Origin: Stieleria maiorica
Lineage (GTDB): Bacteria > Planctomycetota > Planctomycetia > Pirellulales > Pirellulaceae
Assembly (NCBI RefSeq): GCF_008035925.1
Contig: NZ_CP036264.1
Span: 1,337,409 to 1,401,408 of the forward strand
Length of the DNA stretch: 64,000 bases
Direction: 5' to 3'
Part shown: positions 1 to 64,000 of the stretch, one piece after another
How the letters are laid out: every line of letters begins with the position of its first letter
Numbering within the stretch: position 1 is the stretch's first letter
Notes under the pieces: model-generated
Database searches by the model: none
What the model saw: only the letters and a program-made list of their open reading frames with translations
What the model was told of the DNA's origin: nothing
Position numbers and translations under genes: made by a program

Positions 1-1797
1 CAACGCGTTGTATTCGGGATAGAGATTCTTGTCCGGCTCGGTGAGCGTGATGTTTCTCAAATCAAGCCAGTCGTCCAGGAAGTGCTCGACGAAGCGTGAT
101 GACTTCGGGTGACGAAGCATCCTTTGTGTTTGACGCTGCAATTCGTCGTCGCTCAACAACTCGCCGCTAGCCGCCGCCCGCCGCAATTCCCAATCCGGCG
201 GCGAATTCCAGAGGAAGAACGAAAGCCGACTGGCCAGCGCCCAGGCGTCGAGCCGACCGGGATGCTCGCTGAGCAACAGAAAATCGGGAGAGGTTAGGAC
301 CGCGCGATAGCCAGCCATTAGCGCATCGACAAACGGCTCGCCACGCTGTAGTCGGCGTCGCACCATCTGCATTGGAATGCGCAAATCGCCCTCGTTCTGT
401 GGTCGTCGATACGCGTGACGCACGAAACGGCCGAGCAAACGCCTGGCATCCGCAATCGGTTCCTCCGTTACCACTCGGTAAGCCAAACCGTTTGGCTGCA
501 AGTCGGTTGGCTCCAGTTCCAAATCACCTAGCAAAAGACGATGACTTTCCGGCGGCCACTGCGCAGCACCGCCCTCGTTTGACGACCTTGGCCCGGCAAG
601 CGGGCCTTCCATCTCAAACCATTGCAGCCCTATGCCATGCGCCTTGAATGTCTCGTACTTGGCCTTTCCCCGATCGGGGAAATTGAAGAGCTCGTTGTCA
701 GTGGAAATCGCCAAATACTCGATCGGCTCCTCCGCATTCAGCCACGCTGTGATTTCGCTGGTGGTCGGTTCATTCGGCGGCAGGTCACAGCGACCCAACA
801 ATCTCCCCGATGCGCTGTAGAACGCGACAGCTTCCGTGCGATCACTCGGCTGAAGTTCGCCATGGTCATTTAGCAACCCCCAGCCATGCACGCGAATCTT
901 GTAGTACCCACTCTGCTTGACCTTGAACGGCTTGACCACGATGTTGTGATTCGATCGGCTGTTCATGAAGGTAGCGACACCGTCAAAGTGTGGTTCGGGG
1001 TCACGAATCGTTCCGGGATCTCGCTTTGCGAAATTGCCTTTGGTGACCTCCAGCGTCGGATCGCGTCGCATCCCGATCAATGGCATCGCGGTCGTCTGCT
1101 TGAGCTGCACGCGCAGTGTCTGCAGCGTATCGGATACGCCGTCGATGCTCTTCAATTCGGCTCGAATTATCTCGCTTGGATAGCTTTCGACATGCGACGC
1201 TAGCGCCTGCCAAAGTGCTTCGTCAGCCGCTTCCATGTAGCGGGTGACCATAACGTGCGAAAAGTCCAGCGCCATGGCGCTCTTTGAGTAGCCATGGGCT
1301 AGGCTGTCTGGCGGAAGCATCTCCTCCACTTCCAAATACGGCAAATCCAATATGTCTTTCAACGAGTTGGCAAACTCGACGCGGCTGAGCCGTCTAAGCT
1401 CACTGCGGCCGAACCGCTCCTGACGATCTCGATCGGCATCAGCCAAAGCGTTGCCGAGTTCTGCTAACCATTCCGCTCTTTCGTCCAGCTCGGGCTGCGC
1501 TCCATCTTCAGGTGGCATTTCTCCATTGGAGACGCGGTGATGAATCATCGCCCACGCGTCGAATGCTGTCTGATCGCCGAGCTTCAGCTTGAGCGTGTCC
1601 ATGCGAAGTCCCGCCTCACTTTCCTCACCCGAGTGACAGTCAACGCAGTATTGGTTGACAAATACCGATGCCGTCTTTTCGGCTGCTCTTGCAGTACCGG
1701 AGGCCAATGATACGAGCACGGCGAAAGCGATGGTGGTGGACGAGGCCACGAGTCCCGTTCGGGAAACTTCTCGCCTGGAAACGATGGAACACAGCAT
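1..1797 (-). CDS. DUF1592-family planctomycete cytochrome-type protein, C-terminus beyond window
   Basis: The frame is open from an ATG at 1797 to the left edge (599 codons). A signal-like hydrophobic stretch (about residues 16-40) is followed by a c-type haem motif C51-V-D-C54-H55. Next comes a DUF1587-like stretch (LSRVEFANSLKDIL), a middle carbohydrate-binding-like region, a DUF1595-like FVRHAYRRP motif and the start of DUF1592 (SPDFLLLSEHPGRLDAWALA, then LASRLSFFLW). Proteins of this family are secreted, planctomycete-rich and usually paired with DUF1552/DUF1501 partners. Their biochemistry is mostly unproven, with polysaccharide breakdown suggested. The start lies 4 bases after the stop of a truncated upstream cytochrome remnant, and the gene follows an ECF sigma/FecR pair, so it is probably transcribed with them. 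Family assignment is from remembered motifs. Confidence 0.85.
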   Translation of the reverse strand, partial: MLCSIVSRREVSRTGLVASSTTIAFAVLVSLASGTARAAEKTASVFVNQYCVDCHSGEESEAGLRMDTLKLKLGDQTAFDAWAMIHHRVSNGEMPPEDGAQPELDERAEWLAELGNALADADRDRQERFGRSELRRLSRVEFANSLKDILDLPYLEVEEMLPPDSLAHGYSKSAMALDFSHVMVTRYMEAADEALWQALASHVESYPSEIIRAELKSIDGVSDTLQTLRVQLKQTTAMPLIGMRRDPTLEVTKGNFAKRDPGTIRDPEPHFDGVATFMNSRSNHNIVVKPFKVKQSGYYKIRVHGWGLLNDHGELQPSDRTEAVAFYSASGRLLGRCDLPPNEPTTSEITAWLNAEEPIEYLAISTDNELFNFPDRGKAKYETFKAHGIGLQWFEMEGPLAGPRSSNEGGAAQWPPESHRLLLGDLELEPTDLQPNGLAYRVVTEEPIADARRLLGRFVRHAYRRPQNEGDLRIPMQMVRRRLQRGEPFVDALMAGYRAVLTSPDFLLLSEHPGRLDAWALASRLSFFLWNSPPDWELRRAAASGELLSDDELQRQTQRMLRHPKSSRFVEHFLDDWLDLRNITLTEPDKNLYPEYNAL

Positions 1798-1801
1798 CGA
1801 T

Positions 1802-1963
1802 TTACTTCTTCTGATTGGACTTTTTCTTGTATCTAATACAACTGTCGGCCAAGATCGGGCGGACATCACGATTGAAGTCGATCTCGCCGGCCTGCAAAGC
1901 GAGTGGCGCAAAAACAGCACTCGCAATCGCGGCAAGGTAAGTTGAGAAACGCGACCGACTCAT
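1802..1963 (-). pseudogene. Truncated PSCyt1-type cytochrome protein (N-terminal remnant)
   Basis: A 53-residue frame whose ATG overlaps the FecR stop as ATGA. It encodes a signal peptide (about residues 1-26) and then FNRDVRPILADSC, the canonical beginning of planctomycete PSCyt1 (cytochrome C-type) domains. The haem motif fails: after the first Cys the sequence reads IRYKKK where C-x-x-C-H is expected, and a stop follows a few codons later. No PSCyt2/DUF1549 or DUF1553 sequence follows; a separate DUF1592-type gene begins 4 bases downstream. I read it as the remnant of a gene normally translated after the FecR gene. It could still be translated as a short leader coupling the two flanking genes. 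Confidence 0.65.
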
Positions 1964-3678
1964 TCGACGGTCTCCGTAATGGGAGCGACGCTGCGCCATG
2001 TCGGACCAATACGCAGTTCGTCGATCAGGCGCTCGGTCATGCCTTCGGAACTAAGCAGCACGCAATCAAAATGCGAGCTGAGCCGTATACCTCGTGAGGC
2101 CACGTGCCAGGTTGCCGGTTCGGCGTAGCCTAATGCATCGGATTCACCGTAAACCCGAAAGAAAATCTCATCTTCGCCATCGGCACGCGATACAACCTTG
2201 CCAATCCACAGCGTTGTTTGTTCCGGCGGCAACACCATTGGTGACGCGAACAGCAAGTCCGCTCCGGTGCGAACATACGGCTGATAGCCCGTGCCATGTC
2301 CGAAACTCAGGTATTGAGTGTAGTAGTCGTCCAGTTCACGAAAAGTGAGTCGCAGACGCTCACTCGCACGCTTTCTTCCTTCGGGCCGACTTGTCTCACG
2401 GACCATCAGGCTGAAGTAGGTTACGCCATCGCGATCAAGGTTGATCGAATGCTCGAGCGGGCGTACGTAATAAACATTACCTGCCGGCACTTTCAGCATG
2501 CCCATGCGCCCGCCCGGCACGGGCCAGGTCACATTCATCTGTCCGTGAACAATCTCAAAGTGACCGGGAGATGAATCTTCAGATGGCAACGTGCGTTCAG
2601 AGGGCAATCGTTTTCGCCAGGGACCGGCCCACCCGATTCCGACCGCACTTTGGTCCAGCGCTAAAACACCTGGCGAATAGTTGAAGCCCTCATAAGCCGT
2701 CAGCAGGTCAGCGCGGGAACGTGGATTGATCCGCCGCACGTAATCGCGAAATCTCGGTGAACTCATCGGAACGGAAACAGGCTGCCCCTTTTCGTCGATA
2801 GAAATCCCCTCACCGGCGTGCAAGATCTTGACCAACTCTTCCGGAGCGTCGATCTTGCGGTAGCTGACCTCACCGTCCAATACATGCACTTCGGTTTTGC
2901 CATCGCGTTTCACCTTGACGGCGAACTCGGTGCCGAGATCGATGACCTCGCTGGTCGGTGTCACAACCGCAAACCCCTCCGCTCCGTCATCTGCTCGGAC
3001 AACGACATCTCCGTAATGAACGACGATCCGTGCAGCCGATTTCAGATCGATTTGCGCAGGCCCGACCATGACCAATTCGGCGCCGCCCTCGAAACGAAGG
3101 ACAGCCGCTCCGCTTTTAAGCTCAATCGATCCTGGTTGGAGCCGATCACCTTCGCCGAAGTCCCGGTCGTCCGGCCAGACGCAATTCTCTTCCAGCAGCA
3201 AGGTCGCAATCGGAGCAATCGTTTTTGCGGCCACACGATCGGCAATTGGCATCGGATCGATACGCCCGCGGCCTCGATCCGTGACGAGTCCCCAAACACC
3301 AGCTATCACCAGAATGGCGACGGCGGAGGTGGCAACCCATCCAATCAGCGTTCTGAACCGCGTGTCGACGACTGCTTCATTTTTTGAGACCGTGCGGTCG
3401 TCGACGCTTGAAGTGTCAAACGCCCGATTAAGAATTGATTCGGCCGTTGACGCTTCCGCTTCCGCGATCGACTCCATCACCGTGCGGACGCACAATTCGT
3501 TGTCGAATGGTTGGTGAATCAAACCCAACAACCGGTGCTCGGCGATACGGTCAGCGAGCATTGGCGCCACCGACGCATCCTTGGAGATCAGCGTCTGTAA
3601 TTCGGCGATGTCTTGCTCCGATGCTTCGCCGTCAAGGATTGCATTGAGCAGTTCTTCGATTCGGTCGGGAAACATCAT
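1960..3678 (-). CDS. FecR-domain transmembrane regulator with C-terminal LamG-like domain
   Basis: 572 aa. The N-terminus (1-105) is acidic and helical, as in planctomycete anti-sigma-like proteins. One membrane segment lies at about 111-133 (LIGWVATSAVAILVIAGVWG). A FecR-type domain follows (about 190-300), recognisable by the stretch VIDLGTEFAVKVKRDGKTEV and a HVLDGEV motif. The C-terminal part (about 330-560, starting LLTAYEGFNY) resembles a concanavalin/LamG-like fold. It starts directly at the stop of the ECF sigma gene with no spacer and overlaps the next start by ATGA, so the three are translationally coupled. The likely role is a membrane partner of the sigma factor, sensing at the cell surface; the ligand is unknown. 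ATG codons occur at both 3678 and 3675. Confidence 0.85.
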   Translation of the reverse strand: MMFPDRIEELLNAILDGEASEQDIAELQTLISKDASVAPMLADRIAEHRLLGLIHQPFDNELCVRTVMESIAEAEASTAESILNRAFDTSSVDDRTVSKNEAVVDTRFRTLIGWVATSAVAILVIAGVWGLVTDRGRGRIDPMPIADRVAAKTIAPIATLLLEENCVWPDDRDFGEGDRLQPGSIELKSGAAVLRFEGGAELVMVGPAQIDLKSAARIVVHYGDVVVRADDGAEGFAVVTPTSEVIDLGTEFAVKVKRDGKTEVHVLDGEVSYRKIDAPEELVKILHAGEGISIDEKGQPVSVPMSSPRFRDYVRRINPRSRADLLTAYEGFNYSPGVLALDQSAVGIGWAGPWRKRLPSERTLPSEDSSPGHFEIVHGQMNVTWPVPGGRMGMLKVPAGNVYYVRPLEHSINLDRDGVTYFSLMVRETSRPEGRKRASERLRLTFRELDDYYTQYLSFGHGTGYQPYVRTGADLLFASPMVLPPEQTTLWIGKVVSRADGEDEIFFRVYGESDALGYAEPATWHVASRGIRLSSHFDCVLLSSEGMTERLIDELRIGPTWRSVAPITETVE

Positions 3679-4269
3679 TCACTGCTCCCCGCCGACTTCG
3701 CGCGTTAGAGAAGTTTTGTGCTCGATGCATTCGTGGAGCCGCTTGCGGACGAGACACAACTCCTTGCGGACAGCGCCAGCAGTGCGTTTCATGGTCGCCG
3801 CAATGTCTTCCATTGAAAGATCTTCGGCGTAGCGCCGGTGGATCAGCTCCCGGGACGATTCTTTGATTTGGCCGAGACATTCACGCAGGAAGGTCAATCG
3901 CTCGTCTTCGGTCGCGTCGCAGGCAAGCTGGCTCTCCATCTGACGTGCGAGTGCGACCGGGATGTACCGAGAGTGATAATCCGCCTGCCGTCTCAACCGC
4001 GTCACTTCCATCATCGTCTGAAAGCGAGCAATCGTGACGAGCCACGCTTGTAAGTCGGAACCGGCTCGATACTTGCCGATGCTCTTGTATGCCTCAACGA
4101 AAGTGCGTTGGACGATTTCATCGACGTCTACACCCGGAAGGCTTCGCGCAGCCACATAGGCGCGAATTACCGGAAGCATAATCTCCACGACCCGGCGAAA
4201 TGAGGAGCGGTCTCCGTCCACGACGGCCTGAACGCAACGGTGTATTTCTTCGGAAACCTCAGGATTCAT
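3679..4269 (-). CDS. ECF RNA polymerase sigma factor, planctomycete type
   Basis: 196 aa. Region 2 is seen in VDEIVQRTFVEAYKSIGKYR and DLQAWLVTIARFQTMMEVTR; region 4 in IHRRYAEDLSMEDIAATMKR with a helix-turn-helix ending GAVRKELCLVRKRLHECI. It resembles the sigma-70 subfamily expanded in Rhodopirellula and Verrucomicrobia, where such genes precede FecR and cytochrome/sulfatase-type genes. It is followed without a gap by the FecR gene. It probably directs transcription of its own operon and of surface-degradation genes, but no cognate promoter could be identified here. The 263 bases upstream, to the end of the SelA-like gene, contain no supported gene. Confidence 0.9.
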   Translation of the reverse strand: MNPEVSEEIHRCVQAVVDGDRSSFRRVVEIMLPVIRAYVAARSLPGVDVDEIVQRTFVEAYKSIGKYRAGSDLQAWLVTIARFQTMMEVTRLRRQADYHSRYIPVALARQMESQLACDATEDERLTFLRECLGQIKESSRELIHRRYAEDLSMEDIAATMKRTAGAVRKELCLVRKRLHECIEHKTSLTREVGGEQ

Positions 4270-4532
4270 CAGTTTTGGTAAATCGCCCCAATGAAAACAA
4301 ACTCGTCAACACTACCTATAGCAGTTGCCGAACGGATGTTACCGAGAAACCTGGGGCCAAATGCCAACTTCGACAGCGGATTCGCGGTCGTTACGTGGTC
4401 GGAGGCTGACTGGGGTTCGGCACACCGGCGTGCAGGCCACCGTCTTCAAGCGGGTTGCGCTCATGTGGTCGGCGGCGGACACCGCTGCGTGTTTTGCCGG
4501 TGTTGATGCGTCTGTGCCTGTGCCGAATGCAA

Positions 4533-5864
4533 TCAGACTTGGGGAACGTCGACAGGAGCGTCATCCGACGGGGACGATTCACCGGACCCCAGTGCGGCGG
4601 CCGTGGCGGAATCGGCGCTGGCGGGCAGCCAGCGCAGATCGATCACCAAGTGCTCGCCGTCGATCCCGGTGATCACGGCCGGGTTTTGTTTGGCCAGTTG
4701 ATCGCACCACTGCTGGGCCGAAAGGGTTTTATGACGGAGGTTGAGTTGCCGGGAGGGGAATTCCCAGCGTCCGCCATCGATCAGCCGCGCCGGTCGATCG
4801 GTGATCTGGCAGCCGGTGATCGAATCGTCGGCGGTCAAGCGAATCGCCATGCGTTCGGCGCGGCTCCGCAAGTTTTCTTCGCCGGTGTCGATCAGGACCG
4901 AGAACGGGCTGGGATTGGAGTCCGTCATCGCGGCGAGCGTCATCGCGACGATTCCGGCGGCCGCCTTGTGCGTGTTCCAGCGCGCGTCTTGCTGGATGGA
5001 ATCGATGAGTGTTTTCTTTCCCGCCAGGATCCCTGCCGCGGTTCCACCGGTCAGCGGACCGCCGGGCAGCAGGACCAGGTCAATTCCCGATTGAAGCAGC
5101 ACTTGGGCGCTGGGGATCGAATCGTGGGCTTGGCGGATCGTGCCGACGGGCAGGACCGCGATCGAGATCACGTCACGGCCTTTGAAGTCAATGGGCCCGA
5201 TCGGATGCATGCCGTCATCGGCCAAGATCACGCAGGCGTGGTCGATGCCGTCAAAGTCGCGTGGCTCGATCGCTTGGACTCCGCCGCATTCGCGCAGTGT
5301 CAGGCCTGCCAACGCATCGGGAAGCGGAGTGCCCGAAGGCAGCCGGATCGCCTGGCTGCGGTGCATCACGAATTCTCGCTGCTGTGCAAGCACCGTCAGC
5401 GATGCGATGGCGGCGTCCAGGCTGGTGGCCACCGCGATGGCGTGGCCGTCCAGGTCCAGCAACCGAGCCAGCGATCGACTGAGTTGTTGATTCAGATCGT
5501 GGTCGACACAGTCACCGCGGAGGACGTCGGCGCCGAGTTGCAGAACGGGATCCGAAACCGGAACCCCCGTCCCGGAACGCGCCAACAGGACGCCGCCGGC
5601 GTTGATGCAAGGCACGGCCAAGTCGGTTTGACGCTCGGTCCAACGCAGCATCGACTCGCGGCCCTGGTCGATCGCGCCGCGTGCGGTTTCGCTGGCGGTC
5701 TTGACGAGCGCGTCGATGCTGCGTGACGCATTCTCCGGCAAGTCGCGAAGCAGTTCGGCGGCCTGTGCCTTGACTCGGGCGATCGTTTCGGTGTCGCTCG
5801 CTTTTCGGGCCACGTCGGCAACGCCGTTTCGGATCGCTTCGATCGCCCAGGGTGGAAGTCTCAT
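4533..5864 (-). CDS. SelA-like (seleniumtransferase-related) protein lacking the PLP lysine
   Basis: 443 aa, close to SelA length. SelA-like landmarks appear in order: CINAGGVLLARSGTG (about 86-100; SelA has a VINATGVVLHTNLG-type motif), a coenzyme-domain region (HAIAVATSLDAAIASL) and IDLVLLPGGPLTGGTAAGIL followed by AGKK (261-284), matching the SelA segment around its SGDKLLGGPQAG motif. In this alignment the Schiff-base lysine of SGDK is replaced by proline (P270 in PGGP), so normal PLP chemistry is unlikely. I chose ATG 5864 because the longer upstream frame runs into the CPXCG gene. No selB, selD or tRNA-Sec was seen. It could be a pseudoenzyme or a repurposed fold-type I protein. Confidence 0.75.
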   Translation of the reverse strand: MRLPPWAIEAIRNGVADVARKASDTETIARVKAQAAELLRDLPENASRSIDALVKTASETARGAIDQGRESMLRWTERQTDLAVPCINAGGVLLARSGTGVPVSDPVLQLGADVLRGDCVDHDLNQQLSRSLARLLDLDGHAIAVATSLDAAIASLTVLAQQREFVMHRSQAIRLPSGTPLPDALAGLTLRECGGVQAIEPRDFDGIDHACVILADDGMHPIGPIDFKGRDVISIAVLPVGTIRQAHDSIPSAQVLLQSGIDLVLLPGGPLTGGTAAGILAGKKTLIDSIQQDARWNTHKAAAGIVAMTLAAMTDSNPSPFSVLIDTGEENLRSRAERMAIRLTADDSITGCQITDRPARLIDGGRWEFPSRQLNLRHKTLSAQQWCDQLAKQNPAVITGIDGEHLVIDLRWLPASADSATAAALGSGESSPSDDAPVDVPQV

Positions 5865-5899
5865 GAAAGCTGGCTCTTTGGGGAGGTCTTGGTGTCGGG

Positions 5900-6127
5900 T
5901 CAGAATCGGTCTTGTTCGGATTCGGCCCAGACGTGTGCCTGGGCGCCGTCCCAATCCACGTGAATCACGCTCGGGTTGCAGCAAACCGGGCAATCTTCGA
6001 CATAAGTTTGGGAATGTCCACCGGCCGGGTCCAGCGGGATCACGATCTCTTCGCCACAGCTGTCGCAAATGTAGCTGCCATCGTTGTCAAAGCATTCTTG
6101 CGTCGGGTCATGGTCTGATTCACTCAT
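5900..6127 (-). CDS. CPXCG-motif cysteine-rich zinc-ribbon protein
   Basis: 75 aa. Two knuckles are visible, C21-D-S-C24 and C46-P-V-C49 followed by C50, joined by the family hallmark DPAGGHSQTYVEDC. This matches the small bacterial Cys_rich_CPXG family, presumed to bind zinc, of unknown function. The gene sits 35 bases upstream of the SelA-like gene on the same strand, so the two are probably co-transcribed. The ATG at 6127 gives the expected family length. It is too short to appear as an independent long frame because the frame stays open far upstream. Confidence 0.88.
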   Translation of the reverse strand: MSESDHDPTQECFDNDGSYICDSCGEEIVIPLDPAGGHSQTYVEDCPVCCNPSVIHVDWDGAQAHVWAESEQDRF

Positions 6128-6388
6128 CGTTCTTCCCGGTGGTGGGAGTGGGGTGGTGTACGAAATCATCCGACTCGAGCGAAACCACGGCGGTTGTGAA
6201 GCGTTCAAACGGTGTCGGGTACAAACCGAGGCACGACGTGTCTGGGGCGTCCGTCGCAGATTCGATTTTACCGCCAACTGCGTCCCGCCGATGGGGCCGC
6301 CCGGCGGGGATTTCCGGATTGCGATCGGCGAGGGCCCCGAAGATCGTCGGACACTAGACTTTTGCTCATCACGCCGGGAAACCATCCA

Positions 6389-7189
6389 ATGAAGATTCGA
6401 ACCAAGACCGCCTTGCGGTTGGCACTTTGCGGCATCGCGGGGCTTGCCGTCGCCATTTCTGCTTCCAACACCACGGCCCAGGACAGCGAGGAGGGGCGAC
6501 GACGCGGTCGGGCCGAGGCGGACGACGGCGATCGTGGGCCGCGGGGACCACGCGGCCGCCGCGGCGATTCCGAAGGGCCTGGCGATCAGGCCGGTCCGCG
6601 TGAAGGGCGCGGCGGATTCGGCGGCCCGGGCGGGTTCGGCCCCGGTGGCCCAGAAATGCTGATGCGGTTGCCGGTGATGGCGGCGTTGGATGCCGACAAA
6701 GACGGAGTGATTTCGGCTGAGGAAATTGCCGGCGCCAGCGCGGCGCTGAAAACGTTGGACAAAAACAGTGACGGCAAGCTCGATTTGAGGGAATTGGTGC
6801 CCGCCCGTGGACGCGGGTTCGGTGATCGCGGCCCCCGCGACGGCGATGCCCCGCGTGAAGGCCGCGGGCCCGGTGAAGGTCGCGGACCTGGCGACGGTCG
6901 CGGGCGGGGCGGATTTGGTGATCCTCAAGCCATGCTGGACCGGATCATGAGCCAAGACAAGGACGGCGACGGCCTGTTGTCCGGCGACGAGCTGCCCGAG
7001 CGGATGGCGGCTATGCTGGAGCGCGCCGACAGTGACGAGGATGGCAAACTGTCGCGAGAGGAAATTGAAAAGGCGATGCGGGCCCGTGCGGAAAACATGC
7101 GTCGCGGCGGCGGAGGGGGACGCCCGGGAGCCGACCGTGGCGGCGACACCCCCGGCGGAGAACGGCCGCGGCGACCACCGGCGGAGTGA
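6389..7189 (+). CDS. Secreted Gly/Arg-rich protein with four EF-hand loops
   Basis: 266 aa. A signal peptide (1-30, ending NTTAQ) precedes a low-complexity Gly-Arg-Pro-rich stretch (35-90). Four canonical 12-residue calcium-binding loops occur in two pairs: D101-E112, D124-E135, D190-E201 and D214-E225, each of the DxDxDGxxxxxE type. The two pairs are separated by a second Gly/Arg-rich linker (140-178), and the C-terminus is again basic and Gly-rich. Such EF-hand proteins are common in planctomycetes and are thought to be extracellular calcium-binding proteins; the partner is unknown. I started at ATG 6389 because the sequence upstream does not encode a plausible secretion signal. Confidence 0.88.
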   Translation: MKIRTKTALRLALCGIAGLAVAISASNTTAQDSEEGRRRGRAEADDGDRGPRGPRGRRGDSEGPGDQAGPREGRGGFGGPGGFGPGGPEMLMRLPVMAALDADKDGVISAEEIAGASAALKTLDKNSDGKLDLRELVPARGRGFGDRGPRDGDAPREGRGPGEGRGPGDGRGRGGFGDPQAMLDRIMSQDKDGDGLLSGDELPERMAAMLERADSDEDGKLSREEIEKAMRARAENMRRGGGGGRPGADRGGDTPGGERPRRPPAE

Positions 7190-7408
7190 TCCGGAGGCTG
7201 CGGCTGGGGAGGAGGTGACACCGAAGGAAGTGACACCGAAGGATCTGACTCGGGGGCGGCGTTTTTTCGTCGCCCGCTTGTCCGAAACTGGTGCCTGCTC
7301 GATAGTGTGCGTTAGCGGCGGGGCGTCAACGTTCCGCCGGCAGCGGTGATTCGATCGGAGTCGCCGTCCATCCAGAAACTTCCTCGACTGCAAGATTGAA
7401 CCGGTCCC

Positions 7409-8002
7409 ATGAGCGTTTTGGTTACCCAACAGGCACCCGACTTCAAAGCACAGGCTGTGATGCCCGACGGCCAGTTCAAAGAGATCTCTTTGAGCGATTA
7501 CAAGGGCAAGTACGTGTTGCTGTTTTTCTGGCCGCTGGATTTCACTTTCGTCTGCCCGACGGAGATCATCGCGTTTTCCGATCGCGCGGCGGAGTTCGCC
7601 AAACTGGGCGTGCAAATCCTTGGCGTTTCGGTGGACAGCCATTTCAGCCACTTGGCCTGGACCAACACGCCCCGCAATGCGGGCGGGATCGGCAAGACCG
7701 AATACCCGTTGGTCGCCGATTTGAACAAGCAGATCGCGCGGGATTATGACGTCCTGCTCGACGGCGGCGTGGCGCTGCGTGGTTTGTTCCTGGTCGACAA
7801 GGAAGGCGTGGTGCGACACCAAGTGGTCAACGACCTGCCGCTGGGCCGAAGCGTCGACGAAGCCCTGCGAATGGTCAAAGCGCTTCAGTTCTTCGAGGAG
7901 AACGGCGAAGTCTGCCCGGCCAACTGGCAGGAAGGCGCCCGGACGATCAAGCCGAACGTCGATGACAGCAAAGAATTCTTCGGCGCCGAATACGCGGGCT
8001 GA
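7409..8002 (+). CDS. Typical 2-Cys peroxiredoxin (AhpC/Prx1 family)
   Basis: 197 aa. The peroxidatic cysteine is C49 in FVCPTE and the resolving cysteine is C169 in VCPANW; the arginine of the active site is probably R124 (ALRGLF). A GGIG motif (92-95) is present. It reduces hydrogen peroxide and organic hydroperoxides in the cytoplasm using a thioredoxin- or AhpF-like reductant, which is not encoded nearby. It is followed after 5 bases by a hypothetical gene in the same direction, suggesting co-transcription. Length and motifs are normal for the family. Confidence 0.95.
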
Positions 8003-8007
8003 TCGGA

Positions 8008-8667
8008 ATGTGGTTGACGGCCCCAAATCGAATCGGCGTCGCGGCATGGCAGATCGGCGATTCGATTTGGAGAATCGATGCCCGCGGCGAGCGCGACGCC
8101 GTGGCACTCGCGGTCGGCCAGGAACGCATCGCCCTGGTCGCTTCGGATGGCCAGGCGTTGCCGCGGCTGGACGAGCAATTTGTTCGCGACGACCAGTTGC
8201 ACCTGTCATTCCCGCAGACCGACGACAGCCAGTTCGGGTTTCGATTGGTCGTTCGCCCCGTCCCGCTTGAGGGATGTTGTGCCGACGGTTTCCGCATCGC
8301 GTTGGAGTTGTTGGTGTCGGTCCAGACCACGTTGTTGGATTCCCACCCCACGTTGGACCTGGTGTTGCCCGCACGCAGTGGGGCTCGCGATGAAGGGCAC
8401 TCCCCGTCGGGCAGCCGTGTCTACCACGCCGACAACGGCGATTTCGGTGCGGCGATCATCTTGGGCCCTCAAGACGTCGCGTCGTCCGGGGCGATCGATC
8501 AGCCCGACCAACAGCGATTGCGGCTGTTCGGCGAGTTTCTTGAAAAGGGTGTGATTCGGCGGGCGCGTCCTTGGTTGATCGTCGATCGCAGCAGTGGGGC
8601 GGTCGAAACCCGGTGGATCGGGGCGGCCATCGATGCCCTCGCGGAAAGTCCGCTGCCGCTCAACTAG
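8008..8667 (+). CDS. Hypothetical protein co-transcribed with peroxiredoxin
   Basis: 219 aa. It lacks a signal peptide, membrane segments or motifs I recognise. The N-terminus (MWLTAPNRIGVAAWQIGDSI) and the internal stretch ADNGDFGAAIILGPQDV suggest a soluble mixed alpha/beta protein with several beta strands. It begins 5 bases after the peroxiredoxin stop and has the same base composition, so it is probably a real gene. No function can be assigned. Confidence 0.6.
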   Translation: MWLTAPNRIGVAAWQIGDSIWRIDARGERDAVALAVGQERIALVASDGQALPRLDEQFVRDDQLHLSFPQTDDSQFGFRLVVRPVPLEGCCADGFRIALELLVSVQTTLLDSHPTLDLVLPARSGARDEGHSPSGSRVYHADNGDFGAAIILGPQDVASSGAIDQPDQQRLRLFGEFLEKGVIRRARPWLIVDRSSGAVETRWIGAAIDALAESPLPLN

Positions 8668-9028
8668 GCCGCTCGGTCGGGGCGATCGGTTGTCATGTTC
8701 GCCCGTGGCCTCTTGTTACGGGCCACTCTTCGGCCCATCGCCGGATCTTTGGGCCGCATGTGAGGGAAGTGCAGATTGGTGCGGCTGGATGACTTGGTGT
8801 CCCGGCGGACAAACAGACCGGTGAAATCCGCTGCTCAACGGCGCGCTTTTGCTGTTTCCGGTTGCGTGGTTTGCGTAAACTAAAGGGCTGATCGCTGAAC
8901 GGATAGTCCGTCTTTGACGGACGCATCGCCCGCTTCCTTCTCCTTTCTCATTCCGCCACGTGCTGCTTGCTTGTGAGCCCCGGTCGGCTCGCCGCGATGC
9001 CGCAGACCGTCTCGAGTCCATCTGGTTT
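8668..9028. other. Intergenic region before the giant-protein operon
   Basis: 361 bases without a supported gene. It should hold the promoter of the giant-protein pair. A perfect 7-bp stem with a TTT loop lies at 8906-8922 (GTCCGTC/GACGGAC). A GTG at 8960 is in frame with the downstream gene and would extend it by 23 residues. Confidence 0.5.
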
Positions 9029-12000
9029 ATGTATCGCACCGATTCGGCAACGAACCTCTTTTCGGCGGCACTGATGTCTGCCGGATCGATCGCTGCGTCG
9101 GTGGTCAGGTGTGTGGGGGTGATCGTTTGCTTCACGAGCGTTTGTTTGGTGGGCGGTGTTCCGAGCCACGCCCAGCCCCCGGGGACGTATCCGCCGGCGG
9201 AAATCCTGCGTCCCTCGCCGACGCCGGCCGAGTCTGGAAAGCTGCCGATCAAGGGGATGATGTTTCTGGACGTCTCGGAGAATGCGATCTATGCCCCGGG
9301 GATGAAGTACGAGCGGTATTTGGAACTCGAACGTGGCGGCACGAACCAAACGCGCCGTTATGTGTTCGACACGGTGAAGATCGACGGTCGGGTCGACGGT
9401 AATCGGGCGGAGTTGTCGGTGGAGGTGCGGGTGGCCGTCGACGCAACCGCCGATGAGACGATCGAGATCCCTTTGGCGATGGAGAATTTTCACCGCTTGG
9501 GTCCGGTCGAATTCTTTTCCGGCGCCGAAAACGGCAACAAACTGGCCGTGGCGGTCGACCAGGATTCGGGGGACTATGAATTGCTCGCCTCGGTCGCCAA
9601 GGAGACCATCGTCGGGTTCCGCATGCAGATGTCAGCTCGGGTCGAGACCGATGTGGTGCATGCGTTGGATTTTCGTTTGCCGCCTTCGGCGACGGAGATC
9701 AACCTGGTCAGCGATTCGCGCGACGTCGTCGGCGTGATCCCCAATCGCGACGACGAAGTCCTTGAAACCTCAGCCGACGAGGCGGGCCGCAGTCAATTCA
9801 AGGTGATCAGCAGCGGGGGCCGCTTCACACTACAGTGGGGCACGATGGATCGACCCGTTTCGGTCCCGTTGCTGGAAGCGACCAGTGGGATTTCCATGCA
9901 ATGGAATTCGCCCCAGGATCCGTTGTTGCAGAACGTGAAGATGACGGTGCGTGATTCCCGCGGACCGATCTCCAGTTTCAAACTCCGGATTCCGCCGGGG
10001 GCGTCGCTGCGCGATGATCCGAAGCTGATCACCAGCGGTCAATTCGGGCAGCAAGTCGAACTCTCCAAGCCCGACGCCGGTGACGCCGAGCTGTTTCAGG
10101 TCACGATCCCCAAGTTCGAACGTCGACAGAGCATTGTGTTGGAGTTTCGATTGGAGATCCCCAGCGATTCCCCGACGGCCAAGAATCCGCTTGCATTGCA
10201 AGTGCCCGTGGTTGCCGAAGCGCTTCGCAACCAGGGCACGATCAACATCACGACCGGAGCGGACTATCGTTTGCGGTGGCACCAGCGATCGTATGTCAAA
10301 AACACCACACCGGCCGCCGAGGATGAAACGGCGGTCGACCAGCGGAGTTATTCGTTTCAATTCATCCGTGGCGAGTTTACGTTGCCGATTTGGTTGGACG
10401 CCACCAAGCGTGAATTCCGCGTGTCCAGCGAGTGCGACATCGAACTGCGGGACAATTCCGCGAATCTTTCGATGGAAATCGAATCGATCGGAAATGGCAA
10501 TCGGTCTCAGTTGTTGAGCGTCGATCTGGCGGATTGGCAGGCGCCTCGAATCGAAAACGCGCGCACCGGTGCTCCGCTTCCCTGGTATGAATCGGACAAC
10601 TTGATCGAAATCGAAGTGAATTACACGGGCATGGAAGAAAGCATTCCCGTTTTGATCAAGGCGCGCCGCGGGCTCAGTGAGGCGTCGGCCGATCAAGCGG
10701 ATCGGCGTGTCGAATTGCCGGTGCCACGGATCGTCGGGTCGGGGGATCGTCGTGACCCGATCACGATTCAAGAAGCCATCGTTCGGCTCTCCGGCAAAGG
10801 CCGGCGTTCGTTCGTCGTCGACTTGGAGCGTTCGTCCCATTTAGAACGTTCGGCCGATGCCGAATCCGCGGCGCTTGAGCGAGTCGGCAACGGTGAACGG
10901 GCCACCGCGGATCCATCGCGAATCGGAGATACGACCCGCGTGTTCGCCGTGATGCCTCCCGAATCGGCCGCACGCATCGTCGGCCAATTGGTGGAACGCC
11001 CGCCCCGAATCAGCTTGGAACACACCGCCAACGTCAAATTGATCGGTGATCAATTGGTGACCACCGTCACGTGGCTGATCGAAACTCCCGTCGACTTGGA
11101 AGGACGGTTGCGGATCGCGATCCCCGAACCGACCCCCGGGGTTGCCGCCGATGCCGCATCGAACGTTGCTTCGTCGCAGGGTTCCGGTGCCGACGATGAG
11201 GGCGAGACGTCGGGGGCGACCGACGGGCAAAATGACAGCGCCATGAAACAATGGTCGGTCGAGGTCAATGACCGTGCGGCGCAGTTACAGGCCGTCACGT
11301 CCGACGCTTTGGCCGATCAACAGCAGGCGACCGGGACCAACACGGCCGGGCAGGCGTCGCAAAGCTTGCAATACGATCTCGTTTCCGATGCGCTCGCCGA
11401 CGGCAACATGGAAGTACGGTTCATCCACTCCGAATCCGTGACGTTTAACCCCGATGCCGCGGAGAAATTGGTTGAGATCGGGTTGCCCTATCCGATCGTC
11501 CAAGACATCACGCTGCGGGGAAAAATCGAACTGGAGTTGTTGGGCGGCGAGTCGCATGACATCACGCCGGCGGAGAAATCGCTGACCGATCAATTGGTCT
11601 TTCGTACGCTGCCGACAAAAACGGTTCCGCTGCGGATTTCACCGAGGGCGCCGGCGAAAAGCGAATTGCTGACAGGCAAGATCGTGGTGCGAACGGCGAT
11701 CAGCGAAATCTCCCAACACGATCAAGTGATCGCCAGTCTGGAAGGGACCGGCGAGTTTGAACTGGACTTGGAGTACGCCGATCAAACCGAGATCCAGGTC
11801 ACTCTGAACGGCGAACCCGCGGCGTACAAGATGGTCGGCGAGCGGCTGGTCGTGCGCGTCCCATCGGACATGCAGCAGCATCTGATCGATGTTCGGTTGT
11901 GGATCGATCGAACCGGTGGCGGCCTGTTTCAATCGATCAGGCCGCTGGCCCATGTCGGTCCCGGGACCGGCCAGCTGTTTTGGCAGTTGACGGTCCCGTC

Positions 12001-12610
12001 GGATTGCCACTTGGTTTGGGCGACGCCGTCGGTCGGCCGCGAAATGCAATGGGGATTCGACCGTTGGCGACTGATTCGCAGCCCGCTGATGACCGAGACC
12101 ACGCTGATCAATCGAGTCGCGACGGCACAGCCCGAGGCGATCGATTTGAGCCCGATGCCGACGGGCAATCGATACTTGTTCTCTTCGATGGACGACCGCT
12201 CGTTCCGGTCGATGGTCGGCACTCGAACCATCTTGTGGATGATCGTCGCCGGTGCCATCGTGTTCGTGGCCGCCGTGCTGACCTACATCCCCGCGACCCG
12301 CAATCCGTTTTCCGCGGTCGTCGCGATCGTCTGTTTTGCGGGGCTGTTGGCGGTCGCTCCGGACGCCGCCATCCTGGTCGGTCAAGTCACGATGTTGTCG
12401 TTGGTGCTGGTCATCGTGATGTTGGCGATTCGCAATCTGGTGCTGCCGACGCCGTCCAGAGTGTTGACCAGCACCCGCGAGACACGATTGGATTCATCAT
12501 CGCAAAGTCGTCGGCAACCGCCCGATTACCGACCGCCCAGCAGCATCGCCGTCACCCATTCGATCGGTCCGGAGGACGTCTCGAAGTCTGCCGACGAGGT
12601 GGCTTCATGA
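9029..12610 (+). CDS. Giant secreted, membrane-anchored protein A (unknown function)
   Basis: About 1193 aa from ATG 9029. The N-terminus has a signal-type hydrophobic segment (VVRCVGVIVCFTSVCLVGG, ending near SHAQ). A long beta-rich extracytoplasmic region follows (about 50-1060), with repeated patterns such as ETIEIPLAM and LDFRLPPSATEINLV. Three closely spaced membrane helices (about 1066-1140) and a polar tail (1141-1193) end the protein. The stop overlaps the next gene's start as ATGA, so proteins A and B are translationally coupled. Codon use and composition match the neighbours. Alternative starts are GTG 8960 and ATG 9074. I do not recognise a named family; similar large hypothetical proteins are known from planctomycete genomes. 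The architecture suggests an envelope-spanning or surface structural role. Confidence 0.8.
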   Translation: MYRTDSATNLFSAALMSAGSIAASVVRCVGVIVCFTSVCLVGGVPSHAQPPGTYPPAEILRPSPTPAESGKLPIKGMMFLDVSENAIYAPGMKYERYLELERGGTNQTRRYVFDTVKIDGRVDGNRAELSVEVRVAVDATADETIEIPLAMENFHRLGPVEFFSGAENGNKLAVAVDQDSGDYELLASVAKETIVGFRMQMSARVETDVVHALDFRLPPSATEINLVSDSRDVVGVIPNRDDEVLETSADEAGRSQFKVISSGGRFTLQWGTMDRPVSVPLLEATSGISMQWNSPQDPLLQNVKMTVRDSRGPISSFKLRIPPGASLRDDPKLITSGQFGQQVELSKPDAGDAELFQVTIPKFERRQSIVLEFRLEIPSDSPTAKNPLALQVPVVAEALRNQGTINITTGADYRLRWHQRSYVKNTTPAAEDETAVDQRSYSFQFIRGEFTLPIWLDATKREFRVSSECDIELRDNSANLSMEIESIGNGNRSQLLSVDLADWQAPRIENARTGAPLPWYESDNLIEIEVNYTGMEESIPVLIKARRGLSEASADQADRRVELPVPRIVGSGDRRDPITIQEAIVRLSGKGRRSFVVDLERSSHLERSADAESAALERVGNGERATADPSRIGDTTRVFAVMPPESAARIVGQLVERPPRISLEHTANVKLIGDQLVTTVTWLIETPVDLEGRLRIAIPEPTPGVAADAASNVASSQGSGADDEGETSGATDGQNDSAMKQWSVEVNDRAAQLQAVTSDALADQQQATGTNTAGQASQSLQYDLVSDALADGNMEVRFIHSESVTFNPDAAEKLVEIGLPYPIVQDITLRGKIELELLGGESHDITPAEKSLTDQLVFRTLPTKTVPLRISPRAPAKSELLTGKIVVRTAISEISQHDQVIASLEGTGEFELDLEYADQTEIQVTLNGEPAAYKMVGERLVVRVPSDMQQHLIDVRLWIDRTGGGLFQSIRPLAHVGPGTGQLFWQLTVPSDCHLVWATPSVGREMQWGFDRWRLIRSPLMTETTLINRVATAQPEAIDLSPMPTGNRYLFSSMDDRSFRSMVGTRTILWMIVAGAIVFVAAVLTYIPATRNPFSAVVAIVCFAGLLAVAPDAAILVGQVTMLSLVLVIVMLAIRNLVLPTPSRVLTSTRETRLDSSSQSRRQPPDYRPPSSIAVTHSIGPEDVSKSADEVAS

Positions 12611-15600
12611 CCCCGGCGACAACCGACAACTTCGTCTGTCGCGGAGGGTGTGACGCGGCAGCGTTGCTGGGCCTGGCGATGGCTCGCGGCCCGTTCGCCG
12701 TCGGCCGGATCGGCGTTGCGCGGCGGCTGATGTTGACGTTGATCGCGGTCGGCTGTGCGCTGCTGGCGACCGGACAGTCGCGCGGCCAACAAGTCCCCGA
12801 AACGCCACCGGCGGTCGAGCAACCCGCCGATGGACCTCAAGGAGACACCGATCGACCCTCCGCCGAGCCGGACGCTGCGGGGCCGGACGCCGCAGGGCCC
12901 AAAGACGATCCTTCGTCAGCCAGCGAGCCCTCAGCCAGCGAGCCCTCAGCCAGCGAGCCGATGGACAAGGCTGCGGAAGACAAGGCTGCGGAAGACAAGG
13001 CTGCGGAAGACAAGGCTGCGGAAGACGAGTCCCCGACCACCGAGTCCGCCGAGGGCGAATCATCGGCGGCCGGGGTCAGCGATGCGGTGTCGAGCGATGA
13101 CGCAGCGGCACGTCAGGATCGTTTGACGTTGCCGCTGCCGTTGCGTGATCGTGACGGTCGACCGCTGCGTCCGATCGGGGTTTTCCTTTCACAAATCGTC
13201 GACTTGGTGCCGGCAGATTTTCGTGCCGTTTCGATCCGCGATTTGCAGCAGGCGATCGGCAACGGTGCCGAGCGGTTTGCCGATTCGAACCAGGCTCGTT
13301 TGGTCAGCGGGTTCTATGACATTCGGCTGGATGAGAATCTGTTGGTCAGCGAAGGCAGCAAGTTGGTGCTGGAGCACAAGCCTCGCCCGATCATTCGTCG
13401 AAAGTTGGGGCAGGTCAATTTGGCGATCACCGGTTCACCCGGCGGTCTTCGATCACCGCTTTCGGTCGGTCGGGGAAATCTTCCCAGGTTGGAAATCGAT
13501 TTTTCGGGTGAGTTGGTGGCGGTCGTTCCGGGGACGCCGTCAGCGGACGGGTTTACCGCGACTGTCGAACAATCGCTCGGTTCGGCCGGCATCGCAGCAG
13601 AGGATCAACGCGAACCGGACAGCGCGGCCGGCGCCTTGGACGGATGGTCACAATCCGAGATTCGTTTCGGATGGACGTTGCGAAGCCAATCGGTGGGCGC
13701 GGCAAAACGGTTCGACTTGCGTTTGCCCCGGACCGCGCAGACGCGACTGGTCATTTCCACGCCCAGCGACATCGTTCTGGAGTCCAAGCAAGGGGTATTG
13801 GTCGAGCGTCCCGGGCCGCCGCCGGATGCGGATGTGCAAACGCGAACAGGCGACATTCGTTGGTACGTGTTGGAAGCCGGCGGACTGAACCGGCTGGAGA
13901 TCGATGCCCGCCGAAGGTCTGATGGCGAAGCGAACCAGCCACTGTTCATCCGACGCGAATCAAAGCAGTACGAGGTGGACTTGTCGGGCGTGTCGTGGAT
14001 CCACCGGATGACGTTGCAGTTTCCACGCCAACGCAATCGGCTTCGTCTGCGCTTGCCGCAGGGAACCGTGACGGCGATTCGAGTCAATTCCATCGAGGCA
14101 CCGTATCAGGTGTTGCGGCGCGAGGATGGCCAATCGTTGATCGACGTCGATCTACCCGGCGGATTGGTCGGTGTCATCGACTCCGTCCCGGCCGCAGCAC
14201 CGGCAGGCGGGTTGCGGAACGAGCCGGCGTCGGAGCTGTTGACGTTGACGATCGAGGGGACGTCGAATTGGAATCTCAGCGACGGCATTTGTGAATTGCC
14301 CTCGGTGACACCCGACGAGCCGAACGTGTTGTGGACCGAAGCGTCCACGCAAACCATTGTCGCGGTGATGGACCCCTTGGAAGTCGCAAAGTGGGACTTG
14401 CCACCGACATGGCGGCAATCGATTCAGACACCCACGCGGGCTGGTGAGACGCTGTTGATCGCCGACGGTCCGCCACCCCAAAACGCACAGCCCGATGCGA
14501 TCTGGTCGCAGCTGATGCTGATCGAAAAAGAAGAGCGGTTCATCGAAGCGGTTTGGACGCGGTTGCGTGTGCAACAGGCTCCGACCCCGGAGGTGCGCTC
14601 GAACAGCCGCATCCGTTGTCGGTTGTTGCAGAATCACCAGTCTCCGTTTCAGATGGACGTTAATCCAGATTGGACCGTCGACTCGGTCACCGTGGTCGGT
14701 TCGGGGCGCAGAATCACCGTGCCTGTGGATGCCAATCGTTGGGTGATTTGGCCGACGCCCAGCGAAGCGGCCCAAGCGACGTTCGAAGTCGAGGTGATCG
14801 CGCGAAAGAATCTGCCCAGGAATCGCAACCGTTTGACGATGGCTTCGACCTGGATCGTTCGACCGCTGCAGCATGTGGGAGAACATGTGGTCTCGATTCA
14901 ACCGCCACCGCTGCGCCGTTGGGACGGCAATTCGGTGATGCTGCAGGGGCGGTTCGAATCATCCACGATGGACGAGGAATCGATCGCATTTTTTCAACCG
15001 GATTCGGAAACGTTGTTGATCCGCAGCCCGACCGGCGAAATCCCCGAGGTCACGTTGGAGCCCGTCGATGATTCCTTCGGGGTCGCGCTGCGGCACGTGA
15101 TCGAAACCGAAGGCAGCGATGTCTCCGAAACCATCGTCGTCCGGGCCGAGACGACGCAACCGATTTCAGAACTCTCGGTGCTGACCGGCAACTCCCGACA
15201 GGAAGAATTCAGTTGGTCGTTGCGGCGGACAGATCAGTCGGCAACGGTCAGCTTGCCCAGTTCCAGCGTGCAGCGGGCGTCGCCTGATCCGCTGGGGACC
15301 TACGTCATCACGCTGGAAGGCCGTGACTTGCGGCAATTCGAATTGGTCGGACGCCGGTTCTTTCCGGTCCAAGACCGGTTGACCCTGTCGCTGCCGAGTG
15401 TGCGTCGAACTCGAGGGCAAACCGCCGAGGTCAGGATCGACGCCAGCTGGGAGATTTCCGAGATTCCCCCGGGAGTTCAACTGGTTCCCGGAACCGAGGC
15501 AAACGGTTCGACGTCGGTCGCCGCTGGTCAACCACAATACCTTCGATACGAACCGCTGCTCCGTCCCGAGATTCGATTGCGACGGGCGCAGCCCGAGACG

Positions 15601-18600
15601 GCGGCCTGTCTGATTTGGAACCAGCGATTCGAAGTGGTCGCCAACAGCCGCAATGAAGACTTGTTCCATTTGACCGCCGAGGTGTCCACGCGCAAGCCGA
15701 TTCATCTTTCCTTCGATCACGAACTGGAAATCGTGTCTGTGTCCAGGAACGGGGTGCGCCAAGCTGCCGATCGAACCGAGGTGGGCGAGATCTGGATCGA
15801 TCCCGAGCGGCCGAGCGATCAAATCGCGGTGTTGATGCGGCGGCGTCACGCATCTAGCGACTGGTTTCGACGATGCCGGATCCCGCGTGTCGAAGTGGAA
15901 GGCAATGTCATTCGGCAACAGGTGGCGTATCAAACCGGCGCGGGGACATTGTTACTGCACCGTGCCACCGATTCACTCGCCGGCGAGTCGGGCGAATTGG
16001 GCCAGGGGACGGTGTTGATTTTGGTCGCGCGTGACGTGGCGATCGGCCTGGGGTGGCTGGTCGCGACGGTCGTCTTTTTTATGGCGTGGTCGATCGCACG
16101 CTGGTTTCCGTTGGGAGTCCACGGTTTGTTCGTTCTGACCGTGCTTGCGATCAGTGGGGCCGTCATCTGGTGGCCGGCGCAAGCGGCCATCATCGGCTGG
16201 ATCGCCGTGCCGCTGTCGGCCGCGGCACTGTTGCACGTGGTGATGGCCGATCGACGGACGACCAGGGTGACCGGCAGTGGTGCCGGCGGATCGCTGCGGC
16301 TGGACGACACCCGATCACAACGCAACGCCCGCGACCGATCGGCGGACTTCTCCGTGTCGGTTCCGCATTCGGTGCTGTTGTTCGCGATCGGATGGTCGGC
16401 GACGATGGGCGGCGGCCTGGCGGCCCAGGATTCCATCGGCGACGATGCTCGGCGAGAGTCGGACGGCGGGGGAATGGTCGAAACGGCAGACAACGATCCG
16501 ATCGAATTGTTGGTGCCGCTGGATCCCGACTATGTGCCGGTCGGCGACAAGGTGTACATGTCACGAGCGGATTATGAATCCATTCGATCGGACGTCGATC
16601 CAGACCGTCCGGTGGACGCACAATTCCAATCGGCGGAATACCGTGTCGTTCTGACTCCGCCACGCGACGCGGCCGGTTCCATCGCCGCCGAGATTCAAGC
16701 GGACTATCAAATCCAGCTGGTGCGCGAATCGACGCAGGTGCGATTGCCCGTCCGTGCCGATCTGTTGCGCCGGATCGAATTGGTATCGGGCGGTGAGACG
16801 CAAATCATCCGTTTCACCGTCGACGAACGCGGGACGGTGACCGCCGCGATCCCGTCGAGTCGTCAGAGTCTGTTGCGGTTGACCTATTTGCCGTCGGTGT
16901 TGACGCTCGGTATCGAACCGGGCATGGCGGTCGGCGGCGACGGGCCGGCTTGGGACGAACGCGATTCCGAACCACCGGGTGCCGATCCGGGGCCGGCCGA
17001 TCCGGGCCTGTCCGGCGGCGACGTTCGGCTGGACGCGACATCGGGAATGGCAACCACCGTCGTTCGGTTGGCGATCCCCGCGATCCATGCCGCCAAGTTG
17101 ATTGTCGAAGCACCACGCGAGATCCAAGTCGAATCGCTCGGTGATCCCTTGGGCCGATCGCTGTTCCGTTCCGAATTGGGACGCTACGAAGCGGACTTGG
17201 GACCGGTCCGCGAGTTGGCGATTCGATGTCGCGCCGTCAAACGTCCCGGCCAATCGGCCGCACAAACCCTGCGCCGGGCATATCGGATTTCTGCCGGGAT
17301 CGAATCCACGGTCGTCGAGTGTGAGATCACACCGGAAGACAGCCTGCGAGAAGGTGACACGTTGCAGCTGACCATTCTCGGCGGGCCGCCACCGAGTCTG
17401 ACGAGTATCGGTTGGGCAATGGAAGAATCGGAACTGGCCGACAGCTCCGATCGTCCTCCCGGTGCGAACGCTTCACTGGTGAGCGGGGTTTATCGATTCG
17501 AAAAACAATCCAGCGTCGACACTCCGATCCGTTTGCTGTGGCGGTTGCCTTCGGTGCTGAACGATCCGACGTCGACCGAAGACAGCAAGACGATGCCGAT
17601 CCCCGAGGTGTTTTCCTCGGTCGCCCAACGCTGGGCGGCCACCTTGTTTGCCATCGAATCGGCAGCCTCGATTCGCGTCAGCGAGTTGGCCAAGGGCTCC
17701 CAACCCGCCAGCGAAGACGAGTTTTTGGCGGCGTGGCGAGGCTATCCCGGAAGAATTCAACGGGCATTTGTCATTCAGGACGTGTTCCCATCCTTCGTGC
17801 TTTTGCAAGACAAATTTCCCACGCCCACCGCTCGGTTGAATCATCGTTTGCACGTCAAGGAGACGAAGATGGAGTTGCGGTTGAAGGCCGACCTGGTCGA
17901 CCTGAGGCCGAGTCTTCAACGCATCCAAATCACCATCCCCCCGCGGTTCCGCTTGGTCAGTTGTTTGGTCAATGGTGAACCCATCACTTCCATGACGCCG
18001 CTGACGGTCGAGACCCCGTCGGGGGTTCGCTCACAGGTGCCGATCGGTGACAATCGAATCAACGGGGCCACTCAGATCGAACTGTTGGCCGAAAGTCGCG
18101 TGCCGATCCGGGGGCGGACCATGCTTCCCCGGTTCGCGATTTCATCCGATGGCGAGATTCGCGAAACCTATCGCATCACACGTGAACGATCGCTGGACGT
18201 CCGGATGACGCGATCCGATGACCCGGCGCCGGGGAATGAGAACGAGCCCGGCACTTGGAAACCGGCCACACTGACGCAGGACGATTTGCTCGCCGGGCGG
18301 ATTCCGGTCGTGTACGCTGAATTCAGTGGGACGCCAACGGATGATGACCCGATCGTGGTCAGCCGCCGCGCCTCCGGTTCGGTCTTTACCTGTGATCAGA
18401 TCACCAGGATGCGGTACGCGGACGGGCAATGGTTCTGCGACACGTTGCTGGAATTGCCCGGCAGAACGATCCCCGATTATGTGGATCTGACACTGCCGAC
18501 ACGTTGGGCGGCCGATTTGCAGGTCAGCGGCGCCAGTGTTTGGGGAAAGCGACAATCCAGCGATGATGTGGTCACCGTCGTTCGCGTCGCGGTGCCCGCC

Positions 18601-20166
18601 CAAGTCGTTCGATCGGCTCGTCGCGGCGAAGACGTGCGGCGCGTTCAGGTCACTGGCAGTTTAAAGAACCGAGACCAGGTGCGTGTCAGTGTTCCTGCGG
18701 TGACTGTCTTGGGAGCCAACTTGCGTGATCATCTGGTCGCGGTGCCGGGGCAATTGACGACCCAGGCGATTCAATGGCGTGCCCAGTCGGTCCGGTCATT
18801 AAAAAACGATCCAAACGTGTTTGCGTCCTTCCAGAACGAGGTCGAATCACCCGAACGCTATTCGTTCTATTCACCGATCGAATCGAATTGGTCGGTCGAG
18901 TTGGAACCGCTGTTGCAAGCGACGGTCAACCCGGTGGCACTGTGCTGCGATGCAAGGGTGTTTCTTGACAGCGATCACGTCCTGGTCATCCAGCGATTTG
19001 ACATCTTGCCGGAAACCCGAAATGAAGTCACCGTCGCTTTGCCCGTTGGCGCCACCTGTATCGGGATTTGGTCCGCCGGGCGCGAAGTCGATTTAAGTGA
19101 GTTGCCGCCGGGCCGCGGCAGCTCGGGCGATGTCTCGGATGACGATCAGGCCGACGGCCGGGACGACGACACGTCCAGGCTTCCCCAAACGTCGCGGTTG
19201 CGTGTCCCCTTGGCCTACAGTCGGCTGCCCCAATCGTTGGAGGTGCTGGTCGAAGTCCCGGTGGCGGGGCGAGCGATCACGAGTTACTTGAGCGAACTGG
19301 TCGACGTGCCGACCCGCGATCTATGGGTCACGTTCTATCAAACGCCGCTGGTCGGTCAGAATCGACGAATCACGCTGGAACGGCAAGACGGTGGCATGGA
19401 TCAGGTTCCGGACGACTTCGTGCGGCAACGATCGGCGCGGGCCTTTGCACTGGCGCAAAGTGTCGTGACTGCGATCGATCGCTCACGCGACATGCTGGCT
19501 GAACGAAGCGACGAAGAAATCAAACGTTGGTTGCTGCCATGGATCGCGCGCTATCAAGCGATTGCCAGTCGCAGCGGGCACCCGTTTCGGATGGTCCCGA
19601 CGTCCGGTCAGGACGCGGTCGGCGTCGCGGCGACGGCCACCGACGAAACAACAGAGCGTCGGTCGGACGAAGCGAATCGAGAACAGGACGCAACCGCCAG
19701 ACCGGCGGCGCCCGACGTTGATCCCGACATGACGAGGCGGTGGCAGGCGTATGATCGGCAGTTGTTGCAATTGGCGGGGCGTTTCCTGCAATCCAATCCC
19801 AGGCTTCCGCAAACCCTCTTCGCGCAACATCGGTTTTCGGAGTTCGAAGTGGCCTCGATTGTCCGTTTGGACACGTTTGCCGAGGGGCCGGTCCTGGTGC
19901 AATCGTTCACGCAGCGCGAGTCGCTTCAGGACTTGCTGGTCAACGTGATCACGCTGGTCACGTTCGGATTGGCCGTGATCCTGCTGTGGCCCTTTCGTGG
20001 CCGATTCCAAACCTGGATTCATGAACCTGCGGTCTGGTTGTTCGTCGTCGGTGTCCTGGGCCTGTTCCTGATCCCGATTCCCTTGGCCGTGACCCTGATG
20101 GTCATCGCGGTGACCGTCCCGCTGATCAATCGAATGAAATCCAAGTCGGTCCCGACGGGAATGTAA
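12607..20166 (+). CDS. Giant membrane protein B, apparent two-module fusion
   Basis: 2519 aa, starting at ATG 12607 inside protein A's stop (ATGA). An N-terminal hydrophobic signal (about 35-58) is followed by acidic low complexity with SASEP x3 and DKAAE x4 repeats. A first beta-rich module (about 170-1130) ends in about three membrane helices (1137-1210). After a loop, another signal-like hydrophobic segment (about 1254-1275, ending GGLAAQ) starts a second module (1290-2430), which ends in three further helices (2442-2513). Both halves thus repeat the plan of protein A. Both modules share an RLP...A..LVI..P-type motif (FDLRLPRTAQTRLVISTP; VRLAIPAIHAAKLIVEAP). I see no catalytic motif. An envelope or surface scaffold role is inference. 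Confidence 0.85.
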   Translation: MTPATTDNFVCRGGCDAAALLGLAMARGPFAVGRIGVARRLMLTLIAVGCALLATGQSRGQQVPETPPAVEQPADGPQGDTDRPSAEPDAAGPDAAGPKDDPSSASEPSASEPSASEPMDKAAEDKAAEDKAAEDKAAEDESPTTESAEGESSAAGVSDAVSSDDAAARQDRLTLPLPLRDRDGRPLRPIGVFLSQIVDLVPADFRAVSIRDLQQAIGNGAERFADSNQARLVSGFYDIRLDENLLVSEGSKLVLEHKPRPIIRRKLGQVNLAITGSPGGLRSPLSVGRGNLPRLEIDFSGELVAVVPGTPSADGFTATVEQSLGSAGIAAEDQREPDSAAGALDGWSQSEIRFGWTLRSQSVGAAKRFDLRLPRTAQTRLVISTPSDIVLESKQGVLVERPGPPPDADVQTRTGDIRWYVLEAGGLNRLEIDARRRSDGEANQPLFIRRESKQYEVDLSGVSWIHRMTLQFPRQRNRLRLRLPQGTVTAIRVNSIEAPYQVLRREDGQSLIDVDLPGGLVGVIDSVPAAAPAGGLRNEPASELLTLTIEGTSNWNLSDGICELPSVTPDEPNVLWTEASTQTIVAVMDPLEVAKWDLPPTWRQSIQTPTRAGETLLIADGPPPQNAQPDAIWSQLMLIEKEERFIEAVWTRLRVQQAPTPEVRSNSRIRCRLLQNHQSPFQMDVNPDWTVDSVTVVGSGRRITVPVDANRWVIWPTPSEAAQATFEVEVIARKNLPRNRNRLTMASTWIVRPLQHVGEHVVSIQPPPLRRWDGNSVMLQGRFESSTMDEESIAFFQPDSETLLIRSPTGEIPEVTLEPVDDSFGVALRHVIETEGSDVSETIVVRAETTQPISELSVLTGNSRQEEFSWSLRRTDQSATVSLPSSSVQRASPDPLGTYVITLEGRDLRQFELVGRRFFPVQDRLTLSLPSVRRTRGQTAEVRIDASWEISEIPPGVQLVPGTEANGSTSVAAGQPQYLRYEPLLRPEIRLRRAQPETAACLIWNQRFEVVANSRNEDLFHLTAEVSTRKPIHLSFDHELEIVSVSRNGVRQAADRTEVGEIWIDPERPSDQIAVLMRRRHASSDWFRRCRIPRVEVEGNVIRQQVAYQTGAGTLLLHRATDSLAGESGELGQGTVLILVARDVAIGLGWLVATVVFFMAWSIARWFPLGVHGLFVLTVLAISGAVIWWPAQAAIIGWIAVPLSAAALLHVVMADRRTTRVTGSGAGGSLRLDDTRSQRNARDRSADFSVSVPHSVLLFAIGWSATMGGGLAAQDSIGDDARRESDGGGMVETADNDPIELLVPLDPDYVPVGDKVYMSRADYESIRSDVDPDRPVDAQFQSAEYRVVLTPPRDAAGSIAAEIQADYQIQLVRESTQVRLPVRADLLRRIELVSGGETQIIRFTVDERGTVTAAIPSSRQSLLRLTYLPSVLTLGIEPGMAVGGDGPAWDERDSEPPGADPGPADPGLSGGDVRLDATSGMATTVVRLAIPAIHAAKLIVEAPREIQVESLGDPLGRSLFRSELGRYEADLGPVRELAIRCRAVKRPGQSAAQTLRRAYRISAGIESTVVECEITPEDSLREGDTLQLTILGGPPPSLTSIGWAMEESELADSSDRPPGANASLVSGVYRFEKQSSVDTPIRLLWRLPSVLNDPTSTEDSKTMPIPEVFSSVAQRWAATLFAIESAASIRVSELAKGSQPASEDEFLAAWRGYPGRIQRAFVIQDVFPSFVLLQDKFPTPTARLNHRLHVKETKMELRLKADLVDLRPSLQRIQITIPPRFRLVSCLVNGEPITSMTPLTVETPSGVRSQVPIGDNRINGATQIELLAESRVPIRGRTMLPRFAISSDGEIRETYRITRERSLDVRMTRSDDPAPGNENEPGTWKPATLTQDDLLAGRIPVVYAEFSGTPTDDDPIVVSRRASGSVFTCDQITRMRYADGQWFCDTLLELPGRTIPDYVDLTLPTRWAADLQVSGASVWGKRQSSDDVVTVVRVAVPAQVVRSARRGEDVRRVQVTGSLKNRDQVRVSVPAVTVLGANLRDHLVAVPGQLTTQAIQWRAQSVRSLKNDPNVFASFQNEVESPERYSFYSPIESNWSVELEPLLQATVNPVALCCDARVFLDSDHVLVIQRFDILPETRNEVTVALPVGATCIGIWSAGREVDLSELPPGRGSSGDVSDDDQADGRDDDTSRLPQTSRLRVPLAYSRLPQSLEVLVEVPVAGRAITSYLSELVDVPTRDLWVTFYQTPLVGQNRRITLERQDGGMDQVPDDFVRQRSARAFALAQSVVTAIDRSRDMLAERSDEEIKRWLLPWIARYQAIASRSGHPFRMVPTSGQDAVGVAATATDETTERRSDEANREQDATARPAAPDVDPDMTRRWQAYDRQLLQLAGRFLQSNPRLPQTLFAQHRFSEFEVASIVRLDTFAEGPVLVQSFTQRESLQDLLVNVITLVTFGLAVILLWPFRGRFQTWIHEPAVWLFVVGVLGLFLIPIPLAVTLMVIAVTVPLINRMKSKSVPTGM
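12918..13026 (+). repeat. Two in-frame 15-bp tandem repeats inside giant protein B
   Basis: Three copies of AGCGAGCCCTCAGCC-type units encode SASEP. They are followed by four near-identical units of GACAAGGCTGCGGAA encoding DKAAE. All units are 15 bp, so copy-number change by slippage would keep the frame. Confidence 0.9.
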
Positions 20167-20543
20167 CCCACCGTTGGTGTCTAGCCTTTAGGGACCGTCC
20201 AGCTGAGGGCGATGCTCTTCTTGGGGTACGATGGCCCTTCCGGGCCGTCGCCCGTGGGGCTCAGCGCGACGACCTAGAAAGGACGTCGTACACCGATCCG
20301 CCGACCACCTCTTACCCAATCGGCCAGATCATTTGGATTCGTCGCGTTTCGCCTCCGCCCTAAGCTGGACGGTTCCTTTAGGCGACTCTTCGCGCTGCGA
20401 CGCAGCGACCGTGTGCGGCGAATGCCTGTGCACCAACCGGCCCCATCGACAGTCTTTTTCACGTTTTCTGTAACGCCCTCCCGTCGGCTCCGCTTGGCTG
20501 GGTGTTGGCACAAAAAAACAATCATTTCACGGGAATTGGATCG
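20167..20543. other. Intergenic region occupied by a nested inverted-repeat element
   Basis: 377 bases between giant gene B and the next gene, with no supported gene. Outer arms at 20184-20209 and 20357-20382 are imperfect reverse complements (GCCTTTAGGGACCGTCCAGC against its partner). They enclose the GTACGATGG...GTCGTAC repeat at 20226-20291. The element could act as a transcription terminator after the giant operon. Confidence 0.6.
20226..20291 (+). repeat. 66-bp dispersed repeat, copy 1 (GTACGATGG family)
   Basis: Starts GTACGATGGCCCTTCCGGGC and ends CTAGAAAGGACGTCGTAC. The same element lies in opposite orientation at 29052-29117, with divergence only in the central loop. It contains internal GC-rich palindromes and is non-coding. 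Confidence 0.85.
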
Positions 20544-21308
20544 ATGAAGGTCACACTGGCAAACGTCGCATTTTGCTCGGTTCTGTTGCTTTCGGTCTTG
20601 GCGGGGGCGGGTTCGGCGTCGGCCCAGTCGAGTTCCAGCGGGTGCGACTCGGGCCACTGCTACAGCGGACCGGTCCGGCACCACACCGTCCACTACGTTC
20701 GGCCGGTGTACGGACATGTCCAATACGGCCATCGCGGCTACGGCTATGACCCGGCATTCGGGCGCGCCGCATTGATCCGGGCCGCGGCGACGGCCAACGT
20801 TTTGAACGCGAGTGCACGCACGCAGCACCTGCATGCCGACCGGTTGGAAATGGAAAACAGCGTCGCGTTCCTGGCGACGCGGTTGGAGCGAAAACAGATC
20901 AACAATCAGTCGCGGTTCGGGCACTTGCACGCTCGCGGTGAGCAGGTCCGTCAGGAAAAGCGGGCCGCGGTGCGATTGGTTTCCAGTCGGGCGCCACGCC
21001 GCCCCGTCGATCCGGTGACCGGTCAGGTCGCGTGGCCGATCTTGCTGCAGTCGAGCTACTACGAAAAGGCACGCGGACCGGTCGATCTGGTGTTTCACCA
21101 GCGCAGCGTCGTCGGACGCATCAACCCCGACTATTTTCTGCCGATGCGAGATTGGATCGAGCGGATCGAAAAGGAGTTGAAGGCAAACGTCGCCTACTAC
21201 GAGAAACGCGACTACTTGGAAGCCAAAGCGTTCCTGAGAAGTCTGATCGAGGAAGCCCGGGTCGAGATCACGCCGGCCCACTCTCAAAGCCAACTGGCGG
21301 CACGGTAA
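20544..21308 (+). CDS. Secreted hypothetical protein, helical and basic
   Basis: 254 aa from ATG 20544. A clear signal peptide (1-28, ending GSASAQ) precedes a His/Tyr/Gly-rich segment (about 33-70, HHTVHYVRPVYGHVQYG). The rest is helical and charged, with LEMENSVAFLATRLERKQIN and, near the C-terminus, WIERIEKELKANVAYYEKR and AKAFLRSLIEEARVEI. I recognise no family. It follows the giant-protein operon but is separated by a palindromic element, so co-expression is uncertain. A periplasmic or surface location is likely from the signal. Confidence 0.8.
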   Translation: MKVTLANVAFCSVLLLSVLAGAGSASAQSSSSGCDSGHCYSGPVRHHTVHYVRPVYGHVQYGHRGYGYDPAFGRAALIRAAATANVLNASARTQHLHADRLEMENSVAFLATRLERKQINNQSRFGHLHARGEQVRQEKRAAVRLVSSRAPRRPVDPVTGQVAWPILLQSSYYEKARGPVDLVFHQRSVVGRINPDYFLPMRDWIERIEKELKANVAYYEKRDYLEAKAFLRSLIEEARVEITPAHSQSQLAAR

Positions 21309-21330
21309 CGGGAAATTGGTTTCTCAGCTT

Positions 21331-21406
21331 GGTTTTCGGGTAGTGGACGAGGCGACGAGTCCATTCGGATTGCCAACTGCGAGGACTCCTCGCGTCGTCC
21401 ACGACC
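21331..21406 (+). repeat. Hairpin repeat, copy 1 (TAGTGGACGAGGCGACGAGT family)
   Basis: The left arm GTGGACGAGGCGACGAGTCC pairs with GGACTCCTCGCGTCGTCCAC on the right with few mismatches; the loop is ATTCGGATTGCC-like. It lies between a plus-strand gene end and the convergent waaA end. Related copies are at 37281-37357 and 38975-39042, all in the same orientation. Confidence 0.85.
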
Positions 21407-21419
21407 GCTTACCCGCGGT

Positions 21420-22748
21420 TCAGGCCGCGCGTTGTTGTCGGCCTTCGTCCACGGCGATGAACCGGCCGACCGCTTCAATCGTCCGTTCGGTGGCGCCGCG
21501 ATGTTGCTGGACGACCTGTCGCGCGGCGCGTCCGAGTGCGTCGGCCGCCGGGACGTCGTTCAAGCAACGCTGCACGAAGGATTCCAGTTGTGCGGCGTCG
21601 TTGACACGAACCGCCCCTTCGGCATCGAGCAATCGCTCGGCGATGTCGGCAAAGTTGCGGGTGTCGGGGCCGAACGCGATCGCACTGCCATAGCCGGCCG
21701 GTTCCAGCATGTTTTGTCCGCCGCGGTCTCCAAACGATCCTCCGACGGTGGCGATCTGGCCGACGCCCCACCACGATCGGAGCTCGCCGATCGTGTCGAT
21801 CAACAGCACTCGGTCGGCGGTCCATTTCAAGTGTTCCATCGAAACATCGTCGGATCGACGGTGCGCGACCAGCCCTTGTGATCGAACCAACTGGGCGACG
21901 CGATCAAACCGCTCTCGGTGACGCGGCACAAGGATCAAACGCAATTCGGAATGCTGCTCGCTGAGCCGTCGGTAGATGTCCAGTGCCATCGCCTCTTCGC
22001 CTTCCTGTGTGCTGCCGAAGACCCAGATCGCGTGCCAGGGATCGGCGCCCGCCCAACGGAGACGAGACTGCACTTCGATACATTCGCGCGATTGCGGGGC
22101 ATCGTCAAACTTCAGCGAACCGCTGATGGCGATCCGCGACGGCGGTGTACCGCAGCGGCCAAAATTCTCGGCCGATGATTCGTCTTGGCACTGGACGTTG
22201 CTGAGCGAGCGAAAGATCGATCGGGTCAGCCATCCGAATCGTTGGTAGCCGGCAGCACTACGGTCGCTCAACCGTCCATTGATGACGACGACATCGGTGT
22301 CGCGCTTTCGAGCGATCCGGATCAGGTTCGGCCACAATTCCAATTCCGCCAAGACCAGCAGGTCCGGACGCAAATTGGCAAGCGTTCGCCCCACCGCCCA
22401 CGAAAAGTCGAGCGGGCAAAAGAACACCCGATCGGCTCCGAACCGCTCGGTGGCCAAATCGTATCCGGTGTCGGTACTGGAACTGATCACGATGCGGGCT
22501 TGCGGATGTTGCGTCTGCAGTCGTTTGACCACGCCGCCGAGCAAGTTGACTTCGCCGACGCTGACCGCGTGCAGCCAAATGCATGGTCCGTTTCGGCCCT
22601 CACCCAGCAGACTCGATGCCTCACCCGCGGACAGCCCCAGCAGTTTCTGACGCCATCCGCGACGGTAGCGTCCATGTCGCACGCGGCGATACAGAATCCA
22701 GGGTGACAGCACCGACAGCGCGATCAAGTAGATGGCGTTGGCAAGCAT
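21420..22748 (-). CDS. waaA: Lipid A Kdo transferase (3-deoxy-D-manno-octulosonate transferase)
   Basis: 442 aa; E. coli WaaA is 425. The N-terminus has a membrane anchor (IYLIALSVLSPWILYRRV). The GT30 landmarks are WLHAVSVGEVNLL with the presumed base E66, RIVISSSTDTGYDLA, VLAELELWPNLI, GSLKFDD, and near the C-terminus GGSFGDRGGQNMLEPAGYG with the donor-binding region. It transfers Kdo from CMP-Kdo to lipid IVA at the inner face of the cytoplasmic membrane, implying LPS-type lipid synthesis. It is a single gene convergent with the preceding one; upstream lies a repeat block rather than other LPS genes. Confidence 0.96.
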   Translation of the reverse strand: MLANAIYLIALSVLSPWILYRRVRHGRYRRGWRQKLLGLSAGEASSLLGEGRNGPCIWLHAVSVGEVNLLGGVVKRLQTQHPQARIVISSSTDTGYDLATERFGADRVFFCPLDFSWAVGRTLANLRPDLLVLAELELWPNLIRIARKRDTDVVVINGRLSDRSAAGYQRFGWLTRSIFRSLSNVQCQDESSAENFGRCGTPPSRIAISGSLKFDDAPQSRECIEVQSRLRWAGADPWHAIWVFGSTQEGEEAMALDIYRRLSEQHSELRLILVPRHRERFDRVAQLVRSQGLVAHRRSDDVSMEHLKWTADRVLLIDTIGELRSWWGVGQIATVGGSFGDRGGQNMLEPAGYGSAIAFGPDTRNFADIAERLLDAEGAVRVNDAAQLESFVQRCLNDVPAADALGRAARQVVQQHRGATERTIEAVGRFIAVDEGRQQRAA

Positions 22749-22790
22749 GATGAGATTCCGTTCTCGGGGTTTCTCTCGTGGGGTTTCTCT

Positions 22791-23098
22791 CGTTCCCAGG
22801 CTCCGCCTGGGAACGGGATGCTAGGGAGGCTCCGCCTCCCGAGTGGGTCGTGCTGGCGAGGCGGGAGCCTCGCGGAAATAGCGTTCCCAGGCGGGAGCCT
22901 GGGAACGAGTTAATTGCGAGGCGGGAGCTTCGCGGAAATAGCGTTCCCAGGCGGGAGCCTGGGAACGAGTTGATTGCGAGGCGGGAGCCTCGCGGAAATA
23001 GCGTTCCCAGGCGGGAGCCTGGGAACGAGTTAATTGCGAGGCGGGAGCCTCGCCGGAAATGGCGTTCCCAGGCGGGAGCCTGGGAACGAGGTTTGAAT
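22791..23098. repeat. Tandem 60-bp block built on the GTTCCCAGG palindrome
   Basis: A lone palindrome CGTTCCCAGGCTCCGCCTGG with GAACG lies at 22791-22814. From about 22857 to 23098 a unit of 60 bp recurs four times; each unit holds GCGTTCCCAGGCGGGAGCCT with GGGAACGAG and a second motif GCGAGGCGGGAGCCTCGC. Copies differ by only a few bases. The block fills most of the gap between waaA and secA (22749-23132), which has no gene. Confidence 0.92.
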
Positions 23099-23132
23099 CC
23101 GCCTTCTGGCGAAGGTCGCTACATTTGGCCGG

Positions 23133-26849
<3,717 letters not shown>

Positions 26850-27202
26850 CGCTGAATCGCTTGCTAAGTTTCGATGTTTGATTGGCCGCGAGCATACAGA
26901 TTCGCCCGCAAGAGAGTCAGATTGGCAGCGCACCGCCCCCCGCGTCTAGAGCAGCCAATTTCGGGCCAAATAGACGAAAGTGCGGTTCGGTGCCACCTCA
27001 AAGGGGCACCCCGGATCCGATTCGGAGAAGCTAAATGCTTTGGGGGGCTTAGGTTAGGTTTTTTGGTTGATCAGGTCAACGGCGATCGAAAATGCGGCTC
27101 ACAAATGCCGGTCGGGGTTGTTTACGAGACTAACGAATTTTTCGTGCTGACGGTAAACTGTCGCTTCCGAACTCGTTTCCTGCTCCTCGTGCCCTCCCAT
27201 TC
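26850..27202. other. Divergent promoter region, secA/rpiB
   Basis: 353 bases between divergent starts. No gene, hairpin or recognised operator was found; it should contain both promoters. Confidence 0.5.
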
Positions 27203-27712
27203 ATGACCGATCCCAACCAACCCGGCAATCGACTACGCGTCGCCATCGGCGGTGACCACGCCGGATACCCGCTCAAACAGGTGGTTTCCCAGCAACTGGC
27301 CGCCGATCCCTTTGCGACCCTGGTCGGTGACATCATCGACTGCGGCACCGACAGCACGGCGCGCTGTGATTACCCGGATTTTGCCGTCGCGGTGTCCCGC
27401 GAGATCATTCTGGGCAACGCGGATCGTGGGATCGTGGTCTGTGGCAGCGGGGTCGGGGTGAGCGTCGCGGCGAACAAGATCCCGGGGATTCGCGCCGCGA
27501 TCTGTCATGACACCTATTCGGCCCATCAAGGCGTCGAGCACGATGATATGAACGTGCTGTGTATCGGCGGGCGGATCATCGGCAGCGAGTTGGCGTTGGA
27601 AATCGTTCGCGCGTTTCTGGGGGCTCGCTACACGCCTGGTGAGCGGCACCAGCGGCGGTTGGACAAGGTGATGGAAATCGAGGCCCAAGGTCGCGACGCG
27701 TTGGGGTTGTAA
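27203..27712 (+). CDS. rpiB: Ribose-5-phosphate isomerase B
   Basis: 169 aa. The N-terminal RVAIGGDHAGYPLKQ, the CDYPDFA motif, VVCGSGVGVSVAANKIPGIR with the active cysteine, and HDDMNVLCIGGRIIG are all RpiB/LacAB landmarks. It interconverts ribose 5-phosphate and ribulose 5-phosphate in the pentose phosphate pathway. Its TAA stop overlaps the aroC ATG by one base (TAATG), so the two are translationally coupled; both support supply of sugar phosphate/aromatic precursors. ATG 27203 is the first in-frame start and fits family length. Confidence 0.95.
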   Translation: MTDPNQPGNRLRVAIGGDHAGYPLKQVVSQQLAADPFATLVGDIIDCGTDSTARCDYPDFAVAVSREIILGNADRGIVVCGSGVGVSVAANKIPGIRAAICHDTYSAHQGVEHDDMNVLCIGGRIIGSELALEIVRAFLGARYTPGERHQRRLDKVMEIEAQGRDALGL

Positions 27713-28980
27713 TGGAAATTCTTGGCGGACCCTACTTCGGCGTCGCGGGCGCGGGGGAATCCCATGGCCCGGCGGTGACGACCATCGTCTTCGGATGTCC
27801 GGCCGGACTGATGATCCGGCGCGACCAGATCCAGCCGTTCCTGGATCGGCGCCGCCCGGGTGGCAACAAGTACGGCACGCCTCGAAACGAAAAGGACAAG
27901 GTGGTTTTCCTCGCCGGCCTGTATCAGACCGACCACGAGGCGTTGCTGGGTGGTGATGAAACCGGTGGGTCGAAGATCAGCGTCGAAGTCGACGGCGCGC
28001 GGTTTGAATCCGAAGGTTACGAGGCGGGCTACACCACCGGCGAACCGATCGCCGCGATGGTGTTGTCGACCAGCAAAAAGTCGGGCGACTACACCCAGTT
28101 CGTCGGGCCCAAGGGACAGGTTCGGCCCGGTCACACCGATTTGGTCAAGTACCACAAATCGCGTGGTTTCGTCGATGTTCGCGGCGGGGGCCGCAGCAGT
28201 TATCGCGTCACGATCAGCGATGTCGTCGGCGGCAGCATCGCGCGTTTGTTTCTGCAGCAGACCTTCGGCACCGTTCTGCTTTCGTCGATCGACCAGGTCG
28301 GACCACTTAAAGCGACGCGTTCGCTGGCCGAACGCTGCCAGGAGTTTTTGGCCCAGCAGGATTCGGTCGCCATCGATGCGGGCACCGTCGCCGCGTTACA
28401 GCAGGAAATCGACACCGCCGTTATCCCTTCCATCGACGGCGACTTCGCGACCGAAGCGGCCGAGTTGATTAAGCAGACCCGCAAGGCCGGCGATTCACTC
28501 GGCGCGGGCATCGAGGTGGTGGCGTTGAACGTCCCGCCGCTGCTAGGGGATCCGCTGTACCAGAGTTTGAAGGTGCGGATCATGGGGGCACTCGGCGGAC
28601 TCAATGCCGTTCAGTCCTGTGAAGTCGGCTCCGGGGCGGCGGTGATCGAGCGGGTGGGCAGCGAAAACAACGATCCGATTCGCAGCGGCGGGTACGTCTC
28701 CAACACGCATGGCGGGTTGATCGGCGGTATCACGACTGGCATGCCGCTGGTGTTTCGCGTCGGATTCAAACCGACCTCCACGATCAACAAGCCGCAGTTG
28801 TCGGTCACCAAGGACCTGACGGAGATCGATTTTCAGCTCGAAAAAGGCCGCCACGATCCCTGCGTCGGCGTCCGCGCCGGCGTGACGCTGGAATCTCGCG
28901 TCGCGATCGAGTTGATGAATGCGGCGCTCAGCCAGAAGGCGCAGAGTCTGGGCGACGGATTGCCGAGGTTGTTCGAGTGA
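27712..28980 (+). CDS. aroC: Chorismate synthase
   Basis: 422 aa, longer than E. coli AroC (361). GESHG (16-20), RRRPGGNKYGTPRNEKDKV, GHTDLVKYHKSRGFVDVRGG and KPTSTINKPQ are clear signatures. It converts EPSP to chorismate using reduced FMN. Chorismate is then needed by the pabA product (35576) and the chorismate-lyase-like protein (62474) in this window. It is coupled to rpiB by TAATG. The extra length lies mostly in internal loops. Confidence 0.97.
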   Translation: MEILGGPYFGVAGAGESHGPAVTTIVFGCPAGLMIRRDQIQPFLDRRRPGGNKYGTPRNEKDKVVFLAGLYQTDHEALLGGDETGGSKISVEVDGARFESEGYEAGYTTGEPIAAMVLSTSKKSGDYTQFVGPKGQVRPGHTDLVKYHKSRGFVDVRGGGRSSYRVTISDVVGGSIARLFLQQTFGTVLLSSIDQVGPLKATRSLAERCQEFLAQQDSVAIDAGTVAALQQEIDTAVIPSIDGDFATEAAELIKQTRKAGDSLGAGIEVVALNVPPLLGDPLYQSLKVRIMGALGGLNAVQSCEVGSGAAVIERVGSENNDPIRSGGYVSNTHGGLIGGITTGMPLVFRVGFKPTSTINKPQLSVTKDLTEIDFQLEKGRHDPCVGVRAGVTLESRVAIELMNAALSQKAQSLGDGLPRLFE

Positions 28981-29282
28981 CCTCGACTAAATAGCCCGGG
29001 GCGCAGCAATGGTGGCCGGCCAATCGCCCGTGCGAGGTCTAGCTATCGCCCGTACGACGTCCTTTCTAGGTCGTCGCGCAGAGTTCAGCGGACGACGGCC
29101 CGGAAGGGCCATCGTACATCGGAGAGGCCACGGCACCCGAAGTGGACGTTCCCGATCGGCGGGCCAGAGCCGATTCTTGGTGCCAAACGCGTCAAATCAC
29201 CAGACAAACGGCGGCGAGTTGTTAAGATGGACGCCGCAGATCGCGTTTGCTTCCATTGCCAAGAACGTCTCGTCAATCGTCC
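28981..29282. other. Intergenic region with inverted copy of the GTACGATGG repeat
   Basis: 302 bases without a gene. The repeat occupies 29052-29117; the remainder should include the promoter of the downstream zinc-ribbon protein. No other structure was seen. Confidence 0.5.
29052..29117 (-). repeat. 66-bp dispersed repeat, copy 2 (GTACGATGG family)
   Basis: Reverse-complement copy of 20226-20291. It begins GTACGACGTCCTTTCTAGGT and ends CGGAAGGGCCATCGTAC. The arms are identical; the central bases differ. Confidence 0.85.
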
Positions 29283-30188
29283 ATGAAGATCAAGTGCCCC
29301 GGATGTGCGTCGCTCCTTCAAATCCCCGACTCCGCAGCCGGCAAGGTGGTCAAGTGTAAGTGCGGGAAACAGTTGCGGGCACCTGCGGCGACAGGTGCAG
29401 CGCCGAAAGCAGCCGCCGCGGGCGCGACGGGGCAATCCAGACCGGCCGCCGCGCGTCCGGCGGCCCAGTCTCGACCGCTCGCCGCCCCCGCTCCGGCGGC
29501 CACCGCGGGCCTGTTTGACGAATTGACGGACACCGATTTGGCGCCGGTCAAAGCGGTGCAAGTCCCCGGGGCAAAGAAGGCGGTCAAACCGCCCAGTGCC
29601 AACGCCGCCAAATTGCTCAACGAAGCGATCTCCGGCAGTGACCGGCGTGGCGAAGCGATGCTCATGAAGACCGAAGCCCCCCAGCCGCCCTTCTTGATCT
29701 TCATCGGCCTGATCAACGCTCTCGGGGCGATCTTCTACGGCGGTTTGCTGGTGTTGGTCCTGGGCTTTGTCGATGCCGAGATGCTGGAGGAAATGAGCGG
29801 CGCGATGGGCGATGTCGTGGGCGTCGTCTACTACATCATTGTCGGGATGCTGGGGTTGATGGCGGCCTTGTCGCTGGCGACCAGTATCTGTTGCTTCATC
29901 CGTGGCAAAGTCAGTTGGTACGTCGTTTTGCTCAGCTATGGCTGGGCGCTGGCGTTTCGCATTTTCGAGATCATCGATCAGGCGACGTCGGATGACGTTG
30001 ATTTCAACATCATCAAGGGCGTGGGCAGCTTGTTGATCGGTGCCGGTATTTGGGCCTGGCTGCACGGGGAGAGCGTTCGGGCTTACTACGGAACCGAAGA
30101 GGAGCCGATCTGGCGGATCGCAGTCGTCGATTCGACCGGGTTCCTGGTCGCCGGAGCCCTCGGCGCCGCCGCACTGCTGCTGGGGTAG
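29283..30188 (+). CDS. Zinc-ribbon membrane protein, planctomycete hypothetical
   Basis: 301 aa from ATG 29283. The N-terminus is a short zinc ribbon (IKCPGCASLLQIPDSAAGK, then VVKCKCGKQLRAP; C-x2-C and C-x-C). An Ala/Pro-rich linker (35-75) follows. About four membrane helices come next: FLIFIGLINALGAIFYGGLL, VVGVVYYIIVGMLGLMAALS, WYVVLLSYGWALAFRIFEI and a C-terminal FLVAGALGAAALLLG. Proteins with this ribbon-plus-membrane plan recur in planctomycetes without known function. It is a single gene. ATG 29283 places the ribbon at the extreme N-terminus, as is usual. Confidence 0.8.
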   Translation: MKIKCPGCASLLQIPDSAAGKVVKCKCGKQLRAPAATGAAPKAAAAGATGQSRPAAARPAAQSRPLAAPAPAATAGLFDELTDTDLAPVKAVQVPGAKKAVKPPSANAAKLLNEAISGSDRRGEAMLMKTEAPQPPFLIFIGLINALGAIFYGGLLVLVLGFVDAEMLEEMSGAMGDVVGVVYYIIVGMLGLMAALSLATSICCFIRGKVSWYVVLLSYGWALAFRIFEIIDQATSDDVDFNIIKGVGSLLIGAGIWAWLHGESVRAYYGTEEEPIWRIAVVDSTGFLVAGALGAAALLLG

Positions 30189-30225
30189 GGACACGCGGGA
30201 GAAACTGGTGCTTTGCCGTCGCTAC

Positions 30226-30322
30226 GTTTTCGACTGGGCCGGACAGTCGCCGTCCTCTCCGAGGTCGGCGCGGGGAAAAGCTTCGCTTTTTCGCGCACGC
30301 CGAGTTCGGAGAACACGGCGAC
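30226..30322 (+). repeat. 97-bp hairpin repeat, copy 1 (GTCGCCGT...ACGGCGAC family)
   Basis: A long imperfect hairpin: GTCGCCGTCCTCTCCGAGGT on the left pairs with the GTTCGGAGAACACGGCGAC side on the right. An internal AAAAGC/GCTTTTT arm closes the loop. A reverse-oriented copy lies at 39055-39151. Both are non-coding. Confidence 0.85.
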
Positions 30323-30406
30323 GGTCCAGCTCGAAGGGACGTCGTGCTGGCAATTCGCGTTTCACGCCTTTCTACGCTCCCCCAACCCCGGACGACTCTC
30401 CCAAAT

Positions 30407-31288
30407 TCACCAGACGATCTTGTCGGCGTCAAAAATCGGGCCTTCGACGCAGGTGCGTTTGTAATCCCAGCCGCCGTCGTCCTGCTTGACTTTGGCGACG
30501 CAGGAAAAACAGATGCCGATGCCGCAGGCCATCGGGGTTTCCATCGAGACCTGGCAATCAACGCCTCGCTCCCGACAGACCTCCGCGACCTTTTCCATCA
30601 TGATCTCCGGTCCGCACGTGACGACTCGGATCGAGGCGGGATCGGACAGTTCGTCCAGCCGCGCGGCTAGCACGTCGGGCACCAACGCTTGCTGGCCTGC
30701 CGAACCATCATCGGTGCAAAGCCGGACATCGAATTCGGCCTCGCGAAATTCCGGCACGCCGGCCAGCAGCGATTCGCGGCGGGCGCCGTAGATCAATTCC
30801 ACCTGCTTGGCCCAGCCATTGGCGCGGCCGAAGGACTGGCTGCCGATCGCTTCACGGCCCAACAGCAGCATCGGCGTTTGGCCGATCCCGCCGACCGCCA
30901 TGATCAATCGGTCGCACGCTCGCGCGTTGAATCCATTGCCCAGCGGCCCCCACAAGCTGACTTTGGTTCCCAGCGGGCTTTCGGCACAGGCCGTCGTGAA
31001 GGTGCCTTTCTTCAGATAGATCAGATCGATGTAGGTCGGCTTGCCGTCCTGGTCGGGCAACACGTCCCAGATCGCCAGCGCGCGTCCGATCAGCGGGGCG
31101 TCGACACCGGCCAGACGGATCATCACGAATTGGCCGGGAACGGCGATCGAGGCGATCGCCGGCGCGGAGACACGCAACCGATACGTCGCCTCGGCGATCC
31201 GTTCATTTTGCTCCAGCACCGTTTCGTGTTGGACCATCCGGTCGGCGTAAAAATCGGCGTGCAGAGGGGAGGTGTGCAGTGCGGACAT
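30407..31288 (-). CDS. pyrK: PyrK-like dihydroorotate dehydrogenase electron-transfer subunit
   Basis: 293 aa from ATG 31288. It has an FNR-like FAD domain (GQFVMIRLAG, RALAIWDV), an NAD domain (MAVGGIGQTPMLLLGRE) and a C-terminal [2Fe-2S] motif CGIGICFSC with a final Cys in RTC. This matches PyrK, which passes electrons from dihydroorotate dehydrogenase B to NAD+. No pyrD lies next to it, so another FNR-type reductase role cannot be excluded. The frame continues 80 codons upstream through a palindromic repeat; that extension is spurious. Confidence 0.8.
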   Translation of the reverse strand: MSALHTSPLHADFYADRMVQHETVLEQNERIAEATYRLRVSAPAIASIAVPGQFVMIRLAGVDAPLIGRALAIWDVLPDQDGKPTYIDLIYLKKGTFTTACAESPLGTKVSLWGPLGNGFNARACDRLIMAVGGIGQTPMLLLGREAIGSQSFGRANGWAKQVELIYGARRESLLAGVPEFREAEFDVRLCTDDGSAGQQALVPDVLAARLDELSDPASIRVVTCGPEIMMEKVAEVCRERGVDCQVSMETPMACGIGICFSCVAKVKQDDGGWDYKRTCVEGPIFDADKIVW

Positions 31289-31666
31289 GGGCCCGTGAAG
31301 ATCGTTGGCGGAAGTTTGTTCGTCGACGCGTCTAGCGTAGGAGATCCGACCGGTTTGGCCAACCGATCGTAGCGGAAGCCGCGGAGGCTTTCGCCGCTGC
31401 GTGCCGCGGGGATCAAAGTTCTTGGCAGCCTGTTGATTTATCCGACTCCACGCTCCTATTGCTAGCCCGACGCGTGAGCGAGGGGCCACGTGGCGTCCCT
31501 CGCTCACGCGTCGGGCTGGCATGATCACATCGACTTCGGGACCTTGATCGAATCAACCGGCTGTTGGCGAGTGCCGCGATGGGCACCGCCGCCTCCGGGT
31601 CTGGTAATCTATACGACCGCTCCCACCTCCCCACTCCGACCACCCACCTCCCGAGACCCCACCACC
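31289..31666. other. Divergent intergenic region holding a PARRVSEG-type palindrome
   Basis: 378 bases between divergent genes. It contains a GTAGCGGAAGCCGCGGAGGC segment near 31370, related to 41620-41643, and the palindrome at 31461-31520. No gene is supported. Confidence 0.5.
31461..31520. repeat. Palindromic repeat, copy 1 (CCCGACGCGTGAGCGAGGGG family)
   Basis: Nearly perfect hairpin: GCTAGCCCGACGCGTGAGCG pairs with CGCTCACGCGTCGGGCTGGC. The loop is about 12 bases. Other copies are at 44211-44272 and 54507-54570. Confidence 0.92.
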
Positions 31667-33805
31667 ATGACGCGTCTGCTCGCTGGTTCCCTCGCGTTCT
31701 TGATCGTTGCCATCTCCGGGGCAACGTCCTCGGCCCAAACCGAGAAACTTAAAACACTCAACGATCACTTCCCGTTCTCCGTTCCCCAGAGCGTCCAGGC
31801 TTGGGACGAGCGATCCGAATCACTGCGTCGTCGCGTGTTGGTCGCCACCGGGCTATGGCCGATGCCGGACAAAACACCGCTGTCGCCGGTGCTGCACGGC
31901 AATGTCCATCGCGACGGGTTTACCGTGGAAAAGGTCTACTTCCAGTCGCTGCCGGGCCACTATGTCACCGGAATGTTGTTCCGCCCCGCCGCCGATAATT
32001 CCCTTGGCCTGGTCGACGGCAAGCGTCCCGCCGTGCTGTCGCCCCACGGTCACGGCGGCCGGACGATGCGGCTGAGCGACGCCGAACTGGCCAAACAACT
32101 CGAATCCGGTGGCGAGATTTTTGAGAACTCCGGACGCTACCCCAAGCTTGCTCGCTGTGCCCACCTGGCGCGGATGGGGTGCGTCACATTGATCTTTGAC
32201 ATGCTCGGCTACGCGGACTCACAACAGATCGATTATCAAACCGCCCATCGTCATGCCAATCCGCGGCCGGAAGAGGCAGATCGCCAGGCCCCTTGTCTGT
32301 TCGGCATCGACGCGGATCTGAATCTGCAATCGGTCATGGGATTGCAAACATGGAACGCGATCCGGGCACTCGATTTCTTGGCCGAGCTGCCCGACGTCGA
32401 CCCGGAGCGTTTGGGCGTGACCGGCGGCAGCGGCGGAGGAACTCAAACGATCTTGTTGGGCGCCATCGATCCGCGGATCAAGGTCGGGTTTCCCAACGGG
32501 ATGGTGTCGACGTCGATGCAAGGCGGGTGTTACTGCGAGAACTGTAACTACCTGCGGATCGGGACCGGCAACGTCGAACTGGCGGCGCTGTTCGCGCCCA
32601 AGCCCCAAGGCATGACGGCGGCCAACGACTGGACCAAGGCGATGTTGGATGACGGTTATCCCGAGTTGCAAGAACTGTATGCCATGTTGGGCGCACCGGA
32701 AAACGTGATGTGCGGTGACGTGCTGAGGTTTCCGCACAATTACAACTACGTCACCCGTTCGATGATGTATCCCTGGATGGCCAAGCACCTGGGGTTGCCC
32801 GACGATGTGCCGTTGGTCGAAACGGATTTCCAGCCGCTGACCGAAGCCGACATGAAGGTTTGGAACGACGAACATCCCGCACCGACCGATGTCGGGATTC
32901 CACATGAACGCAAGGTGCTGGCGTGGTGGAAGGATCAAAGTGACCGAAAGCTCGACGCGTTGATCCCCGATCGATCGGCCGAAGGAGAGGCTGCAAATCA
33001 GCAACTGGCCGAGTATCGTCGCGTGGTCGGCGGGGCTTGGAACGTGATCTTTGATCGGTCCCTGCCGGCGGCCCAAGCGTTGCACGTCACCGAATTGGAT
33101 TCAGGCACCGACTCTGAAGTCACCCGCTATCGCATCGAGCATCGCGACTGGAAGACCGTGGTCGACTTCGATGTGATTTCTGGATCGTCCCCAAACGCGA
33201 ATGGTCACGTGGTGGCGCCCGTGACGTTCGCTCGCAATGCGGCACAGCAGGATGCATCACAGCGAGATGCAATCGCAAAATCGGTTGCCGCCAAGGGGAC
33301 CGCTGGCGCGACGGTGGTCGTTTACCTGGCCCCGTCGATCGGACGCGTCAAAGACTCGATGGAAAGTGAACACCAGCAACCCTTGATCGCCGATGATCGC
33401 AGCTACTCTGGTCTGACGTTCGGCTACAACCGACCGCTCGCCGTCAAGCGATTCGAGCAATTGTTGTGCGTGTTGGCGCACCTGCATCACGCCGAGCCCG
33501 AAGGGGCGTTGTCGATTGTTGCCGATGAATCGAGCTGCATCAGCAGCGCCGCCGCTGCGGTGGTCGCCGGCGATGCGGTCGACCGACTTGATCTGGAAAG
33601 CCGCGGGTTTCGCATCAGCCGCGTTTCTGATTACAGCGACCAGCACTTTGTGCCCGGCGCGGCCAAGTACTTTGATCTGCCAGGGTTGTTGTCACTGCGG
33701 GCACCGGCCGCGCTGAAGATCCGGGGCGAAACGGATCACGCGATGGAGCTGGTCAAAAAAGTCTACGCAGCTTCCGGGGCGGGAGACCGTTTAATGTTGG
33801 AGTGA
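31667..33805 (+). CDS. Secreted alpha/beta-hydrolase, acetyl-xylan-esterase-like
   Basis: 712 aa from ATG 31667. A signal peptide (1-23, ending TSSAQ) is followed by an alpha/beta-hydrolase region (about 95-330): PAVLSPHGHGG (oxyanion side), VTLIFDMLGYADS, and the nucleophile elbow GVTGGSGGGTQT with the presumed serine. A Cys-rich stretch GGCYCENCNYLRIG is unusual. The C-terminal 250 residues are poorly recognised. Related large secreted esterases in planctomycetes are tied to polysaccharide deacetylation; here substrate is unknown. Transcribed alone, divergent from the pyrK-like gene and convergent with mptG. Confidence 0.82.
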   Translation: MTRLLAGSLAFLIVAISGATSSAQTEKLKTLNDHFPFSVPQSVQAWDERSESLRRRVLVATGLWPMPDKTPLSPVLHGNVHRDGFTVEKVYFQSLPGHYVTGMLFRPAADNSLGLVDGKRPAVLSPHGHGGRTMRLSDAELAKQLESGGEIFENSGRYPKLARCAHLARMGCVTLIFDMLGYADSQQIDYQTAHRHANPRPEEADRQAPCLFGIDADLNLQSVMGLQTWNAIRALDFLAELPDVDPERLGVTGGSGGGTQTILLGAIDPRIKVGFPNGMVSTSMQGGCYCENCNYLRIGTGNVELAALFAPKPQGMTAANDWTKAMLDDGYPELQELYAMLGAPENVMCGDVLRFPHNYNYVTRSMMYPWMAKHLGLPDDVPLVETDFQPLTEADMKVWNDEHPAPTDVGIPHERKVLAWWKDQSDRKLDALIPDRSAEGEAANQQLAEYRRVVGGAWNVIFDRSLPAAQALHVTELDSGTDSEVTRYRIEHRDWKTVVDFDVISGSSPNANGHVVAPVTFARNAAQQDASQRDAIAKSVAAKGTAGATVVVYLAPSIGRVKDSMESEHQQPLIADDRSYSGLTFGYNRPLAVKRFEQLLCVLAHLHHAEPEGALSIVADESSCISSAAAAVVAGDAVDRLDLESRGFRISRVSDYSDQHFVPGAAKYFDLPGLLSLRAPAALKIRGETDHAMELVKKVYAASGAGDRLMLE

Positions 33806-33849
33806 GGTGTGGCCAGTCCGCCGAGACAGGGGGCCGTGGTAGGTGGATT

Positions 33850-33935
33850 GGTAGGAAGATTCTTGGGTAAGAAAATTAGTTCCATTGAATGAATCGAGCA
33901 TCTCATCATTTTCTTACCCCTGAAATCTTCTTACC
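33850..33935. repeat. Inverted repeat between convergent genes (GGTAAGAAAAT motif)
   Basis: The left arm 33850-33876 (GGTAGGAAGATTCTTGGGTA, AGAAAAT) matches the reverse complement of 33908-33935 (GGTAAGAAGATTTCAGGGGT, AAGAAAAT) with a few mismatches. It lies between convergent genes, so it may terminate both. Confidence 0.75.
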
Positions 33936-33970
33936 AGATTTCCGCAACGTCGCGTGAATCGGATCGACCG

Positions 33971-34930
33971 CTACCCCCTGACCACCGTTCGCCCGCTGTC
34001 TTTGATACGAGCGATTTGGATGTCGATTGACGGGTCAGCAAACTGATCGGCCAGTCGTGCAGCGGCCGATTCGTCTTCGCACCAGACGAACACGCCCGGT
34101 CCCCAGCTGCTTTGTCCCACACCGATCGCGCCGGCACTCTGAAGCGATGCGACCAGCTCCGTGACCCAGCGGCCGTTGTATGGGCCGCCTTGCGTTGCGG
34201 CGAACATCATGCCGCTGGTGTAGTTGTAGCTTTCAATCGCGCGGGCAAAGTCGGTGAAGTTGCCGGCCCGGGCGGCAGGCAAGATGTCGTCGTTGATCAG
34301 CCCTCGCAACAATTCGCGATGACAATGATCGGAGTCCTCTGATGATCCGGATTGCAGCTTGGCAAAGTGATCGGATTCCTGTTTGCCATGAACCGTCTGT
34401 GTCATGTTGCTGGGGCTAAGTGTTACCAGCCGCCACGACGGTGGCAATTCGATGCGCTGTCGAATCGGGTTCAGTGCTCCTCCGTCGTCGTCGCCGGTTT
34501 CAAAGATCATTCCGCCGCCGAAGAACCCGTGGACTCCGACCGCCGAACGTTTGCCGCGGTCGGCGATCTGGACGGCGAGCGTTTCATGGGACATCGCGAG
34601 CCCGGTGAACTGACGCAAGCCGTCGGCGATGGCGAGTGAAAGTTGTGTGCCACTGCCGAATCCCCGATGCGGTGGCGCGGCGTTGATGACATCGACGGCG
34701 ACGGCCGGCAAGGTCGCTTGCCCGATGAATCGGCTGAAACGTTCGGCGATCCGGCCAATGCGTTGCGCGTCACCGCGTCGGACGTTCCACTGGTCGGCCG
34801 GTGAGAGTTCGACGATGGTCGCCGGTTGATCGATCATCGCACCGAGCCCGCCGAACGGCGGCGCGGTGTCCAGCAATCCGAAATGCAATCGCGCTCCGGT
34901 TTCGATTCGAATCTGTTTCGGCGTTTCCAT
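33971..34930 (-). CDS. mptG: Beta-ribofuranosylaminobenzene 5'-phosphate synthase
   Basis: 319 aa from ATG 34930, or 320 from GTG 34933. A GHMP-type fold is seen: RIETGARLHFGLLDTAPPFG at the N-terminus, then PPHRGFGSGTQLSLAIADGL, and GVHGFFGGGMIFE, GAIGVGQSSWGPGVFVW near the end. The enzyme condenses p-aminobenzoate with PRPP in the first committed step to the arylamine side chain of tetrahydromethanopterin, a C1 carrier that planctomycetes possess. It overlaps the DUF447 stop (TGATG). The operon also contains pabA, which feeds p-aminobenzoate synthesis, supporting the assignment. Confidence 0.9.
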   Translation of the reverse strand: METPKQIRIETGARLHFGLLDTAPPFGGLGAMIDQPATIVELSPADQWNVRRGDAQRIGRIAERFSRFIGQATLPAVAVDVINAAPPHRGFGSGTQLSLAIADGLRQFTGLAMSHETLAVQIADRGKRSAVGVHGFFGGGMIFETGDDDGGALNPIRQRIELPPSWRLVTLSPSNMTQTVHGKQESDHFAKLQSGSSEDSDHCHRELLRGLINDDILPAARAGNFTDFARAIESYNYTSGMMFAATQGGPYNGRWVTELVASLQSAGAIGVGQSSWGPGVFVWCEDESAAARLADQFADPSIDIQIARIKDSGRTVVRG

Positions 34931-35547
34931 CACGCCGTTCCTGTCGGGGCGTGCGGATCGATCCGCTGCAGGATGACGGCGGTCAATTCGTCAAAGGCGT
35001 CCCGTTCGGCGCTGCCGGCCGTTTTGTCGACCAGGGGGCGCAGCGCATCCAGCTGCGATCGGACTTCCGCCGGCGAGATCAGATGGGTTCGGGTCGCCAA
35101 GATCGCCGCTTCGATGACCGCATGTTTGGCTCGATTGAAACCGAAAAACGGTACGACGATCGCCGAGTCGACCACGCGGCAGGGCATCTCGTACCGCGGC
35201 GGCGAATCGACGACCGAAGTCACTTCGACGGCGAACCAGCGATGGCAATGGTCCAAGATCGCCCAGCGGCCACAATCCGACCGGTGCAGCGGAGACGATC
35301 GATCGTCCAGCCGACTGACCGCCGCCTTGGCAAACAACGCGGCGTCGTCGGTGACGTGAATGGTCGCGTGGCGGGTGGCGCGGAGATTTTCAAACGTGCG
35401 CGACCCTTCGAAGGGGCGGAGCACAAAACCGGGGTCGGCCGGTCCGGCGGTTCGCATCGCTTCGGGATGCGTTAGCACCGGGCCCATCGGCGCCAGGTTG
35501 ACTCGGCCGTCTTCGCCGATCGTCGTGACGATTGATTCCAGGATCAC
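34930..35547 (-). CDS. DUF447 family protein (H4MPT-gene associated)
   Basis: 205 aa; the start is GTG 35547. The N-terminus MILESIVTTIGEDGRVNLAP, then FVLRPFEGSRTFENLRATR and AVVVPFFGFN-like GFNRAKHAVIEAAILATRTH are typical of DUF447, a family with an FMN-binding split-barrel look that recurs among tetrahydromethanopterin genes in methylotrophs and planctomycetes. Its exact reaction is unknown to me. It is coupled to mptG (1-base overlap) and lies 28 bases after pabA. Confidence 0.85.
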   Translation of the reverse strand: MILESIVTTIGEDGRVNLAPMGPVLTHPEAMRTAGPADPGFVLRPFEGSRTFENLRATRHATIHVTDDAALFAKAAVSRLDDRSSPLHRSDCGRWAILDHCHRWFAVEVTSVVDSPPRYEMPCRVVDSAIVVPFFGFNRAKHAVIEAAILATRTHLISPAEVRSQLDALRPLVDKTAGSAERDAFDELTAVILQRIDPHAPTGTA

Positions 35548-35550
35548 GCT

Positions 35551-35580
35551 GTTGGTTGGGTCAGAGTTGGTTAGGTCAGA
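35551..35580. repeat. 15-bp tandem duplication spanning the pabA stop
   Basis: GTTGGTTGGGTCAGA is followed directly by GTTGGTTAGGTCAGA. The second unit contains the pabA stop (TCA on this strand, 35576-35578). Confidence 0.85.
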
Positions 35581-36154
35581 GACGGTTGTTGGTCAGGGAG
35601 GCGAAGTTTCGAATGATTCGGTGGCCTTCGTCGCAGAGGATCGATTCGGGGTGAAATTGCACGCCGAAGACCGGTCGCTGGCGGTGTCGCAGCCCCATCA
35701 CGGATCCGTCGTCGCTGCAGGTGGCGGTGACTTTCAGGCAGTCCGGCAGGTTTTCTGGCGAGACGACGAGGGAATGATAACGCGCGACGTCCATCGGACT
35801 GGGGCAATCGCGGAACAGGTCCTCGCCGTCGTGAGTGATCGAGCTGGCCATCCCGTGCCGGGGCTCGTTGCGAACGATTTGGCCGCCAAATGCCGCCCCG
35901 ATCGCTTGATGCCCCAGGCAGACGCCCAGGATCGGCAGCTGCCCCGGCGCCTGGCGGATCAGGTCGATGCAACAGCCGGCCTCGGCCGGCCCGTGGGGGC
36001 CTGGTGACAGCACGATCGCTTGGGGGGCCAGCTCAATCGCCTGGCCGGCCGTGATCTGGTTGCTGCGAATCACCCGGGTCTCCGCCCCGGTAAGGCGAAA
36101 ATAGCGTGCCAAGTTGTGGACAAAGGAGTCCTGATTGTCCAACAGCAGAATCAT
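35576..36154 (-). CDS. pabA: Glutamine amidotransferase PabA/TrpG
   Basis: 192 aa. It shows N-terminal DNQDSFVHNLARYF, the oxyanion loop VLSPGPHGPAEAG, the nucleophile C79 in LGVCLGHQAIG, and the His/Glu pair in VQFHPES. It supplies ammonia from glutamine to a PabB- or TrpE-type synthase acting on chorismate; that partner is not in the window. Sequence alone does not separate PabA from TrpG, but its place at the head of an operon with DUF447 and the p-aminobenzoate-using MptG favours PabA. It is divergent from the aldolase gene, with 92 bases between them. Confidence 0.9.
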   Translation of the reverse strand: MILLLDNQDSFVHNLARYFRLTGAETRVIRSNQITAGQAIELAPQAIVLSPGPHGPAEAGCCIDLIRQAPGQLPILGVCLGHQAIGAAFGGQIVRNEPRHGMASSITHDGEDLFRDCPSPMDVARYHSLVVSPENLPDCLKVTATCSDDGSVMGLRHRQRPVFGVQFHPESILCDEGHRIIRNFASLTNNRL

Positions 36155-36246
36155 GATCCCCCGCCCTTGCGGTCAGGTGCCACGCAGCGATAATTCCCGA
36201 CAAAACACTGACCCCCGACTCTCATTTTACCCCAAGGTAGCTGATC

Positions 36247-37257
36247 ATGGCATTGGTTCCTCTTCGCGTTGTGCTCGACCACGCCGCAGAAAACGATTAC
36301 GGCGTTGCGGCATTCAACGTCAACAATATGGAACAGATCCAGGCGATCATGGAAGCCGCCGAAGAAACCGATTCGCCCGTGATCATCCAAGCATCACGCG
36401 GTGCACGCGCTTACACGCAGGACGCCTACCTGCGACACCTGATGGTTGCGGCGACCGAATTGTACCCGCACATCCCGATCGTCATGCACCAAGACCATGG
36501 CAACAGCCCCGAGACCTGTAAATCGGCGATCGAGAACGGTTTCACCAGTGTGATGATGGACGGCTCGCTGGAAGAAGACGGAAAGACTCCTGCCGATTAC
36601 GAATACAACGCCCGCGTGACCAAGGCCGTTGTCGAAATGGCACACGCCAAGAACGTCAGCGTCGAAGGCGAACTGGGGTGTCTGGGATCGCTGGAAAGCG
36701 GCGAAGGCGAACAGGAAGACGGCCACGGTGCGGTCGGTGAACTGACCCACGACCAATTGCTGACCGATCCCGACGAAGCCCAACGGTTCGTCGAAGAAAC
36801 CGGCGTCGACGCCCTGGCCGTCGCCATCGGCACCAGCCACGGTGCGTACAAGTTCACCAAAAAGCCGACCGGCGAAGTGCTGGCGATGTCGCGGATCGAA
36901 GCAATCCACGCCAAATTGCCCAACACCCACCTGGTCATGCACGGCAGCAGCAGCGTCCCGCAAGAATTGCAGGACATCATCAACCAGTACGGCGGCCAGA
37001 TGAAGCAAACCTACGGCGTGCCGGTCGAAGAGATCCAGCGTGGGATCAAGAGCGGTGTTCGCAAGATCAACGTCGACACCGATTGCCGCATGGCGATCAC
37101 CGGCGCGATCCGCAAGGTGTTCGCCGAAGACCCGTCGGCGTTCGACCCGCGTGCCTACCTGAAACCCGCTCGTACCGCGATGAAGGACGTCTGCGTCGCT
37201 CGCATGACCGCGTTCGGGCAAGCCGGCAACGGAGCCAAACTCCGCGCGACCCTGTAG
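36247..37257 (+). CDS. fba: Class II fructose-1,6-bisphosphate aldolase
   Basis: 336 aa. [20 protein letters not shown] at the N-terminus, [20 protein letters not shown] with the zinc/catalytic His and Asp, [28 protein letters not shown] and HGSSSVPQE, then [11 protein letters not shown] form the complete class II set, closest to the CbbA/long-type subfamily. It cleaves fructose 1,6-bisphosphate in glycolysis or works in reverse. A single gene, upstream of a repeat-rich gap. Confidence 0.96.
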
Positions 37258-37280
37258 GGGGGAGCTGGGGATTTTCGCTT

Positions 37281-37357
37281 GGTTTTGAGGGTAGTGGACG
37301 AGGCGACGAGTCCATTCGGATTGCCAACCGCGGGGACTCCTCGCGTCGTCCACTACC
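37281..37357 (+). repeat. Hairpin repeat, copy 2 (TAGTGGACGAGGCGACGAGT family)
   Basis: GTAGTGGACGAGGCGACGAG pairs with CTCGCGTCGTCCACTAC. The copy is nearly identical to 21331-21406. Confidence 0.88.
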
Positions 37358-37403
37358 GATGCGAGCGATTTCTCTGGTGCAGCCCTCTCTGGCTATTTCA
37401 CTA

Positions 37404-37427
37404 TGCTGCGGAATTCATTCCGCAGCA
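37404..37427. repeat. Perfect 11-bp palindrome with EcoRI-like core
   Basis: TGCTGCGGAAT, two spacer bases TC, then ATTCCGCAGCA. Exact inverted symmetry over 24 bases. Confidence 0.85.
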
Positions 37428-37521
37428 CTTGCCCAAAGGGCATACACATCCATAGCCTGGGGTCAGGGAACGAGCGCAGCGAAGTGACCGCAACCCCAGG
37501 AAAGAAAGCCCATCTTCTCCC

Positions 37522-37574
37522 CCCCCGCTTTCGATCGGCCGGCGGCAAAGCCGCCGGCCGATCGAAAGCGGGGG
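37522..37574. repeat. Perfect 25-bp-stem hairpin with AAA loop
   Basis: The left arm 37522-37546 (CCCCCGCTTTCGATCGGCCG, GCGGC) is exactly complementary to the right arm 37550-37574. There is no T tract, so it is not a classic terminator. It lies between convergent genes. Confidence 0.92.
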
Positions 37575-37698
37575 CCGTTTCTTGGTGTGCTGAACCCATC
37601 AGTGATGCAATCGACGTCCAGCGCAAACGCCGTCGCTCCCCGAGGGAGAGAGTAAGGAGATAGGCTGTTTCGTTGGTCTGCGTCTGCGGGCCTCAGCC

Positions 37699-38832
37699 TC
37701 AGTCCCCGCCGATGATCGAACCGCCGTCGTCGGACTTCCTCGGTTTGAACGAGAACTTTGTCGTCGGGGGCTTTCGGCGGGTCCGCCGTGCGGTGACGTC
37801 GTTGCGGCTTTCGGCACGGCGTCGTTTTCCGGCCGGTTTCTTCTTCGCCGTCCGTTTCGCTCCCGACGATCGGCGTCGTGGATCTTCCTCGGCGACTTCA
37901 TTGCGACTGTGCTCGACCGCTTTCTTCAGCCTCGCGACTTCGTCACGAGAGAGCAATCGGTGTGCCCCGACCGGCAGGTCGCCGATCCGCAGCGGACCGA
38001 TCGCGATCCGCCGCAAGACTTGGACCTTGTGCCCCAGCCGCGCCAGGATGCGGCGGATTTCGCGGTTCTTCCCTTCGCGGAGCGTGATTTCCATCTCCGT
38101 CGCCCGGGCCCGCGACTTCACGATCTTGGCCCCTTCGACGCGAACGAAACCGTCGGAGATGTAGATCCCCTTGCGCATGTTTCGCATCGTTTCGCCGTCG
38201 ATCTTGCCCGCCACCGTGACGCGATAGACCTTGCGGACACCGTATTTGGGGTGCGAGAGCTGTTGAGCCAAGTCTCCGTCGTTGGTTAACAGCATCAGCC
38301 CTTGGCTGCTTTGGTCCAGTCGGCCGACGGGAAAGACACGCTCGCTGTTGGGAACCAGGTCGATGACGCGTTGTCGTCCGCGGGGGTCTGCGTTGGTGCT
38401 CAGGAATCCGGTCGGTTTATTGACGGCGTAATAGACCAGTTTCTGCTGTCGCAGCGGAACTCCGTCGACGAACACCTTGCTGGTTTTGGGGTCGACGATG
38501 GTGCCGAGTTCCGCCGCGATTTCTCCGTCGACTTCCACCCGGCCTTCTTCGATCAGCGTTTCACATTGGCGTCGGCTGCCAAAACCGGCGGCCGCCAGCA
38601 GTCGCTGTAACCGTTGTGGTTGGTCGCGCGTGCTGGCGATCGTCGCGCCGGCAGATCGCTGGGGGCGCTTCTTTGCGTCGCTCTTTTTTGGCGCCGACGG
38701 CTGCGAGCTTGCCAGGCTGGTGGCCCGTGAGGTTTTCGGTTTTCGCCCCCCCCGTTTTGGCTTGGCTGCGCCCGTCCGTTTGGCTCCGGAGGCGTTTTTG
38801 CCGGGTGAGTTCTTGTAAGAGCGGCGGGGCAT
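37699..38832 (-). CDS. RsuA/RluB-family pseudouridine synthase with basic extensions
   Basis: 377 aa. A Lys/Arg-rich N-terminal tail (1-70) leads to an S4 domain (RLQRLLAAAGFGSRRQCETL, about 74-120). The catalytic domain follows, with D173 in the motif VGRLDQSSQGLMLLTNDGDL. KVYRVTVAGK and the GKNREIRRILARLGHKV signature support the RsuA/RluB/E/F branch, which modifies 16S or 23S rRNA. A second basic tail (about 305-377) is similar in composition to the first. Such tails are common in planctomycete ribosome-associated proteins and probably add RNA affinity. Which rRNA uridine is modified cannot be told from sequence alone. Confidence 0.92.
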   Translation of the reverse strand: MPRRSYKNSPGKNASGAKRTGAAKPKRGGRKPKTSRATSLASSQPSAPKKSDAKKRPQRSAGATIASTRDQPQRLQRLLAAAGFGSRRQCETLIEEGRVEVDGEIAAELGTIVDPKTSKVFVDGVPLRQQKLVYYAVNKPTGFLSTNADPRGRQRVIDLVPNSERVFPVGRLDQSSQGLMLLTNDGDLAQQLSHPKYGVRKVYRVTVAGKIDGETMRNMRKGIYISDGFVRVEGAKIVKSRARATEMEITLREGKNREIRRILARLGHKVQVLRRIAIGPLRIGDLPVGAHRLLSRDEVARLKKAVEHSRNEVAEEDPRRRSSGAKRTAKKKPAGKRRRAESRNDVTARRTRRKPPTTKFSFKPRKSDDGGSIIGGD

Positions 38833-38974
38833 GGATCGTTCTGCGGTCAGGTGAATGGATTTTTCGAACCCGTCAGGTTACCAGAGTCATGCGATTCGGG
38901 TAGCCATGATTTGCGAGAACACGCCGGCTTCGTCAATCAATACCAGCCCGAAGTGCGAGCGAGAGGGACCGCAT

Positions 38975-39042
38975 GGTTTTCGGGTAGTGAACGAGGCGAC
39001 GAGTCCATTCGGATTGCGAGGACTCCTCGAGTCGTCCACTAC
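38975..39042 (+). repeat. Hairpin repeat, copy 3 (TAGTGGACGAGGCGACGAGT family)
   Basis: Shortened loop (ATTCGGATTGC) relative to copies 1 and 2. The arms read GTAGTGAACGAGGCGACGAG and CTCGAGTCGTCCACTAC. Confidence 0.85.
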
Positions 39043-39054
39043 GGCTGACGCAAA

Positions 39055-39151
39055 GTCGCCGTGTTCTCCGAACTCGGCGTCCGCGGAAAAGCGAAGCGTC
39101 GACCCGCGCCGACCTCGGAGAGGAAGGCGACGGTCCAGCCCAATCGAAAAC
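39055..39151 (-). repeat. 97-bp hairpin repeat, copy 2 (GTCGCCGT family)
   Basis: Reverse-complement copy of 30226-30322, with the same TCTCCGA and TCGGCG arm pairs. It lies only 12 bases after the preceding hairpin repeat. Confidence 0.85.
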
Positions 39152-39165
39152 GAAACTGCGAAACA

Positions 39166-40608
39166 CTACAGCAAGTGCTTCGCCTTGATCTCCAAATACT
39201 GATTGACCAGCGGCGCAGTCAGCTCGTCCGGAAACGTGTCGACCATCAGGACGCCACGGTGTTCCAGGTCCTTCAGCACTTGGTCGCGCCAGATCAGGAT
39301 GTCGGCCGCCGCAGCGGCGCGGTACAGGTTCATTTCGTCCCCGTCGGGATGGTCGGCGGCGTCGTACAGCGTGCGGTCGCGCAGGATCACGCCCATCGGC
39401 AGGTGCTGGCCGTTGATATTGCCCAGGTAATCGGTGACCGCCGCGGCGTTGACTTCGTCGATGATGTTGGTCGCCAGGACGACCAGCGAGCGGCGTTTGC
39501 AGTGGTTTCGCAGGTACAGGAACGCTTGGTCATAGCGTGATTCGACCATCCGGGGGAACTGGTCAAAGCAGGCATGGATCAAGCGGTTCATCTGACTCTT
39601 GCCGCCGTGGGGAGGGATGAAGGCGTGCACGGAATCGGAAAAGCACAGCATCCCCACCGAGTCGCCTTGGTGCAGCGCGACATAAGCCATCATCAGCGCG
39701 GCGTTCATCGCGTGGTCCAACAGCGTGTACCCGTCGCGAGTGTTGGTCATCATTCGGCCGCAATCGAGCAGGAAAATCACCCGCTGGCTTTGGTCGCTCT
39801 GGAACTGCCGGACCGTCAATTTGTTGCGACGTGCGGTGCTGCGCCAATCGATGTGGCGAAAGTTGTCGTCTCGGCTGTAGTCCCGCAATCGTTCGAAGTC
39901 GCTGTCCTGGCCGATCCGCCGCGTGCGTCGGACCCCGATCAGGCTCAGGCGATTGGTGCGGGCGAGCAACGCATAGTCGCTCAACTGCTTCATGTTCGGG
40001 TAAACGTTCAACTCGCTTTCCAGTGGGATCTGGATGTAGCGGTGCCACAGCCGAAGCGGGCTGAAGAAACGCAGCGCAACGTGTTGTAGTTGGAATGCGC
40101 CGCGCCGGCCGGGGGTCAGCTTGCGTCGAAAGCTGACGCGTCCCCGGGGCGGCAGCCGCAACGTGTGCTGATCGGGGCTGGAGTGGAATTCGTCCGGCAA
40201 GTCGTCGCGGACGTGACCGACCAGGGTGATGCCGCTGCGGTTTTCGATCGTTAGATGGCTTTCAACCGGAACGCCCAGCGAACACGATCGGGCGATGTCG
40301 CGACTGGCGTCGATGCCGCGGTTGGTCGCCAGATAGATGGACAGAAAGTCCACCGCGGCCACGATCAATAGCAGCCAATCGAGTGCCGCCACCCAAATGA
40401 ATCCGTCGGGTGAAAAGACTGTCCAGACGCTGCCGATCAGGGTGAGGGTCAGCACCGCGATCCACAGCCGCGTCGGATAGGTGCGGAAACGCCATGCCGC
40501 GATGGCCAGCGGCACGGCGAACACCACAAGCATCAGCCAAGGCAGCTTGCTGTAGGCTTGGAATTGGCCTTCGGTGATTTGACGGAGAGCATCGTTCATG
40601 CTCCCCAT
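39166..40608 (-). CDS. DUF58 / von Willebrand-like membrane protein
   Basis: 480 aa. Two N-terminal membrane helices (about 21-45 and 47-70) and a further hydrophobic stretch (75-95) precede a Rossmann-like domain. The DUF58 hallmark is at about 235-262: DFERLRDYSRDDNFRHIDWR followed by STARRNKL. VIFLLDCGRMM resembles a vWA MIDAS start (DxGxM in place of DxSxS). DUF58 proteins usually lie beside MoxR ATPases; none is in the window. It starts 15 bases after the YugP-type protease gene ends. The function is probably in an envelope-associated chaperone-like complex. A second ATG is at 40599. Confidence 0.85.
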   Translation of the reverse strand: MGSMNDALRQITEGQFQAYSKLPWLMLVVFAVPLAIAAWRFRTYPTRLWIAVLTLTLIGSVWTVFSPDGFIWVAALDWLLLIVAAVDFLSIYLATNRGIDASRDIARSCSLGVPVESHLTIENRSGITLVGHVRDDLPDEFHSSPDQHTLRLPPRGRVSFRRKLTPGRRGAFQLQHVALRFFSPLRLWHRYIQIPLESELNVYPNMKQLSDYALLARTNRLSLIGVRRTRRIGQDSDFERLRDYSRDDNFRHIDWRSTARRNKLTVRQFQSDQSQRVIFLLDCGRMMTNTRDGYTLLDHAMNAALMMAYVALHQGDSVGMLCFSDSVHAFIPPHGGKSQMNRLIHACFDQFPRMVESRYDQAFLYLRNHCKRRSLVVLATNIIDEVNAAAVTDYLGNINGQHLPMGVILRDRTLYDAADHPDGDEMNLYRAAAAADILIWRDQVLKDLEHRGVLMVDTFPDELTAPLVNQYLEIKAKHLL

Positions 40609-40623
40609 CGTACCGGTAAACCC

Positions 40624-41322
40624 TTAGCGACGGTCACCCATGAAACGGAAAATGAAGTAGGCCAGCGTCATGATCGCTTGCAACGTCCCGGCGACGTAGG
40701 TCAGCGCGGCGGCGTTCAGCACTTTGGCCACGAAGTGTTCTTCGTTGGCCGAAATTAAATTCGCCGAAACCAGATGGCGTCGCGCCCGATTGCTCGCATC
40801 GAATTCGACCGGCAAGTTGACGACTTGGAAAAACACCACGCCGGCGAACAGGACGATCCCCAACAGCAGCAGCGCGTTGCCGATTGTCGGGGTCTGGTAG
40901 CTGAGGAACAGCCCGATGGTGGCCAGGGTCACGCCGATGTTGCTGCCAAAGTTCGCCGCCGGGACGGCCATGTTGCGGATCGTCAGCGGCGCGTAGCCTT
41001 TGGCATCTTGGAATGCGTGGCCGGCTTCGTGACAGGCCACCCCCAGCGCAGCCATCGAACGCCCCCCGTAAACCTCGGGACTCAGTCGCAGCACTTTCGC
41101 GCGGGGGTCGTAGTGGTCGCTCAAGTGACCGGCCACCTGCTCGATCCCCACTTGGTGCAGGCCGGCGGAATCCAGCATCTGCCGCGCCGCCTGGGCACCG
41201 CTCATTCGAGCGCCGACCTGCGACATCGAGGCAAACGTGCTTTTGACCCGCCACTGGGCGAACAGGCCCAAGAGCAGCGGAGGGGCGATGAAAAGCAGGT
41301 ACATCGGATCAAAAGGGAACAT
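40624..41322 (-). CDS. YugP-type membrane zinc metallopeptidase
   Basis: 232 aa. The zinc-binding motif is H98-E99-A-G-H102 (CHEAGHAFQDA). An N-terminal helix (YLLFIAPPLLLGLFAQW) and two to three later helices (IGVTLATIGLFLSY, NALLLLGIVLFAGVVFFQVV, AALTYVAGTLQAIMTLAYFIF) fit the Zn_peptidase_2/YugP family. NLPVEFDASNRA is a conserved family segment with the likely third zinc ligand. It probably acts in membrane-protein quality control; substrates are unknown. Transcribed just ahead of the DUF58 gene (15-base gap). Confidence 0.92.
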   Translation of the reverse strand: MFPFDPMYLLFIAPPLLLGLFAQWRVKSTFASMSQVGARMSGAQAARQMLDSAGLHQVGIEQVAGHLSDHYDPRAKVLRLSPEVYGGRSMAALGVACHEAGHAFQDAKGYAPLTIRNMAVPAANFGSNIGVTLATIGLFLSYQTPTIGNALLLLGIVLFAGVVFFQVVNLPVEFDASNRARRHLVSANLISANEEHFVAKVLNAAALTYVAGTLQAIMTLAYFIFRFMGDRR

Positions 41323-42037
41323 CGAAACACCTTTGAAGGTTTATGTGGAACGCTAAAAAGCAGGTTTTGACAGAAAAACCGAGCAGCCGCTCATCCATTG
41401 CAATCGCCGGGCCAATTAAAAACGTGCTGCCGCGGAACTGGCCCATCAAAGCGTCGGCCGCGATTCCGGTGGCAAATCGGTGTTCGCTTGCCGGCGGCCA
41501 GTCTTGATCATGTCGATGCCGAATGCGGCTGCCAATTTGTCGTTGGTGGCCCCTCGGTAGTCCGCGGTAGCGGAACTCGCCAAGAGTTTCGCCCTCGGCG
41601 GCGAAGCCGCCGGCTACCGAAAGCCTCCGCGGCTTCCGCTACCAGCCGACGATCGCGACCCCGAATCACTTGGCCCCTGTTGCTCCCTCGGCAAATGCAC
41701 CAAGATATACATCGGCCAGCAGCGGCGTGGCGGGTAAATTTCTGCGGCGTGATCCAGCGGCGTGGAGCGGCTCTTTCCGGGCGTTTGCGTGATTTCGGTG
41801 AGTCGAGTGCCCGGACGCGGCCCGGATCTGGCACACCGTTTGCTGCTCGGCGTGCAAGTCAGAAAACCTGTCAAGTTGGCGCGGCCGCCGGGCCCCCAAG
41901 TGACAGCCGCTTTGCATGGGCTTTTTTAGTTTGCTGCCAATCGCGTCGATCGCGCTGGGCGGACGCGAGCCACGGGCGGCACCGACAAGACACTCACCAT
42001 TCATTTCCCCGCACTACAGAAAAAGGTATCCGCAACT
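41323..42037. other. Long groES upstream region
   Basis: 715 bases between divergent YugP and groES genes. An inverted pair GGTAGCGGAA (41566-41575) / TTCCGCTACC (41634-41643) encloses GC-rich repeats. No CIRCE element (TTAGCACTC-N9-GAGTGCTAA) and no convincing gene were found. Confidence 0.55.
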
Positions 42038-42355
42038 ATGGCGACTGCCACCAAGAAAAAGGCTTCCGTTCGTCTGCAACCGATCGGCGAGCGAATCGTG
42101 GTCCAGCGTGAAGAAGTCGAAGAAACGACCGCCGGCGGGATCGTCCTGCCCGATTCGGCCCGCGAAAAACCGGCCCGCGGCACCGTCGTGGCGATCGGCA
42201 CGGGCAAGTTGCTCGACGACGGAACCCGTGGACAAAGCCAGCTTTCCGAGGGCGACCACGTCCTGTTCAGCAGCTACGCCGGCGAGACGGTCGAAATCGA
42301 TGGCGAAGAGTACCTGCTGATGCGTGAAGACGACGTCCTGGCGGTGATCGGCTGA
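42038..42355 (+). CDS. groS: Co-chaperonin GroES
   Basis: 105 aa. RLQPIGERIVVQREEVEETT, AGGIVLPDSAREKPARGTVV and the C-terminal EEYLLMREDDVLAVIG are canonical; the mobile loop is complete. A short basic N-terminal extension (MATATKKKA) is present. It caps GroEL during protein folding. groEL follows after 68 bases, the usual groESL operon. Confidence 0.97.
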   Translation: MATATKKKASVRLQPIGERIVVQREEVEETTAGGIVLPDSAREKPARGTVVAIGTGKLLDDGTRGQSQLSEGDHVLFSSYAGETVEIDGEEYLLMREDDVLAVIG

Positions 42356-42366
42356 GAACGCGTTGA

Positions 42367-44040
<1,674 letters not shown>

Positions 44041-44074
44041 TCCGCTGGCAAGCGATTCAATTAACCCAACGAAA

Positions 44075-44105
44075 ACGCCCGAGCTACCCCGCTCGGGCGT
44101 TTTTT
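44075..44105 (+). terminator. Intrinsic terminator after groEL
   Basis: The stem ACGCCCGAGC (44075-44084) pairs perfectly with GCTCGGGCGT (44091-44100) around a TACCCC loop. A T tract follows. Confidence 0.92.
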
Positions 44106-44210
44106 GTTGGTGGGTTAGGCTTCCGGTGCTTTGTTAACGCCTCGTTCTAAGGTGGCGGAACTCGTCAACGGATTGTTGATTTGATTGACATGCCAAACCT
44201 AGCGCAGTCA

Positions 44211-44272
44211 TGCCAGCCCGACGCGTGAGCGAGGGGCGCCGCGTTGCCTCTCGCTCACGCGTCGGGCTAGCA
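44211..44272. repeat. Palindromic repeat, copy 2 (CCCGACGCGTGAGCGAGGGG family)
   Basis: TGCCAGCCCGACGCGTGAGC pairs with GCTCACGCGTCGGGCTAGCA. It abuts the rhomboid gene's stop at 44274, in a convergent gap. Confidence 0.92.
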
Positions 44273-44273
44273 T

Positions 44274-44849
44274 TTACCCCCGGATCCGCCACCGCCCGGC
44301 TTCTTCACTGGCAAAAAACGCGACCGCCGCGCCGCCGACTAATCCGCACAGGTGGCCTTCCCAGGAAACCTCCGTGTCGCTGCCCGGCAGGATTCCCGAC
44401 AGCAGCGTTCCGCCGAACAGGATCCCGACCACGATGGCGACGCCGACCGGAATTAAGCGGCGATTCAGGAAACCACCGACGATCAGCAATCCGATCAGCC
44501 CGAACACCAAACCGCTCGCACCGATGTGATTCGCGTCCCGGCCGACCAGCCAAAGCAGCGTCGCGCCGACCACCGACGTCAACGCGGCCAGCACCCAAGG
44601 GGACTTGCGCGACCAAACCAGCAGTCCCAGCAAGATCCCCAGTGACACCGTGTTGCTAAACAGATGGCTGAAGTTGCCGTGCAGAAACGGCATCGTCACG
44701 ATCCCCGGCAATCCGCTCCATTGCCGCGGCTGCAATCCATGGTCTGCCAAAGCATACGGGATCGTGGCGTCGACGATCCGCACCAGCCACATCGCCAGCA
44801 GCAAGACGCCGATCCGATAGAACTCCTTCTGCATGTGCGACAACGTCAT
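44274..44849 (-). CDS. Rhomboid-family intramembrane serine protease
   Basis: 191 aa from ATG 44849. The motif FLHGNFSHLFSN (H62, N66), the catalytic serine S112 in HIGASGLVFG and H166 in WEGHLCGLVGG are all in place. Six membrane segments are apparent (about 13-30, 56-79, 85-102, 108-126, 132-152, 160-181). It should cleave membrane-anchored substrates within the bilayer. The frame extends upstream through the tandem repeat block, but that extension only translates repeats. ATG 44834 is an alternative start. Confidence 0.92.
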   Translation of the reverse strand: MTLSHMQKEFYRIGVLLLAMWLVRIVDATIPYALADHGLQPRQWSGLPGIVTMPFLHGNFSHLFSNTVSLGILLGLLVWSRKSPWVLAALTSVVGATLLWLVGRDANHIGASGLVFGLIGLLIVGGFLNRRLIPVGVAIVVGILFGGTLLSGILPGSDTEVSWEGHLCGLVGGAAVAFFASEEAGRWRIRG

Positions 44850-44866
44850 TTCCAAACGAATTCGAA

Positions 44867-45795
44867 TCGGATCCCTCGTTCCCAGGCTCCGGCCTGGGAA
44901 CGCAATGTCTCCCAGGCTCCGCCTGGTCTTTGCGGACCGGGAGGCGGAGCCTCCTGGCAGCGTGTTCCCAGGCGGGAGCCTGGGAACAAGACTCCATGTC
45001 AGCCCCTCTCGTTCCCAGGCTCCGGCCTGGGAACGCAATGTCTCTCCGGCTCCGCCTGGTCTTTGCGGACCGGGAGGCGGATCCTCCTGACAGCGTGTTC
45101 CCAGGCGGGAGCCTGGGAACAAGACTCCATGTCAGCCCCTCTCGTTCCCAGGCTCCGCCTGGGAACGCAATGTCTCCCAGGCTCCGCCTGGTCTTTGCGG
45201 ACCGGGAGGCGGATCCTCCTGACAGCGTGTTCCCAGGCGGGAGCCTGGGAACAAGACTCCATGTCAGCCCCTCTCGTTCCCAGGCTCCGGCCTGGGAACG
45301 CAATGTCTCTCCGGCTCCGCCTGGTCTTTGCGGACCGGGAGGCGGATCCTCCTGACAGCGTGTTCCCAGGCGGGAGCCTGGGAACAAGACTCCATGTCAG
45401 CCCCTCTCGTTCCCAGGCTCCGCCTGGGAACGCAATGTCTCCCAGGCTCCGCCTGGTCTTTGCGGACCGGGAGGCGGAGCCTCCTGGCAGCGTGTTCCCA
45501 GGCGGGAGCCTGGGAACAAGACTCCATGTCAGCCCCTCTCGTTCCCAGGCTCCGCCTGGGAACGCAATGTCTCTCAGGCTCCGCCTGGTCTTTGCGGACC
45601 GGGAGGCGGAGCCTCCTGACAGCGTGTTCCCTGGCGGGAGCTCGGGAACAAGACTCCGTGTCAGCCCCTCTCGTTCCCAGGCTCCGGCCTGGGAACGCAA
45701 TGTCTCTCAGGCTCCGCCTGGTCTTTGCGGACCGGGAGGCGGAGCCTCCTGACAGCGTGTTCCCAGGCGGGAGCCTGGGAACAAGGTTCCATGTC
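44867..45795. repeat. Tandem array, about 7 units of 131-134 bp
   Basis: Each unit reads CTCGTTCCCAGGCTCCGCCT, GGGAACGCAATGTCTC, a CAGGCTCCGCCTGG palindrome, GTCTTTGCGGACCGGGAGGC, another CGTGTTCCCAGGCGGGAGCC palindrome, and ends CTCCATGTCAG. The unit ends fall near 45000, 45131, 45262, 45395, 45528, 45661 and 45795. The array fills the whole gap between the rhomboid start and the EboD stop. Both strands carry long open frames across it, which are artefacts. Confidence 0.95.
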
Positions 45796-47068
45796 AGCTT
45801 TGACCGGCGATCCGTTCGCTTTCGCTGCGCAGCATTTCGATCGCCTGGGCCATCGCCGGCGTGTCGATTTCATGCACATCGACACTTTCGCCGACACCCC
45901 GCAACATCGTGATCGTCAAGCGACCGCCGAGGTGCTGGCGGAACTCTTCCAGCCCATCAAGCAAGCGATCCAGCGGCGAGAGCGCCTCGTGCCACAGCGG
46001 CAACCCCAGTGTATGCATGCACTCGCACACGCGCCGCACATCCTCGATCGGGAAGCCGAGTTTTAGATGCGAGTAGAAGCAATCGATCGCGACGCCGATC
46101 GCGACGGCTTCCCCGTGGCGGATCTCAAAGTCCGTGATCGGTTCCAGTTTGTGCGCCGACCAATGTCCGAAATCCAGCGGCCGGGCCTCCAGCATTTCAA
46201 AGGGGTCGCCGCCCTCGGTGATGTGTCGCAGGTGTAATGTGCAACTGGTCGCAATCGCCCTGGTCGCAAACGGCATCTCACGTCGGCGAATCTGATCGGC
46301 GTGGTCGCACAGCCAGTCGAACTCCGCGCGGCTCTTCAGCAGCGACACCTTGACCGACTCGCTGAATCCGCTGCAGAAGTCACGGTCCGGCAATGTTTCC
46401 AGCAGCGAGGCGTCGTTGATGACCGCCCAGGGAACGCTGAACGTTCCGACCCAATTCTTTTTGCCGAAGTAATTGATCGCGTTCTTCACGCCGACCCCGC
46501 TGTCGCCTTGAGCCAGCGTGGTCGTCGGCAGCCGGATCAGTCGGATGCCACGGTGCGCGATCGCGGCGGCATAACCGACGGCATCTAGCATCGCACCGCC
46601 GCCGATGGCGATCACATAGCTGCGGCGGTCCAAATCGTGGGCATTGATTTCCGCCAGGACCTGGTCCACGCACGCCGAATCGTTTTTGACCGCTTCACCG
46701 CCTTCGACCAGCACGACGTCACGGACCAGGTTGACGCCGGGGCTTTCGCCCAATCGCGTCGCAAGGGTTCCAACCTGGGACGCCGCGTCGGCCACCGGGC
46801 GTTCGGCCACCACCAGCACCTTGGCGTCACCGAAGCTGCCGTGGGTCACCAGTTTCAGCAGCGTCGGGAAGTCATCGCCCGCGATTTCGGTCGTCGTCCG
46901 CAGTCGGTGGACGAATGGAACGGCAAACGGGACGTCCAGCGATGCGTCATCATCGCTGGTTCCCGAGGGTGATGGACGCGTGGAAGGAGAGCTGGTGATG
47001 ATCGGTTCCGCGACGGAGACTGGGGAGTGGGACGAGTGACGTTTGGGATTGGAGGGTCGCAGGATCAC
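45794..47068 (-). CDS. eboD: EboD-type sugar phosphate cyclase (dehydroquinate-synthase-like)
   Basis: 424 aa from GTG 47068, which overlaps the upstream stop as GTGA; an ATG at 47101 would add 11 residues and overlap more. Landmarks are VVLVEGGEAVKNDSACVDQV, YVIAIGGGAMLDAVGYAAA, RLPTTTLAQGDSGVGVKNAI, FSESVKVSLLKSRAEFDWL, RPLDFGHWSAHKLE (a metal-ligand region) and EFRQHLGGRLTITMLRGVGE. This pattern matches EboD more closely than AroB. Ebo proteins are linked to export of eustigmatophyte-type scytonemin/prenylated compounds and metabolites in bacteria, and the EboD product is not firmly known. No eboA, B, C, E or F is in the window. Confidence 0.8.
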   Translation of the reverse strand: MILRPSNPKRHSSHSPVSVAEPIITSSPSTRPSPSGTSDDDASLDVPFAVPFVHRLRTTTEIAGDDFPTLLKLVTHGSFGDAKVLVVAERPVADAASQVGTLATRLGESPGVNLVRDVVLVEGGEAVKNDSACVDQVLAEINAHDLDRRSYVIAIGGGAMLDAVGYAAAIAHRGIRLIRLPTTTLAQGDSGVGVKNAINYFGKKNWVGTFSVPWAVINDASLLETLPDRDFCSGFSESVKVSLLKSRAEFDWLCDHADQIRRREMPFATRAIATSCTLHLRHITEGGDPFEMLEARPLDFGHWSAHKLEPITDFEIRHGEAVAIGVAIDCFYSHLKLGFPIEDVRRVCECMHTLGLPLWHEALSPLDRLLDGLEEFRQHLGGRLTITMLRGVGESVDVHEIDTPAMAQAIEMLRSESERIAGQS

Positions 47069-47988
47069 GGCGTCAACTCCTTCCAGCCCCGCCACAGCCA
47101 TCGCAGCGAGTCGGGGAAAATGGCTCCACCATGGTTTCCGTCATGGGCGCCCGTGCCAAACACGAACTTGTAATCGTAACCGGCAAACTCAAGCGACTTG
47201 GCCATCTGTTGGTTCGCCAGCGGCCAATTGCCGTGCTGGTTGTCCAGGTCGTTGGCGCCGTCTTGCAGCAACACCCGTAGCGGCTTTGGATCGGTCTTGC
47301 GGATCATCGCGGCGTAGTGGTGACCGCCGCGGATGTTGACAAAACTGCCGATGTGGCTCAGCACCTTGCGAAACTGGTCCGGCCGATGCCAGGCGACGCC
47401 GAAGGCACAGATGCCGCCGGAACTGTTGCCGCAGATCGCCCGCAGGTCGGGATTGGCGGTGATGCGATAGTCCTTTTCGACGGCCGGCAGGATTTCTGTG
47501 AGCAGGAACTCGGCGTAGTCACCGCTGACGGTGTCGTATTCGACGCTGCGGTTTTCCGGCCGCGGCCGCCAGCCACGTTTCTCCGGTAGCTCGCTCGTGT
47601 ATCCCGGATCGATCATCACGGCGATCGTCACCGGCATGTCGCCCTTGGCAATCAAATTGTCGAACACGACCGGCACGCGATAGTCGCCCCGGGTGCCTTC
47701 GAAGGTATGCCCGTCCTGGAACACCATCAAAGCGGCAGGCGTTTTGCCATCATATTGCGCCGGAACGTAAATGCTGTAACGCCGTTTGGTCCCGGGAAAA
47801 ACCTTGCTCTCTGGCCACACGTGCTGTGTGACCGTTCCATGTGGGACCGCGTCGTTGGGCTGGGAATCTGGGCCGTGTTCGTACTTGTCAGGCTCTTGGG
47901 CGATCGACTCGTCGGTGGGGCCGCCGACGATTAGCCCGGCAGCGACGAACAGGGCAAGAAGAAACGACGGAGGGGTGGGTGCAAGCAT
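47065..47988 (-). CDS. Secreted esterase, enterochelin-esterase-like (Fes/IroE) family
   Basis: 307 aa from ATG 47988. A signal peptide (1-31, SIAQ) precedes the alpha/beta-hydrolase core: RRYSIYVPAQYDG, AALMVFQDGHTFEGTRGDYR, the nucleophile motif ICGNSSGGICAFGVAW, VLLQDGAND with an acid, and GTGAHDGNHGGA with the His. It likely hydrolyses ester bonds outside the cytoplasm; the substrate is unknown. It is coupled to eboD by GTGA. The frame upstream of 47988 lacks signal features. Confidence 0.85.
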   Translation of the reverse strand: MLAPTPPSFLLALFVAAGLIVGGPTDESIAQEPDKYEHGPDSQPNDAVPHGTVTQHVWPESKVFPGTKRRYSIYVPAQYDGKTPAALMVFQDGHTFEGTRGDYRVPVVFDNLIAKGDMPVTIAVMIDPGYTSELPEKRGWRPRPENRSVEYDTVSGDYAEFLLTEILPAVEKDYRITANPDLRAICGNSSGGICAFGVAWHRPDQFRKVLSHIGSFVNIRGGHHYAAMIRKTDPKPLRVLLQDGANDLDNQHGNWPLANQQMAKSLEFAGYDYKFVFGTGAHDGNHGGAIFPDSLRWLWRGWKELTP

Positions 47989-48222
47989 CGAAGGTGGGGC
48001 GACGGGGAGGGAGGCGGAGCGGTCACCTCTATGATAGCAGCCACGGCCCTCTTTGCAGGCGTGTTTCTGTCGAACCGACCGCACGGGTGGGGGCACCGGT
48101 GTCTAGCCTTCAGGCGACTCTCCCCAAGCTGCTTCGGACGTGAAACGTGATGCACCAGCAATAAATGTCACGTCCCCCTCCACATGACGCAACAACGCAC
48201 CGGGCGGAGCGTTCGCACATCC

Positions 48223-48248
48223 CGTTCCCAGGCCGGAGCCTGGGAACG
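48223..48248. repeat. Single GTTCCCAGG palindrome
   Basis: CGTTCCCAGGCCGGAGCCTG with GGAACG, same family as the tandem blocks. It lies 13 bases downstream of the ruvA stop. Confidence 0.85.
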
Positions 48249-48261
48249 AGACGGTGCACCA

Positions 48262-48891
48262 CTAGATCGACTTTTGATAGATCGCCGTCAGCAACGCTTC
48301 GGTGTCTTTGAACTTCTTCTTGGTTGCCAACGCTTCATCGATCAACCGCCGCGCTTCGGCCTCGGCGTGCCCCAGCGTGACCAACGCGTCAAAGGTTTCG
48401 CTGACCACTTGATTGCTTTCCGAATCCGTCTCGCCCGCCGGGCCGGCCTGGTCGACCATCAAGGCAAACCGCGGCATCTTGCGTCTCAGTTTGGCGATGA
48501 TCCGTTCGCTCGTTGCCGGACCGATCCCCGGCAAGGCTGACAACCCCTTGGCGTCTTGCTGTTCGATCATCACCGCCAACTCTTTGACCGGACGGACCAT
48601 CGCGCGCAATGCCTTTTTCACCCCGACTCCGTCCACGCTGCAAAACAGGTCAAAGAACTGCCGCTCCGGCTCGGTCGCAAATCCGACCAACCGCGGCGTC
48701 AACCGACCGCCACCTTGGGCGTTGCCTTCGATGTAATCCATCGTGTGCAAGCGGATCGATTGGCCGACTTTGGATTGCAGTTGCCGGCGCGTGTAGTCAC
48801 CGACCAAGACCTCGTATTCGAACGGCGATGACTCAATCGCGATCGACGACTCGGTTACCTGCGTCAGTTTTCCGGCGATGTTCAGAATCAC
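48262..48891 (-). CDS. ruvA: Holliday junction branch-migration protein RuvA
   Basis: 209 aa; the start is GTG 48891. The OB domain (MILNIAGKLTQVTESSIAIE), the helix-hairpin-helix region (FFDLFCSVDGVGVKKALRAM and LSALPGIGPATSERIIAKL) and the C-terminal RuvB-binding domain (SETFDALVTLGHAEAEARRL) are in the correct order. With RuvB it binds and drives four-way junctions. It follows ruvC by 93 bases, which hold a GTTCCCAGG-type palindrome at 48929-48951. RuvB is not in the window. Confidence 0.95.
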   Translation of the reverse strand: MILNIAGKLTQVTESSIAIESSPFEYEVLVGDYTRRQLQSKVGQSIRLHTMDYIEGNAQGGGRLTPRLVGFATEPERQFFDLFCSVDGVGVKKALRAMVRPVKELAVMIEQQDAKGLSALPGIGPATSERIIAKLRRKMPRFALMVDQAGPAGETDSESNQVVSETFDALVTLGHAEAEARRLIDEALATKKKFKDTEALLTAIYQKSI

Positions 48892-48928
48892 GTGTCAAAA
48901 CTAGGGGCTAGGGGGAAGAACAGACTCA

Positions 48929-48951
48929 TTCCCAGGCGGTCCCTGGGAACG
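48929..48951. repeat. Degenerate single GTTCCCAGG palindrome between ruvC and ruvA
   Basis: TTCCCAGG, short GCGGT spacer, CCCTGGGAACG. A compact variant of the tandem unit sitting inside an apparent operon. Confidence 0.75.
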
Positions 48952-48984
48952 TGATAGGATGCTGGAGTGACAGACTGGAAACGT

Positions 48985-49527
48985 CTATGCGAACAGCGGA
49001 TTGTGGCTGAGGTGGAAACCGCAGACGGCGATCGCCAGGGCGTCGGCGACGTCGGCCGGCTCGGGGACTTCGGCCAAATTCAATTGCAACTTCACCGCCA
49101 GTTGCATTTGGTGCTTGGGCGCGTGCCCGTTGCCGGTCATGACCTTCTTGACCTTGGTGGGTTCAAAGCTTTTCACGGGCACGCCAGCTGCCCCGGCGGC
49201 CAGACAGATCACTCCGCGAGCGTGGCCCATCAAGATCGCGGTCTTGGGCCGCGAGTAGTGGGAAAACAACTGCTCCAGGGCCAGGAAGTCGGGCTGGTGC
49301 TGCTCGATGACTTCCGCCACGCCGGAGTGGATCTCAAGCAACCGCGATTCGATCGATGCCTTGGCCTTGCTGCGCACGATCCCCGCTTCGATCAATTGGA
49401 ACTGGCCGCGACGGACACGGATGACGCCGTAACCGGTCGTGTTCAATCCCGGGTCGATGCCCAGAATCGTCATCGGCGACTGGCTCGCCGCGGCACCACC
49501 CAGCTTGACCGCCGCATGGGAGTTCAT
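48985..49527 (-). CDS. ruvC: Holliday junction resolvase RuvC
   Basis: 180 aa. Catalytic acidic residues are D25 (ILGIDPGLNTTGYGV), E85 (FLALEQLFSHYSRPK) and D159/D162 (EPADVADALAIAVC), as in E. coli D7, E66, D138 and D141. It resolves Holliday junctions. ATG 49527 overlaps the cysS stop as TGATG; an internal ATG at 49473 (MTILGID) gives the shorter form typical of E. coli. It is the middle of the cysS-ruvC-ruvA operon. Confidence 0.95.
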   Translation of the reverse strand: MNSHAAVKLGGAAASQSPMTILGIDPGLNTTGYGVIRVRRGQFQLIEAGIVRSKAKASIESRLLEIHSGVAEVIEQHQPDFLALEQLFSHYSRPKTAILMGHARGVICLAAGAAGVPVKSFEPTKVKKVMTGNGHAPKHQMQLAVKLQLNLAEVPEPADVADALAIAVCGFHLSHNPLFA

Positions 49528-51092
49528 CAGGTCAATTCCCAGCTGGTGCCTTCTTTCTTGTCCAACAGTGCCACGCCGAGTTCGCCGAGACGATTTCGGA
49601 TGGCGTCCCCGGTCGCATAATCTTTCCGCTCCCGGGCTTCCTTGCGAAGATCGATCAACAAGTGAATCGTCTTGTCGAGCAACTCCTGGGCGACTTCATC
49701 GCCGCCGCCGGCGACCGGCGGCTTGCCGAACAGTCCCAACACATTGGTCAGCTCTTTCATCGAACGCACGGCCGCGATCAGAGCGACGACCTCGGGCGAC
49801 GAAGTGTCTGCCCCTTTGGCGAGCGTGTTTTCATTCAGATAACGATTCAGCAGACGCAACCAGTCGAACAGCACGCTGATCGCCGCCCCGGTGTTGAAGT
49901 CATCGTCCATCGCGGCGACGAACTTCTCTCGCAGCGAGTGGACCTGTTCCAACAAGGCGTCTTTGCCGGGATCAAATTCGCCCTCGGACCGCGTCTTGGC
50001 GGGCTTCAGACCGTCGTCGTCGTAATAGGAGATTCCCGTGATCTCTTCGAACCGCTCGAACAGCCGATAGAAACCGTCCAATGCAGCACCGGCTTCTTCC
50101 AGGCCCGCTTCGCTGTACAGGATGGTGCTGCGGTAATGGGTTCGCAGCAAGAAGAACCGAATCCGGGTTCCGGTGTGGCGTCGGATCAGGGCGCTCAATC
50201 CGCCGTCGCCCTTGGAGCGGCTGATCTTTCCCGCCGCCGCCTCTTCGGCCGATTCTTCGCGGTCGCCCTTGCCGCCCAGCTTTCCCTTACCCTCGGAACG
50301 CATCAGCCCGTTGTGCATCCAATACTTGACCATCGGGGCGTCGTGGCAGCATCCGCTTTGCGCCAGTTCGTTCTCGTGGTGCGGGAACATCAGGTCCAGC
50401 CCGCCGCCGTGGATATCGAAGGTCTTGCCCAAGATTTCGTGGCTCATCGCCGAGCACTCGATATGCCAGCCGGGTCGGCCGCGTCCCCAGGGGCTGTCCC
50501 ACGAGATTTCGCCGGGCTTGGCCGATTTCCAGAGTGCGAAGTCGCCGGAAGAACGTTTCTTCGCAGCCGCCTCGCCGCCTTCACCCTGCTGGTCATCGAC
50601 GCTGCGGTTGGAAAGCTGACCGTAGTTGGGGTCTTTGACGACGTCGAAGAAGACGTCGCCGTCGACTTCATAGGCGTGACCTTTTTCGATCAGCCGCTCG
50701 ATGAAGCCGATGATCTGGGGCATGTGATCGGTCGCCCGCGGCATGAAATCGATCTGGTTGACGCCCAGTTCGCGGAGATTTGCCATGTAGTCGGCCGTCA
50801 TCTCCGTCGCGATCTGGGACACCGGCAGCTCTCGTTCCTTGCTCTTGTTGATCAGCTTGTCGTCGACGTCGGTGATGTTCACCACCCACGTCGGCTGGTA
50901 TCCGCTGTAACGCAAGTAACGCTTGACGGTGTCAAAGATGACCGGGCCGACCATGTGGCCGATGTGCGATTCGGCATACACCGTCGGTCCACACAGGTAG
51001 ATCCCCACCGCGGGCGGAGAAAGCGGCTCGAAGGGCTCTTTGGTTTTCGTCAGCGTGTTGTAGACGCGAAGCTGGCTGGCTGGCTTTGTCAC
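49527..51092 (-). CDS. cysS: Cysteinyl-tRNA synthetase
   Basis: 521 aa from a GTG at 51092 (protein [14 protein letters not shown]...). [17 protein letters not shown] contains the zinc cysteine and the HIGH motif (H43-M47). The synthetase core is clear: [55 protein letters not shown]. The KMSKS equivalent is KISRS, preceded by an unusual Gly/Lys/Glu-rich insertion (about 20 residues, [20 protein letters not shown]). The C-terminal DALR-like domain ends EGTSWELT. It charges tRNA-Cys. No ATG fits: upstream frame is long but without family similarity. Confidence 0.95.
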
Positions 51093-51773
51093 GATCGGTC
51101 GGCAAACAAAATGGAATGACGGAGGGAAAGATGCAGATTGTAGGGATGCGTGGGGCTCCCGCCGAGCCCGATTCACGGAACAGATCCCGAGCACCTGGAG
51201 AAGGGAGGCCGAACTGGCAAAACATTGGGGGCAAAACAATTCAACCGACAGGATCAGCCGCCCCATGTCCCTTCCCTTCCTACGGCCTCCCATCATTGTC
51301 CCCGTATCATTCTGCCCCGTATCATTCTGCCTTCTCCCTGTCGAGCGCGGTCCCAGCTCGGGCCGCTCGCTTACGCTTCCCGCTGGCATTCATTCTGGGA
51401 TCGTTTTGTCCCCATCGTTTTGCCCGCCCCGTCCAGTGACGACTTCGCGCAAGCCCCCCAGGACCACCGAAACCGCGTTCCCGCCCAGGTTCCTTGTGCC
51501 CCTCTCATTGACCAAACCGCTTGTCGCAAATAGATTTACGCCCGCTTGGCCGAAACGAGGTGAAATCGATCGGGCCTCCCAGGCGGATCACAGCGTTGAT
51601 TCGCGGCGACACCATGCCGAGCAACCACGCCCCCGATGACTCCCGAGTGACCCCTACTTTCTCCACGAGCGACAGCGGCGCCGGTATACGTAAGTCCTTG
51701 TTTTGACTGAAGATAGCGACACACACTCCGCACGCTCACGCCCCTTCTGAGACGGTTTCGATAGAGAACAACC
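51093..51773. other. Long divergent intergenic region, cysS/ppdK
   Basis: 681 bases. CCCGTATCATTCTGC occurs twice in tandem (51301-51330). ATCGTTTTGTCC/ATCGTTTTGCCC occurs at 51400-51425, and a GGGGGCAAAACAATT stretch lies near 51230. No supported gene or RNA structure. The ppdK promoter probably lies in the last 150 bases. Confidence 0.55.
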
Positions 51774-54413
51774 ATGGCGAACAAGATGGTCTATTACTTC
51801 GGTAAAACAAAAACCGAAGGCAAAGGCAAACCCAAAGCTCTCCTCGGCGGTAAAGGACTGAACCTCGCCGAAATGACCTCCATCGGACTTCCGGTTCCCC
51901 CCGGATTCACGATCACCACCGAAGTCTGTGACCAGTACTACAAGGCCGGCAAACAGTTGCCCAGCGGCCTGATGGACGAGGTCGGCAAAGCGATCAAAAA
52001 GCTCGAAAAAGAGCTCGGCAAAAAATTCGGCGACGAAGAAAACCCGCTGCTGGTCAGCGTTCGCTCCGGAGCGGCGGTCAGCATGCCCGGGATGATGAAC
52101 ACCATCTTGAACCTGGGACTAAACGACCAATCCACCGAGGGATTGGCCAAGGCGACCAAGAACGAGCGATTCGCCTACGACGCCTACCGCCGGCTGATCA
52201 ACATGTTCGGCGACGTGGTGATGGGCATGGACCACCACCAGTTCGAAGTCGCGTTTGACAAGGTCAAGAAAAAGTACGACGTCACCGACGACACCGAAGT
52301 GCCCGCCGAAGGCTTGAAAGAGCTGTGTGAAGCGTACAAAGAAGTCTACAAGGAACACACCGGCGAGGTGTTCCCGCAGGACCCGGTCGCCCAATTGGAG
52401 CTGTCGATCGAAGCCGTCTTCGGATCCTGGAACACCGATCGTGCGGTCAAATACCGCGAGATCGAAGGCATCCGCCACCTGTTGGGAACCGCCGTCAACG
52501 TCCAGTCGATGGTCTATGGAAACATGGGCGAAGACTCGGGCACCGGCGTCGCGTTCACGCGAAACCCCAACACCGGCGAAAACAAGTTCTATGGCGAATT
52601 CCTGATCAACGCCCAGGGTGAAGACGTGGTCGCGGGGATCCGCACGCCCCAGCCGGTCGCCGAAATGCCGAAATGGAATCGCGCGATCCACAAAGAGCTG
52701 CTCGAGGTCAAAAAGACGCTCGAAAACCACTACGCCGAAATGCAGGACATCGAGTTCACGATCGAGCGTGGCACGCTGTACATGCTGCAAACGCGGACCG
52801 GAAAACGAACCGGCATCGCGGCGGTCAAGATCGCCTGTGACTTCGTCAAGGAAGGGCTGATCGACCAAAAGGAAGCGGTCATGCGTGTTCCGCCGAACGC
52901 CCTGACACAATTGCTGCTGCCCAGTTTCAAGACCACCGCCCGCAACGCTGCCGAAGTGCTGTGCAAGGGCATCAACGCCTCGCCGGGTGCGGCGGTCGGC
53001 AAGCCCGCCTTCACGGCCGAGGAAGCCCGCGAACGAAAAGACGCCGGGGAAGACATCATTTTGGTGCGTCGCGAAACCAGCCCCGAAGACGTCGACGGCA
53101 TGAGCGCCGCGGTCGGCATCCTGACCAGCACCGGTGGTGCAACCAGCCACGCGGCGGTTGTCGCCCGAGGCTGGGGCAAGTGCTGCGTCGCCGGTGCCTC
53201 GGACGTCCAGATCGACGAGAAGAAAAAGCAGCTGAAAGTCCACGGAAAAACGATCGGGGTCAACGACCTGATCAGTTTGGACGGGACCACCGGCGAAGTC
53301 ATGCTGGGATCCGTGGAAACACAAGAGCCCAAGCTGTCCGGCGATTTCGCCAAGCTGATGAAGTGGGCCGACGAGTACCGCACCCTGGCCGTCCGAACCA
53401 ACGCGGATTCGCCCGCCGACAGCAAACGCGCCCGCGACTTCGGCGCCGAAGGCATCGGACTGTGCCGGACCGAGCACATGTTCTTCGATCAAGACCGCAT
53501 CATCCACATGCGGGCGATGATTCTGGCCGAAGAAGAGCCGGAACGACGCGAAGCACTCGCCAAACTGCTGCCCTTCCAACGCAAGGACTTTGAAGGGATC
53601 TTCAAGGCGATGGCCGGACTGCCCGTCACGATCCGACTGCTGGACCCGCCGCTGCACGAGTTCCTGCCCCACGACACGGCCGCGCAAAAAGAAATGGCCG
53701 CCGAATTGGGTGTCAAGGCAACGGACATCAAGAAACGCATCGAAGCGCTCCACGAAGCCAACCCGATGCTCGGTCACCGCGGTTGCCGCTTGAGCATCAC
53801 CTACCCCGAAGTCCTGGAGATGCAGGTCCGAGCGATCACCGAGGCCGCGATCAGCTGTGCCAAGAAGAAGGTCAAGGCCCACCCGGAGATCATGATTCCG
53901 CTGGTCGGAACCTACCAGGAACTGGCGCTGCTGCGTAAGAAGGTCGAAGAAACGATCGAAAAGACCGTCGCCGCCAAGAAGTTCGATGGCAACCTGGACA
54001 TCTCGATCGGCACCATGATCGAAATCCCCCGCGCCTGCCTGACGGCCGACGAAATCGCCGAGCACGCCGATTTCTTTAGCTTCGGCACGAACGACTTGAC
54101 TCAAATGGCGTTCGGCTACAGCCGTGACGACATCGGCGGCTTCCTGCCCGACTACCTGGACCAAGAAATCCTGGAAGTCGACCCGTTCCAGTCGCTGGAC
54201 CAAACCGGTGTCGGCCAGCTCGTCGAACTCGGCGTCACCAAAGGCCGCTCGGCCAAGAAAGCGCTCAAGATCGGCATCTGTGGCGAACACGGCGGCGACC
54301 CGAGCAGCGTCGAATTCTGCCACCGAGCCGGGTTGAACTACGTCAGCTGCAGCCCGTTCCGCGTGCCGATCGCCCGATTGGCCGCCGCCCAAGCAGCGAT
54401 CACCAACAGCTAG
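51774..54413 (+). CDS. ppdK: Pyruvate, phosphate dikinase
   Basis: 879 aa. Domains are in normal order: nucleotide-binding (YYFGKTKTEGKGKPKALLGG, PLLVSVRSGAAVSMPGMMNT), phosphohistidine domain with H459 (TSTGGATSHAAVVARGWGK), and a TIM-barrel PEP-binding domain (EGIGLCRTEHMFFD, LGHRGCRLSITYPEV, FGTNDLTQMAFGYSRDD, EHGGDPSS). It interconverts ATP, pyruvate and phosphate with AMP, PEP and diphosphate, in glycolysis or gluconeogenesis. A single gene with a strong terminator. It and fba both lie in the window but are not linked in an operon. Confidence 0.98.
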   Translation: MANKMVYYFGKTKTEGKGKPKALLGGKGLNLAEMTSIGLPVPPGFTITTEVCDQYYKAGKQLPSGLMDEVGKAIKKLEKELGKKFGDEENPLLVSVRSGAAVSMPGMMNTILNLGLNDQSTEGLAKATKNERFAYDAYRRLINMFGDVVMGMDHHQFEVAFDKVKKKYDVTDDTEVPAEGLKELCEAYKEVYKEHTGEVFPQDPVAQLELSIEAVFGSWNTDRAVKYREIEGIRHLLGTAVNVQSMVYGNMGEDSGTGVAFTRNPNTGENKFYGEFLINAQGEDVVAGIRTPQPVAEMPKWNRAIHKELLEVKKTLENHYAEMQDIEFTIERGTLYMLQTRTGKRTGIAAVKIACDFVKEGLIDQKEAVMRVPPNALTQLLLPSFKTTARNAAEVLCKGINASPGAAVGKPAFTAEEARERKDAGEDIILVRRETSPEDVDGMSAAVGILTSTGGATSHAAVVARGWGKCCVAGASDVQIDEKKKQLKVHGKTIGVNDLISLDGTTGEVMLGSVETQEPKLSGDFAKLMKWADEYRTLAVRTNADSPADSKRARDFGAEGIGLCRTEHMFFDQDRIIHMRAMILAEEEPERREALAKLLPFQRKDFEGIFKAMAGLPVTIRLLDPPLHEFLPHDTAAQKEMAAELGVKATDIKKRIEALHEANPMLGHRGCRLSITYPEVLEMQVRAITEAAISCAKKKVKAHPEIMIPLVGTYQELALLRKKVEETIEKTVAAKKFDGNLDISIGTMIEIPRACLTADEIAEHADFFSFGTNDLTQMAFGYSRDDIGGFLPDYLDQEILEVDPFQSLDQTGVGQLVELGVTKGRSAKKALKIGICGEHGGDPSSVEFCHRAGLNYVSCSPFRVPIARLAAAQAAITNS

Positions 54414-54441
54414 GGCATCGGCAAACGATCGAAATCACGAA

Positions 54442-54474
54442 AAGACTCGGCTGTGTTCAGCCGGGTCTTTTTTT
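54442..54474 (+). terminator. Intrinsic terminator after ppdK
   Basis: AAGACTCGGCTG pairs with CAGCCGGGTCTT (one G-T pair) around TGTT, followed by a run of seven to eight T. Confidence 0.92.
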
Positions 54475-54506
54475 GTGCAGATGCCCTGGAGCGAGACGGG
54501 CCGCTG

Positions 54507-54570
54507 ATGCCAGCCCGACGCGTAAGCGAGGGGCGCCAAGTGGCCCCTCGCTTACGCGTCGGGCTGGCAT
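54507..54570. repeat. Palindromic repeat, copy 3, with paired base change
   Basis: ATGCCAGCCCGACGCGTAAG pairs with CTTACGCGTCGGGCTGGCAT. Where copies 1 and 2 have GTGAGC/GCTCAC, this has GTAAGC/GCTTAC, so both arms changed together. It lies in a convergent gap. Confidence 0.93.
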
Positions 54571-54610
54571 GAACAAACCCTCGGACCGCCCCAACGGACA
54601 CCGCCCTCCG

Positions 54611-56029
54611 CTACGGCTGCAAGCAGTGCCGATTGGCCATGCTGATGCCGCTGACGATCGCGCCGACGATACCGACAAACCCCTGATCGGTGCCGCACAA
54701 GAACACGTTCGGCAGATGGGTCGTGCCATCGAGCTGCTTGGTCGGCGCGCCGTAGACGGCCCCGTTGTCATGCCAGGTGAATCGACGGATCGTCTTTGGC
54801 GTGAACACGTCGGTGTCGACCACGTACTGACGAAAGTCGGGCATGAAACGCACCGACGAAGCCACGGCTAAATCGTACTGCCGCACCTTCTCCGCCTGGT
54901 ACTTTGCATCGGGCAACTCGCACCAGCGATCGTGATTGGCCAGCGTGGTGATCCGCAGCACGCCATCGGGCAATTCGCCTTCGTCGTCTTCGTAGATGTA
55001 ATTGTTGGGCGAACAAATCACGCCCGTGCGCGCGTCGCACAGGTCATCGTCGGGGCGATTCCAGTGAAACGAATCGCTGTCGTTGTAAAAGACGATCGTC
55101 CGATCGAACCCGAACGACTGGGGCATTCGATCCAGGATCGAGATCGATTCGATAAACGAGAGTTTTCCTGCTCGCGCGACATCGACCTCCGTCACGTCGT
55201 CGCACAGTCGCATCGTTTCGATGTTGCCGGCCGACGACAGAATGCGGGTGGCGGTCAGCTCGGTTCCGTCATCCAGCACGACACCCGCAGCGCGGCCGTT
55301 TTCCACGTGGATCCGGGAGACGCCGCTCCGCAGTTTTAACTCACCGCCCAGCCCACGAAACTTGCGGACCAGGTTCTTCAGGATCACCCGCACGCCTTTA
55401 AACGGACGGCCGAACCCTTCCAGATAACAGGCCCGAAACATGATGCAGAACTGGCCGAAGTCCATGTCGTTTTCACGGGCGTTGCCATACCACATCAGCG
55501 GGCAGAGCAGCATTTCGATCAACAGCGGCTCGCTCAGGTGCTCTGCCATTACCTCCCGCGCCGACCGCATGAATCGCTCGTCGGCCCCGTCCATGTCGGA
55601 ATAGTCCAACAGCGAGTCACACAGCGAGCGGAATCCGTCGACCTGGCCGGGGAATCGCTCGGCGATCTCGTTTTCCAGCAGTCCGATGTCGTTGCTGAAA
55701 TCCAGCGAGACACCGGGAAACCGGATCGACGACCCGATCTGCTCGGCAAGCTTGAAATCATCCCAGCGGAAACGCAGCTGCCGGATCAGCTTTGCCAGCG
55801 GCCCCTTCTTTGTCCCACGCTTGGCATAATTGGTCATCGCGTGGAGGCCGACGTCATAGTCTCGGCCCCCCATGCGGTAAAAGGAATTCAGGCCGCCGAT
55901 CGTGTAGTGGCGTTCAAGAATACAGACACGTTGGTCGTAGTGGGCCAGGCGGATCCCGGCGGCCAAGCCACTCATCCCGGCGCCGATGATGATCGTGTCG
56001 TAATGGTCGGCTGCGGACGGCTCGGTCAC
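54611..56029 (-). CDS. CrtI-like FAD-dependent oxidoreductase / desaturase
   Basis: 472 aa. An N-terminal dinucleotide motif TIIIGAGMSGLAAGIRLAHY, then CILERHYTIGGLNSFYRMGG with DVGLHAMTNY, and the C-terminal FAD-contacting stretch LPNVFLCGTDQGFVGIVGAI fit the phytoene-desaturase/retinol-saturase superfamily. The substrate is not evident: it could act on isoprenoids or on acyl chains. It is the last gene of a set with ACP (37 bases upstream) and a ketoacyl-ACP synthase, which favours an acyl or mixed substrate. It ends in a convergent gap. Confidence 0.85.
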   Translation of the reverse strand: MTEPSAADHYDTIIIGAGMSGLAAGIRLAHYDQRVCILERHYTIGGLNSFYRMGGRDYDVGLHAMTNYAKRGTKKGPLAKLIRQLRFRWDDFKLAEQIGSSIRFPGVSLDFSNDIGLLENEIAERFPGQVDGFRSLCDSLLDYSDMDGADERFMRSAREVMAEHLSEPLLIEMLLCPLMWYGNARENDMDFGQFCIMFRACYLEGFGRPFKGVRVILKNLVRKFRGLGGELKLRSGVSRIHVENGRAAGVVLDDGTELTATRILSSAGNIETMRLCDDVTEVDVARAGKLSFIESISILDRMPQSFGFDRTIVFYNDSDSFHWNRPDDDLCDARTGVICSPNNYIYEDDEGELPDGVLRITTLANHDRWCELPDAKYQAEKVRQYDLAVASSVRFMPDFRQYVVDTDVFTPKTIRRFTWHDNGAVYGAPTKQLDGTTHLPNVFLCGTDQGFVGIVGAIVSGISMANRHCLQP

Positions 56030-56065
56030 GAAATTTCCAACGCTTTGACGGCCAAAGCCGCGGGA

Positions 56066-56326
56066 TCAGGTTTTGACGATGTCACGCATCTTGGGTTCCA
56101 GATACGCCACCGTGGACGCCATGCTGGCCAGCTCCCCATACTCCTCTTCGGGAATCTGGACGCGGTGCCGCTTCCGCAGCTCCATCACGATGTCCAGAAA
56201 GTCCATGCTGTCGAGCTCCAACTGCTCACGGAACGCAACATCGTCTTTCAGATCGTCCAGGTCTTCGTCCGGCGAAATGTCTTCGAGAATGTCCAGGATT
56301 TCGTCGCGGATTTCGGCAGGCGTCAT
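56066..56326 (-). CDS. Acyl carrier protein (dedicated)
   Basis: 86 aa from ATG 56326. The phosphopantetheine site is ELDSMDFLDIVMEL; here DSM replaces the usual DSL. The rest is acidic with the helical pattern EILDILEDISPDEDLDDLKD at the N-terminus. It is distinct from a housekeeping AcpP, which would be nearer 78 aa with DSLDTVE. It probably carries chains for the neighbouring ketoacyl synthase and oxidoreductase. The frame extends 24 codons upstream without support. Confidence 0.9.
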   Translation of the reverse strand: MTPAEIRDEILDILEDISPDEDLDDLKDDVAFREQLELDSMDFLDIVMELRKRHRVQIPEEEYGELASMASTVAYLEPKMRDIVKT

Positions 56327-56699
56327 TGCTATTCGGGATGGGGTTGAAAACGGGCGGATTGAAAACGGTGCGGAAGCAGGAATTGCCGGGCCGCCCATCT
56401 TACCGCCTGGGCATCAAATTTCGAAGTGCCCGAGAGCGACGAAATTCCGATTCCTGGTCGCAGCCGGCGAGCTGAACACGGGGCAGTCGATCCGGCCCGC
56501 AATCCACCGAATGAATCCTTCCGATCACAAACTGAGCCGTAGGCGCTAGCCTCGGGCCTTACGGGTCTCGAAGGGCAACCTAAGGCCCGCGGCTAGCGCC
56601 GTCGGCTCATAGAATAGGGGCATTAGGTCGGCGCCCTGCGGCTGATATCGAGCGATTCTGCGCTGCCCTCTTGGTGCCTGAAAGCGAAACGCCGCCGAA
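56327..56699. other. Gap between ketoacyl synthase and ACP genes, with palindrome
   Basis: 373 bases, unusually long within a same-strand cluster. It contains the hairpin at 56533-56609 and no supported gene. Confidence 0.55.
56533..56609. repeat. 77-bp hairpin between ketoacyl synthase and ACP genes
   Basis: TGAGCCGTAGGCGCTAGCCT, CGGGCCTTA pairs with TAAGGCCCGCGGCTAGCGCC, GTCGGCTCA with few mismatches. The loop is about 20 bases. Confidence 0.88.
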
Positions 56700-57959
56700 T
56701 TACACCCGGCCGATGATCACGACGGAATTGATCCCCAGCATGCCGAAGGAATTGTTCAGGACGTAATCGACCTTACGGTGCTCCTGGGCTTCGTTGAGCA
56801 CCAGCCCTGGCAAACGGCAGTCTTCATCTAGCGTGTCGACGTTGATCGTCGGGTGGACGACCGAGTCGCGGAATGACGACAGGTTGCCGGCCAGTTCCAA
56901 CGCGCCGGCCGCTCCCATCGCGTGCCCGATGTAGCTTTTGGTGTTGTTGATCCGCACGTTGTCACAGCCTTCGAAAACGGTCCGCAGGGCGGAACATTCC
57001 TGGGCGTCTCCGCTGGACGTTCCGGTCGCGTGCGTGCTGACGATGTCGATCTGGTCGGGTTGCAGCCCGGCCCGCTTGAGCGCCATCTGCACGCACTCGG
57101 CCTGACGCTGGGGATTGGGCAAGACGAAATCGGTCGCGTCGGTGTTCATCGCGTACCCGACCAGTTCGCCGTAGATCTCCGCGCCGCGTTTTTTCGCATC
57201 GCTCAGTCGCTCCAGCGTGTACAGACAGCCGCCCTCGGCGACCACGATCCCGCTGCGATCGACGTCAAACGGACGCGACGCCTTGGCGGGATCCTCGTGG
57301 CTGGCCAAGGCGTTCTGGCTGTTGAAACTGGCGAAAATGCCGAAGGTGTGGATGCTCTCGCTGGTCCCCCCGGCGATGGCCAAGTCACATTCGCCCAGCC
57401 GCAGCATTTGTGCCCCCTGGATGATTCCGGCGTTCCCGGCGGCACAGGCAGCCCCGATGGTGTAGTGCGGCCCGGTGACTTTCAAGTTCAACGCGATTTC
57501 GCCGGCGGGGTTGTTCGCCACCGTGCGGGGATTGTGGTGGTGCGACCAACAGCTGGTGTCGTAATCGAACCCCTTGATCACGTAGATCTCGTTCTCGGTT
57601 TCGACATTGCCGTGTTCGGTCACACCGACGTAGATCCCGACGCGTGACTTGTCCGTGTTTTCCCAGTCGATCCCCGCATGTTTGATCGCCTCGTTGGCGG
57701 CGTAAACGCCGACGCTGCCGGCACGTGTCCCGCGGCGGAGATCTTTTTTGGTCTGGTACCTGCGGGTGTCGAAGTCACAGATGCCCGCCAAGGTCTTGCC
57801 GAAGTAGCGGATTTCATAGGGTTTCACACCGCTGCGTTTTTCCAACAGGGCTTCGCGAAACGCGTCCCAATCGTTTCCGTTGGGGGCGGTCAATCCGATT
57901 CCGGTGATGACGATGCGCTGGTCGTCGGGCAATTCAGAGGCGAGATTGGGGGCGATCAC
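56700..57959 (-). CDS. Beta-ketoacyl-ACP synthase (KAS II / FabF-like)
   Basis: 419 aa. The active cysteine is C172 in TIGAACAAGNAGI; histidines lie in STHATGT and SYIGHAMGAAGALELAGNL; the C-terminus NNSFGMLGINSVVIIGRV is typical. It condenses an acyl group with malonyl-ACP. The family is clear, but sub-type is not: VGVTEHGNVETENE and FASFNSQNALASHEDPAKAS differ from standard FabF, suggesting a specialised member. It is divergent from the terpene-cyclase-like gene, sharing about 135 bases of upstream DNA. Confidence 0.93.
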   Translation of the reverse strand: MIAPNLASELPDDQRIVITGIGLTAPNGNDWDAFREALLEKRSGVKPYEIRYFGKTLAGICDFDTRRYQTKKDLRRGTRAGSVGVYAANEAIKHAGIDWENTDKSRVGIYVGVTEHGNVETENEIYVIKGFDYDTSCWSHHHNPRTVANNPAGEIALNLKVTGPHYTIGAACAAGNAGIIQGAQMLRLGECDLAIAGGTSESIHTFGIFASFNSQNALASHEDPAKASRPFDVDRSGIVVAEGGCLYTLERLSDAKKRGAEIYGELVGYAMNTDATDFVLPNPQRQAECVQMALKRAGLQPDQIDIVSTHATGTSSGDAQECSALRTVFEGCDNVRINNTKSYIGHAMGAAGALELAGNLSSFRDSVVHPTINVDTLDEDCRLPGLVLNEAQEHRKVDYVLNNSFGMLGINSVVIIGRV

Positions 57960-58093
57960 TGTGCTGGCTGCCGGTGGGGTCAGACTGGTCGGTTAGGATT
58001 CAGGTGTCTAGAAATCACCTGTCCGCGAACGCCGAAGGGTACCAGTTACGAAATCGCCTATCAATGGTCGCCGGTCGCGTCGTCGCCGGCCGC

Positions 58094-60430
58094 ATGGCGG
58101 GCCACGTCCGGGATGTGGTCATTCCGATATATACTGCGTTGCCGCAGCGGACAGGTATCGTCGCCTGTCCCCTGACGCCGATCGCCCCAAAGATCGCTTC
58201 TGAGCCCGCCGACTCGAAATCGCTGTACTCCGTTTTGACCACGCTGTCTCCTTCCCCGGCCGGCATCGACGCCGTTCGACAAAAATGTCGGCAAACGCTG
58301 GACCGCGTTCGCGGCGAATTGCTGGCCGCCCGAAATGATGCCGGACACTGGAGCGGCCAACTGGCCGCCAGCGCGCTCAGCACCGCCACGGCCGTCAGCG
58401 CCTTTTCGGCGGTTCTGCTCAATGGTGATCCGGCCGAGCCTGAATCGCTGCGAGCAATGGTCCGCCAGGGGCTGAGCTACCTGGGAACCCAACAGAATCA
58501 CGACGGCGGATTCGGCGACACCGACCGCAGCCATTCCAACATCGCCACCAGTTACCTCGTTTTATCGGCGTCGACGCTGGCGGAAAGGATCGGCGAACCA
58601 CCGCTCGCTCCGACCGCCGTGCAGCAACTGAATCAGTACCTGGACCGGGCCGGCCGGCTAGACGGGCTGCGCAAGCGATACGGGACCGACAAAACGTTCG
58701 TCGTGCCGATCATGAACAACATGGCCATCGCCGGCCTGATCTCCTGGGACCAGGTCGCCGCCCTGCCATTCGAAGCGGCCGTCTTTCCGCAATCGATGTA
58801 TCGCTTTTTGCAGATGCCGGTGGTCAGCTATGCGATCCCCGCGCTGGTGGCGATCGGCCAAGCACGGCATTTCCTCGGTCGCCGCGCGATCGCCCCGCTC
58901 CGGCTGATCCGCTCGCTCTGCGTCAATCGAACCCTCGCGGTGCTGGAAAGGATGCAACCGGCCAGCGGCGGCTATCTCGAAGCGACCCCGTTGACCGCGT
59001 TCGTGGTGATGAGTCTGGCGGCGACCGGGCGATGCGATCTGCCGGTCGTGCGAAACGGTTTGCGGTTTCTAACCCAATCGATGCTCGACGGCGGACGCTG
59101 GCCGATCGATACCAATTTGGCCACGTGGGCGACGTCGTTATCCATTCACGCGTTGGTCTGTGATCCGGCGGACGCCGGCGATTGGTACAGCGAACAACTG
59201 GCCGACTGGCACCTGGGTTGCCAGCACCTGACGCGACATCCGTTTACCGGTGCCGAGCCGGGCGGCTGGGGCTGGACCGATTTAAGCGGGGCGGTCCCGG
59301 ACAGCGACGACACACCGGCCGCCATCCTGGCCCTCGGACTGATGCGTCCACACGCCGACGCAATTCGACAGACTCAAATGCACGACGCGATGATTCGCGG
59401 CGGCCGCTGGCTGATCCGGCTGCAAAACCGAAACGGCGGCTGGCCGACGTTCTGCCGCGGCTGGGGAAAGCTGCCCTTTGATCGCAGCAGCACCGACCTG
59501 ACCGCCCACGCGCTGCGGGCGCTTCGGGCCATCGCGAATGGACCGCTACCGTCGCAGCCGGATGAATTTCTCCGGTCCCAGGACGAACGAGCCGTTTCGC
59601 GCAAGCGTACGGGCCACGCCCTAGATCCGTCACGCCCGAGCCCGTGGGCTCGCGCCCAGCGGCTGATGCAATCGCCCGACCGATCGCGTGAAAGGGGATT
59701 GAGCGTGGTGGAGCTTGACCGCGCCAATCGCAGAGCGTTGCGATATTTGTCACGGCAGCAACAACCCGATGGGGCATGGATGCCGCTTTGGTTCGGCAAC
59801 CAAGACCGCGACGACGAATCCAACCCGATCTACGGAACGGCAAAAGTTCTGATCGCGGGCGGGACTGCCCCCCGCCAAGAAGCGGCGGCATGCGATTATC
59901 TGGTGCAGAACCAGAACGCCGACGGCGGTTGGGGCGGAGGAGCATCGGTCGCCGAAAAAATCCGCTCCCTGGTCGAATCCGACCCCGAATTCGCGTCGAT
60001 CGCCCCGCAAATCCCCGAGGGCTTGGAAAGTAGCGTGGAGGAAACGGGGCTCGCCGTCGAAGCGCTCGCGACGGTGATCCTGCGCCGCCGCGATGCCCCC
60101 CCTAACGTCGGTCCGCAATCTGAAAACGAGAACGGAAATTTGCGATCCGATCGCCTCGCAGGCGGGTTCACAAAGCAACGACCAGAATGTTCTTCCGCAG
60201 ACAGTGCCGCCGCTGTGAACGATGCCTTGGTGGCGGCTATACTACGCGGGGTCGAATTCTTGATGCACAGTGTCGAGGATCGGCGACATCAAGTGGCGTG
60301 GCCGATCGGATTCTATTTTGCCAAGCTCTGGTACCATGAACGCTTGTATCCGCTGATCTTCACCGCCGCCGCGCTGGGAAAAGTTCTCCGCGTGCTGGCC
60401 GAGAAACACGACCCGAATTGGCCTCGATGA
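58094..60430 (+). CDS. Squalene-hopene-cyclase-like class II terpene cyclase
   Basis: About 778 aa from ATG 58094; the start is uncertain (58064 and a TTG at 58235 are alternatives; family similarity begins near AGIDAVRQKCRQTL). The catalytic D-x-D-D is at about 403-406 (GAVPDSDDTPAAIL). QW-type repeats are seen as QNHDGGFGDTDRSHSN, QNRNGGWPTFCRGWGKLPFD, QQPDGAWMPLWFG and NADGGWGGG. It should protonate a polyprenyl substrate and form rings, acting at the membrane. Whether the substrate is squalene or another polyprene is unknown: no squalene synthase is seen. The stop overlaps the next gene (ATGA). Confidence 0.85.
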   Translation: MAGHVRDVVIPIYTALPQRTGIVACPLTPIAPKIASEPADSKSLYSVLTTLSPSPAGIDAVRQKCRQTLDRVRGELLAARNDAGHWSGQLAASALSTATAVSAFSAVLLNGDPAEPESLRAMVRQGLSYLGTQQNHDGGFGDTDRSHSNIATSYLVLSASTLAERIGEPPLAPTAVQQLNQYLDRAGRLDGLRKRYGTDKTFVVPIMNNMAIAGLISWDQVAALPFEAAVFPQSMYRFLQMPVVSYAIPALVAIGQARHFLGRRAIAPLRLIRSLCVNRTLAVLERMQPASGGYLEATPLTAFVVMSLAATGRCDLPVVRNGLRFLTQSMLDGGRWPIDTNLATWATSLSIHALVCDPADAGDWYSEQLADWHLGCQHLTRHPFTGAEPGGWGWTDLSGAVPDSDDTPAAILALGLMRPHADAIRQTQMHDAMIRGGRWLIRLQNRNGGWPTFCRGWGKLPFDRSSTDLTAHALRALRAIANGPLPSQPDEFLRSQDERAVSRKRTGHALDPSRPSPWARAQRLMQSPDRSRERGLSVVELDRANRRALRYLSRQQQPDGAWMPLWFGNQDRDDESNPIYGTAKVLIAGGTAPRQEAAACDYLVQNQNADGGWGGGASVAEKIRSLVESDPEFASIAPQIPEGLESSVEETGLAVEALATVILRRRDAPPNVGPQSENENGNLRSDRLAGGFTKQRPECSSADSAAAVNDALVAAILRGVEFLMHSVEDRRHQVAWPIGFYFAKLWYHERLYPLIFTAAALGKVLRVLAEKHDPNWPR

Positions 60431-62418
60431 CGATCGGTCCTCCGGTCCCAGGCTACAGTGAACCCACCTTAGATTCCCGCACCATTTCTCGCCCCGAGGT
60501 AATCGGTTTGTCGACCGGATACAGCCCCAGCGATGCCACTGCCAGCCAAACCGTCCCCCCATCGTCGTCGGATTCCGCGTCCTCAGACGCCGCCGCGGGA
60601 TCGCGCAGCCGACGTCGCAAGACGAGTCACCTGAAAGAGGTTCCTGAAACTCTGGAGCTGCGCGAAAGTCTTCGCGCCCGCTGTGAGCAGGTCGCCGATC
60701 GCTTGGACCGCAGCGTCCCGATGACCAAGGACGAATTGGAGCAAGTCGCTCGGCGGACGCTGGAAGAAGCCGACTTGCCCGAATCGCTGGTCGGCTGGGT
60801 GATGGTGATGATCAGCACCTCGTTCTGGCGCCACGCCCTGGAAGGGGTTCCCCCGGAGCGGCGTTTGTTCCTGTTGCCACACTGCCTGAAGCACGCCGAG
60901 GGATGCCCGGCGGAATACGACGAGTTCGGGATGAACTGCAAAGAATGCGGGGCATGCAGCATCGCCGACTTCCGCGGGCTGGCCGAAGAAATGGGCTACC
61001 GCGTGTTGGTCGCCGAAGGTTCACCCGTGGTGATGAAGATCATCGTCGGCGGGTACGTCGATGCGGTGATCGGCGTGGCTTGCTTGAACGTCTTGGAAAA
61101 GGCGATCGACAAAGTCCTACTGGCGGGGATTCCCTGCATGGCGGTCCCGCTGCTCAGTAGCGATTGTCGAAACACCAAAGTCGACGAAGCGTGGGTCGAC
61201 CAAATGATCCGCACGCCCTACCAGCCGGCCCAGCAGGAGACCCGCAGCTACGTTCACCTGATGCGCGCGGCAGGCGATTTATTCCTGCCCGAGACGCTCG
61301 AAGCGAACGCGCCGCGCCTGCGTGGCAAATCGGCGTTCGGCACCGGCGAGTTGACCGCCCAGACTGTCGCCGCGATGGATGCGGTCGAAGCCACCGAACA
61401 CATCGCGTACGACTTTCTCGCCCGCGGCGGCAAACACTCGCGACCGTTCATCACGCTGGCAGCCTACGACGCGATGACCGGCGGCGATTGCACCGGCAGC
61501 AACGCGGCCCGCGCGATCGCGGAACTGCCCCAATCGGTCCGCAGGGCCGCCCTGAGCATCGAGACCTTTCACAAAGCCAGTCTGGTCCACGACGACATCG
61601 AAGACGACGATTCCTTTCGCTATGGCCAACCCTCGCTGCACAAAGTGTTCGGCGTCCCGACGGCCATCAACGTCGGCGACTTCCTGGTCGGCATGGGCTA
61701 CCGCCTGATCAGCGACCGCAGTGCGATGGCCGATACCGGTGCGGCCGCCCAAATCGATGTCATGGATTGCCTGGCCGCCGCCCACATGCGACTCGGGGAA
61801 GGCCAGGGCGCCGAATTGTTGTGGCGCGACGGCACGGACCGTCGGTTGACGCCGCTGGATGCGTTAAAGATTTATGCGCTCAAGACTTCCCCGGCATTCG
61901 AGGCCGCTCTGTATAGCGGTGTCCGGCTGGGCTGTGGCGACGACGCCGATGGAAAGGCAAACGAGTACCGCGAGGCAATCCGCGCCTTCAGTCGTAACCT
62001 GGGCGTCGCCTTCCAGATCCTCAACGACCTGGGTGATTTCGCCGGCGATGACGACAACAAGCTCTCCGCCGGCGGCGACATCTTTGGCGGCAGACCGACG
62101 TTGCTGTGGGCGCTGGCGCTGGAGTCGCTCAACGAACACGACCGACACGAACTGCTGGGGCTGGCCGATGCCGATTGCATGCTCAGCGACAGCGAACGAT
62201 TGAGCGCCGTCCGGCGGCTGTACGAGAAAGCCGGCGTCTTTGACACCGCATTCCGGCTCGTCGACAAACATCAACAACGCGCCGAACAGGTCGCCGACAA
62301 ACTGGAACCCGACGCGCTGCGACGATTGCTGTACTTCCTGGTCGACACCGTGCTCGAACGCCCCGAGATCCACTCCCCCAAGGTCGTCTCGCTGGGTGTT
62401 GCCGCTGCCACGGTGTGA
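60427..62418 (+). CDS. DUF116 - polyprenyl synthetase fusion
   Basis: 663 aa. A polar Ser/Pro-rich tail (1-60) precedes a DUF116 domain (about 70-270) with the cysteine cluster CPAEYDEFGMNCKECGACSI and VGGYVDAVIGVACLNVLEKA. The C-terminal half (about 300-640) is a trans-polyprenyl diphosphate synthase: GGKHSRPF, first aspartate motif D389-D-I-E-D393 (LVHDDIEDDD) and second D534-L-G-D537 (ILNDLGDFAGDDDN). The enzyme should elongate isoprenyl diphosphates. DUF116 is metal-associated by its cysteines; its role is unknown. Coupled to the cyclase by ATGA at 60427. Confidence 0.9.
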   Translation: MTIGPPVPGYSEPTLDSRTISRPEVIGLSTGYSPSDATASQTVPPSSSDSASSDAAAGSRSRRRKTSHLKEVPETLELRESLRARCEQVADRLDRSVPMTKDELEQVARRTLEEADLPESLVGWVMVMISTSFWRHALEGVPPERRLFLLPHCLKHAEGCPAEYDEFGMNCKECGACSIADFRGLAEEMGYRVLVAEGSPVVMKIIVGGYVDAVIGVACLNVLEKAIDKVLLAGIPCMAVPLLSSDCRNTKVDEAWVDQMIRTPYQPAQQETRSYVHLMRAAGDLFLPETLEANAPRLRGKSAFGTGELTAQTVAAMDAVEATEHIAYDFLARGGKHSRPFITLAAYDAMTGGDCTGSNAARAIAELPQSVRRAALSIETFHKASLVHDDIEDDDSFRYGQPSLHKVFGVPTAINVGDFLVGMGYRLISDRSAMADTGAAAQIDVMDCLAAAHMRLGEGQGAELLWRDGTDRRLTPLDALKIYALKTSPAFEAALYSGVRLGCGDDADGKANEYREAIRAFSRNLGVAFQILNDLGDFAGDDDNKLSAGGDIFGGRPTLLWALALESLNEHDRHELLGLADADCMLSDSERLSAVRRLYEKAGVFDTAFRLVDKHQQRAEQVADKLEPDALRRLLYFLVDTVLERPEIHSPKVVSLGVAAATV

Positions 62419-62473
62419 TTCGGTCGACTCACGATCCATCACTTCATTCTTCTAACGTCCCCCGAGCGGATTC

Positions 62474-63040
62474 ATGGTTGCTGGGCTTTCCAAAGACGAC
62501 GCCGACGTAAAAATCGAAACGCTGTTGGCAGAGTTCTACGACCCCGAAACGGGGTTTGCCCAGTGGGGACAATGCAGTTCGACGCTTCGGATGCCCTCGC
62601 CCTATGACGAACTGCTCAATCATCATTCGCACATGACCGTGACCGTCGAGTCACATCATGGTGAAAAGGTCGACGTCGTCGTTCATCGAAATCACCGCCA
62701 TGCCGATGACCACGGCGATTGGTACGTCCGCGAGATCACCCTGAAGACCCAGACCAGCGGCAAGGTCGTGCAGTACGGAATCGTCCGACTGAACGTCTCC
62801 GCCCTCGCACCCGAAGTCTGGAAACGGATCGAATCGCAACAGACACCGCTTGGCCGTGTCTTGATCGAACACAACGTGCTGCGCGAAGTCCAACTCTGTG
62901 AGCTGTGGGAAATCCAGGCCGGACCGGCCCTGGCAAGCCTGCTGCACGCCGAACCGGGAGACACCGTTTACGGGCGAACCGCACTGATCTATTGCGACGG
63001 CGAACCCGCCATCGAACTGCTGGAAGTCGTCGCCAAGTAA
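62474..63040 (+). CDS. Chorismate-lyase-like protein (DUF98/UbiC fold)
   Basis: 188 aa. The C-terminal half, TPLGRVLIEHNVLREVQLCE and then GDTVYGRTALIYCDGEPAIE ending LLEVVAK, has the order and charge pattern of chorismate lyase-type proteins (a conserved Arg in LGR, a terminal Glu). UbiC converts chorismate to 4-hydroxybenzoate and pyruvate. The N-terminal 60 residues are less recognisable. It follows the DUF116-prenyl synthetase gene by 55 bases. The assignment is tentative; a UTRA-like ligand-binding role is an alternative. Confidence 0.6.
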   Translation: MVAGLSKDDADVKIETLLAEFYDPETGFAQWGQCSSTLRMPSPYDELLNHHSHMTVTVESHHGEKVDVVVHRNHRHADDHGDWYVREITLKTQTSGKVVQYGIVRLNVSALAPEVWKRIESQQTPLGRVLIEHNVLREVQLCELWEIQAGPALASLLHAEPGDTVYGRTALIYCDGEPAIELLEVVAK

Positions 63041-63065
63041 GCTCCCGTTCCTTCCGGCCAATCAG

Positions 63066-63812
63066 ATGCTCAATCCCCTTCGATCGCTCGTCCTGGTCTG
63101 CCTGTCCCTCGTCCTCGCCACCGCCTGCGCGGCCCAATCGATCGCGGACAACCAACGGTGGGCGATCGAGGCACGTCGGGCGCTCGACCAACTGGATTAC
63201 AAATCGGCAGCGAAGGCCGCCGATAAGATCGCCAAGTCACCGGCAACCGACGAGTTTCAACGCGTCGCCGCGGACACGCTGCTTCGCTGCGGCGAATCGA
63301 AACGCGCGATCGAGTTGTTCGAGCGTTATCTGACCCAACGCCCCAACGACCGACCCTATTTGTGGCAACTCGGGATCGCGTATTACTTTGCCGGAAGATT
63401 TAAAGACGGTGCCAAGTTGTTCGAAATCCATCGCGAAGTGAACCCCAACGATGTCGAGAATGCGGCCTGGCATTTCCTCTGCGTTGCCAAAGCCGAATCA
63501 CCGGAGAAAGCAAAACAGCTGCTGCTGCCGGCCCCCAACGATTCACGCGCCCCGATGGAAGAGGTCCTGCAGATGTTTCACTCGGGTGACGTCGAACCGG
63601 TCAAAGAACGCATGAACTCATTCACCTCCGGTTCGGCTGCGTCCCGGTCGGCCAACTTCTACGGCCACTTTTACTTGGGGCTGTATGCCGATGCGTTGGC
63701 AGACGAAGCGACCGCGAAGAAGCACCTGGACATCGCCGCCAAAGACGCACCACGAAACTACATGGGCGACATCGCCAAGGTCTACGCCGCCCACCTGAAA
63801 CCGAAGCTGTAG
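63066..63812 (+). CDS. Secreted TPR-like protein
   Basis: 248 aa. The signal peptide (1-23, LVLVCLSLVLATACAAQS) could be cut after AQS or processed as a lipoprotein at LATAC. Helical tetratricopeptide-like repeats follow: RRALDQLDYKSAAKAADKIA, ADTLLRCGESKRAIELFERY, YLWQLGIAYYFAGRFKDGAK, and near the end FYLGLYADALADEATAKKHL. TPR proteins mediate protein contacts, here probably in the periplasm. It follows the chorismate-lyase-like gene by 25 bases and may belong to that operon, though its function looks unrelated. Confidence 0.8.
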   Translation: MLNPLRSLVLVCLSLVLATACAAQSIADNQRWAIEARRALDQLDYKSAAKAADKIAKSPATDEFQRVAADTLLRCGESKRAIELFERYLTQRPNDRPYLWQLGIAYYFAGRFKDGAKLFEIHREVNPNDVENAAWHFLCVAKAESPEKAKQLLLPAPNDSRAPMEEVLQMFHSGDVEPVKERMNSFTSGSAASRSANFYGHFYLGLYADALADEATAKKHLDIAAKDAPRNYMGDIAKVYAAHLKPKL

Positions 63813-63891
63813 CCCACGTCGTGCATGACGACTTGGATGCCATTGCGCCGAGTAACTCAGCAAAGCCAAGACGTTCGGCGTCACCCTCGCG

Positions 63892-64000
63892 CTAAACCTG
63901 ATCCGGTTTGGCAGTCGCCTTCATGATCGTGAAGAATGAAAACGGATTGGGCTTGTAGCGTTGGTCGATGCGAATCGGCAACTCACGCAACACTTCCTCG
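63892..64000 (-). CDS. C-terminus of a gene running out of the window
   Basis: 36 codons on the minus strand to a TAG at 63892. The readable end is EEVLRELPIRIDQRYKPNPF and SFFTIMKATAKPDQV. The pattern is protein-like, with the same codon bias as its neighbours, but too short to name a family. It is convergent with the TPR-like gene. Confidence 0.6.
   Translation of the reverse strand, partial: EEVLRELPIRIDQRYKPNPFSFFTIMKATAKPDQV

Follow-up and report, generated by a model that had tools for sequence, protein, structure and literature searches.

Overlapping genes for two giant, putatively envelope-anchored proteins built from three versions of one module in Stieleria maiorica

The window, a stretch of 64,000 nucleotides from the genome of Stieleria maiorica (9.89 Mb, single contig), carries two giant genes, A and B, which form a conserved overlapping pair and encode three modules of one kind, one in A and two in B (B1 and B2). 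This anatomy is regarded as virtually certain. Models of A and of B2 predict that each module consists of some five beta domains in tandem, of the M1-aminopeptidase-N-domain/ribophorin-I type, and this assignment of domain type is considered very probable. The explanation put forward here, a non-catalytic, membrane-anchored scaffold or docking platform in the periplasm, is tentative, with a probability of about 0.45.

The sequence-only reading of this DNA had proposed adjacent giants of 1193 and 2519 aa overlapping as ATGA, which was borne out by the open frames (Table 1) and by the junction sequence, GCTTCATGACC, with its ATGA overlap. An in-frame GTG lies at 8960, 23 codons 5′ of the A start, and is also present in four close relatives; the start of A is uncertain. 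The nearest relatives are Rhodopirellula sp. JC639, with an A protein 90% identical to window A, and Rhodopirellula sp. SM50, TBK1r, and Stieleria sedimenti, with 84-85% identity. Measured against one relative (L002), dN/dS was 0.11 for A and 0.17 for B. No promoter-like sites were found near the operon ends, and terminator-like sites numbered three upstream and zero downstream of the operon, with 0.9 expected in each. The linker following the signal segment of B (window 12790-13113) appeared by eye to be of low complexity, with short repeats (SEPSA and KAAED units). Alignments of B to relatives often began only past this linker.

Table 1. Features of the A-B pair, with positions in the window and the basis of each assignment
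Feature	Position	Strand	Description and basis
Gene A	9029..12610	+	1193 aa, one module and C-terminal membrane helices; stop-free frame
A signal-peptide-like segment	9086..9172	+	residues 20-48 (about 20-50); family-mean hydropathy
A domain 1, predicted M1-aminopeptidase-N-domain-like	9344..9850	+	residues 106-274; AlphaFold; VIA Z about 11 over 108-273
A domain 2, predicted fold as domain 1	9851..10411	+	residues 275-461; VIA Z about 11.6 over 275-459
A domain 3, same predicted strand pattern	10397..10864	+	residues about 457-612; model secondary structure only, without a VIA row of its own
A domain 4 (predicted)	10946..11638	+	residues about 640-870; one VIA row (6s7o_E, 659-1068) and strand pattern
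A domain 5 (predicted), best single match	11642..12223	+	residues 872-1065; VIA Z 12.9, rmsd 3.0, 142 residues to 1z1w (880-1065)
A C-terminal helices	12224..12442	+	residues 1066-1138; hydropathy and AlphaFold
ATGA overlap, A stop/B start	12607..12610	+	sequence
Gene B	12607..20166	+	2519 aa, two modules; stop-free frame
B signal-peptide-like segment	12700..12789	+	residues 32-61; family-mean hydropathy
B module 1 (B1)	13114..16005	+	residues 170-1133; profile match to A, E 2e-10, 807 columns
B mid membrane helices	16012..16254	+	residues 1136-1216; family-mean hydropathy
B internal signal/anchor-like hydrophobic segment, before module 2	16345..16431	+	residues 1247-1275; family mean
B module 2 (B2)	16456..19392	+	residues 1284-2262, five predicted tandem beta domains; AlphaFold, VIA, profile matches to B1 and A
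Helical insert after B module 2	19408..19572	+	residues 2268-2322; model helices 985-1009 and 1019-1039
B C-terminal membrane helices	19918..20145	+	residues 2438-2513; family-mean hydropathy

Using A as a single-sequence query, a match was found in 75 of 119 Pirellulaceae genomes. Twenty-six Pirellulaceae loci were compared, comprising six from the search that gave the nearest relatives (L002-L007) and 20 of the 75 genomes, mostly those with better matches (L039-L058). All loci entering the pair counts were chosen because A had been found, and the start of B in relatives was taken as the start codon nearest the A stop. Two loci were left out, L008 being truncated and L102 because greedy picking of open reading frames had hidden its A. 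B adjoined A in all 26 loci, as 25 separate pairs and one fusion. The overlap was four bases long in 24 of the 25 unfused pairs and one base long in the remaining one, and in the fusion (L041, genome G087) A and B form a single frame of 3468 codons that keeps the signal-like segment of B inside. Together, the four-base overlap and the natural fusion suggest that both products act together in one place.

The count was extended to 38 loci (23 of the 26, the window, and 14 new ones, L074-L087, among which L083 holds the paralogous pair described below), all of which carried the pair, a fusion, or a paralogous pair. Among 16 further A loci (L091-L100 and L103-L108), 15 had a long open frame directly downstream of A, five of these frames being cut by a contig end; the exception, L105 (G473), has an A-type gene without adjacent B, followed by a gene that we take, by eye, to be rhomboid-like. 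B profiles (E <= 1e-3) matched the downstream frame in 13 of these 15 loci and in 11 of the 13 loci L074-L087 other than L083; the other frames were called B from their position and length or from BLAST clusters. Given its presence in all 26 Pirellulaceae loci and in 15 of the 16 A loci added from the class, the pair is not the rare single-strain artefact against which the earlier reading had cautioned. It is kept across several families of the class Planctomycetia, in which a profile of the A end matched 91 of 198 genomes; the B2 profile matched 43 of 118 genomes searched, and a profile of the paralogues, to which A-type genes also respond, 98 of 148. A probe for the A end (residues 880-1145) was run on a draw of 246 genomes from the phylum, 16 of them from the class; among the matches listed, 14 genomes matched, all from the class, and none of the about 230 genomes outside it, a count that rests on the order of listing.

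Module comparisons were carried out by hhalign using 26-member family profiles. Single-sequence BLASTP among A, B1, and B2 gave nothing significant (best E 0.054). By profile, A and B1 aligned over 807 columns (probability 96.8, E 2e-10), B1 and B2 over 771 columns (probability 96.6, E 5e-10), and A and B2 over 457 columns (probability 93.5, E 2e-7), all three alignments being roughly collinear. Following removal of insert columns, the E value for A and B1 rose from 2e-10 to 3.5e-5 over 481 columns. Scores from match columns only were 57.4 (A-B1), 111.0 (B1-B2), and 69.9 (A-B2), against control maxima of 34.0 for reversed profiles (n = 6), 21.6 for global column shuffles (n = 15), and 40.3 for shuffles of 20-column blocks (n = 15); the margin of A-B1 over the best block shuffle, 57.4 versus 40.3, is modest. 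The three strings that had been picked out by eye as parallel segments are found at position 215 of A and at 369 and 1486 of B, and each of the three profile-profile alignments brings them into register.

Single domains were compared in a 15 by 15 profile matrix, with the domain borders of B1 set from the alignment and not from a model. Scores averaged 25.7 for same-position pairs across modules, 20.2 for different-position pairs, and 19.7 within modules, and 105 reversed controls had a mean of 15.3 and a maximum of 23.8. The first domains of B1 and B2 were the outlier of the matrix (61.5). Many same-position pairs fall within the control range, and a one-to-one correspondence of domains between modules is not proven by sequence.

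The same arrangement recurs in a paralogous pair of other planctomycetes, found at three loci (L083, L101, L113), in which a one-module protein of 1131-1197 aa (Da) is followed by a two-module protein of 2696-2719 aa (Db). Da matched the two halves of Db with E 3.7e-43 and 6.4e-43. The homology with A-B is clear (A-Da E 1.2e-24 over 943 columns; B-Db E 2.6e-23 over 1708 columns; B2-Da E 6.6e-17), but Da-Db form a separate sequence group, and in genomes holding both, for example G332 and G394, the paralogous pair lies elsewhere than A-B. B1 was weakly matched to the paralogues, with a probability of 80 per cent for Da and 1 per cent for C, the 2383-aa protein of locus L109. Paralogue profiles contained three sequences each, and the shuffled controls apply to the A/B1/B2 comparisons only. 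A one-module gene directly before a two-module gene is thus common to A-B and Da-Db, and given their homology this plan is most simply older than the split of the two systems. The claim of three versions of one module, with B repeating the plan twice, holds up on profile scores above controls, the matching architecture of two AlphaFold models, and the strongly homologous paralogous pair.

A further paralogue lies in the same genome as the window, at L109 (G000:C1:1147000-1166000), where a gene for a sigma-70-family factor is followed by an overlapping VWA/YfbK_C gene (1168 aa) and then by the two-module C (2383 aa). Both modules of C are related to A (A-C E 5e-10; Da-C E 9e-27 and 5e-23). This order is repeated in L089, according to Pfam, and in L111 by eye only; the sigma factors of such loci are presumably ECF-like. 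By analogy, the modules of A and B might sense the extracytoplasmic state and signal to regulators, as the sigma-factor-linked paralogue might. We consider such an envelope sensor improbable: the L109 group differs from A-B in having a VWA protein as the partner and a sigma factor present, none of the nine window neighbours scanned is a sigma factor or VWA protein, and no signalling domain was found in A or B.

That last result comes from Pfam, in which neither protein matched any family at E <= 10. Across 26 A and 18 B2 family members, Pfam gave scattered matches to other families, each in one or two members (best E 0.001). The Pfam model of the M1 N-domain had no sequence match in A, B, or family members. 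Searches by sequence of NCBIfam and the PDB revealed no relative of A or B; an NCBIfam amylase match (E 0.0054) was discarded as lying well below the cut-off of its model, and PDB profile matches (E 0.11-0.67) were confined to the first 116 positions of the B profile.

Structures were predicted using AlphaFold for A (26 sequences; pLDDT 72.7, pTM 0.32) and for B 1284-2440 (35 sequences; pLDDT 78.4, pTM 0.43). As pTM is low, the models speak for single domains and not for the arrangement between them. In the A model, a strand-strand-helix cap is followed by five repeats and three C-terminal helices, each repeat opening with a long strand pair (111/126, 282/299, 463/477, 660/675, and 881/895). 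The B2 model has a short N-terminal stretch with little strand, a helix, five repeats (strand pairs 56/77, 272/284, 458/471, 644/658, and 827/841 in model numbering), and a helical insert. Whole-model TM-scores were all low, and single domains were therefore judged by VIA-align. Domains 1, 2, and 5 of A and the first domain of B2 matched N-domains of M1/M61 peptidases with Z 11-13 over 142-167 residues, the B2 domain reaching Z 11.9 to an M1 chain; apart from the stretches with the chain matches given below, the remaining A and B2 domains were assigned by strand pattern alone. The two parts modelled, A and B2, thus have related predicted folds, and not the unrelated ones that would have spoken against a shared module.

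Matches to a second group of structures were found among chains that we take to be ribophorin I/Ost1 (RPN1), namely 8b6l_O, 6ezn_A, 8agb_E, and 6s7o_E. Domains 1 and 2 of A matched 6ezn_A (VIA Z 12.3 over 107-462), A 659-1068 matched 6s7o_E in one row (Z 11.5), and B2 model residues 456-639 matched 8agb_E (Z 11.2). The two-domain matches of A to oligosaccharyltransferase (OST) chains had an rmsd of 13-17, meaning that only single domains superpose and the two-domain arrangement does not. The Ost1 domains resemble the N-domain of LTA4H. Using Foldseek, 8b6l_O, a chain of the Sec61-TRAP-OSTA translocon, ranked first for A (E 1.5e-8), followed by an integrin alpha chain (E 8.4e-8); for B2, integrin chains were on top (E 2.5e-8) and the OST chain 6s7o_E came sixth (E 6.6e-7). 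Integrin matches of A and B2 had a TM of 0.08-0.17 and an rmsd of 18 and more, and the integrin and complement rows, of low TM, were read as probably generic matches between multi-domain beta proteins.

Substrate handling of the ribophorin I type was weighed on these data: the arrays would stand next to the Sec translocon, holding or guiding newly exported polypeptides, a task that Ost1/ribophorin I performs within the OST complex. The top Foldseek rank of 8b6l_O for A and the OST matches to A 107-462 and, in one row, 659-1068 point that way, as does the shared plan of a signal segment, tandem beta domains of one fold on the lumenal or periplasmic side, and a membrane helix after them, with no catalytic site. 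According to PMC7226087, Ost1 has two similar beta domains and binds glycosylated peptides. However, A-B have about five domains per module and fifteen per pair instead of two, multi-helix anchors, a plan repeated twice in B, no sequence-family match, and no STT3 partner; integrin chains outrank OST chains for B2, SecA (23133-26933) is encoded on the opposite strand, and a common fold is no proof of function. No STT3/PglB (PF02516) was found in the window genome by a profile that was positive in 4 of 14 control genomes. Ribophorin I (PF04597) had zero matches there at E <= 1, a weak negative since the profile was above its cut-off in 0 of the 14 control genomes. Membership of an oligosaccharyltransferase was rejected on the lack of STT3 and of a PF04597 match, and the broader idea of ribophorin-like handling is, like the sensor, improbable.

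The relation to M1/M61 peptidases (1z1w, LTA4H, APN, 8j9c) is also limited to the fold of their N-terminal beta domain, which single domains of A and B2 share; unlike these enzymes, A-B have no catalytic domain or HExxH, form tandem arrays, and are, by their hydrophobic segments, probably membrane anchored. In keeping with the earlier statement that no catalytic motif is recognisable, the HExxH, GxMEN, and C.EQ motifs were absent from window A and B. Within the family, none of 26 B members has HExxH, and of 26 A members one does (L047), its E missing from the position where it would be expected. An M1 peptidase was rejected for want of the HExxH...E zinc site and GxMEN, and an alpha-2-macroglobulin for want of the thioester C.EQ in both proteins. 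A-B are classed as neither ribophorin I nor an M1 peptidase. An enzyme or inhibitor whose active site has escaped recognition would agree with the W, P, R, and H residues that do not vary among 26 aligned members in the membrane-proximal region of A, but is highly improbable in view of the missing M1 zinc and thioester motifs and of the fact that the structure-matched domains match the non-catalytic part of M1 enzymes.

Membrane segments were located by hydropathy averaged over 26 family members. By this measure the helix cluster closing A spans residues 1058-1143, and AlphaFold placed helices at 1066-1086, 1093-1109, and 1111-1138. The signal segments and beta-rich parts that had been described for A and B were recovered; the triple helix end that had been described with them is clear only for A, by AlphaFold, and likely in the middle of B, while the end of B appears to have two to three helices. 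Aligned alone by profile, the membrane ends gave probabilities of 7, 9, and 2 per cent, which does not establish the helix bundles as homologous. The hydrophobic segment at B 1247-1275 exceeded the threshold, per sequence, in 20 of 26 members, window B not being among these. It might act as a signal anchor within B, ahead of the second half, which would place the second module outside as well.

Long, repeated beta domains with membrane anchors at module ends would also suit a tether, in which the arrays link the inner membrane to the outer membrane or a wall polymer and set the width of a large periplasm; that no match was found outside the class in the sampled genomes, among the matches listed, points the same way. 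Yet no wall-binding domain was found by Pfam in A, B, or family members, and a similar helix bundle ends every module, leaving no end obviously meant for another membrane. A tether is rather unlikely. Very improbable is a bolder version, a periplasm-filling machine specific to the planctomycete class, in which fifteen ribophorin-I-like domains organise the envelope and share ancestry with the beta domains of eukaryotic and archaeal ribophorin I.

Surrounding genes were also inspected. Upstream of A lie a peroxiredoxin (7409-8002) and a frame of 219 aa without Pfam match (8008-8667), relatives of which (33-52% identity) are found just upstream of A in seven loci. An inositol-monophosphatase-like family precedes A in 12 of 38 loci, the window not included (Pfam checked for L078:2454-3248), and upstream genes differ between clades. 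Further upstream, window 4533-6068 has a partial Pfam match to SelA (selenocysteine synthase-like). Downstream follow a 268-aa frame without named family and, both on the opposite strand, genes for a Kdo transferase and SecA. The SecA frame, of about 1240-1266 aa, has two separate SecA_SW stretches and is presumably longer than usual SecA. No neighbour is constant enough for a function to be named from the surroundings.

In favour of the proposed non-catalytic scaffold or docking platform stand the three related modules, the paralogous pair with its like arrangement, the common strand pattern and the structure matches of the two models, the missing catalytic motifs, the dN/dS values, and the conservation of the overlapping pair; against it count the lack of a constant neighbour and the one A locus (L105) with no B beside it. 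A and B would form an envelope complex of planctomycetes, its two subunits synthesised together through coupled translation and exported by their N-terminal signal segments. Helix bundles after each module would anchor both proteins in a membrane, most simply the cytoplasmic one, and each module would take the shape of a rod or arc, with about five predicted beta domains, none of them catalytic, so that one A and one B could present about fifteen of them in the periplasm. As a passive multivalent platform, the complex might dock and space envelope or exported partners at the membrane, without enzymatic activity. The sequence itself shows the gene overlap, the related modules, the conservation, and the lack of the catalytic motifs looked for, and the fold and number of domains in A and B2 are predicted. 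Coupled translation, topology, the 1:1 complex, the periplasmic side, and the scaffold role are what we infer, and the envelope scaffold or compartment-spanning machine of the sequence-only reading may be taken in the same spirit.

The fold of the single domain is known; a coupled giant pair of such arrays is, as far as our searches show, undescribed in the literature searched. Predicted non-catalytic arrays of M1-N/ribophorin-I-like domains are of interest in bacteria often discussed for eukaryote-like features, and fold alone is not kinship. Here and in many genomes of the class, about 11 kb are spent on a pair for which the searches found no name, domain model, or structure. A planctomycete laboratory strain with transposon genetics exists, according to PMC10632474, and the pair offers a defined, testable target, with domain borders usable for structural work. 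Conservation, gene overlap, and paralogous copies make the A-B pair a candidate for a basic part of the planctomycete envelope.
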